Notes under the pieces: generated by a model
The model's database searches: none
Told to the model about the DNA's origin: nothing
The model's input: the letters and a program-made list of their open reading frames with translations, nothing else
In this document: positions 1 to 64,000 of the stretch, piece after piece
Layout of the letters: each line of letters opens with the position of its first letter
Position numbering within the stretch: position 1 is the first letter of the stretch
From: an uncultured Pelagibacteraceae bacterium
GTDB taxonomy: Bacteria > Pseudomonadota > Alphaproteobacteria > Pelagibacterales > Pelagibacteraceae
Assembly: GCA_902571425.1 (NCBI GenBank)
Contig: CACGBZ010000001.1
Span: 1 to 64,000 of the forward strand
DNA: 64,000 nucleotides
Direction of reading: 5' to 3'
Made by a program: the position numbers and the translations under genes

Positions 1-1
1 A

Positions 2-721
2 TCAAAAAAAAAATTAATAAAATTAGAAAAATACAATTTAATAGTAAATACCGAATATAATAATGCTTTTACGAGAAAATATTTTAGTAATAAAATTGAA
101 AAAACTTACAATAGTGCTGCTTACACAACTGAAATTAATCATGAAAAAATTTCAAACCAAATTGCTGTTCAAATATTTACTAAAATTGGCCCACTTGCCT
201 TTTTACCATTATCAAAAAATAAAACTTCAATTGTGTATTCAATATATAATCCAAAGGATCTTGATAGGAAAAAAATTATCAATCTTATAAAGAAACATAA
301 TATTAAATATAAAATAAAAAAAATTGAGAAGATTGAAAATTTTGAACTTAAATCTTTTAATTTAAGATCTTATTATCATAATAATATTTTAGCTTTTGGT
401 GACTTGCTGCACAGAATTCATCCACTTGCTGGGCAGGGGTTTAATATGACAATCAGAGATATAAATTTTCTTATTAATATTATAAAAAATAAAATAGATT
501 TAGGTTTGCCTATCGACAGCTCTGTAAATCATGAATTCGAAAAAAAATTAAAACATAAAAATTTTATTTTTTCAAATGGTATTGATTTTGTTCAAGAATT
601 TTTTAATTTTGAGAGAAAATTCAAAAATGATATTTTAAGCAAATCTGTAAAAATTTTAGGAAAAAACCGTTTTCTAAATAAATTATTTACTAAAGTGGCA
701 GATAAGGGAATAAACTTTTAA
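2..721 (+). CDS. UbiH/UbiF-family FAD-dependent ubiquinone biosynthesis hydroxylase (C-terminal part)
   Basis: The reading frame is open from the first bases of the window, so the gene starts upstream and about 239 C-terminal residues are visible. Visible residues 133-151 carry GDLLHRIHPLAGQGFNM, matching the second FAD-binding motif of the UbiH/UbiF/VisC hydroxylases (usually GDAAHxxHPxAGQGxNxG). Upstream, a GPLAFLPL segment is also typical. The family hydroxylates the ubiquinone ring on a membrane-associated complex. Which ring position this copy acts on cannot be decided without the N-terminus. The usual two alanines of the GDAAH motif are replaced by two leucines. The gene ends one base before the convergent Lon-domain gene. 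Confidence 0.85.
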   Translation, partial: SKKKLIKLEKYNLIVNTEYNNAFTRKYFSNKIEKTYNSAAYTTEINHEKISNQIAVQIFTKIGPLAFLPLSKNKTSIVYSIYNPKDLDRKKIINLIKKHNIKYKIKKIEKIENFELKSFNLRSYYHNNILAFGDLLHRIHPLAGQGFNMTIRDINFLINIIKNKIDLGLPIDSSVNHEFEKKLKHKNFIFSNGIDFVQEFFNFERKFKNDILSKSVKILGKNRFLNKLFTKVADKGINF

Positions 722-722
722 A

Positions 723-1367
723 TTATTGAATCGTTGTGTTGTCAAAATTATCAAAAGTATAAGTACTTAAAATCTGAGAAATTTTTTCTTTTCTATTATC
801 TAAATTTTTTGCCTCTAAAAGAACTTGTTTTTCTTCCAAAGAAAATGGGGATGCCATCGCAAGCGCATTTATTGTTTCATCAAGACTTTGTTTCTCTAGG
901 GCTTTCCAATTAATTATAAATCCTCTTTTTTCAAACAATGATTTTAAATCCTTAAAAATCAACTCAAGATCAGAAAATTTTAAATTCTCTTTTTTGTCCT
1001 CTAGGTCTTGATAGAAATCTTTAAAATTTATTTCCAAGACTCTGTATTTATTTTCTGTACTCAATTCTGTAATTTTTCTAAACCTAATTAAACCTTTAAC
1101 TTCAATTAAGAACCTGCCATCCTCAGTTTCTCTAAAACTGGTGATTTTTCCAAGACAACCAACTTCATGTAATTCAGGTTTAATTTGTTTAATATTTGAG
1201 GTTTTTGGCTGAATCATTCCAATTAATTTATTCGATTTCATACTATCGTTTATCATATCTATATAACGTGGTTCGAATATATTTAATGGCACAGTAGTTT
1301 TTGGAAATATTATAAAATTGCTCAGAGGAAACACCGGGATTTTATTTGGAAGATCTTCTTTTTTCAT
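723..1367 (-). CDS. Lon N-terminal substrate-binding domain protein (LonB-like, no protease domain)
   Basis: The 214-residue protein begins with IPVFPLSNFIIFPKTTVPLNIFEPRY-type sequence, the hallmark of the Lon N-terminal (PUA-like) substrate-recognition domain. It contains no AAA+ Walker motifs and no Ser-Lys protease dyad, so it is a stand-alone domain. Such single-domain proteins are widespread in alphaproteobacteria; their biochemical role is not established. The C-terminal half (about residues 110-214) is predicted mostly helical by composition. The gene is convergent with the ubiquinone hydroxylase and divergent from tRNA-Gly, with about 140 bp between. Confidence 0.8.
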   Translation of the reverse strand: MKKEDLPNKIPVFPLSNFIIFPKTTVPLNIFEPRYIDMINDSMKSNKLIGMIQPKTSNIKQIKPELHEVGCLGKITSFRETEDGRFLIEVKGLIRFRKITELSTENKYRVLEINFKDFYQDLEDKKENLKFSDLELIFKDLKSLFEKRGFIINWKALEKQSLDETINALAMASPFSLEEKQVLLEAKNLDNRKEKISQILSTYTFDNFDNTTIQ

Positions 1368-1505
1368 ATTTCAAAATATACCATATTAAATTTTTTTAAT
1401 AGTATTGAAGTTTGTCACAAACCCAAAATAATAAATTTATCTTCTGATTATTTTGTCTCTTGCTTAATATTAAAAAAGGCAATAGTTTTAATACTTATAG
1501 AACAA

Positions 1506-1580
1506 GCGGGCATAGCTCAGTGGTAGAGCGTCTCGTTGCCAACGAGAAGGTCGAGGGTTCGACCCCCTTTGCCCGCTCCA
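1506..1580 (+). tRNA. tRNA-Gly (anticodon GCC)
   Basis: A complete cloverleaf can be drawn. The 7-bp acceptor GCGGGCA pairs with TGCCCGC, the D arm is GCTC/GAGC, and the anticodon stem TCTCG/CGAGA encloses the loop TTGCCAA with anticodon GCC. The T arm has the GGTTCGA core. The discriminator base is T and the CCA end is encoded at 1578-1580. A run of ten A residues follows directly, and the next gene starts 13 bases downstream, so the tRNA and the dehydratase gene are probably on one transcript. Confidence 0.97.
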
Positions 1581-1592
1581 AAAAAAAAAATT

Positions 1593-1937
1593 ATGAGTGA
1601 TTTAGCAAATAAAAAGTGTGTTCCTTGTGAAGGAAATATTCCCCCATTTAATGCTGAGGAGATACATAAATATCTTAAAAAAGTTGATGGCTGGGAAGTT
1701 TTAGAAGATAAAATTGACGGCTTTCATTTGATCAAGAATTTTAAATTTGATAATTTTTTAAAAAGTCAGGAATTTGTCAATAAAGTTGGAGAGATAGCTG
1801 AGGCCGAAGGTCATCATCCTGATTTATGGTTTGGATGGGGTTATGCGAGAATTAAAATATTTACGCATGCGATAAAAGGTCTAGCCGAAAGTGATTTTAT
1901 TCTTGCTGCAAAAATAGATAAAATATCTAATGTCTGA
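1593..1937 (+). CDS. phhB: 4a-hydroxytetrahydrobiopterin (pterin-4a-carbinolamine) dehydratase
   Basis: The 114-residue product has the catalytic signature of the family: EAEGHHPDLWFGW, then FTHAIKGLAESDF, giving the HHP, aromatic, H and D positions in order. The enzyme dehydrates carbinolamine pterins formed by aromatic amino acid hydroxylases; in bacteria it is often a folate/pterin repair enzyme. An open frame extends upstream into the tRNA, but those codons would translate tRNA sequence, so the ATG at 1593 is chosen. The C-terminus overlaps the convergent purH by 11 bp. No aromatic amino acid hydroxylase is seen in the window. Confidence 0.9.
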   Translation: MSDLANKKCVPCEGNIPPFNAEEIHKYLKKVDGWEVLEDKIDGFHLIKNFKFDNFLKSQEFVNKVGEIAEAEGHHPDLWFGWGYARIKIFTHAIKGLAESDFILAAKIDKISNV

Positions 1938-3465
1938 AGTGTCTTGTCTTTGAAAAAAGAAGCACAGTGTCAGTTTCGTTTACAAAATTAATTATTTCTT
2001 TATCTCTTATTGATCCAGACGGTTGAATAACAGCTCTAACACCTGATTGGACTAATTTTTCGATACCATCTACAAAAGGAAAAAATGCGTCTGAGGCTGC
2101 TACTAAATTATCAGTCTGAAGATTAAATTTTTTCATTTTATTTATTGCTATTTGGCAACTATCTAGTCTACTTGGTTGACCAGAACCAATACCAACAGTA
2201 GCTTCATTAGATGCTAATACTATTGCATTTGATTTTACATACCTACATACATTAAAAGCAAAAATAAGGTCTTTAAGTTGTTTAGATGTTGGTTTTCGTT
2301 TTGAAACAACTTTAAAATTTTTTTTTGTAAATATATTTAAGTCCTCTGATTGTATCATTATATCTTGATTAAATGATACAAACTTGAAAAGTTCTTCTGA
2401 TGTGTAATTTGTTCCATCAATCAATCTTAAGTTTTTTTTAGCATTTAATATTTTTATTGCATTGCTATCGAAACCATTTGCAATTATTACCTCTAAAAAT
2501 AACTTATTTAATTCAACCGCTAAATCACTTTTAATTTTAAAATTACAAGAAACTATTCCACCAAAAGCACTAACAGGATCACATGAAAGAGCAGATTTAT
2601 AACTTTCTAAATGATCATTCTTAGCAGAAACTCCACACGGGTTTGCGTGCTTAACTATGACTGTTCCTTTCCCTTTTGGTAAAGATTTTGAAATAGTTAA
2701 AGCGCTAAATATGTCATTATAATTGTTATAACTAAGCTGTTTTCCATGAATTTGTTTTAAGTTCATATTTGAATTACTGGAATAAATTGCGCTTAATTGG
2801 TGAGGATTTTCACCATATCTAAGTTGCTCTATTAGATTTCCATGAAAAATTTTTTTCTTAGGGAAAATAGTATTTGTTTTTTTGTTAAAATAGCTTGAAA
2901 TCACAGAGTCATAATACGCCGTCTCAACAAACGCTATTCTTGATAGTTTTTCTCTAAAATTTAAAGAAGTAGATCCCTTGAATTTTTTTAATTCTTGAAT
3001 TAATTCTTCATATTGATCTGAAGAAGTTATTACAGCTACATCATTGTAGTTTTTTGCTGCCGATCTAACCATAGTAGGACCTCCTACATCTATATTTTCT
3101 ATAATTTTCTGATGATTGTTTGTATTTTTAATAGTTTTTTCAAACGGATAAAAATTAACTATAACTAAATCAATATTCTCAAAATTATTATCTTTAAGAT
3201 CTTTTAAGTGAGATTTTTTTTTTCTTTTATTTAAAATTCCTGCATGAATTTTTGGATGAAGAGTTTTTACTCTACCCTCTAAAATCTCAGGTGAATTGGT
3301 AAAATCAGATACTTCTAAACACTTAAATTTTAATTTTTTAATTTCTTTATAGGTACCACCTGAGCTAATTATTTTAATTTTGTTCTTTTTTAAAATATTT
3401 AGCAATGGTTTTAAGTTTTTTTTGTCAGATACAGAGATGAGAGCTGTTTTGATTTTTTTCTTCAT
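1927..3465 (-). CDS. purH: Bifunctional AICAR formyltransferase / IMP cyclohydrolase
   Basis: The 512-residue product has the two expected domains. The N-terminal MGS-like IMP cyclohydrolase (about 1-145) contains SSGGTYKEIKK and LEGRVKTLHPKIHAG. The C-terminal AICAR formyltransferase carries the active-site K272-H273 in VKHANPCGVS and SAFGGIVSCN. It catalyses the last two steps of de novo IMP synthesis in the cytoplasm. The length is close to the family norm of about 520-530. It is the last gene of a leftward group rpe / heparinase-like / purH and starts at the last base of the upstream gene, which implies translational coupling. Confidence 0.97.
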   Translation of the reverse strand: MKKKIKTALISVSDKKNLKPLLNILKKNKIKIISSGGTYKEIKKLKFKCLEVSDFTNSPEILEGRVKTLHPKIHAGILNKRKKKSHLKDLKDNNFENIDLVIVNFYPFEKTIKNTNNHQKIIENIDVGGPTMVRSAAKNYNDVAVITSSDQYEELIQELKKFKGSTSLNFREKLSRIAFVETAYYDSVISSYFNKKTNTIFPKKKIFHGNLIEQLRYGENPHQLSAIYSSNSNMNLKQIHGKQLSYNNYNDIFSALTISKSLPKGKGTVIVKHANPCGVSAKNDHLESYKSALSCDPVSAFGGIVSCNFKIKSDLAVELNKLFLEVIIANGFDSNAIKILNAKKNLRLIDGTNYTSEELFKFVSFNQDIMIQSEDLNIFTKKNFKVVSKRKPTSKQLKDLIFAFNVCRYVKSNAIVLASNEATVGIGSGQPSRLDSCQIAINKMKKFNLQTDNLVAASDAFFPFVDGIEKLVQSGVRAVIQPSGSIRDKEIINFVNETDTVLLFSKTRHFRH

Positions 3466-5090
3466 TATAATTTATTTATCTCCCACTTTATTACCTGTTC
3501 TTTTTCATTATTCATACCCGAGATAAAAATATTTTGGTTTTCTTTATATGAATTTTTATTACCGAAATATAAACCATTATCAATATTAATATCAAAGTTA
3601 TCACAACTAAATTTCCAACCTTCCTCATCTAATTCAATTAGTATTGATTTGTTATCTTGTGTTTTCATTATTTTTGAGTTTGGATCAAGATGAAATCTAA
3701 TATCGAATTTAATTTCTTTACTTGGATTTTTTCTAAATAACTTATCATAGCCAATAAATTTCAATTGTTCTGGATAGAATTCAATTTCTCTCTCATAAAT
3801 GGTTCCAAACTTAACTAAATATCCATCATGCGTACCTGATATTTTCCAATAATTATTTTCAAAAACTACATTTTTCTTTGATACTTTCAGTCCTTTATCA
3901 ACAATCAAATTTTTTTGACACTCAATAAAATTACAAGAGGAATAATCTTCAATGCTTAAAGCACAATGTAAAGCTGTGCTTCTTGATAATTTATTAAATT
4001 TATTATTTTTGTCTGAATAGTAACCAGCATTAGAAATTAATTTTTTATTATTAGAAAATATTTCAAATGATAAAGCGCCTGCTTGATAGTCATTAGAAAA
4101 TATTTTGTTAGGGCTAGATCCAATATCAGCAGCAAGAACTATTTTTTTATTTTTAAGTATTGCATAACCTCCTAGTTCATTAGTTTGATTTTTAAAAGTG
4201 TAACCAAATCTTTTCAAGTATTGATCGAATTCGTTATTATCAGAAGAATAATTACCGTTAAAAAAAATATCTTGTTTAATATTTTGCCAAATGAAAGCGT
4301 AACTTGAGCCTAAATAGTATATAGTTTCATCAATATATTCAGGGATTAAACTCTGAGACTCTTTAAACCACTCTCTAATTATTATAAAATATTTTAAATA
4401 AAATATTAATTGTCTGATATTTCTTGATTTTGTAAAACCCTGATTATCGATTGAGGATTTAATTATGTTTTTTAGTAAATTTAAACCATAAGTAAGATAT
4501 TGTCTTTCATTCTTATAAGCTAAACCAGTCAAAATTATTGCAGCACACCCAATCATCTTATTTTCTACTTCTTTTGGGTTTTTTACTTCATTTAATAAAT
4601 GATTAGTTTGCTTTTGTATCATATGGTCAAAAGTAGTTCTGTATTGTTGATCACTATCTTCATACGTTAATTGATGATTGGATAACCATGAAATAATTCT
4701 TTTTGCTGTTAAATCAAATTCCCAACTCCTTTTTTGATACTTAGTGTTATTTGAAATCCAATTTTTTATGACTGTTTGCGTAGTTTTTTTGGAAGATTTT
4801 AAATCCAAACTAAAAAACCAAAAAAAGTTATTTAATTTTTCGTAATCTTTAGGACTTAATTTGTTTTGCCAAATTGACTCGATAGCAAAATCTTCAATTT
4901 TATATTTTTTATTTTGGTATTTAATTATAGACGAAAGTAAATGAGGACTAGGTTTGTATTCAAAACTATTTTCAAAAGTTTTTGATATTTTTTTTTCATA
5001 AAAATTTGAATTTTGATAAATTGATTTAAAACTTTCTTTTATATTAAAATAAAATTGACCTAAAATGCCTAAGGAATTTGTATTAATCAT
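3465..5090 (-). CDS. Heparinase II/III family protein
   Basis: The 541-residue protein has a helical N-terminal half and a C-terminal beta-sandwich region with IVLAADIGSSPNK, GALSFEIF and ISNAGYY, matching the heparinase II/III-like C-terminal domain of alphaproteobacteria. No signal peptide is visible at the N-terminus, which begins MINTNSLGILGQF. Family members are polysaccharide lyases, but those found beside purH and rpe in alphaproteobacteria have no proven substrate; a role in envelope glycan turnover is only inference. It overlaps purH by one base and lies 4 bp after rpe. Confidence 0.8.
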   Translation of the reverse strand: MINTNSLGILGQFYFNIKESFKSIYQNSNFYEKKISKTFENSFEYKPSPHLLSSIIKYQNKKYKIEDFAIESIWQNKLSPKDYEKLNNFFWFFSLDLKSSKKTTQTVIKNWISNNTKYQKRSWEFDLTAKRIISWLSNHQLTYEDSDQQYRTTFDHMIQKQTNHLLNEVKNPKEVENKMIGCAAIILTGLAYKNERQYLTYGLNLLKNIIKSSIDNQGFTKSRNIRQLIFYLKYFIIIREWFKESQSLIPEYIDETIYYLGSSYAFIWQNIKQDIFFNGNYSSDNNEFDQYLKRFGYTFKNQTNELGGYAILKNKKIVLAADIGSSPNKIFSNDYQAGALSFEIFSNNKKLISNAGYYSDKNNKFNKLSRSTALHCALSIEDYSSCNFIECQKNLIVDKGLKVSKKNVVFENNYWKISGTHDGYLVKFGTIYEREIEFYPEQLKFIGYDKLFRKNPSKEIKFDIRFHLDPNSKIMKTQDNKSILIELDEEGWKFSCDNFDINIDNGLYFGNKNSYKENQNIFISGMNNEKEQVIKWEINKL

Positions 5091-5094
5091 TAAC

Positions 5095-5754
5095 TTATTT
5101 TAATTTTAATAAATTAATATTTTTCTTTATATCTCCATCATTACTTTTGAATACCGTAGTACCTGAAACAAGAATGTTTGCACCAGCGTCAATTGCACTT
5201 TTGCAATTATCAAAATTTATCCCACCATCAATTTCTATGTCAAAATTTATCTTTTTTTGTTCTTTTATTTTCTTTAGATCTTTAATTTTATCTAAAACTT
5301 CTGGCATAAATTTTTGACCCCCAAATCCAGGATTTACACTCATAATTAAGACTAAATCTATTTGATCTAATAAATTTATTATTAAATCAATTTTAGTTTC
5401 TGGATTGAGTGAGACTCCAACTTTTTTATTTTTTTCTTTTATTCTTTTAATTGAATTTTCTAAATTATCAGTTGCTTCAGGGTGAATAGTAATTATGTCA
5501 GCTCCTGCATCAGCGTAAGCTTCTATGTATTTATGGACTGGTGATATCATCAAATGAACATCAAATTTTAATGAACAATGTTTTCGAAGAGCTTTTATTA
5601 CAGGTGGCCCTATTGTTAAATTAGGAACAAAATGACCATCCATTACATCCACATGAATCATATCAGCACCGCCTTCTTCAAGTCTTTTTATTTCTGTACC
5701 TAACTGACTAAAATCAGCAGATAAAATTGATGGTGAAATTTGTATATTTTTCAT
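5095..5754 (-). CDS. rpe: Ribulose-phosphate 3-epimerase
   Basis: The 219-residue TIM barrel starts with ISPSILSADFSQLG and carries the metal and catalytic motifs HVDVMDGHFVPNLTIG, FDVHLMI, MSVNPGFGGQKF and EIDGGIN. It interconverts ribulose 5-phosphate and xylulose 5-phosphate in the pentose phosphate pathway. Length and all motifs agree with the family. It lies at the head of the rpe / heparinase-like / purH group, 34 bp after a small membrane-protein gene on the same strand. Confidence 0.96.
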   Translation of the reverse strand: MKNIQISPSILSADFSQLGTEIKRLEEGGADMIHVDVMDGHFVPNLTIGPPVIKALRKHCSLKFDVHLMISPVHKYIEAYADAGADIITIHPEATDNLENSIKRIKEKNKKVGVSLNPETKIDLIINLLDQIDLVLIMSVNPGFGGQKFMPEVLDKIKDLKKIKEQKKINFDIEIDGGINFDNCKSAIDAGANILVSGTTVFKSNDGDIKKNINLLKLK

Positions 5755-5788
5755 TGATTACTAGATTAACTAGTATCAATTTTAAAAA

Positions 5789-6139
5789 TTAAAATGAATT
5801 AAAAAATTGATAAATTTGTCTAGAAATTTCACTCTCCAAAGGAAATGACAACATTCCCATCACCGAATAGCCTAAGATCCAAGGCATTAGATAAAATCTT
5901 ATCATATAGAAAAACCAAGCAACATATAAGGGAACCAATGGCCCAATAATAAATGAGGGTGTTATTGGTTTAAATAACTTAATTAATGGATTTGTATATT
6001 TTACGAACACTCTCATGAAAAAAAACTGCGAGTCTTCTTTTTGAAAAATATTCATCGCTACTCTTCCAATAAGAGTCCACATAATGATCCCAAGCAAATA
6101 ATCGATAAAATAAATTAAAGGATGGAAGTTTGCTGACAT
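5789..6139 (-). CDS. Small integral membrane protein, possibly YggT-like
   Basis: The 116-residue product has two hydrophobic segments, at about 7-28 and 63-88, around a polar stretch rich in aromatic and basic residues (VFVKYTNPLIKLFKPITP). The arrangement of a first helix, a Pro-rich linker and a second helix recalls YggT-family proteins, of which a clearer member lies at 16121-16411, but I do not see the diagnostic motif well enough to be sure. It precedes rpe on the same strand and follows the bidirectional-looking gap behind the symporter gene. Confidence 0.5.
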   Translation of the reverse strand: MSANFHPLIYFIDYLLGIIMWTLIGRVAMNIFQKEDSQFFFMRVFVKYTNPLIKLFKPITPSFIIGPLVPLYVAWFFYMIRFYLMPWILGYSVMGMLSFPLESEISRQIYQFFNSF

Positions 6140-6171
6140 TTAAAATTTATATTGGAAAATGTTATGAAATA

Positions 6172-6197
6172 AAAGGGGCGAAATTAATCGCCCCTTT
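6172..6197 (-). terminator. Rho-independent terminator of the symporter operon
   Basis: A perfect 10-bp GC-rich inverted repeat, AAAGGGGCGA and TCGCCCCTTT with a 6-base loop, lies 10 bp beyond the symporter stop codon. Read on the minus strand it is followed by TTTTATTTC. GC-rich stems are rare in this sequence, so a terminator is the natural reading. Confidence 0.85.
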
Positions 6198-6207
6198 AAA
6201 AGATTAT

Positions 6208-8019
6208 TTAGTGTGATTTACCAAGAATTGTTTTACCACTCGGTACACGTACATCATCAACCATTTTTTGAGTAGCTTTATCTGGTTCTGTAGTCATTAA
6301 ACTAACTACTACCATTAAAACTAAACTAACAGCTGATCCGAAGATACCAAATGTTAACTGTGTAATTCCTAGGAATCCGCTTCCACCAGTTCGCACCCAA
6401 ACTAAGTACCAAGTACCAGCAGCTAGACCTCCTAGCATACCAGCAATCGCACCTTGTCTATTAGCTCTCTTCCACCATACACCAAGTACAAGTGGGAAGA
6501 ACAATCCAGACATCGCAAAATCAAAAGCCCAGATAACCGAACCTAAGATTCCTTGAATCTCCATTGCTGCAATAGTTGCTCCAGCAAAACCAATTACTAC
6601 AAGTAATACCCTTGCAACAAGTAGTCTTTTTGCAGTTTCCGCTTTTGGATCAATGATCTTATAGTAAACATCATGTGATATAGCGTTTGCAATTGCTAGA
6701 ATCAAACCATCAGCAGTTGACATGGCAGCTGCCATACCCCCTGCAGCAACTAGACCTGAAATTACATAAGGTAATCCAGCTATCTCTGGTGTTGCTAATA
6801 CAACGGCTTTACCGCCCATGAAGAACTCATTTAATTCTAGAGTTCCATTTCCGTTAAAGTCGCTGATAAACATTAGGTTTGCTTGGTTCCAGTTTTGGTA
6901 CCAATCTATCGCTTCCACTTCTGCAAATGTCTTACCGATAATACCAGTTGGTAAATTCGGGTCGATCAATGATAACTTAGATAATGTAGCTAACATTGGA
7001 GCAGAAGAATAAAGTAGGAAGATAAAGAATAATGACCAACCTACTGATTTTCTAGCTGCTTTTACACTTGGAGTAGTAAAGTATCTCATCATCACGTGCG
7101 GTAATGAAGCTGTTCCCATCATCATCGCTAGTGCTAATGAAATAAATGCCCAAGGTGTAGCGTTCACTGCAGAGTGAGCTTTAGTTATTCCTGCTAAGCC
7201 TTTAGGTACTGATTTTAGATCAGCAGCTGCGTTTTTAACAAAACCAAACTGTTGTTCTAATTCACCAATTCTAGCTACCTCATCAGCTAACATAAAGTGA
7301 GGGAAGAAACCCGCACCTATTTTGTTACTGATCCAGAATACTGGAAGTAAGTAAGCTATAATTAGTACGATATACTGCGCAACCTGTGTCCAAGTTACCC
7401 CTCTCATACCACCTAACATTGAACATAATAAAATACTTATTAGTCCAATATAAACTGCGTATTGGAATGGGATATCAAGTGCAACAGATGCAATAGTACC
7501 TGTAGCGTTAATTTGAGCTGTTACATAAGTAAATGAAGCAACAGTTAAAACTACCACTGCGCTAAATCTAGCTAAATTACCACCGTATCTAGTACCTATA
7601 AAATCTGGAACTGTATAACATCCAAATTTTCTTAAGTATGGTGCTAATAAAGATGCAACAAGCACGTAACCACCAGTCCAACCTACAAGTAGAGCCATAT
7701 AGCCGTAACCTTTAAAGTAAATACCACCCGCCATTGCAACGAATGAAGCACCAGACATCCAGTCTGCTGCAGTCGCCATTCCGTTGAAGACTGTTGGTAC
7801 TTGCCTACCAGCTACGTAATATGCATCTGCTTGGGCTGTTCTTGATAGCCAACCGATTAATGCATAGATGAATACAGTAAATGCAACGAAAGCGATACCA
7901 ATCGCTTTTGCAGTCATACCCATCTGTTCTGCAATTGCCATGATGATTATGAAACCTATAAATCCTCCAGTATAGATTCCATAAACCTTTGGCAAATTAT
8001 CTATGAAATTACCTTTCAT
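6208..8019 (-). CDS. Sodium:solute symporter large subunit (acetate/monocarboxylate ActP-like, DUF4212-partnered)
   Basis: The 603-residue protein has about 13-14 hydrophobic segments and SSS-family features: ADAYYVAGRQVP near residue 65, AADWMSGASFVAMAG, and GLVAAGGMAAAMSTADGL. It is of the type that pairs with a small DUF4212 subunit, encoded directly upstream and ending on the base where this gene starts. SSS carriers of this type import small organic acids with sodium; acetate or a related monocarboxylate is inferred, partly because acetyl-CoA synthetase lies nearby. A cytoplasmic or periplasmic loop carries an EF-hand-like sequence DFNGNGTLELNE at residues 387-398. A strong terminator follows. 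Confidence 0.9.
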   Translation of the reverse strand: MKGNFIDNLPKVYGIYTGGFIGFIIIMAIAEQMGMTAKAIGIAFVAFTVFIYALIGWLSRTAQADAYYVAGRQVPTVFNGMATAADWMSGASFVAMAGGIYFKGYGYMALLVGWTGGYVLVASLLAPYLRKFGCYTVPDFIGTRYGGNLARFSAVVVLTVASFTYVTAQINATGTIASVALDIPFQYAVYIGLISILLCSMLGGMRGVTWTQVAQYIVLIIAYLLPVFWISNKIGAGFFPHFMLADEVARIGELEQQFGFVKNAAADLKSVPKGLAGITKAHSAVNATPWAFISLALAMMMGTASLPHVMMRYFTTPSVKAARKSVGWSLFFIFLLYSSAPMLATLSKLSLIDPNLPTGIIGKTFAEVEAIDWYQNWNQANLMFISDFNGNGTLELNEFFMGGKAVVLATPEIAGLPYVISGLVAAGGMAAAMSTADGLILAIANAISHDVYYKIIDPKAETAKRLLVARVLLVVIGFAGATIAAMEIQGILGSVIWAFDFAMSGLFFPLVLGVWWKRANRQGAIAGMLGGLAAGTWYLVWVRTGGSGFLGITQLTFGIFGSAVSLVLMVVVSLMTTEPDKATQKMVDDVRVPSGKTILGKSH

Positions 8020-8279
8020 TATTCGTCCTCTCTTTCGCTAAAGCCGAACTCTTCATCGATTTTTTCTTGTCTGTTCGCAAACCAGAAAATTAGGATTACG
8101 AAAGCACCAAGAGATCCCTGACATGTAAACCAATATGTCCATGGATAACCGAAAGGTCCTGTGACCTTGTTCATTTCAGCTCCAAAGAGAAAGATGCCAA
8201 TTGAGAAAACAAACCAAATTGCCAATGTTATAAATAACAATGACCTGGTTTTTTCCCAGTGTTTTTGTTGATTTGACAT
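8019..8279 (-). CDS. Sodium:solute symporter small subunit (DUF4212)
   Basis: The 86-residue protein has two hydrophobic helices (about 13-32 and 46-66) with conserved family features: HWEKTRSLL near the start, FGYPWTYWFTCQGS and FWFANRQEK at the end of helix two. The DUF4212 family is always encoded next to a large SSS-type permease and is thought to be its small subunit. The stop codon overlaps the start of the large subunit. A 135-bp gap to the divergent gene upstream must hold the promoter of the pair, but I cannot place it with confidence. Confidence 0.92.
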   Translation of the reverse strand: MSNQQKHWEKTRSLLFITLAIWFVFSIGIFLFGAEMNKVTGPFGYPWTYWFTCQGSLGAFVILIFWFANRQEKIDEEFGFSEREDE

Positions 8280-8414
8280 TTATACCTCTCTTTTTAGTTA
8301 TAACTGGGTAAAACCATAACCATTATGAGAGCTTTGAAAACCCTAAAAATTGATCATATTAGGTACTTATTTACTTACTTTTTTAAGATATAATTGGCGC
8401 ACTTACTAATTAAC

Positions 8415-9038
8415 ATGGGAAAATATAAATTAACTTGGAGAGACGTAAAACTTGAGGATTTTAAAACATATTTATTCGCCATGTTTAAGGCGTTTATTCC
8501 AAAGAAAAAAATAAAAACTTTAGATGAATTAGAGCAGTTTATTCAAACTAAATCTGCATGGGCCACACAAGTTACTTTATACAGTTATCTAAAAACTAGA
8601 ATGGGAACAAGATACGTTCTTCATTTTGATAATGATGAATTCATGTCATCAGTAAATCTTGCTAAATGGAATATTTATTCAGTTGCATTACAAGATTTAA
8701 CTTTTTTTTCTTTTTCATATTTGAAGGTTAATTTTGATTATCAGGATATTCATAAAGCTAACGAAATTTTTAATAAAATTTTAGATGATGAAATTTCTAA
8801 TAAGATGCCATTAAATATCATTGATGAAGCCAGGAAAAGTTTTGATGAAAGATTAGAGAAAATAAATTGGGATGGTTATTATCAAGACTTACCTTTTAAT
8901 CCTAGTGCACTCTCTTTATATAAATGGGCTCCAATTGCAGATGAATTAAAAACTTTAGATCGAAAGATTGTTTTAAATTCGATGATTTTAAAATGGGATG
9001 TCGTTAAACAAGAATTTAAAGATTTAATACAGTTTTAA
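8415..9038 (+). CDS. Conserved hypothetical protein
   Basis: I do not recognise a named domain in this 207-residue soluble protein. It is rich in aromatic residues, with a central [21 protein letters not shown] segment, and lacks a signal peptide or membrane helix. The style resembles conserved alphaproteobacterial hypothetical proteins. The frame can be extended seven codons upstream to a TTG at 8394, but the ATG at 8415 gives a more usual start ([10 protein letters not shown]). The end overlaps the convergent acs gene by 4 bp. Confidence 0.75.
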
Positions 9039-11131
9039 ATATTTTTTCTATTTTCAACCAAACTATCGACAACACTTGGATCTGCTAGAGTAGTTGTGTC
9101 TCCTAATTGACCATGCTCATTAGCAGCAATCTTTCTTAGAATTCTTCTCATTATTTTTCCTGACCTTGTCTTAGGAAGACCTGGAGTAAAATGAATAAGG
9201 TCTGGAGTTGCTAGAGGTCCGATTTGTTTTCTAACCCAAAGTTTTAAATCTCTTTCAAGTTCACCAGTTTCGTTTTCTCCTGCATTCAATGTTACATAAC
9301 AATATAATCCATTACCTTTTATATCGTGCGGATAGCCGACTACAGCAGCTTCAGCTACTTTTGGATGAGCAACAAATGCACTTTCAATTTCAGCTGTTCC
9401 AAGATTATGTCCAGAAACAATAATTACGTCATCTACACGACCAGTGATCCAGTAATATCCATCTTTATCCCTTCTACATCCATCGCCTGTGAAATATTTT
9501 CCATTAAATTGAGAAAAGTAAGTATCTATAAATCTTTGATGATCACCATAAACAGTTCTCATTTGTCCAGGCCATGATTGAGCTATACACAATCTTCCTT
9601 CCCCAGCTCCTTTAATTTCTTTGCCGTTTTTATCGACAAGCACTGGCTTAATTCCATAGAAAGGTTTTGTTGCAGATCCAGGTTTAAGTGGTATGGCACC
9701 TGTTTGAGGAGCAATCATTATTCCCCCAGTTTCTGTCTGCCACCATGTATCTACAATTGGGCATTTAGAATTACCTACAGTTTTATAATACCACATCCAA
9801 GCCTCTGGATTTATTGGTTCTCCCACCGTTCCTAAGAGCTTAAGTGATTTTCTAGAAGTTTTTTTAACTGGTTTATCTCCTTCACGCATTAAAGCTCTTA
9901 TTGCAGTCGGAGCTGTATAGAATGTATTTACTTTATATTTATCGACTATTTGCCACCATCTAGAACTATCAGGATAATTTGGGATTCCTTCAAACATTAT
10001 AGTAGTTGCACCATTCGAAAGTGGTCCATAAATAATGTAACTATGTCCAGTTACCCAGCCAATATCAGCAGTACACCAATAAATATCTTTTGGTTTGTAG
10101 TTGAAAATATATTGATGAGTCATTGATGCATAAACCATATAACCACCAGTAGTATGAAGAACTCCTTTAGGTTTCCCTGTTGAACCCGAAGTATATAAAA
10201 TAAACAAAGGATCCTCTGCGTTCATTTCCTCAGGTTCACAATTATTAGGAACATCTTTAATTAAATCATGATACCAAACATCTCTATTTTGATCCCAGTT
10301 GATATAATTACCTGTTCGTTTAACAACAATACATTTTTTAACATTTGGACAACTCATCAGAGCTTCATCAATTGTATATTTCAGTGGTATAGTTTTTCCA
10401 CCTCGTACTCCTTCATCTGCAGTAATGATGTATTCAGACTCGCAATCATTTACTCTTCCTGAAATAGAGTCTGCTGAAAAACCACCAAAAATAATTGAAT
10501 GTACTGCACCAATTCTCACACAGGCCAGCATTAAAATTGCTAACTCTGGAACCATCGTTAAATAAATTGTTACACGGTCACCTTTTTTAATTCCTAATTT
10601 TTTTAAACCATTTGCTGCTTTAGAAACTTTTTGATGAAGTTGTTTATAAGAAATTTTTTGACTATCTTTTGGATCATCTCCAACCCAAATAATAGCAGTT
10701 TTATCTTTTTTATCCTTTAAATGTCTATCAATGCAATTTACTGAAGCATTTAAAGTACCATCTTCAAACCATTTAATTTTTACTTCTTTTGTACTGTATT
10801 TTACGTCTTTAATTTTTTTATAAGGTTTTATCCAAGTAATTCTTTTTCCTTCTTTTCTCCAAAATTCATCATTACTCTTTATAGATTGAGAATATTTTTG
10901 CTGGTATTTACTTTTATTTGCTAAGCCACTTTTAACCCATTCTCGTTTTGTTTTAATAACAACTTCAGGAGGTGTATTTCCGTTTTCCTTTTTTGCTTTA
11001 ACTCTTTTTTTTGGTTTTTTAGAAGATTTTTTTCTAACTTTAGATCTTCTTTTCACCTTTTTTGAGGTTTTTTTTATAACTTTAGACTTTTTTTTTCTTA
11101 CCTTGCTTTTCTTCTTCTTTTTTTTTGGCAT
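9035..11131 (-). CDS. acsA: Acetyl-CoA synthetase with lysine-rich N-terminal tail
   Basis: The 698-residue product contains all adenylate-forming enzyme motifs of Acs: [46 protein letters not shown] and the C-terminal [13 protein letters not shown], which holds the lysine acetylated in homologues. It activates acetate to acetyl-CoA with ATP. Normal Acs begins near residue 55 here. Residues 1-48 are an extra tail of which 31 are Lys or Arg, with repeating KSKVRKK-like units and no acidic residue. No internal Met suits a shorter start, so the tail appears to be truly encoded. It lies 15 bp after the EVE gene, at the end of a leftward group. Confidence 0.95.
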
Positions 11132-11146
11132 AGGACAATTTTTTTT

Positions 11147-11563
11147 TTAAATTTTACTCATGTTATTTATAATTTTCCAGCTTTTATAATCAACAGGCAT
11201 TACAGAAAGCCTACTTTGCTTTATCAGAGCTAAATGGCTTAAATCCTTATTTTTTTTAATACTTTCGAGCGTTATAGGCTTTGAAAATTTAGACTTAAAT
11301 TGAACAGTAACGGCAACAAATCTCCCTGTTTTGTCTGTTTTATCTATATACGATTCTTTAATAACTTTTACTATCCCAACTATCTCTTTTCCTATGTTTG
11401 AATGATAAAAAAAACATAGATCTCCTTTACTCATACTTTTTAAATTTTTTGCAGCTTGATAATTTCTGACACCATCCCAAGGTGCACCTTTAATTCCAGC
11501 TTTTTTTTGTTGGTCAATTGACCAAACATCTGGTTCAGATTTTAATAACCAATAATTCATCAT
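11147..11563 (-). CDS. EVE domain protein
   Basis: The 138-residue protein starts MNYWLLKSEPDVWSI and contains APWDGVRNYQAA and GDLCFFYHSN, the signature of the EVE/PUA-related domain (thymocyte nuclear protein 1 family). EVE domains bind modified nucleotides such as 5-hydroxymethyl or 5-formyl cytosine; a role for this bacterial single-domain form is not established. Two adjacent ATG codons exist and the second (11560) fits homologues equally well. It lies between the FkbM-like gene (6 bp) and acs (15 bp). Confidence 0.88.
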   Translation of the reverse strand: MMNYWLLKSEPDVWSIDQQKKAGIKGAPWDGVRNYQAAKNLKSMSKGDLCFFYHSNIGKEIVGIVKVIKESYIDKTDKTGRFVAVTVQFKSKFSKPITLESIKKNKDLSHLALIKQSRLSVMPVDYKSWKIINNMSKI

Positions 11564-11569
11564 GTAATT

Positions 11570-12271
11570 TTATTTTTCAAATCTATTTCTTATTAATTTA
11601 TTTAGTCTTTTGTAATGTTTTCTGTGAATAAAAGTAAGCAATTTTGAGACCAGGTTGTTCCAGACCGATTTCTTTCTCGAAAAAAACCAATCTATTTTAT
11701 TATGATCTAAACCAAATCCATAGTATGAAAAATCATTTTTAATTAATTTTTTTAAAATTTTAATTTTTTGAAATTTATTTAGGTGTAAATATTCAAGTGA
11801 AATATTTTTGATCTTGTATTTTTTAAAATCTAAAGACATAATTATCTCATAATCGCTGCCTTCGATATCAAGAGAAAAGTAATCTATTACTTTATTTTTA
11901 AAATATTTTAACAAAAAGTTATTTATTGAGATAGTATTTATTTTTTTTGTCTTAATTTTAGAGCCAGGGAAATGTTTTTTAACATGATTGATATTACTTG
12001 AAAATAATTGATAAAATGGAGCATCCTTATCGCTAAAAAAAAAATTAATTTTATTTTTTTTTTTACCAGTTATAGCAAAGTTAAAAATTTTAACAGACTT
12101 ATATTTCTTCCACGATTTTTTTAAAGTATTAATATTTAATGGATTTGCTTCAACTATAAAAATATTTTTATTTTTTGATTTATGTTTTTTAACAAATTCA
12201 GAAAAACCATCTCTAAAACCAGTTGATGGATCTAAATCTCCTGCGCCACCTCCTATGTGTAAAAAATTCAT
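11570..12271 (-). CDS. FkbM-like methyltransferase family protein
   Basis: The 233-residue protein has a glycine-rich first strand (FLHIGGGAGDLDP), an acidic residue after the second strand (IFIVEANP) and the distinctive IDYFSLDIEGSDYEII motif of FkbM-type SAM-dependent methyltransferases. Such enzymes often methylate sugars or polyketides; the substrate here is unknown. It is strongly AT-biased and lysine/asparagine rich, more so than its neighbours. It is placed in the tsaD / FkbM-like / EVE / acs leftward group. Confidence 0.75.
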   Translation of the reverse strand: MNFLHIGGGAGDLDPSTGFRDGFSEFVKKHKSKNKNIFIVEANPLNINTLKKSWKKYKSVKIFNFAITGKKKNKINFFFSDKDAPFYQLFSSNINHVKKHFPGSKIKTKKINTISINNFLLKYFKNKVIDYFSLDIEGSDYEIIMSLDFKKYKIKNISLEYLHLNKFQKIKILKKLIKNDFSYYGFGLDHNKIDWFFSRKKSVWNNLVSKLLTFIHRKHYKRLNKLIRNRFEK

Positions 12272-12290
12272 ATTATAATGTTATATATCA

Positions 12291-13364
12291 TTATAATTTT
12301 ATACCTGCACCCTTAAGAAAAACTGCATCTTCATCTAATGACCATCTAGGTTTTGCAGGATAATCTAAATTATTAAATTTGTTTAGTTTAAATCTTTCCA
12401 AACCTACCATTGCAATCATTGCTGCATTATCTCCACAAAATTCTATAGGTGGAAAAATACTTTTATAATTATTTTCTTCACATAGATTAATTAACATAGA
12501 CCTAATTTTTTTATTTGCTGCAACTCCTCCGGCAACAACGAAAATTTTTTCTTTTAATTCATTTATTTTTTCAAATTCAGTAAAAGCAATCTTTGTTTTT
12601 TTATATAAGATTTCCTCAATTGTTTTTTGAAAAGATGCGGCAAGATCATATTTATCTTGTTCTGATTTAATTGTTTTGCTTATCTTCAACACGGCAGTTT
12701 TTAGACCCGCAAAAGAAAGATTGCATCCTCCTTTGCTGAAAATTGGTTTTGGTAACTCATATTTTTCTGGATTACCTTTTTTGGCTAAAATTTCTATTTG
12801 AGGTCCTCCTGGAAATTCTATTCCTAAAAGCTTTGCCGTTTTGTCAAATGCCTCACCTAATGCATCATCAATAGTTGTTCCTAATCTTTTATATTTACCA
12901 AGGTTCTTAACACTTAAATATTGTGAGTGCCCACCTGAAATTAAAAGAAGTAAATATGGATAATTTAAATTTGTATTTAGTTTTGGACTTAAAGCATGTC
13001 CCTCTAAATGATTAACAGCTATAAAGGGTTTATTAATTGATGTTGCAAAAGCTTTACCAAAACTTAATCCTACTGATAGACAAACAATTAATCCAGGACC
13101 AGCGGTAGAAGCAACCGCATCTATTTCTTCAATTTTTCTTCCACTTTCATTAATAGCTTTTTTTACAATCCAATCAATTTTTTCAATGTGTGAACGTGCT
13201 GCTAGTTCTGGAACTACACCACCAAACTCCCTATGAACCTCCACTTGACTAGAAACAATATTCGATAAAACTACTGGGAATCCTTCTCCATTTTCAGTTA
13301 TTAAAGAAGCTGCAGTTTCATCACAACTAGTTTCTATTCCAAGAATTAAGGGTTTTTTGCTCAT
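12291..13364 (-). CDS. tsaD: tRNA N6-threonylcarbamoyladenosine transferase
   Basis: The 357-residue ASKHA-fold protein starts LILGIETSCDETAAS and carries the metal-binding HLEGHALSP, the LISGGHSQY nucleotide motif, and GGVAANKKIR. TsaD transfers the threonylcarbamoyl group to A37 of ANN-decoding tRNAs, acting with TsaB, TsaE and TsaC. Length and motifs are standard. It is divergent from hemC with only 54 bp between, so promoters for both lie in that space. Confidence 0.97.
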   Translation of the reverse strand: MSKKPLILGIETSCDETAASLITENGEGFPVVLSNIVSSQVEVHREFGGVVPELAARSHIEKIDWIVKKAINESGRKIEEIDAVASTAGPGLIVCLSVGLSFGKAFATSINKPFIAVNHLEGHALSPKLNTNLNYPYLLLLISGGHSQYLSVKNLGKYKRLGTTIDDALGEAFDKTAKLLGIEFPGGPQIEILAKKGNPEKYELPKPIFSKGGCNLSFAGLKTAVLKISKTIKSEQDKYDLAASFQKTIEEILYKKTKIAFTEFEKINELKEKIFVVAGGVAANKKIRSMLINLCEENNYKSIFPPIEFCGDNAAMIAMVGLERFKLNKFNNLDYPAKPRWSLDEDAVFLKGAGIKL

Positions 13365-13418
13365 ACAAATAGTTTTTAATAATTGTACAATCTTAATACA
13401 AGTAAGAAATAAATTTTT

Positions 13419-14336
13419 ATGAGAAAAAAAATAATAATTGGATCTAGGGGTAGCAAGCTTGCTTTACTTTATGCTCAAAAAGCCAAAGATAAGATTATTG
13501 AAAATACCAACCTTGGTAATGAAGAAATTTTAATTAAATCAATTACAACTAAAGGTGACGAAGTACAGGATATAAGATTATCTGAGCTTGGTGGCAAAGG
13601 TTTGTTTTCTAGTAATATTGAAAAAGAACTTCAGTTAAAAAATATTGATATTGCAGTCCATGCACTGAAAGATATGCCTGCTAATGAGACAGAAGGATTA
13701 AGGACAGATTCTTTTCTTGAAAGAAATGATCCTAGAGAGATTTTAATTACAAAGAACAAAAAAAAACTTAAAGACTTAAATGAAAAGTCAATTGTTGGTA
13801 CTTCATCATACAGAAGAGAATTTCAAATAAAAAAAATTAGACAAGATTTGAACTGTAAACTAATTAGAGGAAATGTAGATACTAGAATTAGAAAATTGAA
13901 TGAAGGGATGTATGATGCAATTATTTTGTCTTATGCTGGTATCAAATTTTTAAAATTTGAAAATGAAATTTCAGAAATTTTTTCAGCTGAAGAAATAATT
14001 CCTAGTGCAGGACAAGGCGTAATTGCTCTTCAGTGCAGGGAGAATGATGATGAGATAATTTCTATTTTAAATAAAATTAACCATGAGAAAACACATAAAA
14101 GAGCTCACCTTGAGAGAAATATTTTAAAAGTTTTAGATGGAGATTGTGAAACAGCAATTGGTGCTCATTCAGTGATTGATGGAGATAAGATTATAGTGGA
14201 GGCTGAACTTTTTTCTTTAGATGGTAAACAAAGGTTTTATGAAAAAAAAGTTGGTAATTTGAATGAGTTTAAAGAAATTGGTAAAGAGATTGGAATACTT
14301 TTAAAAACAAAATCGAATAATTCATATAAAAGATAA
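13419..14336 (+). CDS. hemC: Porphobilinogen deaminase (hydroxymethylbilane synthase)
   Basis: The 305-residue enzyme begins KKIIIGSRGSKLAL and contains HALKDMPA, RGNVDTRIRKL and the cofactor-attachment cysteine in LDGDCETAIGAH. It polymerises four porphobilinogens to hydroxymethylbilane for haem synthesis. It starts a rightward group and ends one base before hemD, so the two consecutive steps are translationally coupled. The divergent tsaD-hemC pair is common in alphaproteobacteria. Confidence 0.97.
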   Translation: MRKKIIIGSRGSKLALLYAQKAKDKIIENTNLGNEEILIKSITTKGDEVQDIRLSELGGKGLFSSNIEKELQLKNIDIAVHALKDMPANETEGLRTDSFLERNDPREILITKNKKKLKDLNEKSIVGTSSYRREFQIKKIRQDLNCKLIRGNVDTRIRKLNEGMYDAIILSYAGIKFLKFENEISEIFSAEEIIPSAGQGVIALQCRENDDEIISILNKINHEKTHKRAHLERNILKVLDGDCETAIGAHSVIDGDKIIVEAELFSLDGKQRFYEKKVGNLNEFKEIGKEIGILLKTKSNNSYKR

Positions 14337-14337
14337 T

Positions 14338-15036
14338 ATGCATATTTTGTTAACTAGACCATTGGAAGATTGTTCTGAAATGATATTAAAATTTCAATCA
14401 TTAGGACATCAAGTTTCTCATCTTCCATTAATAAGAATTGAAAAGGTTAATTATGAAGAAATTAACTTTCCTGTATATGGTGGAATTGTTTTTACCAGTG
14501 CAAATGCAGTAAAATTTTTAAATACAGTAAAATTAGATAAAAATATTAAATGCTTTTGTGTTGGAAACGCTACAGAAAATAAAGCTAGAAGCGTTGGTTT
14601 TCAAAATACAATTGCGGCTGAAGGAAATGTAACAAACTTAAAGGAGTTAATTATACAAAGTTATGATTCCAAAAATAAAGAATTACTTTACGTTAGTGGT
14701 GAAACAATATCGGTTGATTTAGATCAACAGTTACTAAGTGAAGGTTTAAAGGTAAAAAGAATTATTAATTACAGAGTAGATCATAATCAAAAATTTGATG
14801 AGAAATTTGTTGATGAATTAAAATTAAATATGCCTGATATGGTCTATGTTTACTCTCAAAATACTGCTTCAAGTTTCTTAAATTTCATAAAGATTTACCA
14901 AACCGAAAATTTATGGATGAATACAAATTTGATGTGTATAGGCGAAAAAACCTCGTCAATACTGAACGAAATTAAATGGAAAAAGATTTTTCTTTTTAAC
15001 CCTGGAGAAGAAGAGTTTTTGTTATATAAAATTTAG
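14338..15036 (+). CDS. hemD: Uroporphyrinogen-III synthase
   Basis: The 232-residue protein has the weakly conserved two-lobe HemD pattern: ILLTRPLEDC at the start, GGIVFTSANAVKFL, CFCVGNATENKARSVGF and YVYSQNTASSFL. It cyclises hydroxymethylbilane with inversion of ring D. Position immediately after hemC supports the call. It is 3 bp ahead of the mechanosensitive channel gene. Confidence 0.9.
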   Translation: MHILLTRPLEDCSEMILKFQSLGHQVSHLPLIRIEKVNYEEINFPVYGGIVFTSANAVKFLNTVKLDKNIKCFCVGNATENKARSVGFQNTIAAEGNVTNLKELIIQSYDSKNKELLYVSGETISVDLDQQLLSEGLKVKRIINYRVDHNQKFDEKFVDELKLNMPDMVYVYSQNTASSFLNFIKIYQTENLWMNTNLMCIGEKTSSILNEIKWKKIFLFNPGEEEFLLYKI

Positions 15037-15038
15037 AA

Positions 15039-16124
15039 ATGGAATTAATTAATAATTTTTCGGAGATATTTTTATCAGTATGGAATAAAGGAATTCTTGG
15101 TGTTGATATTTTTCAAATCTTAATTGGTATTGGAATATTTTTACTATTCTTAATTTTTAGAGGTCTAATAAGCAAATTAGTTATTAAAAAATTAGAAATT
15201 ATCTCGAAAAGAACAACGAATAAATTAGATGATACTTTTGTTCAATCACTTGTAGGTCCAGCAAGATTTTTACCAATTGTGCTAGGATTTTTTATTGCAA
15301 GCTACTACATGACTTTCTCACTAGAAGGAAGAGAAGTGGTAGATACAATTAATAGAACTTTGATCACTATTTTAATTTTTTGGGTAATTCACCAAATCAT
15401 AGAACCAATCTCATACATACTTAGTGGTTTAGACAAATTGTTAACAAGAGAACTTATTGGCTGGATAATTAAATCGTTAAAAATTTTAATTTTTATTTTA
15501 GGTTTAGCAGCAGTTTTAGAATTGTGGGGAATTAAAATAGGTCCAATCATTGCAGGTCTTGGATTGTTTGGTGTTGCTGTAGCATTAGGGGCACAAGATT
15601 TATTCAAAAATTTAATATCAGGAATTTTAGTTTTAGTTGAAAAGAGATTTAAAATTGGAGATTGGATAGCAGTCGAGGGTATTATTGAAGGTGTAGTAGA
15701 AAAGATTGGATTTAGATCAACAACAATCAGAAAGTTTGATAAATCTCTTGCTATTATTCCAAATTTTCAATTTGCCGAAAACGCAGTTGTAAATGTAAGT
15801 GAAACTTCAAATTGGTTAATCAGTTGGATTATTACACTTCAATATGACACTACGGTAGATCAGCTAAAAAAAATTAGAGATGAAATCGAAAGTCATATTA
15901 ATTCAAGCGAAGATTATAATACCTCAATTGGTGTTGCGGTAAGAGTTGATAAATTTTCTGATAGTTCAATAGATATGTATGTAAGATGCTTTACAAAAAC
16001 AGGAAGTTGGAATAATTGGCTTGATGTAAAAGAAAGATTAGCAATTGCGATTAAGGAAATTGTAGAAAAAAATGGTGCTTCATTTGCTTTCCCAAGTCAG
16101 TCGATTTATGTTGAGAAAAAATGA
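15039..16124 (+). CDS. MscS-family mechanosensitive ion channel
   Basis: The 361-residue protein has about five membrane segments in its first 190 residues, then the pore-lining and beta-domain signature GLFGVAVALGAQDLFKNLISG, followed by KIGDWIAVEGIIEGVVEKIGFRSTTIR. Such channels open under membrane tension to release solutes upon hypo-osmotic shock. Length is larger than E. coli MscS because of extra N-terminal helices. It is packed between hemD (2-bp gap) and yggT (4-bp overlap). Confidence 0.9.
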   Translation: MELINNFSEIFLSVWNKGILGVDIFQILIGIGIFLLFLIFRGLISKLVIKKLEIISKRTTNKLDDTFVQSLVGPARFLPIVLGFFIASYYMTFSLEGREVVDTINRTLITILIFWVIHQIIEPISYILSGLDKLLTRELIGWIIKSLKILIFILGLAAVLELWGIKIGPIIAGLGLFGVAVALGAQDLFKNLISGILVLVEKRFKIGDWIAVEGIIEGVVEKIGFRSTTIRKFDKSLAIIPNFQFAENAVVNVSETSNWLISWIITLQYDTTVDQLKKIRDEIESHINSSEDYNTSIGVAVRVDKFSDSSIDMYVRCFTKTGSWNNWLDVKERLAIAIKEIVEKNGASFAFPSQSIYVEKK

Positions 16125-16411
16125 TAGCTATTTTTTATTTAGTTTTACAAATTTTAAAATTGTACTCTTATGTTGTAATCGTCAATGTTATTGTAAGTTG
16201 GTTAATAGCTTTTAACGTTCTTAATACTCAAAATAGGTTTGTGTATGCAATTTTAGAGTTGAGTTACAAATTAACCGAGCCTTTCCTGAATAAAATTAGA
16301 CGTTTTTTGCCAAATTTAGGTTCACTAGATATTTCTCCAATCATTCTTCTTTTGTTGATTTGGTTTATCGAAATGTGTATGAAGCTGTACATTGCACCAA
16401 TGATTTTTTAA
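16121..16411 (+). CDS. YggT family membrane protein
   Basis: The 96-residue protein has two hydrophobic helices (about 3-30 and 70-94) and the YggT motif: VSWLIAF, then ELSYKLTEPFLNKIRRFLPNLGSLDISPIILLLLIWF. YggT proteins occur across bacteria and plastids; proposed roles include osmotic tolerance and membrane protein organisation. It overlaps the upstream MscS-like gene by 4 bp and precedes folD by 9 bp. Confidence 0.9.
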   Translation: MIAIFYLVLQILKLYSYVVIVNVIVSWLIAFNVLNTQNRFVYAILELSYKLTEPFLNKIRRFLPNLGSLDISPIILLLLIWFIEMCMKLYIAPMIF

Positions 16412-16420
16412 GAGAGAAAA

Positions 16421-17266
16421 ATGATTTTAATTGATGGAAAAAAAGCAGCCGCAGAATTAAGAGCAGAGTTAAAGGAAGAAGTTGCAGAGTTAAAATCAAA
16501 ACATAATAAAGTACCAGGTTTAACGGTAATACTGATTGGTGATTTAACACCTAGTCAGATTTATGTAAGAAATAAAGAGAAGTCAGCAAATGAGGTAGGA
16601 TTAAAATCTGAAGTAATTAAATATCCAGACTCAGTTGAAGAAAAGACTGTTCTAGAAAAAATTCAAGAACTAAACAGTGATGAAACTGTTTCAGGAATTT
16701 TAGTTCAACTTCCTTTACCTAAGCATATTGATAAGCAGAAAGTTATAGAAGCTATTGATCCCTCAAAAGATGTAGATGGATTTCATCCAATGAATGTAGG
16801 TAATCTTTCATCTGGTTACGAAAGTTCGATACCTTGTACTCCGCTTGGATGTTATTTGTTGATAAAAAAAATTGAACCTAATTTAAGTGGTAAAAAAGCT
16901 GTGGTTGTGGGTAGATCAAATTTAAATGGTAAACCAATGACACAACTTCTTTTAAAAGAAAATTGTACCGTAACTATAACTCATTCAAAAACTAAAGATT
17001 TAAAAGCTGAATGTTTAGAGGCAGATATAATTGTTGCAGCTGTAGGTATACCTGAACTTGTTAGAGGAGATTGGGTTAAAAAAGATGCTATTGTTATTGA
17101 TGTTGGTATAAATAAAACTGACAACGGTATAGTTGGTGATGTTCATTTTGATGAAGTTTCAAAAAATGCAAAAGCACTTACTCCAGTTCCAGGCGGTGTA
17201 GGTCCTATGACCATTGCTTGTTTACTTAAAAATACGATCGACTGTTTCAAAAGATCGCAAATTTAA
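16421..17266 (+). CDS. folD: Methylenetetrahydrofolate dehydrogenase / cyclohydrolase
   Basis: The 281-residue bifunctional enzyme shows GILVQLPLPKHID, DVDGFHPMNVG, CTPLGCYLLI, VVVGRSNLNGKPMTQLL and TPVPGGVGPMTIACLL. It interconverts 5,10-methylene- and 10-formyl-tetrahydrofolate and supplies the one-carbon units needed by PurH, among others. The catalytic lysine in the YVRNKEKSANEVG segment is present. AGAGAG upstream of the ATG is a good ribosome binding site. Confidence 0.97.
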   Translation: MILIDGKKAAAELRAELKEEVAELKSKHNKVPGLTVILIGDLTPSQIYVRNKEKSANEVGLKSEVIKYPDSVEEKTVLEKIQELNSDETVSGILVQLPLPKHIDKQKVIEAIDPSKDVDGFHPMNVGNLSSGYESSIPCTPLGCYLLIKKIEPNLSGKKAVVVGRSNLNGKPMTQLLLKENCTVTITHSKTKDLKAECLEADIIVAAVGIPELVRGDWVKKDAIVIDVGINKTDNGIVGDVHFDEVSKNAKALTPVPGGVGPMTIACLLKNTIDCFKRSQI

Positions 17267-17304
17267 TAATTAAACCCCAAGCTGTAATCTGTTAATTTAT
17301 TAGG

Positions 17305-17508
17305 ATGAAAAAACCTAAACGACCATACAGATTTGGTATAATTTTTTTGCTTCTTACAGTTCCACCTATTGGGGCAACTCAGCTAGGTTGGTATTTGCAT
17401 GACAAGCAAACTGGTTTTGATTATGGTATGATTGTAGGTACTGTATCAGTAATATACGCTGCATATTTAATGTATGAAAAAAACTGGCGTGAAGAAGATG
17501 AAGATTAA
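17305..17508 (+). CDS. Small membrane protein, unknown function
   Basis: The 67-residue product has a basic start (MKKPKRPYR), two hydrophobic helices at about 11-30 and 40-58, and an acidic tail (WREEDED). I do not recognise the family. The asymmetry of charge suggests both ends are on the cytoplasmic side or that the acidic tail faces a partner. It stands 38 bp after folD and 3 bp before the SHOCT-domain gene. Confidence 0.7.
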   Translation: MKKPKRPYRFGIIFLLLTVPPIGATQLGWYLHDKQTGFDYGMIVGTVSVIYAAYLMYEKNWREEDED

Positions 17509-17511
17509 ATT

Positions 17512-17787
17512 ATGGAAAAAATAATTTTTTTTGGACTGGTTATTCCAATTATGGCTTATGTTTTATACTTGGGTGGAATGGCAATTATGAATGGTTTTAA
17601 ATATAAGGAAGCTAATAGAGCTGAGAAAGAGGAAGCTGAAAGTGAGGGTAGAGAGACAAGTGAGACTTCTGGTGAACAAAGCAGCAATTTAAGTGATGAA
17701 CTTACTAAATTGAATGATTTAAAAGAAAAAGGAATTATTTCTCAAGAAGAATTTGAAAAGGCGAAAAATAAACTATTAAATAATTAA
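17512..17787 (+). CDS. SHOCT-domain membrane protein
   Basis: The 91-residue product has one N-terminal helix (about 3-27), a charged Glu/Ser-rich linker, and a C-terminal SHOCT motif (LTKLNDLKEKGIISQEEFEKAKNKLL; residues about 64-89). SHOCT domains are short helical modules found at ends of many bacterial membrane or stress proteins, thought to mediate assembly. It lies 11 bp upstream of the dehalogenase-like gene. Confidence 0.85.
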   Translation: MEKIIFFGLVIPIMAYVLYLGGMAIMNGFKYKEANRAEKEEAESEGRETSETSGEQSSNLSDELTKLNDLKEKGIISQEEFEKAKNKLLNN

Positions 17788-17798
17788 ATAGTTTAATC

Positions 17799-18671
17799 AT
17801 GTTTAATGGTTTCAAAAAAAAATTTGTTAAGGTAAACAAGGGTAAAATATTTTGTAGATTTAAAGGTAATGGTCCTCCTTTATTACTACTTCACGGATAT
17901 CCACAATCACATGTAATGTGGCACAAGACTGCCCCTGAACTTAGTAAATATTTCACAGTAATAGTTGCTGATTTAAGAGGATACGGGGAAAGTTTGGTTT
18001 TGCCTGGTGGAATTAATCATAAAAATTATTCTAAAAGAGAAATGGCTAAAGATATGGTTCAATTGATGAGTAAATTAAATTTTAAAAAATTTTTTGTTGC
18101 AGGACATGATAGAGGCGGGAGAGTTGCACACAGAATGGCAAGAGATTACAGAAATAAAATTATGGCATTAAGTGTATTAGATATTTGTCCAACTCTAGAT
18201 ATGTATGAGCATACAGATATGAAATTTGCAAAAGGATATTTTCATTGGTTTTATTTAATACAGCCCGCACCTTTACCAGAGAAAATGATAATGGCAGACC
18301 CTAAAAGATGGTTACATAGTCGGTTTAACAGGTCATCTAAACGTGCGATTGGAAGAGTTGAGGATGAATATTTCAGAGCCTTTAAACAAAGTAAAAGAAT
18401 TCATGCAACATGTGAAGATTATAGAGCTGCGGCGACTATAGACTTAGAGCACGATAAAAAAGATAGAAATAAAAAATTAAATATTCCTATCCAAGTTTTG
18501 TGGGGAAAAAAAGGAGTAGTTGGAAAGCAATTTAATTCAATTAAAATTTGGCAAAAATATACAAATAAAAAAATTTATGGTGCAGAAATTAACTCAGATC
18601 ATTTCATTCCAGAGGAAAGTCCTAAACAAACTATAAATCACCTAAAAAAATTTTTTCTCAAAAATGTTTAA
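17799..18671 (+). CDS. Alpha/beta hydrolase, fluoroacetate/haloacetate dehalogenase-like
   Basis: The 290-residue protein has the fold motifs HGYPQ (32-36), DLRGYGES and the nucleophile elbow GHDRGGRV with Asp104. The haloacetate dehalogenases use an Asp nucleophile with two nearby arginines for the carboxylate, an Asp acid, a His base and a His-Trp halide pocket. All are visible here: D104, R105, R108, D128, H149, W150 and H268. The numbering nearly coincides with what I recall for the Burkholderia enzyme. Related epoxide hydrolases lack the paired arginines. It is therefore a candidate hydrolase of 2-haloacids. It overlaps the following dioxygenase by 8 bp. Confidence 0.85.
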   Translation: MFNGFKKKFVKVNKGKIFCRFKGNGPPLLLLHGYPQSHVMWHKTAPELSKYFTVIVADLRGYGESLVLPGGINHKNYSKREMAKDMVQLMSKLNFKKFFVAGHDRGGRVAHRMARDYRNKIMALSVLDICPTLDMYEHTDMKFAKGYFHWFYLIQPAPLPEKMIMADPKRWLHSRFNRSSKRAIGRVEDEYFRAFKQSKRIHATCEDYRAAATIDLEHDKKDRNKKLNIPIQVLWGKKGVVGKQFNSIKIWQKYTNKKIYGAEINSDHFIPEESPKQTINHLKKFFLKNV

Positions 18672-19455
18672 AATAATTCCAAATAAAAAAAATATTGGAG
18701 CAGAAATAATTGTAAACTTAAAAGATATTTCAAACAAAGATATTTCAAAAATCAAAAAAGCACTGAATAAATATGGAATGTTATATTTTAAGGAACAAAA
18801 ATTAACTTCTAAATTTTTCATTAAGTTTGCAAAAAATTTTGGAAATTTAGCCAACTATCCAAGACTAAAAGGTTTAAATAAAAAATTTCCTCAAATTACG
18901 GTAGTGCAAAGAAAATCAACAGATAAAGGACCAAGTTTTGGTGAACAATTTCATACAGACTCCATTTATACAAAAAGGCCACCAAGATTTACAATGTTGC
19001 TTTCAAAACTTGTGCCAACAAAAGGAAAGGCCAATACAGAATTTTGTTCTCAATATCTTGCTTATAAAGAATTACCAAATCCAATAAAAAAAAAATTTCA
19101 AAATATTAAAGGTAAATATTCCTCTGAGGGTCCGATTTCGGTTACAACAAAAGAAAGAGTAAAAGAAAAAGGAAAAAATATTAAAGAACTTAAATCTACA
19201 CATAAAATAATTAGGAAAATCAGTACAAATTATTCGATTTATTGCAGTCCAGGACATTTTGTTGGTTTTAGTTCAAAGATAAAAAATCAAGAAAAGTTCA
19301 AAAAATTTTTATTTAATCATCAAATTAAGAAGAAGTTTCAATTTTCATTGCCTTGGGAAAAAAATCAATTGGCTATATGGGATAACAGATCTATGCTCCA
19401 TCAGGCAACACCCTTCAAAGGAAATAGAATAATGCATAGAATAACGATCAAATAA
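18664..19455 (+). CDS. TauD/TfdA-family Fe(II)/2-oxoglutarate dioxygenase
   Basis: The 263-residue protein carries the iron-binding HTD in GEQFHTDSIYTKRPP, the distal His in NRSMLHQATPF and the 2-oxoglutarate Arg in MHRITI. Family members oxidise taurine, 2,4-D, carnitine precursors and other small acids. The substrate cannot be predicted. It is somewhat shorter and more lysine-rich than typical TauD. Its overlap with the haloacid-dehalogenase-like gene hints at a shared task in small-acid catabolism, which is inference. Confidence 0.85.
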   Translation: MFKIIPNKKNIGAEIIVNLKDISNKDISKIKKALNKYGMLYFKEQKLTSKFFIKFAKNFGNLANYPRLKGLNKKFPQITVVQRKSTDKGPSFGEQFHTDSIYTKRPPRFTMLLSKLVPTKGKANTEFCSQYLAYKELPNPIKKKFQNIKGKYSSEGPISVTTKERVKEKGKNIKELKSTHKIIRKISTNYSIYCSPGHFVGFSSKIKNQEKFKKFLFNHQIKKKFQFSLPWEKNQLAIWDNRSMLHQATPFKGNRIMHRITIK

Positions 19456-19458
19456 TTT

Positions 19459-20385
19459 ATGTTCACAATTTTTTTAGGACTAACTCCATTTATATTTATT
19501 ACTTTTTTAGGGTTTGCATTTGGTAAGTTAAAAGTTTTAGACCTTAGTCATGCTAAAATTTTAAATCTTTTTTTGTTCTATATTGCAGTTCCGGCATTGA
19601 TAATTAAACTAATAGCTCAAAATGAAATTGGACAAGTAGATTTCAAACAAATTATCTCTTATTTAATTATGCAATCGATATGTGGAATTATCGCTTACTT
19701 AATTACTTCAAAATATTTTAAAAGATCAATTCCAGAGTCAATTATTTGGGCTTTAACAGTTGCATTATCAAACCATGTGACTTTGCTTTTGCCAATAACA
19801 GAAATTTATTTTCAACAAAATGTAATCACACAAGTTGCAAGTATCATATTAATGGATGGGATAATTTTATTATCTATAATTGCTTTTTTTCTTGAATTAT
19901 CTACAAAACAAAATGTAAATTTATTTAATTTTATTAAAAATTTATTTTTAAACCCATTTATTCTTTCAATAATTATAGGTTTATTATTTTTATTATTAAA
20001 TTTAAATATTGATCAAACACCGATTGAATACACTTTGTCTAAACTTGCAGCATGTGTTTCACCAGTTGGATTGTTTGCAATTGGCATAACTCTCTCATTT
20101 TATACTAAAAATGTAATTAACAAATTATCTGTTTCTATTTCAGTTTTAAAATTAGTCATTTCCCCGATTATTTTACTGTTAATTGGATTAGTTTTTTTTA
20201 ATGCAGGATTGCCTGCTGAAATACCAGGTGCTTTCTTTGTGAGTGTTGCACCTTGTGGAGTTACTTCAATAGTTTTATGTGCCGCTTATAATGTAAGTCC
20301 CGAAAATATAATAAAAGCAATTTTTGTATCTACTATTGCATCTATAGGAACTATATTTTTTGCAATTGAGTATTTAACTTTATAA
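19459..20385 (+). CDS. AEC-family (auxin efflux carrier) permease
   Basis: The 308-residue protein has about ten hydrophobic helices in two five-helix halves. It starts FLGLTPFIFITFLGFAFGK and ends with PGAFFVSVAPCGVTSIVLCAAYNVS, typical of the AEC / malate-malonate permease group. These carriers transport dicarboxylates or other organic anions. It follows the dioxygenase by 3 bp and overlaps the convergent metallo-hydrolase by 6 bp, so it probably ends the hemC-led transcript group. Confidence 0.88.
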   Translation: MFTIFLGLTPFIFITFLGFAFGKLKVLDLSHAKILNLFLFYIAVPALIIKLIAQNEIGQVDFKQIISYLIMQSICGIIAYLITSKYFKRSIPESIIWALTVALSNHVTLLLPITEIYFQQNVITQVASIILMDGIILLSIIAFFLELSTKQNVNLFNFIKNLFLNPFILSIIIGLLFLLLNLNIDQTPIEYTLSKLAACVSPVGLFAIGITLSFYTKNVINKLSVSISVLKLVISPIILLLIGLVFFNAGLPAEIPGAFFVSVAPCGVTSIVLCAAYNVSPENIIKAIFVSTIASIGTIFFAIEYLTL

Positions 20386-21363
20386 TAATTTATCTAGAGG
20401 ACTAACTTCTCCAATTTTAAAAATAATTGCATCTTCTTTATTAAAACCATATTTTTCAGCACTATTTTTAAATCTAATTGGTGGTTCCATAATCGGCTCC
20501 AATGACAAAACAAATGTTCCCCAATGCATTCCTAATACTTTTTTACTTTTTAGGTCCTGTGCAACATTCAAGGCTTCTTCTGGTGTAGTATGATAAATTG
20601 TTTTATCAAACATTGGTTTGAAATTATAAGCTCCAATATTAATCATTGTCAGATCTATAGGACCGTATTTTTCTCCTAGTTTTTTGTAGATTTCTCCATA
20701 TCCAGTGTCACATGCGAATAAAATTTTTTTATTTTTATATTCCATAAGAAAATTACCCCACAAAGTTTTATTAGTGTCTGTTAAACTCCTCTTTGACCAA
20801 TGAACAGCAGGAAGTAAAGAAATTTTCAAATTCTTATTTATAATTATTTGATCATACCAATCCATTTCATTTACATCTCTATATCCTTTAAAATATTTAC
20901 CAAGATTTAGAGGTGTTAATACTTTTGCACTTTTAAAAGGAAAATTTCTAATTGTTGACATGTCTTGATGATCGTAATGATTATGTGTGAGTAGAAATAT
21001 ATCCGTTTTAGGTATCTCGTTTAATTTTACTGCAGGATTAGTAAATCTCTTTGGACCAAAGATTAGTGGTCCAGCGTTCTTTGAAAATACAGGATCTGTT
21101 ATAATTGTAGTTCCACCTAATTTTATAAGGTATGTCGCGTGACCTATCCAAGCAATATAATCATCATCTTTATATTTTTCTAAATCAGCTAATACTTTTT
21201 CTTTTTCAATCACATGTTCTTTTGGATAATATAAATCAACTTTTTTTCTCAATTTACTGAAAGTTCTATAAGAAAATTTTCCTGAACTAGATATTATTAC
21301 TGGAGATCCTTTTGGATTCCTGAAAGTACCATCAGGTAAATGATGATAAGGTCTTTCTTTCAT
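20380..21363 (-). CDS. MBL-fold metal-dependent hydrolase (NAPE-PLD/UlaG-like)
   Basis: The 327-residue protein has the metallo-beta-lactamase signature LLTHNHYDHQD (HxHxDH), a further AVHWSKR, CDTGYGE and MHWGTF. The N-terminal HHLPDGTFRNP segment is typical of the subgroup related to N-acylphosphatidylethanolamine phospholipase D. The substrate is unknown. No signal peptide is visible. It lies 1 bp after the sugar-dehydrogenase-like gene in the leftward group SDR / PQQ-type / MBL. Confidence 0.85.
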   Translation of the reverse strand: MKERPYHHLPDGTFRNPKGSPVIISSSGKFSYRTFSKLRKKVDLYYPKEHVIEKEKVLADLEKYKDDDYIAWIGHATYLIKLGGTTIITDPVFSKNAGPLIFGPKRFTNPAVKLNEIPKTDIFLLTHNHYDHQDMSTIRNFPFKSAKVLTPLNLGKYFKGYRDVNEMDWYDQIIINKNLKISLLPAVHWSKRSLTDTNKTLWGNFLMEYKNKKILFACDTGYGEIYKKLGEKYGPIDLTMINIGAYNFKPMFDKTIYHTTPEEALNVAQDLKSKKVLGMHWGTFVLSLEPIMEPPIRFKNSAEKYGFNKEDAIIFKIGEVSPLDKLL

Positions 21364-21364
21364 A

Positions 21365-22459
21365 TTATTTTTTTTTCTCCATTAACCATAAACTGTTTCC
21401 CGCAAGAAAATATATTTTTCCATTAACTGGGTGAACTTGTATATCTCTTATTCTTCCAATTTTATCTTTGAAAATAATCGTTTCTTCAATCTTAGATGAA
21501 TTTTTAAAGTTTAATTTTCTCATTGATTTATCTTTTAAAGAAGTAATTAACGCTTCGCCATCCCATTCATTAAATTCTTTTCCCTTATAAATAGTTATTG
21601 CACTTGCAGCTATTGAAGGTACCCAGTATTGGATTGCTTTGGTAAAGCCTGGTTTCCATTTAGGTCCAATCTTTGAGCCTGAATAATTTGTTCCACCCCA
21701 ACCTAAAATTTTCCAACCATAATTTTCTCCTTTTTTTATTTCACCAAACCAATCACCACCTTTTGCACCATGGTTGCTTGCATAAATTTTTCCATCAAAA
21801 GAGGAATAGGTTAAGCCTTGAGGATTACGAACACCAATTTGATAAATTTCTGGTAACCAATTTGATTTACCTTCAAATTTAGGGTTATCTTTTGGAATAC
21901 TACCATCTAAATAAATTCTGATAATACTTCCAGGATGATTTGTCGGATCTTGAGCAATCATACCACCACCTCTTTCACCAGCAGAAGCAAAAAGATAATT
22001 GTCTTTTATAGCCAGTCTTGAACCGAAATGATAACCAGATTCTATTGGTGGTTCAGCTTGAAATATATTTTTGAAATTTAAATTTTTTTTATTTAATTTA
22101 GCTTTTGCAATTGATGTACTAGTTTTCCAATCCCCTCTATTTTCTGAATAAGAAATCCATAAGTAATTATCTTGGTAAATAATATCTAATAAACCTCCTT
22201 GTCCGTGAACAAAATAATTTAAGTTATGTTCAACTTCATAAACTTCTTCAGAAATAATATTTACTATTTTTATTTTTCCAGTTTTTTCAGTGATAATAAG
22301 CTCTTCATTATTTATAAAAGACGATCCCCATGGCTCGTTTAAATCTGCCAATTTTTTAAAAGTAAAATTTTCAGAAAAACTTTTCGATGAAAATATTAAA
22401 AAGAAAAATATCGATATAAAATATTTGACCACTTTATGAAAGTTTAGATCTACCACCAT
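21365..22459 (-). CDS. PQQ-dependent aldose sugar dehydrogenase-like beta-propeller protein
   Basis: The 364-residue protein starts with a hydrophobic signal segment (about residues 12-30, ending SKSFSE) and continues as a six-bladed propeller with LNEPWGSSF, SAGERGGGM, YQIGVRNPQGL, NHGAKGGDWFGEI and GENYGW. These match the soluble aldose sugar dehydrogenase (YliI/Asd) family, which is periplasmic and binds PQQ and calcium. Whether the cell makes PQQ is not visible here. It overlaps the SDR gene upstream by 26 bp. Confidence 0.87.
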   Translation of the reverse strand: MVVDLNFHKVVKYFISIFFFLIFSSKSFSENFTFKKLADLNEPWGSSFINNEELIITEKTGKIKIVNIISEEVYEVEHNLNYFVHGQGGLLDIIYQDNYLWISYSENRGDWKTSTSIAKAKLNKKNLNFKNIFQAEPPIESGYHFGSRLAIKDNYLFASAGERGGGMIAQDPTNHPGSIIRIYLDGSIPKDNPKFEGKSNWLPEIYQIGVRNPQGLTYSSFDGKIYASNHGAKGGDWFGEIKKGENYGWKILGWGGTNYSGSKIGPKWKPGFTKAIQYWVPSIAASAITIYKGKEFNEWDGEALITSLKDKSMRKLNFKNSSKIEETIIFKDKIGRIRDIQVHPVNGKIYFLAGNSLWLMEKKK

Positions 22460-23144
22460 CTACAGCAATTATTTGGCCTGTAACCCAAGAACTATCTTCT
22501 GTTAGTAAGAATTTAGCAAGAGCAGCAGAGTCTTTACCTTCTCCTAATCTTTTAAGAGGATGTGCTTTTGCAATACCTTCAGCTATAGCAGTATTTTTTA
22601 ACATTGGTTCTGCTATTTTAGATTTTGTTAAACTTGGTGCCACACAATTTACTCTTATGTTTGGAGCAAATTCCGCGGCAAGAGAAACCGTCAATCCTTC
22701 AACAGCTGCTTTTGCAGATGCTATAATTGCATGATTGGTATAACCTCTTTGAGCAGCAATAGTTGAAAATAATACTATCGAACCTTTATTTTTTTTTAAA
22801 CTTTCCTGATATCCTTTAATAGCTTCTACAGCAGAATAAAGATTAAGTTTCATACATTTTTGAAAGTCTTTTTCATTTACCATTCTTAATGGTTTTAAAT
22901 CAATTGAACCGACACAATAAGCTAAGCCTTTAATTTCAAAAATATCTGATTTAACTTTTTCTACAAAGCCATCCTCTAAAACATCTGCAACTGTATGTGA
23001 GCATCCAAGTTTTTCAGAGACAGAGCTAAGTTCACTTTCATTTCTTCCAACTAAATGAATATCGTTTCCAGAGTTTTTTAATTGTTCTGCTAAACTTGAT
23101 CCAATAGAACCTGTCGCACCAAAAATTACATATTTTTCTGACAT
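22434..23144 (-). CDS. SDR-fold oxidoreductase lacking the catalytic tyrosine (photolyase-associated type)
   Basis: The 236-residue Rossmann protein has the NAD(P) motif GATGSIGSS (9-17), NLYSAVEAIKG, the active-site Ser127 in LFSTIAAQRG and a C-terminal SWVTGQIIAVDGG. In the usual YxxxK motif the Lys is K145, but the Tyr position is Ile141 (HAIIASAK). A similar NHxxIAxAK pattern is known to me from SDR proteins beside photolyase genes. It lies 27 bp from the divergent photolyase-like gene, so a shared regulatory region is likely. Its reaction is unknown. Confidence 0.85.
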   Translation of the reverse strand: MSEKYVIFGATGSIGSSLAEQLKNSGNDIHLVGRNESELSSVSEKLGCSHTVADVLEDGFVEKVKSDIFEIKGLAYCVGSIDLKPLRMVNEKDFQKCMKLNLYSAVEAIKGYQESLKKNKGSIVLFSTIAAQRGYTNHAIIASAKAAVEGLTVSLAAEFAPNIRVNCVAPSLTKSKIAEPMLKNTAIAEGIAKAHPLKRLGEGKDSAALAKFLLTEDSSWVTGQIIAVDGGRSKLS

Positions 23145-23171
23145 AAAAAATTTTATTAGTTATATTTAACT

Positions 23172-24662
23172 ATGAAGTTATTTTTTATACTTGGTAATCA
23201 ATTATTTCCAACAAAATACTTAGACCGCTTCAAAAAAGACCACCTATTTTTTATGGCTGAAGATAAGGGTTTATGTACTTATGAAAAGCATCATAAACAA
23301 AAAATTTTATTATTTTTATCTTCTATGCGTTCTTATGCAGACGGATTAAGAAAAAACAAATTTAAATTAGATTACTTTAAAATCGAAGATAAAGAATTTA
23401 ATGAAGATTATTTAAAAAAATTAAAAAAAATAATTACACAAAAAAAAGTAAAAGAAATTTCAAGTTTTGAAGTAGAAGATAAATTTTTTGAAAAAAAAAT
23501 TTCACAATTTTTAAAAAAAGAAAACATACACTGGAATGTTATTCAAACTCCTATGTTTTTAAATTCAAGAGCTGAATTTAAAAATTATTTATCAAAATCA
23601 AAAAAACCTTTTATGGCAACCTTCTACAAAGACGTTAGAAAAAAATCTGGAATATTGATGGGGTCAGATGGTGATCCAATCGGGGGGAAATGGAGCTTTG
23701 ATGAAGATAATAGAAATAAATTACCTAAAAATATTACAATTCCTAAATTTCCAAAAATAAATGAAACCAGTCATACAAAAAAATTAAAGCCTATTATTGA
23801 AAAGGAATTTAAAAATCACCCAGGGAGTACAAATAATTTTTGGTTTGCAACAGAACACGAAGATGTAGTTAAACTTTTAAATTTTTTTATAAAAGAAAAA
23901 TTTAATCTTTTTGGTGATTATGAGGATGCAGTTGATCAAAAAGATAATATCCTGTTCCATAGCGCATTAAGTCCTTATATAAATTTAGGTTTAATTACTC
24001 CTGAATTTGTTATCCAAAAAGTTTTAGACTTTCATAAGAAAAATAAAATTAGAATGAATTCTTTAGAGGGTTACATTCGTCAAGTGATTGGTTGGCGAGA
24101 ATTTATGCGTGGAATTTATCAGTCATATTCAAAAGAAATGGAAAATGGAAATTTTTTTAAACAAAATAGAAAAATGAAAAGTTCTTGGTACGATGGCACC
24201 ACTGGTCTTCCACCTTTAGATTATGCAATTAAAAATGCGGTTAATCATGGTTGGTCACATCACATTGAAAGATTAATGATTTTATCAAACATAATGAACC
24301 TTTGTGAAATAAAGCCAACAATTGTTTATAAGTGGTTCATGGAGATGTTTGTAGACTCCTCAGATTGGGTAATGGTTCCAAATGTATATGGAATGGGATT
24401 ATTTAGCGATGGAGGAATATTTGCGACCAAACCTTATATTTGTGGGTCTGCATATTTTATGAAAATGATGGACTTTAAGAAAGGTGATTGGTGTAACATC
24501 ATGGATGGTCTTTATTGGAGGTTCATCGATCGAAATAGAAAATTCTTTTTAAAAAATCCTCGTCTATCGATGATGGTTAGAATATTTGATAAAATGAAAT
24601 CTGATAGAAAAAAATTAATTTTATCTGAAGCTGATAAATTCATTAAACGAAATACAATTTAA
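23172..24662 (+). CDS. Cryptochrome/photolyase family protein (bacterial (6-4) photolyase / DPRP type)
   Basis: The 496-residue protein begins [13 protein letters not shown], the start of the deoxyribodipyrimidine-photolyase-related (DPRP) Rossmann domain. The FAD domain follows, with [51 protein letters not shown] and LYWRFIDRN. Homologues repair (6-4) photoproducts or act as blue-light receptors and normally carry a 4Fe-4S cluster. Here the region [23 protein letters not shown] lacks the YCxxC cysteine pair expected for that cluster. TAATG couples it to the DUF2256 gene. Confidence 0.88.
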
Positions 24663-24790
24663 TGAAAAAGGAAAATTTACCCACTAAAACGTGTCCTGTA
24701 TGTAAAAGACCTTTCACATGGCGAAAAAAATGGAAGCTGAATTGGGAGAGAGTAAAATATTGTTCCAAAAAGTGTTCTAAGCTAAGCTAA
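24662..24790 (+). CDS. DUF2256 zinc-ribbon-like mini-protein
   Basis: This 42-residue frame overlaps the photolyase stop codon (TAATG). It encodes [16 protein letters not shown], then [11 protein letters not shown], the full DUF2256 pattern with two CxxC-like pairs (C11, C14, C34, C38) that probably hold zinc. DUF2256 genes are repeatedly found next to, or fused to, cryptochrome/photolyase genes, which supports the reading. The function is not established. The next gene starts 5 bp later. Confidence 0.92.
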
Positions 24791-24795
24791 TCTTA

Positions 24796-25515
24796 GTGAA
24801 CATAATAGTATTACAACATATCAAAATAGAAGATCCAGGTTACATTAAAGATTTGATGTTGGCTGATGGATTTAATTTAACTACCATTGAATTAGATGAA
24901 GGTGAAAAAATACCAGGCGATTTAAGTAAATTTGATGGAATGTTTTGCATGGGGGGTCCAATGGATACCTATATGGAGAAGGAATACCCATGGTTGATTG
25001 AAGAAAAGAAAAAAATCAAAGAATTTGTTGTAGATCTAAAAAAACCTTATTTAGGTTTTTGTTTAGGTTGTCAACTTTTAGGAGAAGTAGTTGGTGGAAA
25101 AGTAGTTAAATCTAAACCAGCAGAAATAGGAATTATGGATATTAATTTCTCTAATGAAAAAGACGAAGATAAATTATTTTCAAAATTTCCTAATACGATT
25201 AAAAGTTTACAATGGCACTCTTATGAGGTTCAAGGTATTGAAAACAATAAAGATGTAACTTTATTAGCCTCTTCCCCAATCACCAAGTATCAAATCTTTA
25301 AATATCAAAACCATGCTTATGGAATTCAATTTCATATAGAAATAAAAGATACCACAGTCAATGAGTGGGGATGTGTACCGGAATACAAAAAAGCTTTAGA
25401 GAAACAGCTTGGTAATGGTGCATTAGAAAAGTTTGATCAATCTGCAAAAGATAACATGAAAGATATGAATAACTATTCTACAATCCTTTATAATAATTTT
25501 AAAAAACTTTTATGA
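24796..25515 (+). CDS. Type 1 glutamine amidotransferase (GMP synthase-like, stand-alone)
   Basis: The 239-residue protein has the class I amidotransferase triad: nucleophile Cys in GFCLGCQLLG, His in YGIQFHIEI and a Glu three residues on. MCMGGPMD-like sequence near residue 55 is also typical. There is no synthetase domain. Stand-alone members deglutamylate small molecules or pair with unknown synthetases. The start is a GTG at 24796. It sits in the photolyase operon between DUF2256 and a small membrane protein. Confidence 0.87.
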   Translation: MNIIVLQHIKIEDPGYIKDLMLADGFNLTTIELDEGEKIPGDLSKFDGMFCMGGPMDTYMEKEYPWLIEEKKKIKEFVVDLKKPYLGFCLGCQLLGEVVGGKVVKSKPAEIGIMDINFSNEKDEDKLFSKFPNTIKSLQWHSYEVQGIENNKDVTLLASSPITKYQIFKYQNHAYGIQFHIEIKDTTVNEWGCVPEYKKALEKQLGNGALEKFDQSAKDNMKDMNNYSTILYNNFKKLL

Positions 25516-25733
25516 ATAATAAAATCTTTGAATGGGCAGGGGTTATAACTGCAATATTATATTCTTTGTTTGTCGCTTTAAATATAGGGATAGAATTTTT
25601 TGGTTTTTGTCTACTGTTATTGTCAGCGATTTTAATTGGAATTTGGGCCTATAGAGGTGGTCATAAAGGAATTTTATTTTTGCAATTTTTTTATGCAACC
25701 GCTGGAATTATTGGAATGGTTCGTTGGTTTTAA
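25512..25733 (+). CDS. Small three-helix membrane protein, unknown function
   Basis: The 73-residue product is almost entirely hydrophobic, with helices at about 8-27, 29-47 and 52-70 separated by short turns (YRGGHKG). I recognise no family with confidence. It overlaps the amidotransferase gene by 4 bp (ATGA) and the convergent photolyase-like gene by 4 bp. It closes the rightward photolyase transcript. Confidence 0.7.
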   Translation: MNNKIFEWAGVITAILYSLFVALNIGIEFFGFCLLLLSAILIGIWAYRGGHKGILFLQFFYATAGIIGMVRWF

Positions 25734-26869
25734 TTAAAGCTCGAAACTATTTTAGGAATATAATTTTTAAAATTAAAAAAACCTTTATTACAGTATTGCC
25801 AAGCTAATTGATCAAGATTTCTATATAAAAAATCTATCTTTAAATTGTTAGAATTTAAAAAATCTAAATTTTCACCTACTGTTGGATACAAACCGTAATA
25901 ATTTTCAATATTTGTTAATTCACTTATATTTATAATTTGACAATCAATAGATTGATTTTTTAATCTTTGTTCTTGGTCTTCTATTAAATGAGATTTAAAT
26001 TTCACTAACTTTTTACTGAGTTTTATTGCTCTATTTTCATTTTTAGTAGAAACTAAGTAAATTTTCTTAAAATTGTTTTCCTTAAAGTCAGTGATTTCAA
26101 ACGAGAGATTATTTTCAAAAATTAAAAGATTCTTATTCTCAATCTTTTGTGGGTTATTGAAATCCTGTTTAATTATTTGATAAGATTTTTCAGATACTTT
26201 TGGAGGAGCATTTTCATTTAATTTTATATTTTGAAATCTATTGTTAGTGAATTTTTTAATATTCCATTCACTTGCAAGGTAATGTTTTCCTTGAGTTTGA
26301 ACACCCGCAACCCATCGCCACCCAAGAGTATTTGATGCAGCATCTCCATCATAAAGATGTTGCATAAAAAATTCTGCACCTAATTGCCAAGGTAATTCTA
26401 GAGTAAAAATCCAAATACTAGCAAACCACATTCTTGTGTGATTATGCAAATAATTGTTATCTTTAAGTTCATTAACCCAAGCATTAAAGCAATCAATGTC
26501 TGTTTTCCCATCAATTGCAGAAATATAATTTTGATTATTTTGAAATTCATTTTTTATTTGATTTAATTCAGCAAGATAATCTGTCCAAACATTTGGTCTT
26601 AGTTCCAACCAGCCTTTCCAATAAGTTCGCCATAGAACTTCTTGAATAAACTTTTCATTTTTTGAAAAAGAAAATTTACTTAGAGCTTTCTGAATGACTT
26701 CTTGTTCATTAATTATTCCATGTGTTATATATGGTGATAAGCAAGATATATTAGATCTTTTTTCAGGTCCAAAATCAAAATTTCTTAATTTTGAATATTC
26801 TCCAAGATTATTCTCAACAAAATTATTTAATTGATTTAAGGCCTTAGCCCTTGAAGCTTCAAATATCAT
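25730..26869 (-). CDS. FAD-binding cryptochrome/photolyase-like protein without N-terminal antenna domain
   Basis: The 379-residue protein begins within the photolyase catalytic domain: NISCLSPYITHGIINEQEV near residue 40, then FIQEVLWRTYWKGWL, HNHTRMWFASIWIF and YDGDAASNTLGWRWVAGVQTQGK, which together line the FAD pocket. The Rossmann antenna domain that normally precedes this in photolyases is absent, and residues 230-379 form a C-terminal part I do not recognise. It may bind DNA or act as a light sensor. It is convergent with the first photolyase-like operon. Confidence 0.85.
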   Translation of the reverse strand: MIFEASRAKALNQLNNFVENNLGEYSKLRNFDFGPEKRSNISCLSPYITHGIINEQEVIQKALSKFSFSKNEKFIQEVLWRTYWKGWLELRPNVWTDYLAELNQIKNEFQNNQNYISAIDGKTDIDCFNAWVNELKDNNYLHNHTRMWFASIWIFTLELPWQLGAEFFMQHLYDGDAASNTLGWRWVAGVQTQGKHYLASEWNIKKFTNNRFQNIKLNENAPPKVSEKSYQIIKQDFNNPQKIENKNLLIFENNLSFEITDFKENNFKKIYLVSTKNENRAIKLSKKLVKFKSHLIEDQEQRLKNQSIDCQIINISELTNIENYYGLYPTVGENLDFLNSNNLKIDFLYRNLDQLAWQYCNKGFFNFKNYIPKIVSSFN

Positions 26870-26875
26870 TTTAAA

Positions 26876-27256
26876 TTATTTTGATTTTTTTTTCTTAAGA
26901 CCTAATTTGTCACTATGTCTTAATCTTAAAACAACAATTGCTCCAGCTATTAACAAAATAGCTACTGCCTCATAAACAAGTGCAGTAGGATCCATTTCTT
27001 TGCCTTGTAGAATAATAAATCGTGCAAGGGCGGTAATCGCAATAAGAAGTGGCAGGGTAATACTAATAGATTGTTGGTTCCAAAAAACCCTAACCATCGC
27101 TAGTACCTCCAAATAAAGAAACATTAAAAGCAAATCTGCTAATGTAACAGATTGATTTAAGAACATGTTTTTCATTTCAATTCCAACAGCAATAACAGTA
27201 CTGATTAAGATAATAACCATTAGTGCTAACTGTAAGTTTTTTGCTATCTTATCCAT
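26876..27256 (-). CDS. psiE: PsiE-like phosphate-starvation-inducible membrane protein
   Basis: The 126-residue protein has four hydrophobic helices (about 8-28, 38-60, 66-85, 92-110) with FLYLEVLAMVRVFW and ARFIILQGKEMDP, matching PsiE. In E. coli psiE is under PhoB and cAMP-CRP control; its function is unknown. I do not see a pho box. It overlaps the upstream membrane-protein gene by one base and is 6 bp ahead of the FAD-domain gene, so the three are probably cotranscribed. Confidence 0.85.
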   Translation of the reverse strand: MDKIAKNLQLALMVIILISTVIAVGIEMKNMFLNQSVTLADLLLMFLYLEVLAMVRVFWNQQSISITLPLLIAITALARFIILQGKEMDPTALVYEAVAILLIAGAIVVLRLRHSDKLGLKKKKSK

Positions 27257-27714
27257 TATTTATCTTTACTAAAAGGTAACCATTTTTCAATTGCAGATTT
27301 TAAGGGACCATCATAAGGGATTGAATAAGAGTTCGGGTTTGGACTTGTCAATACCTCAATTCCTTTTGAAAATACAAATATAAATACTATTACAAAAACT
27401 ATAACCATGATTTTAAAAGGATCAAAATTCTTTGTTTGAAAAACACTTGCAGACTTTTCTTCTGCTCTATGGAATTGTTTAAAAGTCATATAGACGGCAA
27501 ATATTAAACCTATGTGAGCTAAAAAAAGTCCAGCCCATCCAAATGCAAAAGTTGTGTAAGAAAAAACATATAAACTAAACACAGTAGTCCAAATAAAACT
27601 TAAAACTAAAAGAATTTGTAATCTAACTGTTTTAGGAAGTGCGCGTAGATCATTCTTACTATCATCAAATAAAATATTTGCAGCATCTCTCATCCAATTC
27701 TTTATTGATTCCAT
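27256..27714 (-). CDS. Membrane protein of unknown function
   Basis: The 152-residue protein has three to four hydrophobic helices (about 31-52, 55-76, 98-118) and an amphipathic N-terminus (MESIKNWMRDAANILFDD). A soluble C-terminal tail contains NPNSYSIPYDGP. I do not recognise it. It is the first gene of the leftward group with psiE and the FAD-domain protein; the 57-bp gap to argG holds its promoter. Confidence 0.75.
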   Translation of the reverse strand: MESIKNWMRDAANILFDDSKNDLRALPKTVRLQILLVLSFIWTTVFSLYVFSYTTFAFGWAGLFLAHIGLIFAVYMTFKQFHRAEEKSASVFQTKNFDPFKIMVIVFVIVFIFVFSKGIEVLTSPNPNSYSIPYDGPLKSAIEKWLPFSKDK

Positions 27715-27744
27715 GACATAAGGATATAATTTTTAGTGATTTAA

Positions 27745-27760
27745 ACAAATGTTAATTTGT
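27745..27760 (-). terminator. Weak hairpin downstream of argG
   Basis: ACAAAT and ATTTGT form a perfect 6-bp stem with a 4-base loop in the short gap behind argG. On the minus strand it is followed by TTTAAATCA. It is AT-rich and only a possible terminator. Confidence 0.3.
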
Positions 27761-27771
27761 CCTAAACATTA

Positions 27772-28959
27772 CTAAGAACGAAGCTTTTTTTTGTGAAAAT
27801 TGATAAATCTTTCAACGTTAGATTTATTAAATGACTTATTTTCTTCAAATGAGACTTTTTTCATCGAGTAAGCACTGCTATTAGTAACTCTAGATTGAAT
27901 TGAAATATTTCCTTTATACAATTTAAGTTTAATTGAGCCATTAACTTTGCTCCTTTTTAAATCTACAATTTTTTGAAGTTTAAATCTTTCTTTTGAATAC
28001 CAATAACCATTGTAAATTAACTCTGCATATCTAGACATTATCTGATCTTTTTTATGCATAGTCTCTTTGTCTAAGGTAACAGACTCAATTGCTCTATGAG
28101 CGTTTATTAAAAGAGTCCCGCCAGGTGTTTCATACACTCCTCTAGATTTAATACCTAAAAATCTATTCTCCACTAAATCAACTCTTCCAATTCCATTTTT
28201 GCCCGCTAGATCATTTAACTTTGTTAATAATTTAGCTGGAGGTAATTTTTTTCCATTAATTCCAAATGGATCACCATTTTTAAAATTAATAGTAACAAAA
28301 TATGGTTTGTTAGGTGCTTTTTCAGCAGAAACCGTTCGTTGAAAAATAAATTCTGGAGCAGAATTTTTTGGATTTTCTAAAACCTTACCTTCAGTTGATG
28401 TATGAAATAAATTATCATCCACTGAAAAAGGAGGTGCACCTTTTTTATCTTTAGGAATAGCTATGCTATGTTTTTTTGCATAATTAATTAAGTCTGTTCT
28501 AGATTTTAGTTTCCAAATTCTCCACGGAGCTATAATTTTAATTTTAGGACCAAAATAATGATAGCCTAATTCAAATCTAACTTGGTCATTGCCTTTACCA
28601 GTTGCTCCGTGCGAAACTGCATAGGCTTTAAATTTTTTAGCTACTCTTATTTGATCTTTTGCAATAAGAGGTCTTGCTATTGATGTCCCTAATAAATAAA
28701 CACCCTCATAGATCGCGTGTCCTCTGATCATAGGATAAACATAATCCTTAACAAAAATATCTTTTAAATCTTTAATAATTATATTTTTAACACCAAATTT
28801 TTTTGCATTAGTTATAATTTTTTTTCTATCAATTTCTTGTCCAACATCTGCTGTATAACAAATTACATCTGCATCATAATTTTCTTGAAGCCATTTTAAA
28901 ATTATAGAAGTATCGAGCCCTCCAGAATAAGCTAGAACAATTTTCTTTTTTGATTTCAT
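27772..28959 (-). CDS. argG: Argininosuccinate synthase
   Basis: The 395-residue enzyme begins KIVLAYSGGLDTSIILKWL, the N-type ATP pyrophosphatase loop, and contains SHGATGKGNDQVRFELGY and GIGRVDLVENRFLGIKSRG. It condenses citrulline and aspartate with ATP in arginine synthesis. Length and motifs are standard. It stands 4 bp after the IalB-like gene, in a leftward group with the aldo/keto reductase. Confidence 0.97.
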   Translation of the reverse strand: MKSKKKIVLAYSGGLDTSIILKWLQENYDADVICYTADVGQEIDRKKIITNAKKFGVKNIIIKDLKDIFVKDYVYPMIRGHAIYEGVYLLGTSIARPLIAKDQIRVAKKFKAYAVSHGATGKGNDQVRFELGYHYFGPKIKIIAPWRIWKLKSRTDLINYAKKHSIAIPKDKKGAPPFSVDDNLFHTSTEGKVLENPKNSAPEFIFQRTVSAEKAPNKPYFVTINFKNGDPFGINGKKLPPAKLLTKLNDLAGKNGIGRVDLVENRFLGIKSRGVYETPGGTLLINAHRAIESVTLDKETMHKKDQIMSRYAELIYNGYWYSKERFKLQKIVDLKRSKVNGSIKLKLYKGNISIQSRVTNSSAYSMKKVSFEENKSFNKSNVERFINFHKKKLRS

Positions 28960-28963
28960 TGAA

Positions 28964-29476
28964 TTAACTACAAGCTTTTCTTGAAGCGTTATAAGCTTTA
29001 GTAAATCCTAGCAATGAGTAATGATCAATTGTTTGAGAACCTTGTTGATTGTATCCAGTGATCATAATTCTAGATCCTTTTCTCATTTGTTTGATCATTT
29101 TTAGTTCAATTTTATTGTCAGCAATCCATGCAAAACCTTGTTCTTTAATATCAAATTTAAATTTATTTTTTCCTGAAGCAGCTGTTACGGAATTATTTTT
29201 ATTGAATTCATAACCCGGGGTAACACTTACTTCATTTTTTATGTTGTCGTTTGGTCTGAATGCTACAAATAATTTTGCATCTCTTTTATTTGTTTTGGGT
29301 GCTTGTAAAATAGGGAGTGATTGAGCAAAGCATACTTTGCCATCAGCATCCATAGAGACCATCGCTTCCCAATCTTTATATTTACCAATTTTTTTAATTT
29401 CTTGGGCTGAAAGTTGAGTAAAACCACTTATAAAAAATATTCCTAACAATATTGTAATTTTTTTAATTATGGACAT
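28964..29476 (-). CDS. Invasion-associated locus B (IalB)-like periplasmic protein
   Basis: The 170-residue protein has a cleavable signal peptide (about 1-25, ending LSAQE) and the alphaproteobacterial IalB-like core: YKDWEAM, CFAQSLP, VAFRPNDNIKNEVSVTPGY and a C-terminal SLLGFTKAYNASRKAC with two cysteines (C49 region and C169) that may pair. The name derives from Bartonella; in free-living alphaproteobacteria the role is unknown. It overlaps the aldo/keto reductase by 10 bp. Confidence 0.8.
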   Translation of the reverse strand: MSIIKKITILLGIFFISGFTQLSAQEIKKIGKYKDWEAMVSMDADGKVCFAQSLPILQAPKTNKRDAKLFVAFRPNDNIKNEVSVTPGYEFNKNNSVTAASGKNKFKFDIKEQGFAWIADNKIELKMIKQMRKGSRIMITGYNQQGSQTIDHYSLLGFTKAYNASRKACS

Positions 29477-30501
29477 GGATTTGGATAAATTGTTTGTATG
29501 TGGTTAATTTCTTTAATGACATCATCAGATAAGTTTACATTTACACTTTCTATATTTGTTTTCAACTGCTCCATTGTAGTTGCTCCAATTATTACACTAG
29601 TCATAAAGTCCTGAATTTCACAAAATTTTATCGCCATCTGACTCATATCTAGATCAAATTTTTCACTAATTTTATAATAATGCTCAACAGCATCTTCAGT
29701 ATTTGGCTTTCTATACCTTGTCCAGAAATCGAAATCTCTCTCCATTCTCGATCCTTTGGGAAAATTCTTGTTTCTATACTTTCCGCTTAAATATCCACTT
29801 GCTAATGGTGAGTAAGCTAAGCAGCCAATGTTTTCTCTTATAGAAACTTCAGCTAGTCCAATTTCGTAAGATCTATTTAATAAACTATAAGGATTTTGGA
29901 TTGACATCATTCTTGGCAACTTTTTATCTTTGGATAACTGAAGATAATTTAAAACTCCCCAAGGGGTCTCATTTGATAAACCAATGTATCTTATTTTTCC
30001 CTGATCAATATATTTATTTAACTCTACAAGAACATCTTCAAATTTATTCCATTCATTTTCCTTATGAACATACCCAAGTCTTCCAAAATTATTTACATTT
30101 CTTTCTGGCCAATGAAGTTGATATAAATCTATATAATCAGTTTTAAGTCTTTTAAGACTTTCATTTAAAGCAGATTCTAAGTTTGGACCTGCAAAACTAT
30201 TTTCTCCACTTCTTAAATAATCTCTCGCTGGACCAGCAACTTTTGTTGCAAGAATGACTTTGTCTCTTTTTTTTGTTTTTTCAAACCAGTTTCCAATAAT
30301 TTCTTCTGTATCACCATAGGTTTCCTTTCTTGGTGGTACTGCATATAATTCAGCAGTGTCCCAAAAGTTTACTCCCTGATCTAAAGCAAAATCCATTTGT
30401 TCAAATGCTTCAAGTTCAGTATTTTGTTCTCCCCATGTCATAGTACCGAGACAAATTGTACTCACTTTAATATCGGTATTACCTAAATTTTTGTAATTCA
30501 T
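29467..30501 (-). CDS. Aldo/keto reductase
   Basis: The 344-residue TIM-barrel enzyme has the catalytic tetrad in NFWDTAELYAVPP (Asp, Tyr), ILATKVAG (Lys) and DLYQLHWPER (His). NADPH contact residues lie in GLSNETPWG and IIGATTMEQL. It resembles the Tas/YajO group of AKRs. The substrate is unknown. It is the first gene of the leftward group with ialB-like and argG, and divergent from the BI-1 gene across 79 bp. Confidence 0.92.
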   Translation of the reverse strand: MNYKNLGNTDIKVSTICLGTMTWGEQNTELEAFEQMDFALDQGVNFWDTAELYAVPPRKETYGDTEEIIGNWFEKTKKRDKVILATKVAGPARDYLRSGENSFAGPNLESALNESLKRLKTDYIDLYQLHWPERNVNNFGRLGYVHKENEWNKFEDVLVELNKYIDQGKIRYIGLSNETPWGVLNYLQLSKDKKLPRMMSIQNPYSLLNRSYEIGLAEVSIRENIGCLAYSPLASGYLSGKYRNKNFPKGSRMERDFDFWTRYRKPNTEDAVEHYYKISEKFDLDMSQMAIKFCEIQDFMTSVIIGATTMEQLKTNIESVNVNLSDDVIKEINHIQTIYPNPCP

Positions 30502-30580
30502 TAGAAATATTAAGTTAAAATTTTGTTAATCTTTTAAGGTATCTTGAATAATTAGTAAAAGAATATATATATTACTTATT

Positions 30581-31342
30581 ATGGAATTTGATAAAAACGG
30601 AATACTAAATAGAGCAAAAGCAGCACAACAAACAGCTGCAGTAATGGATGAAGGCTTAAGAGCCTACATGCTAAAAGTTTATAACTACATGGCAACAGGT
30701 ATATTGCTAACCGGAATAGTAGCACTATTAACATTTAAAATGTCTGTTGTTACTAATGATGCAGGTTCAATCGTTGGTCTAACGCAGATGGGGAATGCAA
30801 TTTATTTATCAGGTCTTAAATGGCTTGTAATGTTAGCACCTCTAGGTATCGTTTTTTACATGAGTTTTGGAATTAATAAAATGAGTGCATCAAAGGCACA
30901 AACTACGTTTTGGGTTTTTGCAGCTTTGATGGGTCTATCATTATCTTCAATTTTATTGGTTTATACTGGAATGAGTGTAACGAGAGTTTTCTTCATTACT
31001 TCTGCAACATTTGGAGCGATGAGTATTTATGGATACACAACTAAAAGAGATCTTACAAAGTTAGGCTCTTTTTTAATGATGGGTCTAATTGGAATAATTA
31101 TAGCTTCAATTGTTAATATCTTTATGAAATCTTCTATGATGTATTTTGTGATTTCAATTTTAGGTGTTTTAATATTTGTTGGTTTAACAGCTTATGACAC
31201 TCAGAAAATCAAAAACATGTATGTAGCGTCAGACTCAGGAGAGTTAATGGGCAAGAAAGCTGTAATGGGCGCTTTAACTTTATATCTAGATTTTATCAAC
31301 CTATTTATAATGTTGTTGAGATTATTTGGTCAAAGAAGATAA
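30581..31342 (+). CDS. Bax inhibitor-1 / YccA family membrane protein
   Basis: The 253-residue protein has seven hydrophobic helices after a soluble N-terminus. It carries the BI-1 pattern with LRAYMLKVYNYMATGILLTG at the start, GLTAYDTQKIK and a C-terminal LTLYLDFINLFIMLLRLFG. Bacterial BI-1 proteins are calcium-leak or protease-associated proteins (YccA interacts with FtsH). It is a single-gene unit, convergent with DUF2794. Confidence 0.93.
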   Translation: MEFDKNGILNRAKAAQQTAAVMDEGLRAYMLKVYNYMATGILLTGIVALLTFKMSVVTNDAGSIVGLTQMGNAIYLSGLKWLVMLAPLGIVFYMSFGINKMSASKAQTTFWVFAALMGLSLSSILLVYTGMSVTRVFFITSATFGAMSIYGYTTKRDLTKLGSFLMMGLIGIIIASIVNIFMKSSMMYFVISILGVLIFVGLTAYDTQKIKNMYVASDSGELMGKKAVMGALTLYLDFINLFIMLLRLFGQRR

Positions 31343-31344
31343 AT

Positions 31345-31692
31345 TTATTTTTGAAGTTTCTTCCAGTTGGTATTTTTTAATAAAATTCTAAGATCGTAAG
31401 AATTTTTTAATATTTTACCACTTGTATCAGTAATCAAATATTTAAGATTTTTATTTTTAGGCTTAAAATTTTTACAAATTTTATATAGGGCATTTTCAGT
31501 AGCATTTCTAAAAACACTAAACCCCACTTGCTTACTTGAAATACTTAAACCGTAATCTTTCCAAGAACCTTCAGAAACCATCTTCGCATATAAGTCTAAT
31601 ATAATTTTTAGCTCATCTTTTTCAAAAAAATGTTTTTCCTCTATTTTATTATGCGGATTATTTACTACTAATTTTAAATTACTACGCATCAA
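31345..31692 (-). CDS. DUF2794 protein
   Basis: The 115-residue soluble protein has the alphaproteobacterial DUF2794 pattern: FFEKDELKIILDLYAKMVSEGSW, SVFRNATENALYKI and KNSYDLRILLKN. Function is unknown. It overlaps the upstream yciB by 11 bp, and the pair is close to the convergent BI-1 gene. Confidence 0.85.
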   Translation of the reverse strand: MMRSNLKLVVNNPHNKIEEKHFFEKDELKIILDLYAKMVSEGSWKDYGLSISSKQVGFSVFRNATENALYKICKNFKPKNKNLKYLITDTSGKILKNSYDLRILLKNTNWKKLQK

Positions 31693-32233
31693 TCTTATGT
31701 TTATTAATTAATGGTACTTGAAACCCTGTAAATATTATTGTTATTGGAAGCATTCCCCATACTTTAAAATTAACCCAAAATTCTTCTGTTTGTGTTCTCC
31801 AAACAATTTCATTTAATAAAGCAAGACAAAAGAAAAAATACATCCATCGTTTATTAAGAATTTCCCAACCAATATCAGTTAGAGGAATAGATTTACCCAT
31901 AATTTTTTTAAGAATAGGTTCATTGGTAAAATATTTCCCAAAAAATAGCGCAAGAGCAAACATAATGTTAATGATAGTTGGTTTAACGTAAATAAATATA
32001 GGATCATTAAAGTAGATCGTTAATCCACCAAAAAAAGTAATTAAAATTCCACTTATCAAAGGCATTGGAGGAATTTTTTTTTCAAAAAACCAAACTACTG
32101 CTAATGCAACTAAAGTTGCAACTATTAGTGGAGGTATTGCTACAGATAAATTTTTACCACTATTGTAATAATAGAAAAAAAATATTGCTAAAGGACCGAA
32201 ATCAGTAACAAATTTTAAAAAAGATTTATTCAC
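31682..32233 (-). CDS. yciB: Inner-membrane septation protein YciB (IspA/IspZ-like)
   Basis: The 183-residue protein has five hydrophobic helices, beginning FLKFVTDFGPLAIFFFYYY, with KPTIINIMFALALFFGKYF, LNKRWMYFFFCLALLNEIVWR and WVNFKVWGMLPITIIFT, all typical of YciB/IspA. It is linked to cell-envelope biogenesis and septation in enterics. Divergent from hspQ across 87 bp. Confidence 0.93.
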   Translation of the reverse strand: MNKSFLKFVTDFGPLAIFFFYYYNSGKNLSVAIPPLIVATLVALAVVWFFEKKIPPMPLISGILITFFGGLTIYFNDPIFIYVKPTIINIMFALALFFGKYFTNEPILKKIMGKSIPLTDIGWEILNKRWMYFFFCLALLNEIVWRTQTEEFWVNFKVWGMLPITIIFTGFQVPLINKHKIDA

Positions 32234-32320
32234 TTAAAAGATATTAACATATTTGCCACATCACAAAACATTTATATTTTTAGCATTGATTTTTATTTCT
32301 AAATACCCATACTAAGATCA

Positions 32321-32641
32321 ATGCCAGTTCAAAAAGCTAAATTTTCAATTGGAGATATTGTAAAGCATAAACACTTTGAATTTAGAGGTGTGATTTATGA
32401 TGTTGATTTTGAGTTTAATAATTCTGAAGAATGGTATCAGTCTATTCCAAAAAATGTTAGACCAAGAAAAGATCAACCATTTTATCACTTATTAGCAGAA
32501 AATGATGAGATAACTTATGAAGCTTATGTCTCTGAGCAAAACTTGCTGATGGATGACTCTGATGAACCAATAAAACACCCTTTAATTGAAGAGATTTTTT
32601 CAGGAAAAAAAGGCTCTAGTTATTTCAAGCTTTCTAATTAA
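32321..32641 (+). CDS. hspQ: Heat shock protein HspQ (hemimethylated-DNA-binding family)
   Basis: The 106-residue protein has the family sequence KFSIGDIVKHKHFEFRGVIYDVD, DQPFYHLLAEN and YEAYVSEQNL. HspQ is a specificity factor and substrate of Lon in enterics, and the domain also occurs as YccV. It is free-standing, followed by a 179-bp gap with a large inverted repeat. Confidence 0.93.
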   Translation: MPVQKAKFSIGDIVKHKHFEFRGVIYDVDFEFNNSEEWYQSIPKNVRPRKDQPFYHLLAENDEITYEAYVSEQNLLMDDSDEPIKHPLIEEIFSGKKGSSYFKLSN

Positions 32642-32708
32642 GGCAATCATCATTCAACCACATTTAGCTCAAATCTAGGCCATACAAATTAGCTATGTTT
32701 TTAGTATC

Positions 32709-32774
32709 TTCTGGTCAAGAGTGTTAAACGTTAATTTCAATCTTATTATCTCCCCTCTGCATTCTTGATCAGAA
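32709..32774 (+). other. Large inverted repeat in the hspQ-ccmC gap (possible structured RNA or attenuator)
   Basis: TTCTGGTCAAGAGTG (32709-32723) can pair with CATTCTTGATCAGAA (32760-32774) over 15 positions, 13 Watson-Crick and 2 G-U if read as plus-strand RNA. The 36-base loop is pyrimidine-rich and contains TCTCCCCTCTG. A second small hairpin, CTATT-TCGT-AATAG, follows at 32777-32790, and ccmC starts at 32821. There is no poly-T tail after the large stem, so a simple terminator of hspQ is not a good fit. The rest of the 179-bp gap (32642-32820) holds nothing else I can identify. Confidence 0.55.
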
Positions 32775-32820
32775 AACTATTTCGTAATAGAAATCACCAA
32801 AAAAAATTCTAAATTAAAAT

Positions 32821-33528
32821 ATGTTTAAACTTTTTGAACCTAACAAGATTTTCAAAATCACGTCAAAAGCACCTAAGTACGTTTTATTTTTGTTTATTGT
32901 TGTATTAAGTGTTGGTTTAGTTGAAGCATTAGTAATATCTCCTGAAGATTACAAACAAAGTGATGCAGTTAGGATTATGTATGTTCATGTTCCTGCTGCT
33001 TGGATTTCACTTGGAATATTTTCTTCTATAACTTTGTTATCTATTTGTGGTTTTGTATTTAGAAACAAAAACTTTTTTTTAATTTCTAAAAGTTTAGCTC
33101 CTTCGGGATTTGTTTTTAATATTATAGCTTTAGTTACAGGATCAATTTGGGGAAAACCAACTTGGGGAACATGGTGGGCTTGGGATGCAAGAATTACTTC
33201 AATGCTAATATTAGCTTTGTTCTATGCAATGTATTTAATTGTATGGAGAATTTATGATAAGGAAGAAAAAGTCTATAAGATTTCAACTTTTATAACTATT
33301 TTAGGAATTATTAATGTTCCAATTATAAAGTACTCAGTTGATTGGTGGAATACACTCCATCAACCTGCATCTATTAATATTTTGTCAAAAAGCTCAATTC
33401 ATTCATCAATGCTTTACCCGTTATTGATAATGACTGCGGCATTTGCTCTTTTTTCATTGTTAATTTTCTTAATGAAATATAATACAGAACTGATAAAAAT
33501 TAAAAATAAAGGCTTAGATAGATTATGA
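32821..33528 (+). CDS. ccmC: Haem exporter protein C
   Basis: The 235-residue protein has six membrane helices and the haem-handling WWD motif in WGKPTWGTWWAWDARITSMLI. Two conserved His flank it (MYVHVPAAW and NTLHQPASI). CcmC delivers haem to CcmE in cytochrome c maturation System I. It opens the run ccmC-D-E-F-G-H and ends within ccmD (4-bp overlap). The ccmA/ccmB ABC genes are not in this window. Confidence 0.96.
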   Translation: MFKLFEPNKIFKITSKAPKYVLFLFIVVLSVGLVEALVISPEDYKQSDAVRIMYVHVPAAWISLGIFSSITLLSICGFVFRNKNFFLISKSLAPSGFVFNIIALVTGSIWGKPTWGTWWAWDARITSMLILALFYAMYLIVWRIYDKEEKVYKISTFITILGIINVPIIKYSVDWWNTLHQPASINILSKSSIHSSMLYPLLIMTAAFALFSLLIFLMKYNTELIKIKNKGLDRL

Positions 33529-33752
33529 TAAATGAATTACTTTTTATGAATGGATATGCGGTGTACGTGTTATCTGCTTTTAGCTTTACATTATTAAGTT
33601 TCCTAGGTTTATATTTGGTAACTAAAATGCAATTTGTTAAAGAACAAAACAAATTTGTTGCTAAATTTGGATCACTTACTGCTGAGCAAGCTAATTCTGC
33701 AAAATCACAAAGAATAAATAAAGAAATTTTAGCAAACGTAACAAATAATTAA
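33525..33752 (+). CDS. ccmD: Haem exporter protein D
   Basis: The 75-residue protein has one membrane helix (about 10-34) preceded by FMNGYAVYVLSAF, the usual CcmD start (Gly-Tyr-Val pattern), and a charged tail. CcmD helps release holo-CcmE from CcmABC. Position between ccmC and ccmE supports the call. Confidence 0.9.
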   Translation: MINELLFMNGYAVYVLSAFSFTLLSFLGLYLVTKMQFVKEQNKFVAKFGSLTAEQANSAKSQRINKEILANVTNN

Positions 33753-33762
33753 CTTTTAAACC

Positions 33763-34182
33763 ATGTATGGTCGAAAAGTTAAATTAAGATTTTTGTTTGT
33801 AGTAATAATCTTAATTACTTTAATTTTAACAACATTTTTGATTTTAAAATCATTAGAGGAAAATGTTATATATTTTCAATCTCCTTCTGAAATAAAATCA
33901 CTTTCTGAAATAGATAAGAGCAAAATAAGAGTTGGAGGAATGGTTAAAAAAAACTCTATTTCCATAAGTTCAAATGAAGTTAATTTTATAATAACTGACT
34001 TTAAAAATGAAATAAACGTTACTTATTCGGGTGCAGTACCAAATTTATTTGCTGAAGGAAAAGGGGTTGTTGCAGAAGGTTTTTTGAAAGACAGAAACTT
34101 TTTCTCTGCAACAAAAATTTTAGCTAAGCACGATGAAAATTATATGCCACCAGAAATAAAAGAAGCATTAGGAGAAAAATAA
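33763..34182 (+). CDS. ccmE: Cytochrome c-type biogenesis haem chaperone
   Basis: The 139-residue protein has one N-terminal membrane anchor (about 7-29) and an OB-fold periplasmic domain with [11 protein letters not shown] and [13 protein letters not shown]-type strands. The haem-binding motif is [13 protein letters not shown], where His is the covalent haem attachment site and Tyr an axial ligand. It lies between ccmD and ccmF (1-bp gap). Confidence 0.96.
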
Positions 34183-34183
34183 A

Positions 34184-36058
34184 TTGATCTATAGTTTTAT
34201 TGGATATTATTCATTAGTAATAGGATTAATTATTGGATTATTATTATTTTATTTTTCATATAAAAATTTTAATAACTCAAACAAATTAGATACCAAAATA
34301 TTATCATTTACATTTTTACAATTATTTTTTGTTGTCATTAGTTTTTTGTGTTTGATTTTTTCTTTTGTTATTTCGGATTTTAGTAATGAAACAGTATTTA
34401 ATAATTCTCACACTACCAAACCATTATTCTACAAAATAAGTGGAACCTGGGGGAACCATGAAGGTAGTTTATTATTATGGTTACTTGTTTTGACGTTATT
34501 TATTTTCTTATTTCTAGTAAGGACTAAAAATCAACCAGTAAAATACAAAATTTTAACTTTAGTTTTTCAACAAATAATTATAGTTGGTTTCTTTTTATTT
34601 TTAATCAAAACATCAAATCCATTTAATTATATTTTTCCAATACCTACTGAAGGTCTTGGATTAAACCCAATTTTACAAGACCCCGCTTTAGCAATTCATC
34701 CACCTGTTTTATATTTAGGCTATGTTGGTTCTTCAATTATCTTTTCATCTGTTTTGGCAGCAACAAGTTTAAAAATTATTTCTACTAGTTGGGCATCCCA
34801 TATAAAAAAATGGATCTTAATTTCATGGATATTTTTGACTTTAGGAATACTACTTGGATCAATTTGGGCTTATTACGAATTGGGCTGGGGAGGTTTTTGG
34901 TTTTGGGATCCAGTTGAGAATGTTTCTCTAATGCCGTGGCTTGCATTAACCACTCTTTTACATTGTATTTTAGTATTAGAAAAAAAATCTATTTTAACTT
35001 CTTGGGTAATAATTCTTTCTATTGCAACATTTGCATTAAGTATGTGTGGAACATTTTTAGTAAGATCAGGAATATTAAATTCAGTTCATACATTTGCTAA
35101 TGATCCTGAAAGGGGTTTATTTATTCTTGTTTTTTTATTCATTTTGATTTTTCTATCTATTTTAATTTTTTTCTTTTTTCATAAAGATAATGACAGAAAA
35201 TCTTATAGTTTTTTTTGGTTGAGCAAAGAAACTTCAATATTAATTAATAACTGGTTCATGATGTATTTTTTATCTGTTGTATTAATAGGTACCGTATATC
35301 CAATTTTTTTAGATGTAATTTCTTCTCAAAAAATATCTGTCGGACCACCATTTTATCATAAATTGATAATACCATTTTTAATTCCATTTTTACTTATGAT
35401 GGCGATTGGTCCAAAATTAAAATGGATCAAATCTCAACTCGAAGATAAGATTTATTTAATTTCTTTTTTAATTATCTCAATTTTATTGGCATTTTTAGTG
35501 TTAAAAAACTTTAATCAAAATATTTTAATAAATACAATTTTAATATCAAGTGCACTTTATTTATTCTTTATTACCTTGAGAGATTTTTTTGTAAAAAAAT
35601 ACAAAAATATTTCACAAAATATTGCTCATTTTGGATTTAGTTTAATGATCCTAAGTATCTTGTTTAACAATATATTTGCAAGTGAAATTATAACAAATCT
35701 CAAGGTTGGTGAAACTTTTGAAAATTCAAAAACAAAGATTGTTTTTGAAAGTATTGATCAGAAAAAAGAACAAAATTATAATGCTATTATTGCGAATTTT
35801 TCTATAAGTAATTTAAATGGTGAAGAGGATAGATTTTCGCCAGAGCTGAGAATTTATAATCAACCCGTAATTGCCACAAGTGAAGCTGATATTAAGACAA
35901 CACTTATGTCAGATAAATTTATTGTAATTAATCTGGTTCAAAATCAAGATTTTTTCAACGTAAGATATCAAGTTAAACCATTTATGTTATGGATTTGGTT
36001 ATCGGTAATTTTAATATCTTTTGCTGGCATTCTTAGCTTTTTACAAAAAAGATCATGA
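34184..36058 (+). CDS. ccmF: Haem lyase CcmF
   Basis: The 624-residue integral membrane protein has about 14-15 helices. It contains HEGSLLLW, LAIHPPVLYLGYVG and the haem-binding WGGFWFWDPVENVSLMPWL, where the usual second Trp is Phe. Four periplasmic His are expected and several are visible. CcmF joins haem to apocytochrome c together with CcmH. The start is a TTG at 34184 in the reading frame given. It overlaps ccmG by 4 bp. Confidence 0.95.
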   Translation: MIYSFIGYYSLVIGLIIGLLLFYFSYKNFNNSNKLDTKILSFTFLQLFFVVISFLCLIFSFVISDFSNETVFNNSHTTKPLFYKISGTWGNHEGSLLLWLLVLTLFIFLFLVRTKNQPVKYKILTLVFQQIIIVGFFLFLIKTSNPFNYIFPIPTEGLGLNPILQDPALAIHPPVLYLGYVGSSIIFSSVLAATSLKIISTSWASHIKKWILISWIFLTLGILLGSIWAYYELGWGGFWFWDPVENVSLMPWLALTTLLHCILVLEKKSILTSWVIILSIATFALSMCGTFLVRSGILNSVHTFANDPERGLFILVFLFILIFLSILIFFFFHKDNDRKSYSFFWLSKETSILINNWFMMYFLSVVLIGTVYPIFLDVISSQKISVGPPFYHKLIIPFLIPFLLMMAIGPKLKWIKSQLEDKIYLISFLIISILLAFLVLKNFNQNILINTILISSALYLFFITLRDFFVKKYKNISQNIAHFGFSLMILSILFNNIFASEIITNLKVGETFENSKTKIVFESIDQKKEQNYNAIIANFSISNLNGEEDRFSPELRIYNQPVIATSEADIKTTLMSDKFIVINLVQNQDFFNVRYQVKPFMLWIWLSVILISFAGILSFLQKRS

Positions 36059-36573
36059 AAAATAAAATATTACCTTTTGCAGTTATTATTATTTTTGGAA
36101 TAATATTTTTTATTTTTTACAAAGGTTTAGAAGACTCAAAAATATACACTCCAGATGTTAATACAAAAAAAGAGATACCGGTGTTTAATACCAAAGAATT
36201 TTTTTCTGGAGAAAATGTGAAATCATCAAGTATCTTTGAGTTAGATAAGGTTTATTTATTAAATATTTGGTCATCTTGGTGTGTACCATGTCGACAAGAG
36301 CATCCTCTTTTGATGAATTTAAATTTAGAGAATAAATTAAATATTATTGGGATGAATTATAAAGATAATTTAAATAATGCGGAAAATTTTTTAAAAGAAC
36401 TAGGAAACCCTTATAAAGAAATTTATATTGATTTAGATGGTACAATTGCAATTGAGTGGGGAGCATATGGGGTTCCTGAATCATTTTTAATTTATAATAA
36501 TGAAATTATTAAAAAATTTATTGGACCTCTTAACCAAGAATTAATTGATGATATTAATTTATTGATAAAATGA
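36055..36573 (+). CDS. ccmG: Thiol:disulfide interchange protein CcmG/DsbE
   Basis: The 172-residue protein has an N-terminal membrane anchor (about 5-23) and a periplasmic thioredoxin fold with the redox site SSWCVPCRQEHP and the cis-Pro loop GVPESFLIY. It reduces the CXXCH motif of apocytochrome c. Overlaps with ccmF (4 bp) and ccmH (4 bp) show tight coupling. Confidence 0.95.
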   Translation: MKNKILPFAVIIIFGIIFFIFYKGLEDSKIYTPDVNTKKEIPVFNTKEFFSGENVKSSSIFELDKVYLLNIWSSWCVPCRQEHPLLMNLNLENKLNIIGMNYKDNLNNAENFLKELGNPYKEIYIDLDGTIAIEWGAYGVPESFLIYNNEIIKKFIGPLNQELIDDINLLIK

Positions 36574-36935
36574 AAATTTTAAGATTTTTTTTAATTGTTA
36601 TTATATTTTATACATTTAGTGTGCTAAAAGCTGACGAATTAGATAAAAGAAATAATATAACTAAAAACCTACGTTGTTTAGTTTGTCAAGGTCAGTCAAT
36701 TTACGATTCTGACTCAGAGTTTGCAAATAGCTTGAAAATTTTAGTTGATAGAAAAATTGATGAAGGATTAACTGATGCTGAAATTTATGAATATTTTAAA
36801 AATAAGTATGGGGAATGGATATTGTATGATCCTAAATTAAATAAAAACACCTATATTCTTTGGTTTATGCCTCTATTGATCTTCCTTTTAGGTGGTGCAA
36901 TAATCTTTAAAAAACTTAAAAAAAAACATAATTAA
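36570..36935 (+). CDS. ccmH: Cytochrome c-type biogenesis protein CcmH (CcmL-type, short)
   Basis: The 121-residue protein has a signal peptide (about 1-21), the redox motif NLRCLVCQGQSIYDSD and one C-terminal helix (about 95-113). It contains only the CcmH N-terminal domain; no TPR/CcmI domain follows here, so CcmI, if present, is elsewhere. It closes the ccm run. Confidence 0.94.
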   Translation: MKILRFFLIVIIFYTFSVLKADELDKRNNITKNLRCLVCQGQSIYDSDSEFANSLKILVDRKIDEGLTDAEIYEYFKNKYGEWILYDPKLNKNTYILWFMPLLIFLLGGAIIFKKLKKKHN

Positions 36936-36951
36936 TCTGTTAATAAGAGTT

Positions 36952-37452
36952 ATGAATTTAAAAAAATTAAATATATTTTTTTTTATATTATTTTTTTGCA
37001 CTAAGCTTTTAGCTGCAGAAAATAGCTCTCATCAATATAATTTTTTTACAGGAAATTTTGATTTCAGTGATGACAAACAGTCAGCACTCTTAGTAGGTTT
37101 TCAACATCAAAACGAAACTTTGGAAAGAAACACTTTTATTGGAAATATTTCTCCAATAACTGGAGGATTTATAACAGAAAATTCTGCAGTGTATGTTTAT
37201 ACTGGATTTGAATGGAACGTAGATATGGGAGCTTTAACTTTTACGCCAAGTTTTGCACCTGGACTTTATCATAAAGGTGACGGTAAAGATTTAGGTCATG
37301 TACTTGAATTTAAATCTGAAGTGCAACTATCTTATGAGCTTTCAAAAAGTTCTAGTTTAGGAATATCTTATAATCATGTATCTAATGCTAGTTTAGGAGA
37401 CAAGAATCCTGGGGCAAATAGTTATATGTTTAATTATCTTAAAAACTTCTAA
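36952..37452 (+). CDS. Acyloxyacyl hydrolase / lipid A 3-O-deacylase (PagL-like)
   Basis: The 166-residue protein has a signal peptide (about 1-21, ending LLAAEN) and an outer-membrane beta-barrel style with alternating residues. Near the C-terminus is NHVSNASLGDKNPGANSY, matching the PagL catalytic His-x-Ser motif and following Asn/Gly residues. It is expected to remove an acyl chain from lipid A in the outer membrane. It ends in Phe, as outer-membrane barrels do. It is 16 bp after ccmH, probably on the same transcript. Confidence 0.83.
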   Translation: MNLKKLNIFFFILFFCTKLLAAENSSHQYNFFTGNFDFSDDKQSALLVGFQHQNETLERNTFIGNISPITGGFITENSAVYVYTGFEWNVDMGALTFTPSFAPGLYHKGDGKDLGHVLEFKSEVQLSYELSKSSSLGISYNHVSNASLGDKNPGANSYMFNYLKNF

Positions 37453-37463
37453 TAATCGACACC

Positions 37464-38615
37464 ATGAATATCAATGATTGCTATAATTTTGATGACTTTA
37501 GAAAATTAGCTAAAAAAAAATTACCAGCTCCAATATTCCACTATATTGATGGAGGTGCAGATGACGAAGTTACTTTAAATAGAAATACTGATGCATTTAA
37601 TGATTGTGATCTAGTTCCAAATATTTTGAATAGTGTTGGAGAGCCAGATTTATCCACAACTGTTTTTGGAAGAAAAATTAGTATGCCATTATTTTTATCT
37701 CCAACGGCAATGCAAAGTTTGTATGACCCTGATGGTGATAAAGCTTCTGCTAGAGCAGCTGAAAAATTTGATACAATTTATAGCATGTCCACAATGGCAT
37801 CTTTTTCAATTGAAGAGGTTGCAAATGTTTCTAGTGGACCAAAACTTTTTCAACTTTATATTCATAAAGATAAATCAATTACTGATGATTTGATTGAAAG
37901 ATGCAGTAGAGCTAATTTTGATGGAATGTGTATTACAGTTGATACACTAGTTGCTGGTAATAGAGAAAGAGATCATAGAACTGGATTTACTACACCACCT
38001 AAATTTACTTTAGATAGTTTATTGAGTTTTGCAATGAGACCAGGATGGGTTTTTAAATATTTTACAAATAAAAAATTTGAATTAGCAAATATTAAAAATA
38101 AAACGGATAAAGGTACCAATATTGCAAAATCAGTTATGGATTATATTAATGAACAATATGATCCAGCAATGAATTGGAAAGATGCAGAATATTGCATTAA
38201 AAAATGGAACAAACCAATGGCACTTAAAGGAGTTATGTCAGTAGAAGATGCTAAAAGAGCAATAGACATTGGTTGTACAGCAATTATGATTTCAAATCAT
38301 GGAGGAAGACAACTTGATGGATCAAGATCTCCATTTGATCAAGTTAAAGCAATTTCAGATGCAGTTGGTGATAAATTAGAAATTATTCTTGATGGTGGTG
38401 TTAGAAGAGGAACTCATGTTCTTAAAGCTCTAGCTGCTGGAGCAACAGCATGTAGTTTTGGAAAAGCATTTCTTTTTAGTTTAGGCGCTGGTGGACAAAA
38501 AGGTGTTGAGAGATTGTTGGAAAATATGCAAAAAGAAATTAGAAGAAATATGATTTTAATGGGCTGTAAGTCTGTTAAAGACCTTGATGCGTCAAAAATA
38601 ATATATAGAGACTAA
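37464..38615 (+). CDS. FMN-dependent alpha-hydroxy acid dehydrogenase/oxidase (LldD-like)
   Basis: The 383-residue TIM-barrel flavoprotein contains FHYIDGGADDE, PLFLSPTAMQ, FQLYIHKD, TVDTLVAGNRERD, the catalytic ISNHGGRQLDG and LDGGVRRGTHVLKAL. This family oxidises L-lactate, glycolate or mandelate. The exact substrate cannot be fixed. It lies just upstream of the aminotransferase-glcDEF block, so lactate or glycolate are the natural candidates. It is 11 bp after the PagL-like gene. Confidence 0.92.
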   Translation: MNINDCYNFDDFRKLAKKKLPAPIFHYIDGGADDEVTLNRNTDAFNDCDLVPNILNSVGEPDLSTTVFGRKISMPLFLSPTAMQSLYDPDGDKASARAAEKFDTIYSMSTMASFSIEEVANVSSGPKLFQLYIHKDKSITDDLIERCSRANFDGMCITVDTLVAGNRERDHRTGFTTPPKFTLDSLLSFAMRPGWVFKYFTNKKFELANIKNKTDKGTNIAKSVMDYINEQYDPAMNWKDAEYCIKKWNKPMALKGVMSVEDAKRAIDIGCTAIMISNHGGRQLDGSRSPFDQVKAISDAVGDKLEIILDGGVRRGTHVLKALAAGATACSFGKAFLFSLGAGGQKGVERLLENMQKEIRRNMILMGCKSVKDLDASKIIYRD

Positions 38616-38656
38616 AATATAAGAATTTTAAGCATTTATTTGATAAATTAAACTTT

Positions 38657-38697
38657 CAAACTAAATAGACAAAAAACTAATTTTCGTTTAGTTTGTC
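38657..38697 (+). other. Competing inverted repeats between lldD-like gene and aminotransferase
   Basis: CAAACTAAA (38657-38665) and TTTAGTTTG (38687-38695) form a perfect 9-bp stem. An alternative, overlapping hairpin pairs GACAAA...ACTAA (38668-38680) with TTAGTTTGTC (38688-38697). The two share the same right arm and exclude each other. The element sits in the 103-bp gap before the aminotransferase and could be a terminator or attenuator; it is AT-rich, so confidence is limited. Confidence 0.4.
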
Positions 38698-38718
38698 GAT
38701 TTTAAATTTTAAATTGTT

Positions 38719-39882
38719 ATGGAACTTGCAAAATCTTTAAATAGGCTCGGAACTGAAAGCGCTTTTTCTGTTTTAGCTGAAGCAAAAAAACTTGAAGCTC
38801 AAGGTAAACCTATGATTCATTTAGGATTAGGCCAGCCTGATTTTAAAACTCCAAAACATGTTGTTGATGCAGCTAAAAAAGCTTTAGACGATGGTCATCA
38901 TGGTTATGTTCTTTCAAATGGAATTTTAGAATGTAGACAAGCAGTAACTAGATGGATTAAAAAGCGTTACAGTGCAGAAGTAGATCCTGAAAGAATTTTA
39001 ATTATGCCAGGTGGAAAACCAACAATGCATTATGCAATACAATGTTTTGGTGAGCCTGGAGTTGAAATTATTCATCCAACACCTGCTTTTCCAATTTATG
39101 AGTCTATGATTAATTATACAGGCTCAACAGCAGTTCCTTATGACTTAACAGAAGATAAGGATCTTAAGTTTAGCGCAGATAAAATTTTATCTTTAATTAC
39201 TGATAAAACTAGATTGTTGATTTTAATTAATCCAAATAATCCAACAGGCAGTTTTGTAGAAAAACCAGAAATAGATAAGTTAGCTGAAGGTTTAAAAAAA
39301 CATCCTCACGTAACTATTTTAAGTGATGAAATTTATAGTAGACAAATTTTTGATGAAAAAGAAATGCCGACATTTTTTAATTACCCTGAATTAAGAGATA
39401 GATTAATTGTCTTAGAAGGATGGAGTAAAGCTTACTCTATGACAGGTTGGAGACTTGGTTGGAGTTTTTGGCCAGAGAATTTAGTAGAACATGTAAATAA
39501 ATTATTAATCAATAGTGTATCATGTGTGAATGCTGCCGCTCAGTTTGCAGGTATCGCAGCTTTAGATGGACCAGATGAGTCAATTCATGAGATGATGGAA
39601 AAATTTACATTAAGAAGAAAATTAATTCACGAAGGTTTAAATAGTTTGCCAGGTGTAGAATGTAGTTTACCTGGTGGAGCATTTTATGCATTTCCTAAAG
39701 TTATTGGAACTGGAATGGATGGAAGCGAATTCTGTAAAAGAGCTATGCATGAAGCAGGTGTTGCTATAGTTCCAGGTACAGCTTTTGGAAAAACATGCAA
39801 AGATTACGTTAGATTTAGCTTTGCAGCCTCTCGAGATAACATTTCTAACGCATTGGAAAATATCAAAAAAATGCTAGGCTAG
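38719..39882 (+). CDS. Pyridoxal-phosphate-dependent class I/II aminotransferase
   Basis: The 387-residue fold-type I enzyme has HLGLGQPDF, NPNNPTGSF, ILSDEIYSRQ, the Schiff-base Lys in LEGWSKAYSMTGWRLGW, and FRSFA-like RFSFAASRDN with the substrate-carboxylate Arg. It resembles aspartate/alanine-type aminotransferases. Standing 3 bp before glcD, it may aminate glyoxylate to glycine, which is inference from context only. Confidence 0.93.
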   Translation: MELAKSLNRLGTESAFSVLAEAKKLEAQGKPMIHLGLGQPDFKTPKHVVDAAKKALDDGHHGYVLSNGILECRQAVTRWIKKRYSAEVDPERILIMPGGKPTMHYAIQCFGEPGVEIIHPTPAFPIYESMINYTGSTAVPYDLTEDKDLKFSADKILSLITDKTRLLILINPNNPTGSFVEKPEIDKLAEGLKKHPHVTILSDEIYSRQIFDEKEMPTFFNYPELRDRLIVLEGWSKAYSMTGWRLGWSFWPENLVEHVNKLLINSVSCVNAAAQFAGIAALDGPDESIHEMMEKFTLRRKLIHEGLNSLPGVECSLPGGAFYAFPKVIGTGMDGSEFCKRAMHEAGVAIVPGTAFGKTCKDYVRFSFAASRDNISNALENIKKMLG

Positions 39883-39885
39883 GCT

Positions 39886-41382
39886 ATGTCTGAAATAGCT
39901 TTACCAAAAATTGATAGTTCTATTTTAAATAGAAAAAGTGAGATAGTAAAAAAACTTTCAAAGTTAACCAATATAGAAAATGTATTGAGTGAGGCTGATG
40001 AATTAAGACCATATGAAACTGATGCTTTATCAGTTTATACACAAACTCCATTGGCCGTAGTACTTCCAGAAAACACAGAAGAAGTAAGTGAAATATTAAA
40101 ATTTTGTCATAGTGAAAATATTAAAGTTGTACCAAGAGGCGCAGGCACAGGATTGTCTGGCGGAGCATTACCTCTCCAAGATGCTATTCTTCTTGGTTTA
40201 GGAAAATTTAATAAAATATTAGAAATTGATTACGAAAATAAATGTGTTGTGACTCAGCCAGGAGTTACAAATCTAGGCATTACTCATGCAGTTCAACACA
40301 AAGGATTTTATTATGCGCCAGACCCTTCGAGCCAGTTAGCATGTTCTATAGGTGGAAATGTTGCTGAAAATTCTGGTGGAGTTCACTCATTAAAGTATGG
40401 AACGACTACAAACAATATTTTAGGTGTACAAATGGTAATGATGGATGGAACTATTTGCAGATTTGGAGGCAAATCGTTTGATCAAGAGGGATATGATCTT
40501 ATGGGTTTAATTTGTGGTTCAGAGGGATTATTGGGAGTTGTCACTGAGGTTACAGTTAAAATTTTAAAAACACCAGAAGTAGTAAGAGCTGCTTTAATAG
40601 GTTTTCCATCTATTAAAGAAGGTGGAGATGCAGCCTCAGAAATTATTTCAAGTGGAATAGTTCCAGCAGGAATGGAAATAATGGATAAGGCTTTAATTGA
40701 GGCAACAGATAATTTTAGTAAAGCGGGATATCCTCGAGATGCAGAATTATTATTAATAGTGGAACTTGATGGTACAGTATCAGAGGTTAATGAGTTACTT
40801 AAAAAAGTAGAGGCAATCTGTAAAAAAAATAATTGCTCTAGTCTTAAACTTAGTAATAGTGAGAAAGAAAGACTTTCATTCTGGGCTGGAAGAAAAGCAG
40901 CTTTTCCAGCGTGTGGAGCTATGGCACCTGATTACTATTGTATGGATGGTTCTATTCCCAGAGGCAAGCTTGCTGAAGCATTATTAGAAATAAAAAAATT
41001 ATCTGAAAAATATGAATTACCAGTGGCAAATTGTTTTCACGCAGGTGATGGAAATTTACATCCACTTATTATGTTTGATGGAAATGATAAAGAACAACTT
41101 AGAAAAACTGAAGAGTTTGGTTCAGAAATATTAAAAACATGTGTAAGACTTGGTGGAGTAATTACAGGAGAGCATGGTGTTGGTATAGAAAAGCGAGAAC
41201 TTATGTGTGAAATGTTTAATGATAACGATATTCAACAACAATTGAGTATCAAAAAGTCATTAGATGAAAAAAATTTATTAAATCCTGGAAAAGTTTATCC
41301 TATACTTAGAAAATGTGCAGAGGAAGGAAGGGTTCATGTCCACAAAAATAAAGATAAATTCCCAGATCTTCCAAGATTCTAA
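39886..41382 (+). CDS. glcD: Glycolate oxidase subunit GlcD (FAD-linked)
   Basis: The 498-residue protein has the PCMH FAD-binding region VPRGAGTGLSGGALP and the FAD-oxidase C-terminal domain with FHAGDGNLHPLI and GEHGVGIEKREL. It is the catalytic flavin subunit of glycolate oxidase (GlcDEF), oxidising glycolate to glyoxylate at the membrane. It overlaps glcE by 47 bp. Confidence 0.95.
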   Translation: MSEIALPKIDSSILNRKSEIVKKLSKLTNIENVLSEADELRPYETDALSVYTQTPLAVVLPENTEEVSEILKFCHSENIKVVPRGAGTGLSGGALPLQDAILLGLGKFNKILEIDYENKCVVTQPGVTNLGITHAVQHKGFYYAPDPSSQLACSIGGNVAENSGGVHSLKYGTTTNNILGVQMVMMDGTICRFGGKSFDQEGYDLMGLICGSEGLLGVVTEVTVKILKTPEVVRAALIGFPSIKEGGDAASEIISSGIVPAGMEIMDKALIEATDNFSKAGYPRDAELLLIVELDGTVSEVNELLKKVEAICKKNNCSSLKLSNSEKERLSFWAGRKAAFPACGAMAPDYYCMDGSIPRGKLAEALLEIKKLSEKYELPVANCFHAGDGNLHPLIMFDGNDKEQLRKTEEFGSEILKTCVRLGGVITGEHGVGIEKRELMCEMFNDNDIQQQLSIKKSLDEKNLLNPGKVYPILRKCAEEGRVHVHKNKDKFPDLPRF

Positions 41383-42616
41383 CAATATCTATTATCCCAA
41401 AGATGAGACAGAAGTTTCAGATTTAATTAGGGAACTATATAAACAAGATTCTCCAACAGAAATTATCGGCAACAATTCAAAAAGTTTCATTGGAAATAAA
41501 ACGCAGTCAGCTAATACTACGTCTTTATCTAAAATCTCAGGTATTATCGATTATAGACCTGAAGAATTGTATATCAAAGTTAAAGCCTGTACTCCAATCA
41601 AAGAAATCGAGCAGGTCTTAAGTGAAAATAATCAAGAGCTAGCTTTTGAACCAATAGACTTTGGATATATTAAAGAAGGTAAGTCAAATAAAGGGACAAT
41701 AGCAGGATACTTATCTTGCAATTATGCAGGTTCACGAAGATTTAAAGTTGGTAGTGTGAGAGATCATGTCCTAGGTTTTAAGGGAGTTAATGGAAAAGGA
41801 GATATAATTAAATCAGGTGGTACTGTTGTTAAGAACGTTACAGGTTATGATTTATCAAAACTAATTGCAGGCTCATTTGGTACTCTTGTTGCTTTAACCG
41901 AAATTACATTAAAAGTGCTACCTAAAAAAGATTCTTCTAAAACTGTAATAATTTATCCTAGTAATTTCGAACAAATTTATGATTTTTTTAATAAGCTATC
42001 TAGCTCAAGTAGCGAAATTTCTGGCGCTGTTTTTATTCCTGAACAATCAAAGGATAAAGATTTTTTTACTAAAAAAAATTCTGTTTTTAAGTTTAATGAT
42101 CTTAAATCAAATGTTTCATTTATAGCATTTCGAGTCGAAGGGGACAAAATTTCAATTGAAGAAAAAATTAACAATTTAAAAAAAGAACTTGAATTAAATA
42201 ATTCAGATATCTCTACCCTCGATGTTTATCAATCTGAACCATTTTGGAAAAAAGTAAATAATTTAGAGGTGTTTGAAAAAACCGAGCATAATTTAATACG
42301 AATGGTGATACCACCTGCAAATGGTTCAAAGTTATGTAAACATTTAGAAAACAACCATAACTATTTTGTTGATTGGTGTGGGTCGTTATTCTGGATTGAA
42401 GTTAATAGTAAAAAAGAAGATAAGATTAAAGACTTAAAAAAAATGGCAAAGGATTTTGGAGGTTATTTGACAGTAATTAAAACTTCATCAGAATATGATT
42501 ACGGAGAAGCCATTTTTACTGTTGATAAAGTACGTTTAATCATTTCTGAAAAAGTAAAACAAAGTTTTGATCCTAAAAGAATTTTAAACCCAGGGAAAAT
42601 GTATAGAGGAATTTAA
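41336..42616 (+). CDS. glcE: Glycolate oxidase subunit GlcE
   Basis: The 426-residue product is a second FAD-binding PCMH-type subunit: YYPKDETEVSDLI, SNKGTIAGYLSCNYAGSRRFKVGSVRDHVLG and VVKNVTGYDLSKL. It lacks the full FAD-oxidase C-terminal domain, as GlcE does. I choose the ATG at 41336 because AGGAAGGAAGG lies just upstream; an in-frame ATG at 41315 would add seven residues. It is buried in the 3-prime end of glcD. glcF follows with a one-base overlap. Confidence 0.92.
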   Translation: MSTKIKINSQIFQDSNNIYYPKDETEVSDLIRELYKQDSPTEIIGNNSKSFIGNKTQSANTTSLSKISGIIDYRPEELYIKVKACTPIKEIEQVLSENNQELAFEPIDFGYIKEGKSNKGTIAGYLSCNYAGSRRFKVGSVRDHVLGFKGVNGKGDIIKSGGTVVKNVTGYDLSKLIAGSFGTLVALTEITLKVLPKKDSSKTVIIYPSNFEQIYDFFNKLSSSSSEISGAVFIPEQSKDKDFFTKKNSVFKFNDLKSNVSFIAFRVEGDKISIEEKINNLKKELELNNSDISTLDVYQSEPFWKKVNNLEVFEKTEHNLIRMVIPPANGSKLCKHLENNHNYFVDWCGSLFWIEVNSKKEDKIKDLKKMAKDFGGYLTVIKTSSEYDYGEAIFTVDKVRLIISEKVKQSFDPKRILNPGKMYRGI

Positions 42617-43905
42617 TGCAAACAAAATTTACAGAAGAACAGCTTAGAGATCCTGATAATTTTGCAAACGAAAAAGTTTTTAAAAAGTGTGTCCATTGTG
42701 GAATGTGTAATGCTACATGCCCTACGCATCAACTTCTAGGTGACGAGTTAGATGGTCCTAGAGGACGTATTTATCTTATTAAAGATATGTTGGAAAATAA
42801 TAGGAAACCAACTGAGAAGGTTGTAAAGCATATCGATCGATGCCTCTCATGTTATAGCTGTATGACTACTTGTCCCGCAGGAGTAAATTACATGCATATA
42901 ATTGATCATGGAAAAAAATATATCGAAAAAAATTATCAAAGATCTTTCTTTGATAAACTAATAAGGTATTTTTTATCTATTACTCTTCCAAATACAAAAG
43001 TTTTTCGATTATCAAGTTTATTAGTAAAATTATCAAAGCCTTTCAAATTCTTAATGCCATCAAAAATTAAGGATATGATTGAACTAATGCCTACAAATTT
43101 TCCAAAAAAAAGTTTACCAATAAAAGAAGTTTACAAATCTTCTACAAAAAACAGAATTGCTAGAGTTGCTCTTTTAACGGGATGTGTACAAAAAGAAATA
43201 TCTCCTCAAATTAATGAAGCAACAATAAGGTTATTAAACAGACACGGAGTAGAAGTGGTTGTTCCAAAAAAAATTCGTTGTTGTGGTTCTTTAAATCATC
43301 ATCTTGGAAAAGAAGAGGATGCGCATCAAGATTTTAAAAACAATATAAACACTTGGTATGAGGAGCATCAAAAAGGAAATTTGGATGCAATTTTATCAAA
43401 TACGTCCGGTTGTGGAACAACCATGAAAGATTATGGATTTATTTTTCGTGAAGATAAAGACCTAAGTAAAAAAGCCAAAGTAATATCAGAACTTACAAAA
43501 GATATATCAGAATATATATTTGAAAGTTTGAAACTTGATATTAAAGATAAAGGAAAAAAATATAAAGTAGCATATCACTCTGCGTGTTCAATGCAGCATG
43601 GTCAAAAGGTTCATTCGCAGCCAGTTTCATTACTTGAGAAAACTAATAATGAAATTATGGAAATTCCAGAAGGCCATATATGTTGTGGATCAGCTGGTAC
43701 TTACAATATTTTGCAATCAAAAATTGCAAAACAATTATTAAAGAAAAAAGTAAATAATATTGAAAGTTTAAATCCAGATTTTATCTCTACAGGAAATATT
43801 GGTTGTATTACCCAAATCGCTCATGGTACTAAAGTTCCAATATTACATACAATTGAAGTTTTAGATTGGTACACTGGAGGACCAAAACCTGAAATTTTAA
43901 AATAA
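42616..43905 (+). CDS. glcF: Glycolate oxidase iron-sulfur subunit GlcF
   Basis: The 429-residue protein has two 4Fe-4S motifs, CVHCGMCNATCPTH and CLSCYSCMTTCPAG, followed by two CCG domains (RCCGSLNHHLG and ICCGSAGTYNI). GlcF transfers electrons from the flavin subunits to the quinone pool. All three subunits are present and in the usual order D-E-F. Confidence 0.96.
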   Translation: MQTKFTEEQLRDPDNFANEKVFKKCVHCGMCNATCPTHQLLGDELDGPRGRIYLIKDMLENNRKPTEKVVKHIDRCLSCYSCMTTCPAGVNYMHIIDHGKKYIEKNYQRSFFDKLIRYFLSITLPNTKVFRLSSLLVKLSKPFKFLMPSKIKDMIELMPTNFPKKSLPIKEVYKSSTKNRIARVALLTGCVQKEISPQINEATIRLLNRHGVEVVVPKKIRCCGSLNHHLGKEEDAHQDFKNNINTWYEEHQKGNLDAILSNTSGCGTTMKDYGFIFREDKDLSKKAKVISELTKDISEYIFESLKLDIKDKGKKYKVAYHSACSMQHGQKVHSQPVSLLEKTNNEIMEIPEGHICCGSAGTYNILQSKIAKQLLKKKVNNIESLNPDFISTGNIGCITQIAHGTKVPILHTIEVLDWYTGGPKPEILK

Positions 43906-43910
43906 CAATT

Positions 43911-44864
43911 ATGAAAAAAGTTTTAATTACAAGACGTTTAATAAGAGAAAGTGAAGACAAAGCATCTAAATTATTTGATGCAAAATTTAATACTAATGAT
44001 GAACTTTATTCACAAAAAAAAATTATTGAAATGAGTGAAGGATTTGACGGTATATTATCATCATTAACTGAAAAATTAGATGCAGAAACAATTAATCAAT
44101 TACCAGACTCTGTAAAAATTATTTCAAACTTTGCAGTTGGATTTGGAAACATTGATTTAGAAGCAGCAAAGAATAGGGGTATAGCAGTAACAAATACACC
44201 AGAGGTTTTGTCAGATGCTACAGCAGAAATTGGAATTTTATTAATTTTAGGAGCGTGCAGAAGAGCTTCCGAAGGAATAGAGTCTGCAAAAGAAGGTGGA
44301 TGGAAATGGTCTGCTGATTATTTAATTGGGAAACAATTAACAGGAACAAGATTAGGAATATTAGGTATGGGTCGTATTGGCCAAAAAATTGCAAAAATTG
44401 CAAAATCTTTAGGTATGGTTATTCATTATCATAATCGTTCAAAATTAAGTGAAGATAAAGAGCAAGGTGCAACATATCATGACAGCATAAAAAGTCTTTT
44501 TTCAGTCTCAGATGTTTTATCAATTTGTTGTCCAGCCACAAAAGAAACAGAGAACTTGATAAATAAAGAGACTGTTGAGTATTTCCCCAAAGGTGCTGTG
44601 ATAACTAATGTTGCAAGAGGCGATATAGTTGATGATGAAGCTTTAATTGATGCATTGAATAGAAGAAAAATTTATGGAGCAGGATTAGATGTTTATAAAA
44701 ATGAGCCAAATCTAAATCCTGGTTATTTAAAAATTCCAAGTGCTTTTGTTTTACCTCATCTGGGCAGTGCAACAAAAGATACAAGAATTGCAATGGGAAA
44801 TTTAGCAATTGATAATTTAGATGAGTTTTTTAGAACTGGAAAATGTATTAATAAAGTAAATTAA
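43911..44864 (+). CDS. D-2-hydroxyacid dehydrogenase (glyoxylate/hydroxypyruvate reductase-like)
   Basis: The 317-residue enzyme has the NAD(P) motif LGMGRIGQKIAKIA and the catalytic Arg, Glu and His in NVARGDIVDD, DVYKNEP and LPHLGSATKDTR. It resembles GyaR/GhrB type reductases that interconvert glyoxylate-glycolate or hydroxypyruvate-glycerate. Downstream of glcDEF by 5 bp, it may recycle or balance glyoxylate. Confidence 0.9.
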   Translation: MKKVLITRRLIRESEDKASKLFDAKFNTNDELYSQKKIIEMSEGFDGILSSLTEKLDAETINQLPDSVKIISNFAVGFGNIDLEAAKNRGIAVTNTPEVLSDATAEIGILLILGACRRASEGIESAKEGGWKWSADYLIGKQLTGTRLGILGMGRIGQKIAKIAKSLGMVIHYHNRSKLSEDKEQGATYHDSIKSLFSVSDVLSICCPATKETENLINKETVEYFPKGAVITNVARGDIVDDEALIDALNRRKIYGAGLDVYKNEPNLNPGYLKIPSAFVLPHLGSATKDTRIAMGNLAIDNLDEFFRTGKCINKVN

Positions 44865-44865
44865 A

Positions 44866-45780
44866 ATGTCTCAATCGATAGCTTTCATCGGCGTTGGCAA
44901 CATGGGTTGTCCAATGGCTGAAAATTTAATGAAGGCAGGTAAATCTGTAAAAGTTTTTGACGTCTCAAAAAAAATGCTTGGGATTGCAAAAGATAAAAAT
45001 CTTGAAATAGCCAAAAATTTAGATGATCTAATTACAGATCATGTTGATACGGTCATTACTATGCTTCCAGAGGGCAAGCATTCTAAGGAAGTTTATTTAG
45101 GTGATAATGGAATAATAAATAAAGTTTCAAAAAATTGTTTGCTAATTGATTGTTCTACAATTGATATTCAAACTTCTATCAAGATTGGAAAAAAAGCTTC
45201 AGAAAAAGGAATAGAAATGATTGATGCGCCAGTTAGTGGTGGAGTAATGGGAGCGCAAAAAGCAACTTTAAATATAATGGTTGGTGGATCAAAGGAAGCT
45301 TTTGAAAAAGCGCTTCCTTTATTAAAAATCATGGGAAAAAATATATTTCATGCAGGTGATTTAGGTAGTGGGAATGGTGCTAAGATTTGTAACAATATGG
45401 CTTTAGGTATTGCAATGATTGCTGCCTCGGAGTCATTAATGTTAGCAAAAAGATTAAATATAGATATTAAAAAAGTTCATGAAATTATGAAAAACGCATC
45501 AGGTAACAGTTGGCCAATTTCTGTTTATCCACCTTTGCCTGGTTTAATTGATGGTACACCTTCAAATAATAATTATCGTCCAGGTTTTTCTGCAGGAATG
45601 ATGAATAAAGATCTTAAACTTGCAAATGATTGTGCGAAAAGTGTAAATGCCGAAACACCATTAGGAAAAATGGCTCTAGAAATTTATGATCAATTTTGCA
45701 AAGAAGGAAATGACACTAAAGATTTTTCAGCAATTTCTAAAGTTATAGGCGGTAATGCTTGGGATTATCCAATTGATTAA
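44866..45780 (+). CDS. mmsB: 3-hydroxyisobutyrate dehydrogenase-family protein
   Basis: The 304-residue protein has FIGVGNMGCPMAENLMKAG, DAPVSGGVMGAQ and the catalytic Lys in GNGAKICNN. The C-terminal WPISVYPPLPGLIDGTPSNNNY segment is closer to valine-pathway 3-hydroxyisobutyrate dehydrogenases than to tartronate semialdehyde reductases. Context in a glycolate operon would favour the latter, so the substrate remains open. It follows the hydroxyacid dehydrogenase by 1 bp. Confidence 0.87.
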   Translation: MSQSIAFIGVGNMGCPMAENLMKAGKSVKVFDVSKKMLGIAKDKNLEIAKNLDDLITDHVDTVITMLPEGKHSKEVYLGDNGIINKVSKNCLLIDCSTIDIQTSIKIGKKASEKGIEMIDAPVSGGVMGAQKATLNIMVGGSKEAFEKALPLLKIMGKNIFHAGDLGSGNGAKICNNMALGIAMIAASESLMLAKRLNIDIKKVHEIMKNASGNSWPISVYPPLPGLIDGTPSNNNYRPGFSAGMMNKDLKLANDCAKSVNAETPLGKMALEIYDQFCKEGNDTKDFSAISKVIGGNAWDYPID

Positions 45781-45786
45781 ATAAAT

Positions 45787-46875
45787 TTATTGTAGGTGTT
45801 TATAAATTGTTGTCCTAGAAACACCTAGCTTTCTCGAAGTAGCAGAAATATTATTTGTTTCATTAAAAGTTTCTCTTATTAAAGTACATTTTTCCCTTTT
45901 GATTTTTGTATCTTCACAATTTTTACAAGTACTTTTTTTGTTTTCTTTTTTTATTTCTACAAATTTATTCTCCTTAAAAATTTGACTTTTAACTACAAAA
46001 ACGGATGAACCTAAATGATCGGTAATTTTTAATATTTTATTGTTTAATAAATCTGATGCAATAGATGAAAATGAATTAGTAAAAATTTTATTAAAATTTT
46101 CATTTTTAAGATCTTCTAGTCCATTAAGCATTATTTTTGCATTGCTATTCGCACCCACAATTAAACCATCTCCATTTACAGCTAATAAACCAACACTTGT
46201 TGTTGATAAATATTCTTGTCTAGGATGAAAAGATAAAATCAATTCATGTTCAAATTTTTTTAAAAATAATTTTGTTTCTATACTTCTAGTTGCTAGTTTG
46301 ACTAAAGCCAGAGTGTGTTGTTCTCTAGACATATAGTCAGTTGAAGCATCTATAATCCCAATAGTTTTACCGTCGTAATTTATTATTGGACTTGCGAAAC
46401 AAGATATATTTTCATGAGCTATAAAAAAATGTTCTTTACCAGAAACAATTGTTGGTTTTTTTAATTCAACAGATAACCCTAAACCATTTGTGCCACAAAC
46501 CTTTTCAGTCCAAATAGATCCAGGTATTACATTTTTACCAACGTCTGTTTTAAGACAAGTTTTGTCATAAATTGTATCAAGAACTAACCCACTCTCATCT
46601 GAATATGCGACCATAAAATTAGTTCCAGCAATTTGTGAGTATAAAAGCTCCAATTCCGGGAGAACTATTTTTCTAAGAGCTTTATTTTTTTCTTTAATCT
46701 CTTTTAATTCAACAGATGATATTACGCTTTGTTTTGGATCTTTAAATGGATCAAGACCCTCTGAAATACATCTCGACCAACTTTCTGAAATGTCCTTGCC
46801 CATCTCATAGGACATCATTCCTCTTTTTTTAAGGATATTTTTAAATTCTGTGCTTTTTGAAGATAAGTTTCCCAT
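45787..46875 (-). CDS. AcoR-like GAF-domain transcriptional regulator lacking the AAA+ domain
   Basis: The 362-residue protein (counted from 46875) has the AcoR/DhaR N-terminal region (ISESWSRCISEGLDP), a GAF domain with GSIWTEKVCGTNGLGLS and HENISCFASPIINYDG, a PAS-like part (VGLLAVNGDGLIVGAN) and a C-terminal Fis-type helix-turn-helix (NNISATSRKLGVSRTTIYKHL). The sigma-54-binding AAA+ domain between PAS and HTH is missing; instead there is a short linker with CKNCEDTKIKREKC. An upstream start at 46968 would add 31 hydrophobic residues unlike the family and would cover the promoter region of the divergent gene, so it is not used. It likely controls the neighbouring alcohol dehydrogenase/ABC operon. 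Confidence 0.85.
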   Translation of the reverse strand: MGNLSSKSTEFKNILKKRGMMSYEMGKDISESWSRCISEGLDPFKDPKQSVISSVELKEIKEKNKALRKIVLPELELLYSQIAGTNFMVAYSDESGLVLDTIYDKTCLKTDVGKNVIPGSIWTEKVCGTNGLGLSVELKKPTIVSGKEHFFIAHENISCFASPIINYDGKTIGIIDASTDYMSREQHTLALVKLATRSIETKLFLKKFEHELILSFHPRQEYLSTTSVGLLAVNGDGLIVGANSNAKIMLNGLEDLKNENFNKIFTNSFSSIASDLLNNKILKITDHLGSSVFVVKSQIFKENKFVEIKKENKKSTCKNCEDTKIKREKCTLIRETFNETNNISATSRKLGVSRTTIYKHLQ

Positions 46876-46906
46876 ATTTAAAAGATAATTAAAAATGATG
46901 TATTCA

Positions 46907-46925
46907 ACAACTAACCACAAGTTGT
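46907..46925. promoter_or_regulatory. Inverted repeat, candidate regulator operator
   Basis: ACAACT and AGTTGT form a perfect dyad with a 7-base spacer (AACCACA) in the gap between the divergent regulator and alcohol dehydrogenase genes. It sits 33 bp upstream of the candidate -35 box. A dimeric Fis-type HTH could bind here. This is based on position and symmetry only. Confidence 0.35.
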
Positions 46926-46958
46926 ATTTGTAAACTAATTGAACACTTAAAAGCAGTA

Positions 46959-46987
46959 TTGACTCCATCTGACTTAGATTTTTTAAT
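46959..46987 (+). promoter_or_regulatory. Candidate sigma-70 promoter for the alcohol dehydrogenase/ABC operon
   Basis: TTGACT at 46959-46964 and TTTAAT at 46982-46987 are separated by 17 bp, each one mismatch from consensus. It lies 32 bp upstream of the adh start codon, and a GGAGAGAG ribosome site follows. A sigma-70 type promoter agrees with the loss of the sigma-54 activator domain in the regulator. Confidence 0.55.
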
Positions 46988-47019
46988 AGGATTTTAAAAA
47001 TTTAAATGGAGAGAGAACA

Positions 47020-48081
47020 ATGAAAGCACAAGTTTTGCATAAGTACGACCCAGAAATGAAAGAAAAAGTATGGGTTACAGAACAAGAAATGCCAGATCCA
47101 AAGTTAGAAAAATCATCTGATGTGATTGTTAAAATAGGTGCTGCAGGAGTTTGTAGAACCGATTTACATATTGTTGAAGGAGTATGGAAGCATATTCAAG
47201 ACCCTAATGGAGATTTATTACCCATGGTAATGGGTCATGAAAATGCAGGTTGGGTTGAAGAGGTTGGAAAAGATGTTACTGGATTTAAAAAAGGTGACCC
47301 AGTAATTTTACACCCAATTATTTCTGGAACAGGTGGAACTTGTTTAAACTGCAGAAGAGGTTTGGATCAGCATGCTGATGAAGTAGCATTTCCAGGTCTA
47401 AATATTAAAGAAGGTGGTTATGCTGAATTACTTAAAACTAGTGTTAGAAACTTAATTAAGCTTCCAACAGTTTTAGCACCAAAAGATGTAGCACCTTTTT
47501 CAGATGCTGGATTGACAGCTTATAGAGTTGTTAAAAAAGCTACTAGACATTTATTGCCAGGTCAAAATTGTGTAATCATCGGAGCAGGTGGATTAGGACA
47601 TATTGCAATTCAATGTTTAAGAGCAATGTGCGCAGCAAATATAATTATAGTTGAAAAATCAAAGACAGCACTAGATCACGCAATGCCTTTAGGTGGTGAT
47701 GAAGGTGTTTTAATTGATGGAAATGAAACTGAGAGAGTTCTAGAACTTACCAAAGGTAAAGGCGCTGAAGCTGTTATTGATTTTGTTGGTGAACATGGAT
47801 CTACAAAGATGGGTCTGGATATGACTTCAGGTGGTGGATTTTATTATATTGTTGGTTATGGAGAAGAAATTAAAATTTTAGCTGTTGATGTAATTATTAC
47901 AGAAAAAAACATAATAGGAAATTTAGTAGGAACGTGGTCTGAGTTATATGAGCTTATGGAGTTAGCTAACAAAGGTTTAGTTAAACTTTCTATGCAAGAA
48001 TATAAATTGGGCGATGCTAATAAAGCGCTTCATGAACTTAACGAGGGTAAAGTTAAGGGTAGAGCTGTTTTAGTTCCATAA
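47020..48081 (+). CDS. Zinc-type NAD(P)-dependent alcohol dehydrogenase
   Basis: The 353-residue MDR enzyme has the catalytic-zinc residues in VCRTDLHIVEG and MGHENAGWVEEVG and the cofactor motif IIGAGGLGHIAIQ. Where typical members have four structural-zinc cysteines, only two are seen (GGTCLNCRRGLDQHADE), so the structural zinc may be absent or differently held. It probably oxidises a primary alcohol or polyol. It starts the operon with the ABC importer, 13 bp ahead of the binding-protein gene, and has a strong GGAGAGAG ribosome site. Confidence 0.9.
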   Translation: MKAQVLHKYDPEMKEKVWVTEQEMPDPKLEKSSDVIVKIGAAGVCRTDLHIVEGVWKHIQDPNGDLLPMVMGHENAGWVEEVGKDVTGFKKGDPVILHPIISGTGGTCLNCRRGLDQHADEVAFPGLNIKEGGYAELLKTSVRNLIKLPTVLAPKDVAPFSDAGLTAYRVVKKATRHLLPGQNCVIIGAGGLGHIAIQCLRAMCAANIIIVEKSKTALDHAMPLGGDEGVLIDGNETERVLELTKGKGAEAVIDFVGEHGSTKMGLDMTSGGGFYYIVGYGEEIKILAVDVIITEKNIIGNLVGTWSELYELMELANKGLVKLSMQEYKLGDANKALHELNEGKVKGRAVLVP

Positions 48082-48094
48082 CAATAAGAGAGAG

Positions 48095-49639
48095 GTGAAA
48101 ATGAAAATAACAAAAACTTGCTTGAGTGCAATAATATCGGGTGTTTTGATATTTAGCCCAATAGCATATGCTGATAAGTGGAGTGATCAATTTCCACATA
48201 TCAAAGCTACAGGAGATATTCCAGGTGATTGTTCTTATGAAGAAATGTCTAAGAAAAATTACAAGGGAAAAACTCTTAAAATAAACACACACGCTGTGCC
48301 AGTAATTGGACAGCCAACAGCTTTGCATGCAGAACAATTCGCTAAGCTAACAGGAGCAAAAGTTGATGTAACTCATACACCTGCAGGTGATTTATACGCA
48401 AAAGCTATGGTTCCTTTTAAAGCTGGTCAAGCTCCTTACGATATCGTATTTGGCTTTTCTAACTTTATAAATGACTGGAAAAGATATCTAGCACCAGTTC
48501 CAAAAAAATATATGAACTCAACAGAGATGAAAGACGTAACTAAATCTCACATTGGAGTTTCATCTTGGGACGGAACTATGTACCAATATCCGGTTGATGG
48601 CGACAGGCATTATCTAAAATATAGAAAAGACGTGATAGATAATCCTGAAATGCAAAAAAAATATAAAGCAGACACTGGTAAAGAGTTAAGAGTTCCAAGA
48701 ACGTGGAAAGAATATGGTGAAATGGCCAAATACTTTAACGGTTGGGACTGGGATGGAGATGGAGAAAAAGAATACGGTTCAGCTGAAGTAATGAAAAAAG
48801 ATGACTTAATGTTTGCAGCTTTTTTTAGCAGATCAGTAGCGTATGCTAAAAATCCAAGAACTCCAGGTGGTTTCTTTTTTGATTTAGAAACAATGAAACC
48901 AAATATTAACAATCCAGGTTTTGTTGAAGCTCTAGGTGACTGGGTAGAGGCTACTAAGTATGTTCCTCCAGGGGGAATTAACTTTGGACTAGGTGATGAA
49001 ATTGGATCATTTGGTGGTGGTCAAACTTTATTTAGTTTTTCATGGGATGATGCTTTCATCGCAGCAATGCAAGATGATAGCCCTATTAAAAACAAAGTAG
49101 GTGCGGCTCCTCTTCCAGGCGCGGACAGAGTTTGGAACAGAACATCTAATAGCTGGGAAAATCAATATAACCAAGCTCCTTACATTGTATGGGGTTGGGC
49201 AGTTGGTGTTGCTAAGAAAAGTAAAGTTAAAGACATGGCGTTTGATTACCTATGTTTCTTTTCTAACGGAGCAAACCACCAAGCTGATTTAGCTATTGGT
49301 AACTTTGGTGTTAACCCATTTAAAAACTCTGATTTCGATCCAAATATTTATATAGATACTATGGGTTGGGATGCAGACATTGCTAACAGTTACACTAAAA
49401 CACTTTTAGACATGGAAAAAAGCAAGAATAGAGTTTTCCCTCTAAGAGTTCCTGGTGTATTTGAGTTTACTAGTGCAGTTGCAACTGGTACTTCAAAAGC
49501 ACTAGCCGGGCAATTATCTCCACAAGAAGCTTTAGACGAAGTTGCTAAAGAGTGGGAAGCAATTGTTCAAAGGGTAGGTAAAAAAGCAGTTCAAGATGCT
49601 TACGCTGTTGGTGTTAAAATGGAAGACAACAAGTTATAA
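48095..49639 (+). CDS. ABC transporter extracellular solute-binding protein (polyol/sugar type)
   Basis: The 514-residue protein has a signal peptide (about 1-26, ending PIAYADK) and family 1 solute-binding features: LKINTHAVPVIGQPTALHAEQFAKLTGAKV and APYDIVFGFSNF. It is longer than maltose-type proteins and closer in size to the glycerol/polyol GlpV type. At residues 218-222 DWDGDGEKE may bind calcium. The ligand is unknown. A GC-rich hairpin follows the stop codon. Confidence 0.88.
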   Translation: MKMKITKTCLSAIISGVLIFSPIAYADKWSDQFPHIKATGDIPGDCSYEEMSKKNYKGKTLKINTHAVPVIGQPTALHAEQFAKLTGAKVDVTHTPAGDLYAKAMVPFKAGQAPYDIVFGFSNFINDWKRYLAPVPKKYMNSTEMKDVTKSHIGVSSWDGTMYQYPVDGDRHYLKYRKDVIDNPEMQKKYKADTGKELRVPRTWKEYGEMAKYFNGWDWDGDGEKEYGSAEVMKKDDLMFAAFFSRSVAYAKNPRTPGGFFFDLETMKPNINNPGFVEALGDWVEATKYVPPGGINFGLGDEIGSFGGGQTLFSFSWDDAFIAAMQDDSPIKNKVGAAPLPGADRVWNRTSNSWENQYNQAPYIVWGWAVGVAKKSKVKDMAFDYLCFFSNGANHQADLAIGNFGVNPFKNSDFDPNIYIDTMGWDADIANSYTKTLLDMEKSKNRVFPLRVPGVFEFTSAVATGTSKALAGQLSPQEALDEVAKEWEAIVQRVGKKAVQDAYAVGVKMEDNKL

Positions 49640-49661
49640 AAATAACTTTAATAAAATAATA

Positions 49662-49689
49662 ATGTGGCCGCTTTTCTTAGCGGCCACAT
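49662..49689 (+). terminator. GC-rich intercistronic hairpin behind the ABC binding-protein gene
   Basis: ATGTGGCCGC and GCGGCCACAT make a perfect 10-bp stem with an 8-base loop. The stem extends by AATAAT/ATTATT after a one-base bulge. There is no poly-T run after it, so it more likely stabilises the upstream mRNA or causes partial termination than full stop. The permease gene starts 25 bp later. Confidence 0.75.
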
Positions 49690-49713
49690 ATTATTAAACA
49701 AAATTTCAAATAC

Positions 49714-50574
49714 ATGAACTTTAAACAAAAGTACGTTTTTTTATTTCCAGGTTTATTTGTTCTTATAGGTATTTTAATTTTTCCAATTATCTTTGTAGTC
49801 AGATTAAGTCTGTCTGGATGGAATAGCTACAATGGATTAAATTTTATTGGTCTAGAAAATTACATTAGACTCTTTACAGATGATCCTAGATTTTGGGAAT
49901 CTTTCTTTAGATTAAGCTTTCTCTCAGTTACAACCGTAATCCTTCAATACGTAATAGGTTTTGCATTAGCACATATGGTTTGGAAAGATATTAAATTTCA
50001 AAGATTTTTTAGAGTATTATTTTTAATACCAATGATGACTACACCCGTTATCATGACAGTTATTTGGAGAACTTTCTTTCACGAGTCTTTAGGTCCTGTA
50101 AATGATATACTGTCAAATTTTGGGATGTCTCCTAAATGGCTAACAGACCCAGTTCTTGCAAAAGTTACCGTTATTATTGTTGAAGTATGGCAATGGACAC
50201 CATTCATGTTTTTATTACTATTAGCGGGCCTCTTATCACTTCCAAAAGAACCCTTTTTGGCGGCTGCGATCGACGGAGCAAGTCCAATCAGAAAATTTTT
50301 ATATGTAACATTTCCATTAATGGCGCCAATCTCAATTGGAGCAATAATTATTAGATTAATTGAAGCTTCTAAAATTATGGACACGGTTTATGTTTTGACC
50401 TCTGGTGGGCCAGGGACTTCAACTGAAACCTCAAGTTTTTATATCTTTATTAAAGGACTAAGAGAATTTCAAATGGGTTATGCAGCTTCAATGTCATTCA
50501 CATATTTAATTATAATGATCATAAGTTTAACAGTGATAGCAAAAGTTTTAACTAAATTAATGCTCAAGGATTAG
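49714..50574 (+). CDS. ABC transporter permease (MalF/UgpA-type)
   Basis: The 286-residue protein has six membrane helices and the inner-membrane EAA loop LAAAIDGASPIRKFLYVTFPLMAP for contact with the ATPase. The N-terminus KYVFLFPGLFVLIGILIFPI and SLSGWNSYNGLNFIGLENY are typical of carbohydrate ABC permeases. It pairs with the next permease, 2 bp downstream. Confidence 0.93.
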   Translation: MNFKQKYVFLFPGLFVLIGILIFPIIFVVRLSLSGWNSYNGLNFIGLENYIRLFTDDPRFWESFFRLSFLSVTTVILQYVIGFALAHMVWKDIKFQRFFRVLFLIPMMTTPVIMTVIWRTFFHESLGPVNDILSNFGMSPKWLTDPVLAKVTVIIVEVWQWTPFMFLLLLAGLLSLPKEPFLAAAIDGASPIRKFLYVTFPLMAPISIGAIIIRLIEASKIMDTVYVLTSGGPGTSTETSSFYIFIKGLREFQMGYAASMSFTYLIIMIISLTVIAKVLTKLMLKD

Positions 50575-50576
50575 GT

Positions 50577-51425
50577 ATGGGAAAATTATACAAATTTTTA
50601 AAATATTTTTTCATAACATTCTGGGCAGTTTTTGTTGTAGCTCCTTTTCTTTGGGCTCTCACAACTTCTTTTAAGGACTTTAATTCAGTAAATGGTGGTG
50701 CAACTTACATTCCATGGGTTGATTTTGAACCAAAGTTAGAAGGTTGGAGAGTTTTAATTAAATCTCCTGCAAATGGGGGTGTTGATATTATTGAACCTTA
50801 TTTTAATAGTTTGTTTGTAACATGCACAGCTAGTTTGATCAGCATAGTGCTTGGAACTTTATCTGCTTATGCTCTTTCAAGATTTACATTTAAAGCAGGC
50901 TTTGTAAAAAATAATGATATTACATTCTTTTTTATTTCACAAAGAATTATGCCACCAATTGTTTTATCAATACCTTTCTTTTTATTTTTGGGTGCAATTA
51001 ATTTATTAGATAGTTTGATTGGTTTAATAATTGTCTACATTGTTTTATTAATGCCAATTGCAGTTTGGATAATGGTTGATTTCTTTAATAAAGTTCCAAG
51101 AGAGATTGACGAAACTGCATTAATTGATGGATGTAATCCCTACCAAGCATTTTTTAAAGTTGTATTGCCTAACTCAATACCAGGATTAATAGTAGCAGGT
51201 ATGTTTTGTATAATATTTGGCTGGATTGATTTTTTCTTTGCTTTCATTTTAACTTTCACTGAAGTTCAACTCTTACCAGTTAAAATTGTTGCTTTAAACT
51301 CATCAATTACTCCTTGGTGGAGTTTATCTGCTTCAGCTCTTGTTTCAGTTGCACCACTAATCATCGTTGCATTTATTGTTGAAAGATATTTGTCAAAAGG
51401 GAACTTGTCAGGAGCAATAAAATAA
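50577..51425 (+). CDS. ABC transporter permease (MalG/UgpE-type)
   Basis: The 282-residue protein has six helices, WALTTSFKDFN near the start, LGTLSAYALSRFTF, and the EAA loop DETALIDGCNPYQAFFKVVLPNS. It is the second permease of the heterodimer. It ends on the first base of the first ATPase gene's start. Confidence 0.93.
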   Translation: MGKLYKFLKYFFITFWAVFVVAPFLWALTTSFKDFNSVNGGATYIPWVDFEPKLEGWRVLIKSPANGGVDIIEPYFNSLFVTCTASLISIVLGTLSAYALSRFTFKAGFVKNNDITFFFISQRIMPPIVLSIPFFLFLGAINLLDSLIGLIIVYIVLLMPIAVWIMVDFFNKVPREIDETALIDGCNPYQAFFKVVLPNSIPGLIVAGMFCIIFGWIDFFFAFILTFTEVQLLPVKIVALNSSITPWWSLSASALVSVAPLIIVAFIVERYLSKGNLSGAIK

Positions 51426-52504
51426 TGAATTTAGTCGCAGAAAATTTATCTTATAAGCCAGATGAGCAGTTTCATCTTAATGAAGTGTCTTTTAATTTTG
51501 AAAAAGGAAATATTTACACAATTCTTGGAAGAACATTATCTGGAAAAACAACATTACTAAAAACTATTGCTGGATTATTAACACCTGATACGGGTACAAT
51601 GCAATTTGAGGAAAAAGATTTTTTAAAAGTTCCAGTTTGGGAGAGAAATATTGCAATGGTTTATCAGCAATTTATAAATTATCCTCACCTTAATGTATTT
51701 GAGAACGTCGCTTTCCCCCTTAAACAAAGAAAAGTCAACGATCGGGTGATAACGGACGAAGTTACAAAATCTCTTAAATCTGTAGGTTTAGAAGGTTATG
51801 AAAATAGAAAAATTCAAGAATTATCTGGTGGTCAACAACAGAGAGTTTCTTTAGCAAGATCTTTAGTCAAAAATGCTAAGATTTTATTGTTAGATGAGCC
51901 TTTAGTAAATTTAGATTACAAATTAAGAGAACAATTAAGAGAAGAGTTTAAGAATATATTTTCGCAAGGATTATCAGAAGATAGTATTGTTGTATTTTCA
52001 ACCACAGACCCAAGAGAAGCAATGGAGATAAATGGTGAAGTCATCGTTCTGGATCAGGGAAAAGTACTTCAAGTTGGGTCAGCTAAAGAAATTTTTGAAA
52101 ACCCCAAAACTTTAAAAGTTGCAGAAATCTCTAATGATCCACCAATGAATATTCTAAAGGCATCTATTGAAACAAATAAAATAAGGTTTGAAGAAATTGA
52201 GTTTGAGTTACCTAATCACCTGTCTAATTTAAAAGAAAAAAACTTTAATTTAGGTATTAGAGCATCTGACATAAGCTTAAGTGATAGTGGTTTTGAATTT
52301 GAAGTAGAACTTTCTGAAATAAGTGGCTCTGAAACATTGCTTCATCTTAAAAGAGGAAATTCCAGAATTATTATATCCATAGAAGAAGTTTTGAATTTCA
52401 ATATTCATGACAAGGTAAAAATTAATTTCAATTCAAATAAAGTCTATGCTTTCAATGAAAATGGAGTTTTAGCTTCTTCACCATTTGGAGGTTCTTATGT
52501 CTAA
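51425..52504 (+). CDS. ABC transporter ATPase 1 (GlpS-like; switch-His replaced)
   Basis: The 359-residue protein has Walker A GRTLSGKTT (35-43), the Q loop YQQFINYPHLNVFENV, an intact signature LSGGQ (133-137), Walker B ILLLDEP with Glu158, and a C-terminal TOBE-like regulatory domain. The switch-loop His is replaced by Thr194 (STTDPREA). Together with the second ATPase this matches glycerol/polyol importers of the GlpST type, where two different ATPases serve one transporter. Confidence 0.92.
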   Translation: MNLVAENLSYKPDEQFHLNEVSFNFEKGNIYTILGRTLSGKTTLLKTIAGLLTPDTGTMQFEEKDFLKVPVWERNIAMVYQQFINYPHLNVFENVAFPLKQRKVNDRVITDEVTKSLKSVGLEGYENRKIQELSGGQQQRVSLARSLVKNAKILLLDEPLVNLDYKLREQLREEFKNIFSQGLSEDSIVVFSTTDPREAMEINGEVIVLDQGKVLQVGSAKEIFENPKTLKVAEISNDPPMNILKASIETNKIRFEEIEFELPNHLSNLKEKNFNLGIRASDISLSDSGFEFEVELSEISGSETLLHLKRGNSRIIISIEEVLNFNIHDKVKINFNSNKVYAFNENGVLASSPFGGSYV

Positions 52505-53570
52505 GATAGATTTAAATAATATTTCACATACATATAATCCAAATGATCCAGAGCCTACTTATGCATTAAATCCTTTTTCAATGACTTGGGAAAATGGAAA
52601 AAGATATGCAATTTTGGGACCCTCTGGATGTGGAAAAACTACAATGTTAAATATTGTATCAGGATTAGTAAGACCTTCTGCAGGAAGTATTTTATTTGAT
52701 GATAAAGACGTTACAGATCTCAAAACTGAGGATAGAAATATTGCTCAAGTTTTCCAATTTCCAGTTATTTATAATACCATGACAGTTTTTGAAAATTTAG
52801 CATTTCCTTTACTATGCAGAGATTTTGAAAAAGATAAAATTAATGAAAGAGTTAATTCAGTTGCAGAAACTTTAAATTTACAATCTTTTCTTAAATCTCC
52901 TGCTAGAAAACTTACTGCAGATCAAAAACAATTAATTTCACTTGGACGAGGTTTAGTGAGAGAAGATGTTGCTGCAGTTCTAATGGACGAACCATTAACA
53001 GTTATTGATCCTGATTTAAAATTTAGATTAAGAAGAAAGCTTAAAGAGATTAATGAGGAATTTAAAACAACCCTTGTTTATGTTACGCATGATCAAAACG
53101 AGGCGATGACTTTTGCTGATAATATTATTGTTATGAGTGAAGGTGAGGTTGTACAAGCAGGCACACCTAAGGAATTATTTGAAAGGCCAAATACTACTTT
53201 TGTTGGTTATTTCATTGGTTCACCTGCAATGAATTTGTTTGAAACTGAAGCATCATCAAATGATTGTGTTAAAATTAATGGAACGATCATTAAGACAAAT
53301 ACCAATTTATCTAAACTTAAAGATAAGAAAATTAAACTTGGAATAAGATCTGAATTTATTGATATAGCAGAAGATCAAAAAGATAATTTGTTATCTGTTG
53401 AAGTTGAAAAAGTGGAAGATCTTGGAAATTACAAGTTATTGACCGCTAAAATGGGAAATCTTAAAATTAAATCAAAAATTAATAGAGAAACCGTAGTTCC
53501 TACAAGTGATGTCAAATTGCATATACCAGCTGAAAAATGTTGTGTTTATGAAAACAATAAATTAATTTAA
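52497..53570 (+). CDS. ABC transporter ATPase 2 (GlpT-like; degenerate signature)
   Basis: The 357-residue protein, starting at the ATG at 52497 behind GGAGG, has Walker A GPSGCGKTT (41-49), Q loop VFQFPVIYNTMTVFENL, Walker B VLMDEP (Glu165) and the switch His198 (VTHDQNEAM). Its signature motif is LTADQ (139-143) instead of LSGGQ. A TOBE-like C-terminal domain follows. It overlaps ATPase 1 by 8 bp. Confidence 0.92.
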   Translation: MSKIDLNNISHTYNPNDPEPTYALNPFSMTWENGKRYAILGPSGCGKTTMLNIVSGLVRPSAGSILFDDKDVTDLKTEDRNIAQVFQFPVIYNTMTVFENLAFPLLCRDFEKDKINERVNSVAETLNLQSFLKSPARKLTADQKQLISLGRGLVREDVAAVLMDEPLTVIDPDLKFRLRRKLKEINEEFKTTLVYVTHDQNEAMTFADNIIVMSEGEVVQAGTPKELFERPNTTFVGYFIGSPAMNLFETEASSNDCVKINGTIIKTNTNLSKLKDKKIKLGIRSEFIDIAEDQKDNLLSVEVEKVEDLGNYKLLTAKMGNLKIKSKINRETVVPTSDVKLHIPAEKCCVYENNKLI

Positions 53571-53671
53571 ATTCAATCAGAGATAGTAAATTTTCTTTTT
53601 TAGTTTAATTGTGACAATCTGTACCTCTTTTTAGAAAGACTCTAATCTTAATCTATGTTTAATTTATTACA

Positions 53672-53681
53672 GTTAATTAAC
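53672..53681. promoter_or_regulatory. GTTAATTAAC palindrome before the first TRAP binding-protein gene
   Basis: A perfect 10-bp palindrome lies 14 bp before the start codon, within the 125-bp gap after the ABC operon. The same 10 bases occur before the second TRAP binding-protein gene. In AT-rich DNA this could be chance, but matching position makes a shared regulatory or mRNA leader signal possible. The rest of the gap shows no clear promoter. Confidence 0.35.
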
Positions 53682-53695
53682 TATGGGAGAATATA

Positions 53696-54853
53696 ATGAT
53701 TAAAAATAAAAAATCATTGAAGGGATCTAAAACTCCTTCAAGACGTAAGTTCTTCAAAGCAGCAGCAGCAACTGGTGCGGCGGCAGCGACAGCTGTAGCT
53801 ATGCCTAATGTTGCATTTGGTGCTCCATTAACATTAAAGATGCAAGCAGCATGGCCATCAGGCGCTAACATCTTTTTTGAAATGGCAGGAGACTATTGTA
53901 AAATGGTAAGTGACATGTCTGGAGGAGAGTTAAAAATTGACCTTCAGCCGGTTGGTGCCGTTGTAAAAACTTCAGAAATTGGACAAGCAGTAAGTTCAGG
54001 TGTAGTTGATATGGGTCACTGGGTGACAGCATATTGGTACGGTAAAAATGCTGCTGCGTCTCTTTTTGGAACTGGACCATCATACGGTATGTCGTCTCAA
54101 GAAGTTATGGGATGGATGGAATACGGTGGAGGTAGAGCATTATACGAAGAAGCAGTAAAAAGTGTAGGATACAATTACACAGGTTTCTTTGCTATGCCAA
54201 TGCCAGCTCAACCATTTGGTTGGTTTAAAAAGAATGTAACTAAAGTATCTGATGTTAAAGGTATGAAGTATAGAACTGTTGGTCTAGCGACTAACGTTTT
54301 AACTGCTATGGGAATGGTCGTGAGACAATTACCAGGTGGTGAAATCCAACCAGCAATGAAAACTGGTTTGATTGATGCTGCAGAGTTTAACAACCCTACA
54401 TCAGACTCTCAGTTTGGAATGCAGGATGTCTCTAAACACTATCACCTAGGAAGTTTCCACCAATCTCAAGAAATGTTTGAAATTCCTATGAACACTAAGA
54501 GACTAAACAGCTTATCACCTGCTCATCAAGCTATTTTGAAAAATGCTGCATATGCTGCAAACACAGATAACTACTTCAAAGCATTAGTTAGATATTCAAA
54601 AGATCTAGTTAAGCTTATGAATGAGCATAAGGTAAATGTTTACCAAACATCTGACGCAATTTTAGCTGAACAATTAAAAGGTTGGGATAAAATCGTTGGT
54701 GAGTTTTCTGCAAAAGATCCTTTCTTTAAGAAAGTTGTAGATTCTCAAAAAGCATACGCTAAGAGAACAATTAAGTATCTGTTGATGAATCAACCGAACT
54801 ACAAATTAGCTTATGAAAACGAGTTTGGACCAATTGAGAAAGTTAAAATCTAA
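53696..54853 (+). CDS. TRAP transporter solute-binding protein DctP (Tat-exported), system 1
   Basis: The 385-residue protein has a twin-arginine signal (SRRKFF at 15-20, then an Ala-rich stretch to about residue 42). The mature part is of the DctP/TakP type, with WPSGANIFFEMAGDYCKMVSDMSGG, the carboxylate-Arg region VKGMKYRTVGLA and GLIDAAEFNNP. It belongs to the mannitol/chloroaromatic-like class of TRAP proteins, whose tested members bind 2-oxo acids or related anions. A terminator-like hairpin separates it from the permease genes. Confidence 0.92.
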   Translation: MIKNKKSLKGSKTPSRRKFFKAAAATGAAAATAVAMPNVAFGAPLTLKMQAAWPSGANIFFEMAGDYCKMVSDMSGGELKIDLQPVGAVVKTSEIGQAVSSGVVDMGHWVTAYWYGKNAAASLFGTGPSYGMSSQEVMGWMEYGGGRALYEEAVKSVGYNYTGFFAMPMPAQPFGWFKKNVTKVSDVKGMKYRTVGLATNVLTAMGMVVRQLPGGEIQPAMKTGLIDAAEFNNPTSDSQFGMQDVSKHYHLGSFHQSQEMFEIPMNTKRLNSLSPAHQAILKNAAYAANTDNYFKALVRYSKDLVKLMNEHKVNVYQTSDAILAEQLKGWDKIVGEFSAKDPFFKKVVDSQKAYAKRTIKYLLMNQPNYKLAYENEFGPIEKVKI

Positions 54854-54873
54854 TTAACTTTAACAAATTTTAG

Positions 54874-54904
54874 AAAAGGGGGTTTAAAAACCCCCTTTTT
54901 TTTT
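54874..54904 (+). terminator. Rho-independent (partial) terminator behind TRAP binding protein 1
   Basis: AAAAGGGGG (54874-54882) pairs with CCCCCTTTT after an 8-base loop and runs into nine T residues. It is a good intrinsic terminator between the binding-protein gene and its permeases, likely reducing permease expression relative to the binding protein. Confidence 0.88.
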
Positions 54905-54930
54905 AGTTAAATTTATTATAATTTTTATTG

Positions 54931-55515
54931 ATGGAATCTTTCATTAAATTTGCAGATACTTTAAGCACTTCAATGGGAAAAGCATTTTCTTGGTGTATTG
55001 TAATTTTAATGGGAGGAACAGTTTATGAAGTTATCGTTGCTTATGTTTTTAATAAGCCAACTTTATGGAATTTTGATTTTAGTATGCAAATGTATGGAGC
55101 AATACTAATGATGTCAGGAGCATATTGTTTAGCTACAGAGGCTCATGTAAGAGGGGATGTCATTTATCGTTTATTCAAACAAAAAACTCAAGCTTGGATA
55201 GATTTAGTACTTTATTTTATCTTTTTTTTTCCAGGTGTAGTTGCTTTAGCTTTTTACGGATATGAATATGCAGCACTTGCTTGGAAAATAAAAGAAACAA
55301 GCTGGAGTAGCCCAGCTCAAATTCAAATTTACATGGTTAAATCTATGATACCTGCTGCCGGAGTTTTGTTGATTATTCAAGGTATAAGTGAAGTTTTTAG
55401 ATCTGTTATTTGTATTAAAACTGGTCAATGGCCAGCGAGAATGGTTGTTGCTGAGGAAACAGAACAAATGTTGATGAGAACCTCACAAGAGGAGGACAAA
55501 TCAAATGTTATTTAG
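54931..55515 (+). CDS. TRAP transporter small permease DctQ, system 1
   Basis: The 194-residue protein has four membrane helices and the DctQ signature CLATEAHVRGDVIYRLF. The helices lie at about 15-35, 52-70, 88-110 and 130-155. The ATG at 54931 is preferred to an in-frame TTG one codon upstream. It ends 11 bp inside the DctM gene. Confidence 0.93.
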   Translation: MESFIKFADTLSTSMGKAFSWCIVILMGGTVYEVIVAYVFNKPTLWNFDFSMQMYGAILMMSGAYCLATEAHVRGDVIYRLFKQKTQAWIDLVLYFIFFFPGVVALAFYGYEYAALAWKIKETSWSSPAQIQIYMVKSMIPAAGVLLIIQGISEVFRSVICIKTGQWPARMVVAEETEQMLMRTSQEEDKSNVI

Positions 55516-56866
55516 TCTTTCAAATCCAGAAGTTGCCATCTTAATGATGGGGATATTTTTATTTGCTGTTCTTTTAGGTTTTCCAATTGCATTCACACTA
55601 ATGGCAATGGGTATCGCGTTTGGATACTACGCTTATTATGACGCGACCATGATGGAACATATTTTTGACAACAGAATTTTTCAATTATTTGTTCAGAACA
55701 CTTATACTGTAATGGATAATAATGTGCTCACAGCTGTACCATTGTTTTTATTTATGGGTTATCTAGTTGAAAGAGCTGGGATTGTTGCAAAATTATTTTT
55801 TGCTATTAGATTAGCTGCGCATAGACTACCAGCATCTATGGCGGTTGCCGCATTAATTACTTGTACATTATTTTCTACAGCAACAGGAATTATAGGAGCA
55901 GTTGTTACTTTGATGGGGTTGTTGGCTTGGCCAGCAATGGTTAAAGCTGGTTATGATAAAAAATTTGCATCTGGTATAATATGTTCAGGAGGATGTTTGG
56001 GTATCCTAATACCACCAAGTATTATGTTAATTGTTTATTCCGTCATTGCACAATTATCTCCACTTAGACTTTTTGCAGCTGCTATCTTTCCTGGATTGCT
56101 TTTGGCGGGATTATATATTGCTTATGCAGTTACAAGAGCTTGGTTAAATCCATCGATTGCGCCGAAACCTCCAAAAGAGGACATTCCACCTAGAGCAGAA
56201 ATTTTAAAAGAGGTGCTGGTTTCTTTCGTACCTCTTTTTGGGTTGATTATGTTAGTACTTGGAACAATTTTAGCAGGGATAGCGACACCTGCGGAAGCTG
56301 CAGCAGCAGGAGCTTTTGGAGCTCTAATTTTATCTTGGTTTTACAAAACTCTAAAATGGCAAAACTTTAAAGAGTCTGTTTTTTTAACTGCTAAAACTAC
56401 TGCCATGATTATGTGGTTATTTATTGGATCTTGGACTTTCTCATCAGTCTTTTCTTACTTAGGGGGACATGAAGTTTTTGAACATTTTTTTACTTCTATA
56501 AATATTTCAACTTGGCAATTTCTAGTAATTACACAAATTATAATTTTCCTTTTAGGATGGCCTTTAGAGTGGACTGAAATTTTAATTATTTTTGTTCCGA
56601 TTTTTTTACCCTTACTAGAAATTTTTGGAGTTAACCCATATTTTTTTGCAATGTTAATAGCTTTAAATTTACAAACTTCTTTTTTAACGCCGCCAATGGC
56701 TATGTCAGCCTATTATTTAAAAGGAGTTCAGAAAACTAATGTCGAATTGATGGATATTTTTAGAGGTATAATGCCGTTTTTAGCAATTGTTATTTTTGCT
56801 ATGTTTTTAATGTATATGTTTCCTGCAATTGCTTTATGGTTACCGGAAACTTTATTTGCTAACTAA
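55505..56866 (+). CDS. TRAP transporter large permease DctM, system 1
   Basis: The 453-residue protein has about 12-13 helices and the DctM hallmarks AVPLFLFMGYLVERAGI, GIIGAVVTLMGLLAWPAM, GGCLGILIPPSIMLIVYS and ATPAEAAAAGAFGAL. It drives sodium-coupled uptake with DctQ. It has the normal family length and no C-terminal extension, in contrast with system 2. GAGGAGG upstream is a good ribosome site. Confidence 0.95.
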   Translation: MLFSLSNPEVAILMMGIFLFAVLLGFPIAFTLMAMGIAFGYYAYYDATMMEHIFDNRIFQLFVQNTYTVMDNNVLTAVPLFLFMGYLVERAGIVAKLFFAIRLAAHRLPASMAVAALITCTLFSTATGIIGAVVTLMGLLAWPAMVKAGYDKKFASGIICSGGCLGILIPPSIMLIVYSVIAQLSPLRLFAAAIFPGLLLAGLYIAYAVTRAWLNPSIAPKPPKEDIPPRAEILKEVLVSFVPLFGLIMLVLGTILAGIATPAEAAAAGAFGALILSWFYKTLKWQNFKESVFLTAKTTAMIMWLFIGSWTFSSVFSYLGGHEVFEHFFTSINISTWQFLVITQIIIFLLGWPLEWTEILIIFVPIFLPLLEIFGVNPYFFAMLIALNLQTSFLTPPMAMSAYYLKGVQKTNVELMDIFRGIMPFLAIVIFAMFLMYMFPAIALWLPETLFAN

Positions 56867-56871
56867 AAAAA

Positions 56872-58200
56872 ATGATAGATATTTTTTCTCTTAAAGCTGA
56901 AGAGCTTTCTCTAAAAATTAAAGATGCCCAGTTAACTTCAGTAGAAATTTGTGAAAAATATATAGAAAGAATTAATAAATTTGAAAAAAACGTAAAAGCT
57001 TGGGCACATTTTGATAAAAAACTACTATTAGAAAAAGCTGCTGATGCTGACGAATATAGAAGATCAGGAAAACCAACAGGTCCGTTGCATGGCATCCCAG
57101 TAGCTGTGAAAGATATTGTTGGAACTCTAGATATGCCAACTGAATGTGGAACTGTAATTAGAAAAGGAAAATCCTATTCTCAAAATGCAGAAATAGTTGA
57201 TTTACTACTAGCAGCTGGAGCAATTGTTATGGGTAAAACGGCCACTGCAGAGTTAGCTTATCTTCACCCTCCAAAAACAACTAATCCTCACGATCATTCA
57301 AGAACACCAGGTGGTTCATCCAGTGGATCCGCTGCGGTAGTTGCTTCGTTTATGGCACCTTTATCGATAGGTTCTCAAACAGGAGGTTCAATAATTAGGC
57401 CAGCATCTTACTGTGGAGTTGTAGGCTATAAACCAACCTACGGATTAATTTCACGAAATGGTGTGCTCAAAACTTCAGAAAAATTAGATCATATAGGTGT
57501 ATTTGGAAGATCTGTAGAGGATGTAGCGTTACTTTCAAAGGTATTAATAAAAAAAGATAATTTTGATTCTGCGACCGTTCATTATTCAGCTGAAAATATG
57601 CTTACAGAAACAAAAAAAGGTCCTCTTTTTGAACCAAAATTTATTTTTTACAAAACAGATTATTGGAAAAATATTGAAAAAAAATCTAGAGAAGCTTTTG
57701 AATATTTTATAAAATCTTTTAAAAAAAATATTGAGGTCTTTGATACTCCTTCTTATTTTAAAGATATTCATAAATATCATCAAATTATGTATGAAACTGA
57801 TTTAGCGAATAATTTTGGATTGTATTATAAAAAGTATAAAAAAAAATTATCTAAGCCAATGCAAGATGCAATTGTTAAAGGTAATAAACATTCAGCAAAA
57901 GAATATGCTGAAGCCTTAGATTTTATGAAAAGAAGTTACGAGTCTTACGAAGAAGTATTTGAAGATTATCATGGTGTTTTATCACCTTCTAGTCCTGGTG
58001 TTGCTCCTAAAAGTTTGAAAAGTACTGGTTCTGCGGAATTTAATAAAGTTTGGTCTTATTTAGGAACCCCTTGTATATCACTCCCACTGTTACAAGGTGA
58101 AGCAAATATGCCTCTAGGAGTTCAATTGACTGGTGCAAAGTATGATGATCACAGATTTTTAGGTATTGCTAATTGGTTAGAAAAGGAATGTAATAATTAA
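56872..58200 (+). CDS. Amidase (amidase signature family)
   Basis: The 442-residue enzyme has the Ser-cisSer-Lys triad region: Lys in VAVKDIVGT, and GGSSSGSAAVVAS followed by SIGSQTGGSIIRPASYCG. Family members hydrolyse carboxylic amides to acid and ammonia. No signal peptide is present, so it acts in the cytoplasm on an imported or internal amide. It lies 5 bp after DctM of system 1 and is probably cotranscribed. Confidence 0.92.
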   Translation: MIDIFSLKAEELSLKIKDAQLTSVEICEKYIERINKFEKNVKAWAHFDKKLLLEKAADADEYRRSGKPTGPLHGIPVAVKDIVGTLDMPTECGTVIRKGKSYSQNAEIVDLLLAAGAIVMGKTATAELAYLHPPKTTNPHDHSRTPGGSSSGSAAVVASFMAPLSIGSQTGGSIIRPASYCGVVGYKPTYGLISRNGVLKTSEKLDHIGVFGRSVEDVALLSKVLIKKDNFDSATVHYSAENMLTETKKGPLFEPKFIFYKTDYWKNIEKKSREAFEYFIKSFKKNIEVFDTPSYFKDIHKYHQIMYETDLANNFGLYYKKYKKKLSKPMQDAIVKGNKHSAKEYAEALDFMKRSYESYEEVFEDYHGVLSPSSPGVAPKSLKSTGSAEFNKVWSYLGTPCISLPLLQGEANMPLGVQLTGAKYDDHRFLGIANWLEKECNN

Positions 58201-58377
58201 ATGCAAAAATTTACAACATTGTTAGGAACTTTACTTGCAACTGCTTTTTTAATTGGTTTAGCAACTACATTAACAAGATCAACTATGATTGGTTTTTTTG
58301 ATGTCCTGCCAGTTTATATACTTATGGCAATCGCAATCTTCATGATGGTTTATGAAGCCTTTTTTGATAAAAAATAA
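58201..58377 (+). CDS. Two-helix membrane mini-protein (58 residues)
   Basis: The frame starts with ATG directly after the amidase stop codon. It encodes two hydrophobic helices (about 8-25 and 34-52) with a short loop (TLTRSTMIGFFDVLP) and a charged end (YEAFFDKK). I recognise no family. Immediate adjacency and codon use like the neighbours suggest a true gene, maybe an accessory of the TRAP/amidase unit. Confidence 0.6.
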   Translation: MQKFTTLLGTLLATAFLIGLATTLTRSTMIGFFDVLPVYILMAIAIFMMVYEAFFDKK

Positions 58378-58476
58378 TTTTAACTAATATCTTATTTACT
58401 ACCTCAGATTGAATTTTAGCCTTTTAAATCTATTTTAATATAGACTTAGACGCTCAATTGTAATTTACTTGTTTGT

Positions 58477-58486
58477 GTTAATTAAC
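58477..58486. promoter_or_regulatory. GTTAATTAAC palindrome before the second TRAP binding-protein gene
   Basis: The same 10-bp palindrome as at 53672 lies 18 bp before the start codon and just ahead of the AGAGGAG ribosome site. The gap 58378-58504 otherwise contains no clear promoter or hairpin. Confidence 0.35.
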
Positions 58487-58504
58487 AAAGAAGAGGAGAT
58501 ACTA

Positions 58505-59629
58505 ATGATTAAAGAAAAAAAATCATTGAAGGTTTCTAGATCGCCTTCAAGAAGAAAGTTCTTTAAAACTGCAGCTGCAACTGGTGTTGCTGCTGTTGCT
58601 TTATCTGCTCCAGCCGTTGCCAAAGAAAGAATTGAAGCTTCTATGGTAGCTACTTGGCCAAGAGATTTTCCAGGCTTAGGAACTGGCGCACAAAGACTTG
58701 CTCAAAGATTAAGCGATATGAGTGACGGAAGAATTCAAGTTACTTATTATGCTGCTAATGAAAGGGTAAAAGCATTTGACTCATTTGACGAAGTTGCGTC
58801 AGGTAACTCGCAAATGTATCACGGTGCTGATTACTACTGGGTTAAAAAACACCCTGCATTTGGATATTTTACTGCCGTTCCATTTGGTTTCACATATGCT
58901 GAAATGAATGCATGGTTAAAATTTGCTGGTGGACAAGAGTTGTGGGATGAATTGACTGATGATTTCGGAACGCAGAGTTTTGCTGCTGGTAACACTGGAG
59001 TGCAAATGGGTGGTTGGTTTAACAAAAAAATTAGATCAGCTAATGACTTTAAAGGTTTAAAAATGCGTATGCCTGGATTAGGTGGACAAGTTCTTGGAAA
59101 ACTAGGTGGTTCTCCAATTTCACTTCCTGGTGGACAAATTTACGAAAACCTTGTGTCAGGTGCAATTGATGCAACAGAGTGGGTAGGACCTTGGAATGAT
59201 GAAGCTATGAAGTTCCAGGAAGCTGCTAAGTATTATTACTATCCAGGAATGCATGAACCAGGATCTACACTAGCTTGTGGAGTTAACAAATCTTGGTTTA
59301 CTAGTTTGTCAAAATCAGATCAGTTAATTATTAAAACTGCGTGTGATTGGGCTGATACAACTACAATGGCTGAATACAATGCTAAAAACGGAGCTGCACT
59401 AGCGCGATTAGTTAACGAAAGTGGAGTTAAACTAGAGAAGTTTAACGATAAAGTTTACGATGCTTTCGCTAAAGGTGCTGCAGAAGTTTTTGATGAAGTT
59501 CAACAACATAGTGCTCTTGCTAAGAAAGTACATGCTGCCTTTGTTAAAGGTCGTAAGGAAATTGGTGCTTGGACTAACTTGTCTGACGGGCCATATGTTG
59601 CTCAAAGAAATAGAGCATTAGGAGTATAA
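58505..59629 (+). CDS. TRAP transporter solute-binding protein, TakP-like (2-oxo acid type), system 2
   Basis: The 374-residue protein, starting at the ATG at 58505 behind AGAGGAGAT, has a twin-arginine leader almost identical to system 1 (SRRKFF at 15-20). The mature part closely follows the TakP pattern: TWPRDFPGLGTGAQRLAQRL, GNTGVQMGGWFNKKI, GLKMRMPGLGGQVL and DATEWVGPWNDEAM. TakP proteins bind pyruvate and other 2-oxo acids with a sodium ion. An upstream in-frame ATG at 58469 would displace the ribosome site. Confidence 0.93.
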   Translation: MIKEKKSLKVSRSPSRRKFFKTAAATGVAAVALSAPAVAKERIEASMVATWPRDFPGLGTGAQRLAQRLSDMSDGRIQVTYYAANERVKAFDSFDEVASGNSQMYHGADYYWVKKHPAFGYFTAVPFGFTYAEMNAWLKFAGGQELWDELTDDFGTQSFAAGNTGVQMGGWFNKKIRSANDFKGLKMRMPGLGGQVLGKLGGSPISLPGGQIYENLVSGAIDATEWVGPWNDEAMKFQEAAKYYYYPGMHEPGSTLACGVNKSWFTSLSKSDQLIIKTACDWADTTTMAEYNAKNGAALARLVNESGVKLEKFNDKVYDAFAKGAAEVFDEVQQHSALAKKVHAAFVKGRKEIGAWTNLSDGPYVAQRNRALGV

Positions 59630-59648
59630 TTTAATTCTAATTATTACT

Positions 59649-59677
59649 AGAGGGCCCTTAAATGGGCCCTCTTTTTA
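59649..59677 (+). terminator. GC-rich hairpin behind TRAP binding protein 2
   Basis: AGAGGGCCC and GGGCCCTCT make a perfect 9-bp stem with a 6-base loop, followed by TTTTT. It is a clear intrinsic terminator shape 19 bp after the stop codon and 24 bp before the permease gene, so it probably acts as a partial terminator within the operon. Confidence 0.88.
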
Positions 59678-59700
59678 TATATCATTAAAAGATTTTTAAT

Positions 59701-60684
59701 ATGCTGGCAAAAAATAACTTATCTATTTTAATAAGAATATTTAGTTATTCTATTTTAGCCTTAACATTAGTTTTTCTAATTAATAATGTTTTGACAGTTT
59801 GGTTTGATTGGCCAGGAGTTAAAAAACTTTTTGCTCATTATGAATTATTTGGATTTAAAAAATTGAATAACCCTTTAGAGGGGCTAGCAATAAACTTATC
59901 ATATATTCAATTACTGTTTTATTTTGTATCTCTAATAGGAGTTATATTTTTTGTTTTGAAATCTATAAAACAAACATTACAGACAGACTCTGAGATCTTG
60001 ACAAAAATTACAGCTTATATTGTGAGATCTTCTTTCTGGGCTGTATTAATTGTTGGAGTAGCAGATTTTTTAATCTCATTTATGGTTGTGGAAAAACTAG
60101 TCGAGCCAATTTTTGGCGAACAACTTAAAATTAATTTAGTAATACCCGCTTTTAGAATTACATATATACACTTCCCTTTGATATTAGTTTCTTTTGTAAT
60201 TGGTTATTTTACAAGATCTGTAGGATTTATTTGGTTAGCAGTTTTAGTAGTTGGAAGTGAATTTTTGATAGTTCTCTCAAGATTCATATTTCAGTATGAA
60301 CAGGCATTTCAGGGTGATCTTGTTCGTTTTTGGTATGCAGCCCTTTATTTATTTGCAAGCGCTTATGCGTTAATTCACGAGGGCCATGTTAGAGTAGATG
60401 TTCTTTATACTGGTTTTAGTGAACGTAAAAAAGCATGGACTAATGCAATCGGGTCATTAATTCTAGGAATACCTTTATGTTTGATTGTAATATTTTTAGG
60501 CATGGGGGGCAAAGCTAGCATCATCAATGGTCCTGTAATTTCATTTGAAATTACACAGCAAGGTTCAAACGGATTATATTTACTTTATCTTATGGCAGTT
60601 TATTTAGCCGTGTTTGCAGTAAGTATGTTAACTCAATTCACAAGCTTCTTTATGAGTAGCAGTCATAAACTTTTAAAAAATTAA
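59701..60684 (+). CDS. TRAP transporter small permease DctQ, extended form, system 2
   Basis: The 327-residue protein carries the DctQ signature in its second half (ALIHEGHVRVDVLYTGFSERKKAW). About 170 residues with three to four extra helices precede it (about 12-33, 70-93, 115-135), making it much longer than the usual 160-200. Extended DctQ subunits occur in the TakQ/mannitol-type TRAP group. It stands 3 bp before the large permease. Confidence 0.88.
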   Translation: MLAKNNLSILIRIFSYSILALTLVFLINNVLTVWFDWPGVKKLFAHYELFGFKKLNNPLEGLAINLSYIQLLFYFVSLIGVIFFVLKSIKQTLQTDSEILTKITAYIVRSSFWAVLIVGVADFLISFMVVEKLVEPIFGEQLKINLVIPAFRITYIHFPLILVSFVIGYFTRSVGFIWLAVLVVGSEFLIVLSRFIFQYEQAFQGDLVRFWYAALYLFASAYALIHEGHVRVDVLYTGFSERKKAWTNAIGSLILGIPLCLIVIFLGMGGKASIINGPVISFEITQQGSNGLYLLYLMAVYLAVFAVSMLTQFTSFFMSSSHKLLKN

Positions 60685-60687
60685 ATA

Positions 60688-63339
60688 ATGGAACATTTAT
60701 TTTTAGCATTACTTGTAATTATAATGATTGGAGCATTAGCTTCTGGTTTTCCAGTAGCTTTTGCATTGCCTGGATCAGCGATAATTTCAATCGGGCTAGC
60801 TGCTTTTTTTGGTTATTTGTTTGCAGGAGATAGTAGTGCTTATTTTGCTGTTGATGGCCCTAAAGAATGGTTAACCGCTGGAATTACAAACTTTAGGAGT
60901 AATTACTGGGATGTAGAAACTGATACTTTAATTGCAATTCCTTTATTTATTTTCATGGGGATCATGCTTCAAAAATCAAAAATTGCGGAAGATCTTTTAG
61001 TTACAATGGGACAGTTGTTTGGACCTATCCCTGGAGGTTTAGGAATATCTGTAATTTTTGTTGGGGCCTTACTTGCAGCTACCACAGGTATTGTTGGCGC
61101 AACAGTAATAGCAATGGGATTAATATCATTACCCACAATGCTTAATAATAAATATGATAAAAGCCTTGCAAGCGGAATTGTTTGTTCCTCTGGAACCCTT
61201 GGGCAAATTATACCTCCTTCAATTGTATTAATTATTATAGCTGATCAATTAGCTAGTGCAGCAGACGTTGCAAATACTATGCGTCAGACTGATTACAAAA
61301 TTTTAACTGGTGAATTTAATATGCCTGGAGAATTTAGAGTGGGATCAACTTCGGCAGGAGATATGTTTTTGGGTGCACTACTACCAGGATTAGTTTTAGT
61401 TGGTTTGTATATGATTTATGTATTTGTGTACGCAAGATTAAATCCTAAGGCAGCTCCTCCTGTTCCATTTAGAGGAAATTTTGATTCAAAATTTTGGATT
61501 AGAGTTTTGATGGTAATTATTCCACCTCTTGCATTAATTTTTGCTGTTCTAGGATCTATACTTTTAGGTATTGCAACTGTTAATCAAGCTGGATCTATTG
61601 GAGCAATAGGTGCAACTATGATGGCAGGTTATCGTTTACACAAAGGAAAAAAAGATGCTTATTATCCAATTATAATTGCAATTTTATCTATCATTCCAAT
61701 TTATATTTTATCTAAGAATTATAATTTAAATATTAAGGCTGTAGAAACTAGAGATCTTACAGCAATTTTTATTACGGGATTTTTTACAATTACTTTTTTA
61801 ATAGGAATTATTTGGAGTTTTTGGAGAGCATATAAAGTTGAAAATGTTTTAAGAGAAGTTGTTACAGAAACATGTGTAACGACTTCAATGGTATTTATAA
61901 TTTTATTGGGTGCAGCAATGTTAACCTCTGGATTTAGAGCATTTGGAGGTGAAGAGTTAGTAAGAGATTTTCTTCAAGATTTACCAGGAGGATTTTGGAC
62001 TCAGTTCATTGTTGTAATGGCAGTGATTTTTTTATTAGGTTTCTTTCTTGATTTTATTGAAATAGCTGTGGTTGTTGTTCCTATCATTGCTCCTATATTA
62101 TTAGCTGAACCCGGAGCGAATATAAGTGCAATTTGGCTTGGTGTGATGATTGGGGTAAATTTGCAAACTTCATTTTTAACACCTCCATTTGGTTTTGCTC
62201 TATTTTATTTGAAGGGTGTAGCTTCAAAACTTGTTACCACTTTAAATATTTGGAAAGGAGTTGTTCCATTTATAATTTTACAATTGATAGGTCTTGGAAT
62301 CGTTGGTTTTTATCCATCATTAGTAAATTACTTACCAGCAAGAACATATTTAACATCGAACGTCGCTCCACCACCGATGAATCCAAAGCTTCAATATTGC
62401 TTACAAGAGTACAAATTTGCAATTTATAATACTGAAGAACAAAGAATTACTAATGCAATAAAAGATATGCAGAAATTAACTCCTACAAATCTTCCAATGG
62501 ATAAATTAGATATTTTTGAAGAGCATTTTGATAATGCTCTTGGGACTTTTGCTATTGTTAAAAAACTTCAAAAAACAGAGGAAGAATATGAATTATTTAC
62601 AAAAGATTATAGGGACTTGCATTTCAATGTAAGAAAAATTGAGAAAAAAATTAGAAAAATAGACCAGAAAATTAAAAAAACAAAAGCTGAAATTAGAAAT
62701 TTAGATGATGATGACTTGCCAGATAAAAATAAATTAGAATTAAGGATCGAGAATTACGAGCTAGAAATTAAAGAACTTCAAAATAAAGTTCCTGAAAATT
62801 GGAAAGCTAAAAATGGAGAGTTTGAAATATTACACAAAGCAAAAAACACAAGAACTAAAAGGTATAGAAAAAACGTTGATGAAGCTTATGAAACTTTGGA
62901 TCAAATAGTAATGTTTATAAACGACAATGAAAAATTAAAAGAACTTTCACCCGAAATAAAAGAATTAAAATATAACATTGATAATAAAAATTACGAAAAC
63001 GCAATATCAATAATTGATAATCTCTTTGAAAAACTAGGAGAAATTTCTGGAACCGAAGAATTTGCGAATAAATTAGATGACCTAATATCTGTTATAGATA
63101 ATGATGAAGTAGATGATCAAAAATTAATTGAAGTTAGTTCAGAAACTTTTAATCTTTTCAATTTAGAAGTTTCATGGAGAGATGATGCTAATAAGAATTT
63201 GATGTCTGAATTAATTAAATATAATGATGTTATCAAACATAATATTGGACTCAGACTTCAAAACAGATTAACTAAAGAACAAGCTAAATTTGTTGCTAGG
63301 TGTAACTCAGTTCATAGAGATATATCTTTAAACTTTTAA
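60688..63339 (+). CDS. TRAP transporter large permease DctM with long C-terminal coiled-coil extension, system 2
   Basis: Residues 1 to about 555 are a DctM-type permease: IAIPLFIFMGIMLQKSKIAED, TGIVGATVIAMGLISLP, SSGTLGQIIPPSIVLI and LQTSFLTPPFGFALF, with extra helices near 330-400. After the last helix (ending near NYLPARTYL, residue 547 on) come about 320 more residues. They are highly charged, with a coiled-coil-like stretch at about 632-705 rich in Lys/Glu/Ile heptads. The rest is helical. No known domain is recognised there. Total length 883, about 1.5-2 times normal DctM. The frame is continuous with no stop, so it is one polypeptide. Confidence 0.92.
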   Translation: MEHLFLALLVIIMIGALASGFPVAFALPGSAIISIGLAAFFGYLFAGDSSAYFAVDGPKEWLTAGITNFRSNYWDVETDTLIAIPLFIFMGIMLQKSKIAEDLLVTMGQLFGPIPGGLGISVIFVGALLAATTGIVGATVIAMGLISLPTMLNNKYDKSLASGIVCSSGTLGQIIPPSIVLIIIADQLASAADVANTMRQTDYKILTGEFNMPGEFRVGSTSAGDMFLGALLPGLVLVGLYMIYVFVYARLNPKAAPPVPFRGNFDSKFWIRVLMVIIPPLALIFAVLGSILLGIATVNQAGSIGAIGATMMAGYRLHKGKKDAYYPIIIAILSIIPIYILSKNYNLNIKAVETRDLTAIFITGFFTITFLIGIIWSFWRAYKVENVLREVVTETCVTTSMVFIILLGAAMLTSGFRAFGGEELVRDFLQDLPGGFWTQFIVVMAVIFLLGFFLDFIEIAVVVVPIIAPILLAEPGANISAIWLGVMIGVNLQTSFLTPPFGFALFYLKGVASKLVTTLNIWKGVVPFIILQLIGLGIVGFYPSLVNYLPARTYLTSNVAPPPMNPKLQYCLQEYKFAIYNTEEQRITNAIKDMQKLTPTNLPMDKLDIFEEHFDNALGTFAIVKKLQKTEEEYELFTKDYRDLHFNVRKIEKKIRKIDQKIKKTKAEIRNLDDDDLPDKNKLELRIENYELEIKELQNKVPENWKAKNGEFEILHKAKNTRTKRYRKNVDEAYETLDQIVMFINDNEKLKELSPEIKELKYNIDNKNYENAISIIDNLFEKLGEISGTEEFANKLDDLISVIDNDEVDDQKLIEVSSETFNLFNLEVSWRDDANKNLMSELIKYNDVIKHNIGLRLQNRLTKEQAKFVARCNSVHRDISLNF

Positions 63340-63342
63340 TTA

Positions 63343-64000
63343 ATGGAAAATTATATTTTACCAAAAAAACAGGCTATTATTGTTTTTTTTGTATTTGCAT
63401 TTGGTTATTTTTTATCATGTTTGTTACGTGCAATTACTGCAACACTTTCACCAGTATTAACCTCAGAATTTAATTTATTAGCAGCTGATTTAGGATTATT
63501 GGCTGGAGGTTATTTTTTAGGTTTTGCTTGTATGCAAATACCACTTGGATATTTGTTAGATAAATATGGACCAAAAAAAATTGTCTCTTCTTTTTTATTA
63601 ATTGCATTAGTTGGAACAGGATCATTTGCTTTAGCTGAAAGTTTTTCTGGATTATTAATTTCGCGAATTCTAATTGGAGTAGGTGTTAGTGCTTGTTTAA
63701 TGGCTCCTTTAACGGGTTACAGAATATGGTATGCAGAAAATCAACAACAAAGAGCAAACTCATGGATGTTAATGATTGCATCTCTAGGTTTTTTGTCATC
63801 CACATTGCCTGTACAACTTTTATTGCCTAGTTTCGGATGGAGATGGATATTTGGAGGCATCGCTATCTTAATTTTAATTAGTATTTTTTTAATGTTAGTT
63901 TTCATTCCAAAATGGAATTTAACTAAAAATAAAGAGCTACAAGAGCCAAGTAATACTGGAACTTTATCAGAAGTTTGGAAAAATAGATTTTTTATAAGTG
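63343..64000 (+). CDS. Major facilitator superfamily transporter (N-terminal part, cut by window end)
   Basis: The frame opens with ATG 3 bp after the TRAP fusion gene and runs off the window with 219 codons. It encodes about six helices with the MFS pattern: QIPLGYLLDKYGPKKIV (motif A-like loop between helices 2 and 3), ISRILIGVGVSACLMAPLTGY and FGWRWIF. The substrate cannot be told from the N-terminal half. It may belong to the TRAP system 2 transcript. Confidence 0.9.
   Translation, partial: MENYILPKKQAIIVFFVFAFGYFLSCLLRAITATLSPVLTSEFNLLAADLGLLAGGYFLGFACMQIPLGYLLDKYGPKKIVSSFLLIALVGTGSFALAESFSGLLISRILIGVGVSACLMAPLTGYRIWYAENQQQRANSWMLMIASLGFLSSTLPVQLLLPSFGWRWIFGGIAILILISIFLMLVFIPKWNLTKNKELQEPSNTGTLSEVWKNRFFIS

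Follow-up and report, generated by a model that had tools for sequence, protein, structure and literature searches.

The window, a 64,000-nucleotide stretch of DNA from an uncultured Pelagibacteraceae bacterium, carries genes for DctP and DctQ (58508-60684) in an operon beside a DctM gene. All features described here lie on the forward (+) strand. The solute-binding protein DctP (58508..59629) is TakP-like and has a Tat-like signal. It matched PDB 7ug8, which is named a ketoacid-binding protein, at 9.5e-75 and TakP (2hzk) at 5.2e-70. DctQ (59701..60684) has 327 aa, and its residues 188-309 match the Pfam DctQ family; an N-terminal extension of about 160 aa (59701..60180) adds about four hydrophobic segments. 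DctM is a single uninterrupted open reading frame of 883 codons encoding 883 aa (60688-63339). Its front part matched Pfam PF06808 with an E value of 1.7e-59 and 202.2 bits, above the gathering score of 23.8, and it matched TIGR00786 (NCBIfam) with 258.5 bits, slightly under the curated cut-off of 268.45.

The membrane core of DctM was assigned to residues 1-555 (60688..62352) from PF06808, TIGR00786 and the cryo-EM structures of TRAP M subunits. The core's final hydrophobic segment spans residues 526-542, and the tail starts at about residues 551-560. The C-terminal tail, residues 556-883 (62353..63336, followed by the stop codon at 63337-63339), has about 325 residues and is helical. The initial annotation had described a DctM frame running unbroken into a helical extension of about 320 residues from position 62365, which is residue 560; the 883-codon frame bears this out, and the start agrees with the position of the last core segment. 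An ordinary DctM ends within a few residues of its last helix, and the DctM in the window does not. The same 1.31 Mb genome has four other DctM loci, with frames of 440-478 codons and no tail.

Two sets of DctM were compared. The tailed set consisted of 36 fetched loci and the window (37 DctM). The untailed set consisted of 20 fetched loci, minus L191 and L192 (split core alignment), plus three untailed paralogues from tailed loci (21 DctM). Counted from the column of P550, 329-339 residues followed in 35 of the 37 tailed DctM; for the two shortened ones the counts were 246 and 312. In the untailed DctM, 4-7 residues followed in 18 of 21, and the remaining three had 30, 50 and 83. The core of the tailed DctM also has two insert regions. 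Residues 45-74 (60820..60909) contain the clade-specific W61, G65, N68 and R70, and columns 53-70 were gapped in 95% of untailed rows. Residues 190-222 (61255..61353), an acidic loop, contain K204, G208 and P213, and columns 204, 207, 208 and 213 were gapped in 100% of untailed rows. By homologue topology, both inserts (about 53-70 and 204-213) are predicted to be periplasmic.

The integrity of the frame was investigated in related genomes. A search of genome contigs gave 338 stretches encoding relatives, of which 80 were kept, all titled Pelagibacteraceae or Pelagibacterales; the search used SAR11-specific patterns and so covered close relatives only. Of the 80, three did not have the length needed for the test. 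An ATG, 883 open codons and a TAA were present in 75 of the remaining 77 SAR11 loci, and the stop or frameshift that could have split off the tail did not occur in these. In the two exceptions the core contained a single frameshift, near residues 495-514 in L036 and near residue 403 in L070. A frameshift, chimera or assembly error as the origin of the tail was rejected, since 75 of 77 SAR11 loci were in frame and the fusion was also found in distant Alphaproteobacteria.

The tail was 324-334 residues long in 35 of 37 tailed DctM. In the alignment of 37 tails the mean column conservation was 46%, with conserved ends and a variable middle. The N-terminal side of the base, PPPxNPxLQxC (residues 560-577, 62365..62418), had its named residues 561-571 conserved at 94-100% across the 37 sequences. 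The C-terminal side, GLRxQ...C...HRDISLxF (residues 854-883, 63247..63336), was also conserved, and its terminal Phe was invariant. Each of the 37 tails had exactly two cysteines, near the tail ends and in columns that were 100% conserved: Cys571 (62398..62400) and Cys872 (63301..63303). Both are also present in L162 and L163, whose tails are shortened. No other cysteine was found in 12,079 tail residues, whereas the low cysteine rate of the core would predict 17.5; the sequences are related, and the probability is therefore only indicative. Paired invariant cysteines with no others, as in an extracytoplasmic disulfide-closed domain, were thus found in 37 of 37 tails. The tail is charged and helical, and Lys and Arg are numerous in SAR11.

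The heptad-like stretch noted earlier at residues 632-705 was recovered in the family-averaged hydrophobicity, with a peak period of 3.55 and a power near 3.5 matched by 0 of 2000 shuffles. An AlphaFold model of the tail, built with 18 close sequences, was all-helical and contained an antiparallel hairpin with helices 604-671 and 677-699. Its mean pLDDT was 57.6, and the block mean reached 86-93 for residues 650-699 only. The full-length DctM model had a pLDDT of 35.9 and was unusable. The modelled helices and the heptad period place a predicted antiparallel coiled-coil hairpin at residues 604-699 (62497..62784).

The tail in the window matched nothing in Pfam or NCBIfam above the curated cut-offs, and only sub-cut-off matches were obtained. 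The best E value by sequence against the PDB was 0.014. A tail profile matched 74 PDB sequences up to E 1, with a best value of 0.003, and these matches were read as coiled-coil noise. A Pfam scan of the 37 tails gave 50 families, likewise read as coiled-coil matches. Among the 25 of these 50 families listed, which were shown without cut-offs, DivIC was the most frequent (5 of 37) and the best E value was 7.7e-6, for the CENP-F leucine zipper in two members. Foldseek with the tail model gave 351 matches, all with E values above 0.001, and these were not trusted, given the weakness of the model. No envelope-binding domain was matched in the window tail in Pfam, NCBIfam or the PDB, and a search of plasmids gave no match. 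A catalogued domain as the identity of the tail was rejected. The profile searches proposed in the initial annotation thus yielded scattered coiled-coil matches and no catalogued domain common in TRAP subunits, and its view of a distinct module on DctM is supported, the module being helical, conserved and without a catalogued domain match.

The distribution of the fusion, a count also proposed at the outset, was investigated at several taxonomic depths. Of 61 genomes (the window's own included), 14 had the tail, two of them truncated at contig ends. These 14 were among the 37 genomes of the window's genus; none of the 24 from elsewhere in the order had it. In another sample, two near-complete genomes of the same genus and two of the same family lacked it, so the tail is patchy near the window's lineage. 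In the class sample (Alphaproteobacteria), 31 of 385 genomes and 24 of 276 genera had the tail. The phylum sample gave 7 of 398 genomes, all of the same class, and 9 of 398 with a broader, more diverse profile. The two additions lay outside the class; as weak, partial matches (4.8e-5 and 8.2e-4) in frames of 484 and 522, they look like noise and were rejected.

Compared with the window, the cores of the tailed DctM were 58-94% identical, and the tails were 22-33% identical outside SAR11. A search with the core only was carried out in 190 class genomes, with an E limit of 1e-60 and at most seven candidates scored per genome. Matches of at least 57% identity had frames of 838-960 codons, with the contig-edge fragment G067 as the sole exception, and every remaining match had at most 54% identity. 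Some of these lower-identity matches had long frames (696-737 and 912). The long frames of G217, G191 and G147 (L194, L190 and L189) were read and were untailed; G087, G117, G101 (C1:1939925) and G228 (C1:1489930) were left out of this reading.

In the tree of DctM cores, which used the first 560 residues of tailed rows and 57 of 58 rows (L189 was left out for length), a branch with 100/100 support separated the tailed proteins from the others. Long branches in this tree were U_L172u, U_L195 and U_L164u. In the DctP tree (52 rows), the DctP of tailed systems formed one clade, also with 100/100 support. The best explanation is a single origin of the fusion, accompanied by the extended DctQ and by a corresponding sub-clade of TakP-like DctP. 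In 9 of the 36 tailed loci, the operon was flanked by two clusters; an Arg/Leu-tRNA-protein transferase was identified in one of them and ParC in the other. These shared flanks speak for vertical descent in those loci.

The DctQ extension accompanied the tail. A homologue of residues 1-165 of the window DctQ was present in 34 of 36 tailed loci, the two others (L147 and L171) being cut by contig ends, and no open reading frame in the 20 untailed loci matched at E 1. DctQ beside a tailed DctM had 320-369 aa in these 34 loci, with a fragment in L147 and none in L171. In untailed loci, DctQ frames had 167-238 aa in 16 of 20, with longer frames in L179, L189, L190 and L192, and in none of the 20 did the alignment with the window DctQ start before residue 147. 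The comparison of clade residues took tailed DctQ above 300 aa and untailed DctQ below 300 aa and is circular for length, so the length difference rests on the unfiltered data and the homology test. In the untailed L179 the DctQ frame is long enough to hold an extension of another kind, in which an Ala/Glu-rich, coiled-coil-like stretch separates hydrophobic segments. A long DctQ therefore seemingly does not require the tail.

Covariation was investigated by partial distance correlation with the core removed. The tests used 31, 27 or 25 systems; L162, L163, L172 and rows without P or Q were dropped beforehand. Tail and DctQ extension correlated with r 0.316 (p 0.0002, n=31), and with 0.431 when SAR11 was removed. 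For the tail and the ordinary part of DctQ the value was 0.144 (p 0.07-0.09), or 0.230 (p 0.014) without SAR11. For the tail and DctP it was 0.141 (p 0.067), or 0.329 (p 0.001) without SAR11. The 'Qcvar' rows, and 'Pvar' in two subsets, were undefined and their p-values were not used. The signal of this mirror-tree comparison is modest and at most suggestive, and on the full set it does not reach significance for P. It is not specific, because the ordinary part of DctQ also correlates with the tail.

A TakP-like DctP adjoined the tailed DctM in 33 of the 36 fetched loci, with no match in L147, L151 and L171. In TakP, pyruvate and its cation are held by Tyr100, Gln156, Arg177, Glu214, Trp215 and Glu240, according to the TakP paper (PMC1839085). 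The counterparts in the window DctP are Y110, Q166, R187, E224, W225 and E250, conserved at 100% in 34 tailed DctP. All ligand residues being kept, a 2-oxo or 2-hydroxy monocarboxylate is the likely cargo, with moderate confidence from sequence comparison. The C-terminal region of DctP was alignable with TakP, and the binding protein is probably dimeric.

Twenty-four DctP residues were specific to the tailed clade (at least 90% of 34 tailed and at most 15% of 18 untailed sequences). They were clustered, 20 of 24 lying within six residues of another (p 0.012). Thirteen of the 24 fell in residues 80-108 and 205-216, against 2.9 expected for these ranges, which were chosen post hoc. At position 210, Gln was found in 100% of tailed DctP versus Glu in 83% of untailed DctP. 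Helices alpha2 and alpha5 of SiaP dock on M (PMC9971032). By phmmer, residues 61-278 of the window DctP aligned with residues 21-236 of 7t3e. On this approximate mapping, residues 80-108 and 205-216 were judged to hold the counterparts of the two docking helices.

The side of the membrane was considered from homologues. The topology of PpSiaM by cryo-EM is N-out/C-out (PMC9971032), and natural M-P fusions, which place a periplasmic domain on M, exist (PMC9352664); the M domain of HiSiaQM contains TM2-11 (PMC9352664). Compared with solved M subunits, the window DctM core contains an additional stretch between about 319 and 391. Two hydrophobic segments lie in it (about 325-344 and 357-381), and both must span the membrane for parity with the homologues to hold. 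Residues 509-523, the loop preceding the last helix, include three Lys and no acid, which fits the cytoplasmic side and hence a periplasmic tail; charge readings were limited to clear loops. DsbB is encoded in the window's genome. Together, the C-out homologues, the M-P fusions, the Lys-rich loop, the invariant Cys pair and DsbB make a periplasmic, disulfide-closed arm likely. The case for the periplasmic location is strong, and that for a Cys571-Cys872 disulfide closing the base fairly strong, although the pair could alternatively bind a metal or be redox-active.

The initial annotation had placed the tail in the cytoplasm, as a possible sensor of cytoplasmic state or a binding site for an enzyme. 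A charged, helical tail rich in Lys and Arg in SAR11 would suit that, but the location is very probably wrong: the homologues are C-out, M-P fusions exist, the Lys-rich loop lies directly before the last helix, and the two cysteines are invariant in 37 of 37 tails with none elsewhere. A cytoplasmic sensor was rejected on this evidence, and a cytoplasmic tail that senses or binds an enzyme has only a very slight chance. The proposal that the tail binds a partner remains likely.

The reading somewhat favoured here is a periplasmic, disulfide-locked helical arm that docks or handles DctP and is seated on the DctQ extension; confidence in the docking role is moderate. The arm would be all-helical and sit on the C-terminus of the TRAP large permease. 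Its two conserved ends would form a membrane-proximal base locked by the Cys571-Cys872 disulfide, and the less conserved middle would be an antiparallel coiled-coil. The last M helices are part of the moving elevator, or transport, domain (PMC9352664 and PMC9971032). The arm would therefore hang from the elevator beside the docking place of the binding protein. Seated against the DctQ extension, it may guide or hold the probably dimeric 2-oxo-acid-binding protein during handover. The co-occurring DctQ extension, the clustered DctP residues, the distance correlations and the precedent of the VcGluQM claw fit this reading. More tentatively, the arm and the multi-helix DctQ extension could be a module of single origin on which a dimeric 2-oxo-acid-binding protein stays docked permanently, being held and handed over by the arm instead of reaching the permease by free collision only.

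Other roles for a periplasmic arm were weighed against docking. It could be a structural brace that ties the elevator to the extended DctQ, or joins two permeases, and limits or synchronises the stroke with DctP untouched. The tail and the homologous DctQ extension do co-occur (34 of 36 tailed versus 0 of 20 untailed loci), the strongest partial distance correlation is with that extension, and coiled-coils frequently oligomerise. However, DctP also has clade-specific residues, clustered in candidate docking regions, and a brace is rather unlikely. It is improbable that the arm positions the importer by binding to peptidoglycan, to a porin of the outer membrane or to some other partner in the periplasm. 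A long hairpin with a variable surface and a conserved base would suit such a reach, but the window tail has no known envelope-binding domain, and the recurrent neighbours identified, among few annotated, are parC and the tRNA-protein transferase. It is most improbable that the tail is a passenger of little function: its middle diverges fast (46% mean column conservation), but the ends and cysteines are invariant, the length is kept at 324-334 in 35 of 37 and the origin is single.

TRAP transporters are widespread importers of organic acids, above all in marine bacteria, and work continues on how their binding proteins deliver the cargo. The conserved arm at the docking face, acquired in a single event along with a matching DctQ extension and DctP sub-clade, makes tailed and untailed relatives a natural comparison. 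The corrected membrane side decides which partner to look for. No description of this DctM tail was found in the available text of the open-licence PMC literature (subscription papers were outside the scope). In the TakP paper (PMC1839085), the sole "C-terminal extension" is the swapped helix of TakP. The 2024 paper on the VcGluQM claw states that such an extension was not reported for DctP-type TRAPs (PMC11574862). If the reading is true, a periplasmic coiled-coil module of DctP-type TRAPs would be previously unreported, as far as the open-licence PMC literature available extends.

Among known systems, TakPQM of Rhodobacter sphaeroides, a 2-oxo-acid TRAP (TakP structures 2hzk and 2hzl), has P, Q and M subunits like the window, and its binding protein is a close homologue with the six ligands. 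TakP, the only subunit compared, lacks the tailed-clade DctP residues R52, D53, E95 and K235 on alignment by eye and so resembles the DctP of untailed systems. SiaQM of P. profundum and H. influenzae (7qha, 8b01, 7qe5, 8thi) has a homologous DctM core, from which the elevator fold and C-out topology are assumed to carry over; it differs in having no such tail, a four-helix DctQ and sialic acid as substrate. The natural M-P fusion TRAP of A. intestini (G4Q5D7; PMC9352664) has a periplasmic module fused to M, as is predicted for the window, but that module is the binding protein itself, whereas the window would have a coiled-coil arm and has a separate binding protein. The nearest precedent is the claw of VcGluQM, a TAXI-TRAP. 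Its C-terminal extension, which adds three TM helices and the DUF3394 claw, is periplasmic and sits on the transport domain; its authors predicted contact with the binding protein (PMC11574862). The window tail would likewise be a periplasmic, C-terminal addition to the transport domain of a TRAP membrane component. The claw, however, is mainly beta, comes with extra TM helices and belongs to a TAXI-type system, whereas the window tail is predicted to be all-helical, starts directly after the final core helix, carries two invariant cysteines and belongs to a DctP-type system. DUF3394 was absent among the Pfam matches of the window tail up to E 1 and among the 25 of 50 families listed for the 37 tails. 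The window tail is thus not a member of the claw family and is unrelated to it, but it may work alike.

The DctQ protein of the tailed operon had an N-terminal extension of about 160 residues (59701-60180), which contained about four hydrophobic segments and in which Pfam matched nothing. Homologues of the extension were found by homology search at 34 of the 36 tailed loci and at none of the 20 untailed loci, those without the DctM tail.

A second, ordinary TRAP system (53696-56866), consisting of DctP (385 aa), DctQ (195 aa), and DctM (453 aa), was located just upstream of the tailed operon, with an amidase gene (56872-58200) between the two. The gene directly after the tailed permease in the window group encoded an MFS transporter (63343-63999 in the window). 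In loci L173-L175, the two were separated by opposite-strand genes for a ketopantoate-reductase-like protein, an AMP-binding enzyme, and a gamma-glutamyltranspeptidase cluster member. At L141, L143-L145, L149, L150, L155, L156, and L161, the operon had a cluster of Arg/Leu-tRNA-protein transferase genes on one side and a parC cluster on the other; Pfam identified only one member of each.

The tailed system at L163:4739-10935 had the gene order Q-M-P-P, with two TakP-like DctP genes downstream; its tail was shortened, at 241 aa counting from residue 556, and retained both invariant cysteines (Cys571 and Cys872). L151:5466-9205 was the second, divergent tailed system of genome G167, with a core identity to the window of 57.6%, and a TakP-like DctP was not matched within the fetched stretch. 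In two SAR11 single-cell assemblies, the DctM core carried one frameshift apiece, near residues 495-514 in L036 and near residue 403 in L070, which may reflect assembly error or a pseudogene.

The untailed relative L179:2545-4803 had a DctQ frame long enough for a different N-terminal extension, with an Ala/Glu-rich, coiled-coil-like stretch between hydrophobic segments on either side. This is possibly an independent periplasmic coiled-coil within a TakP-like system.
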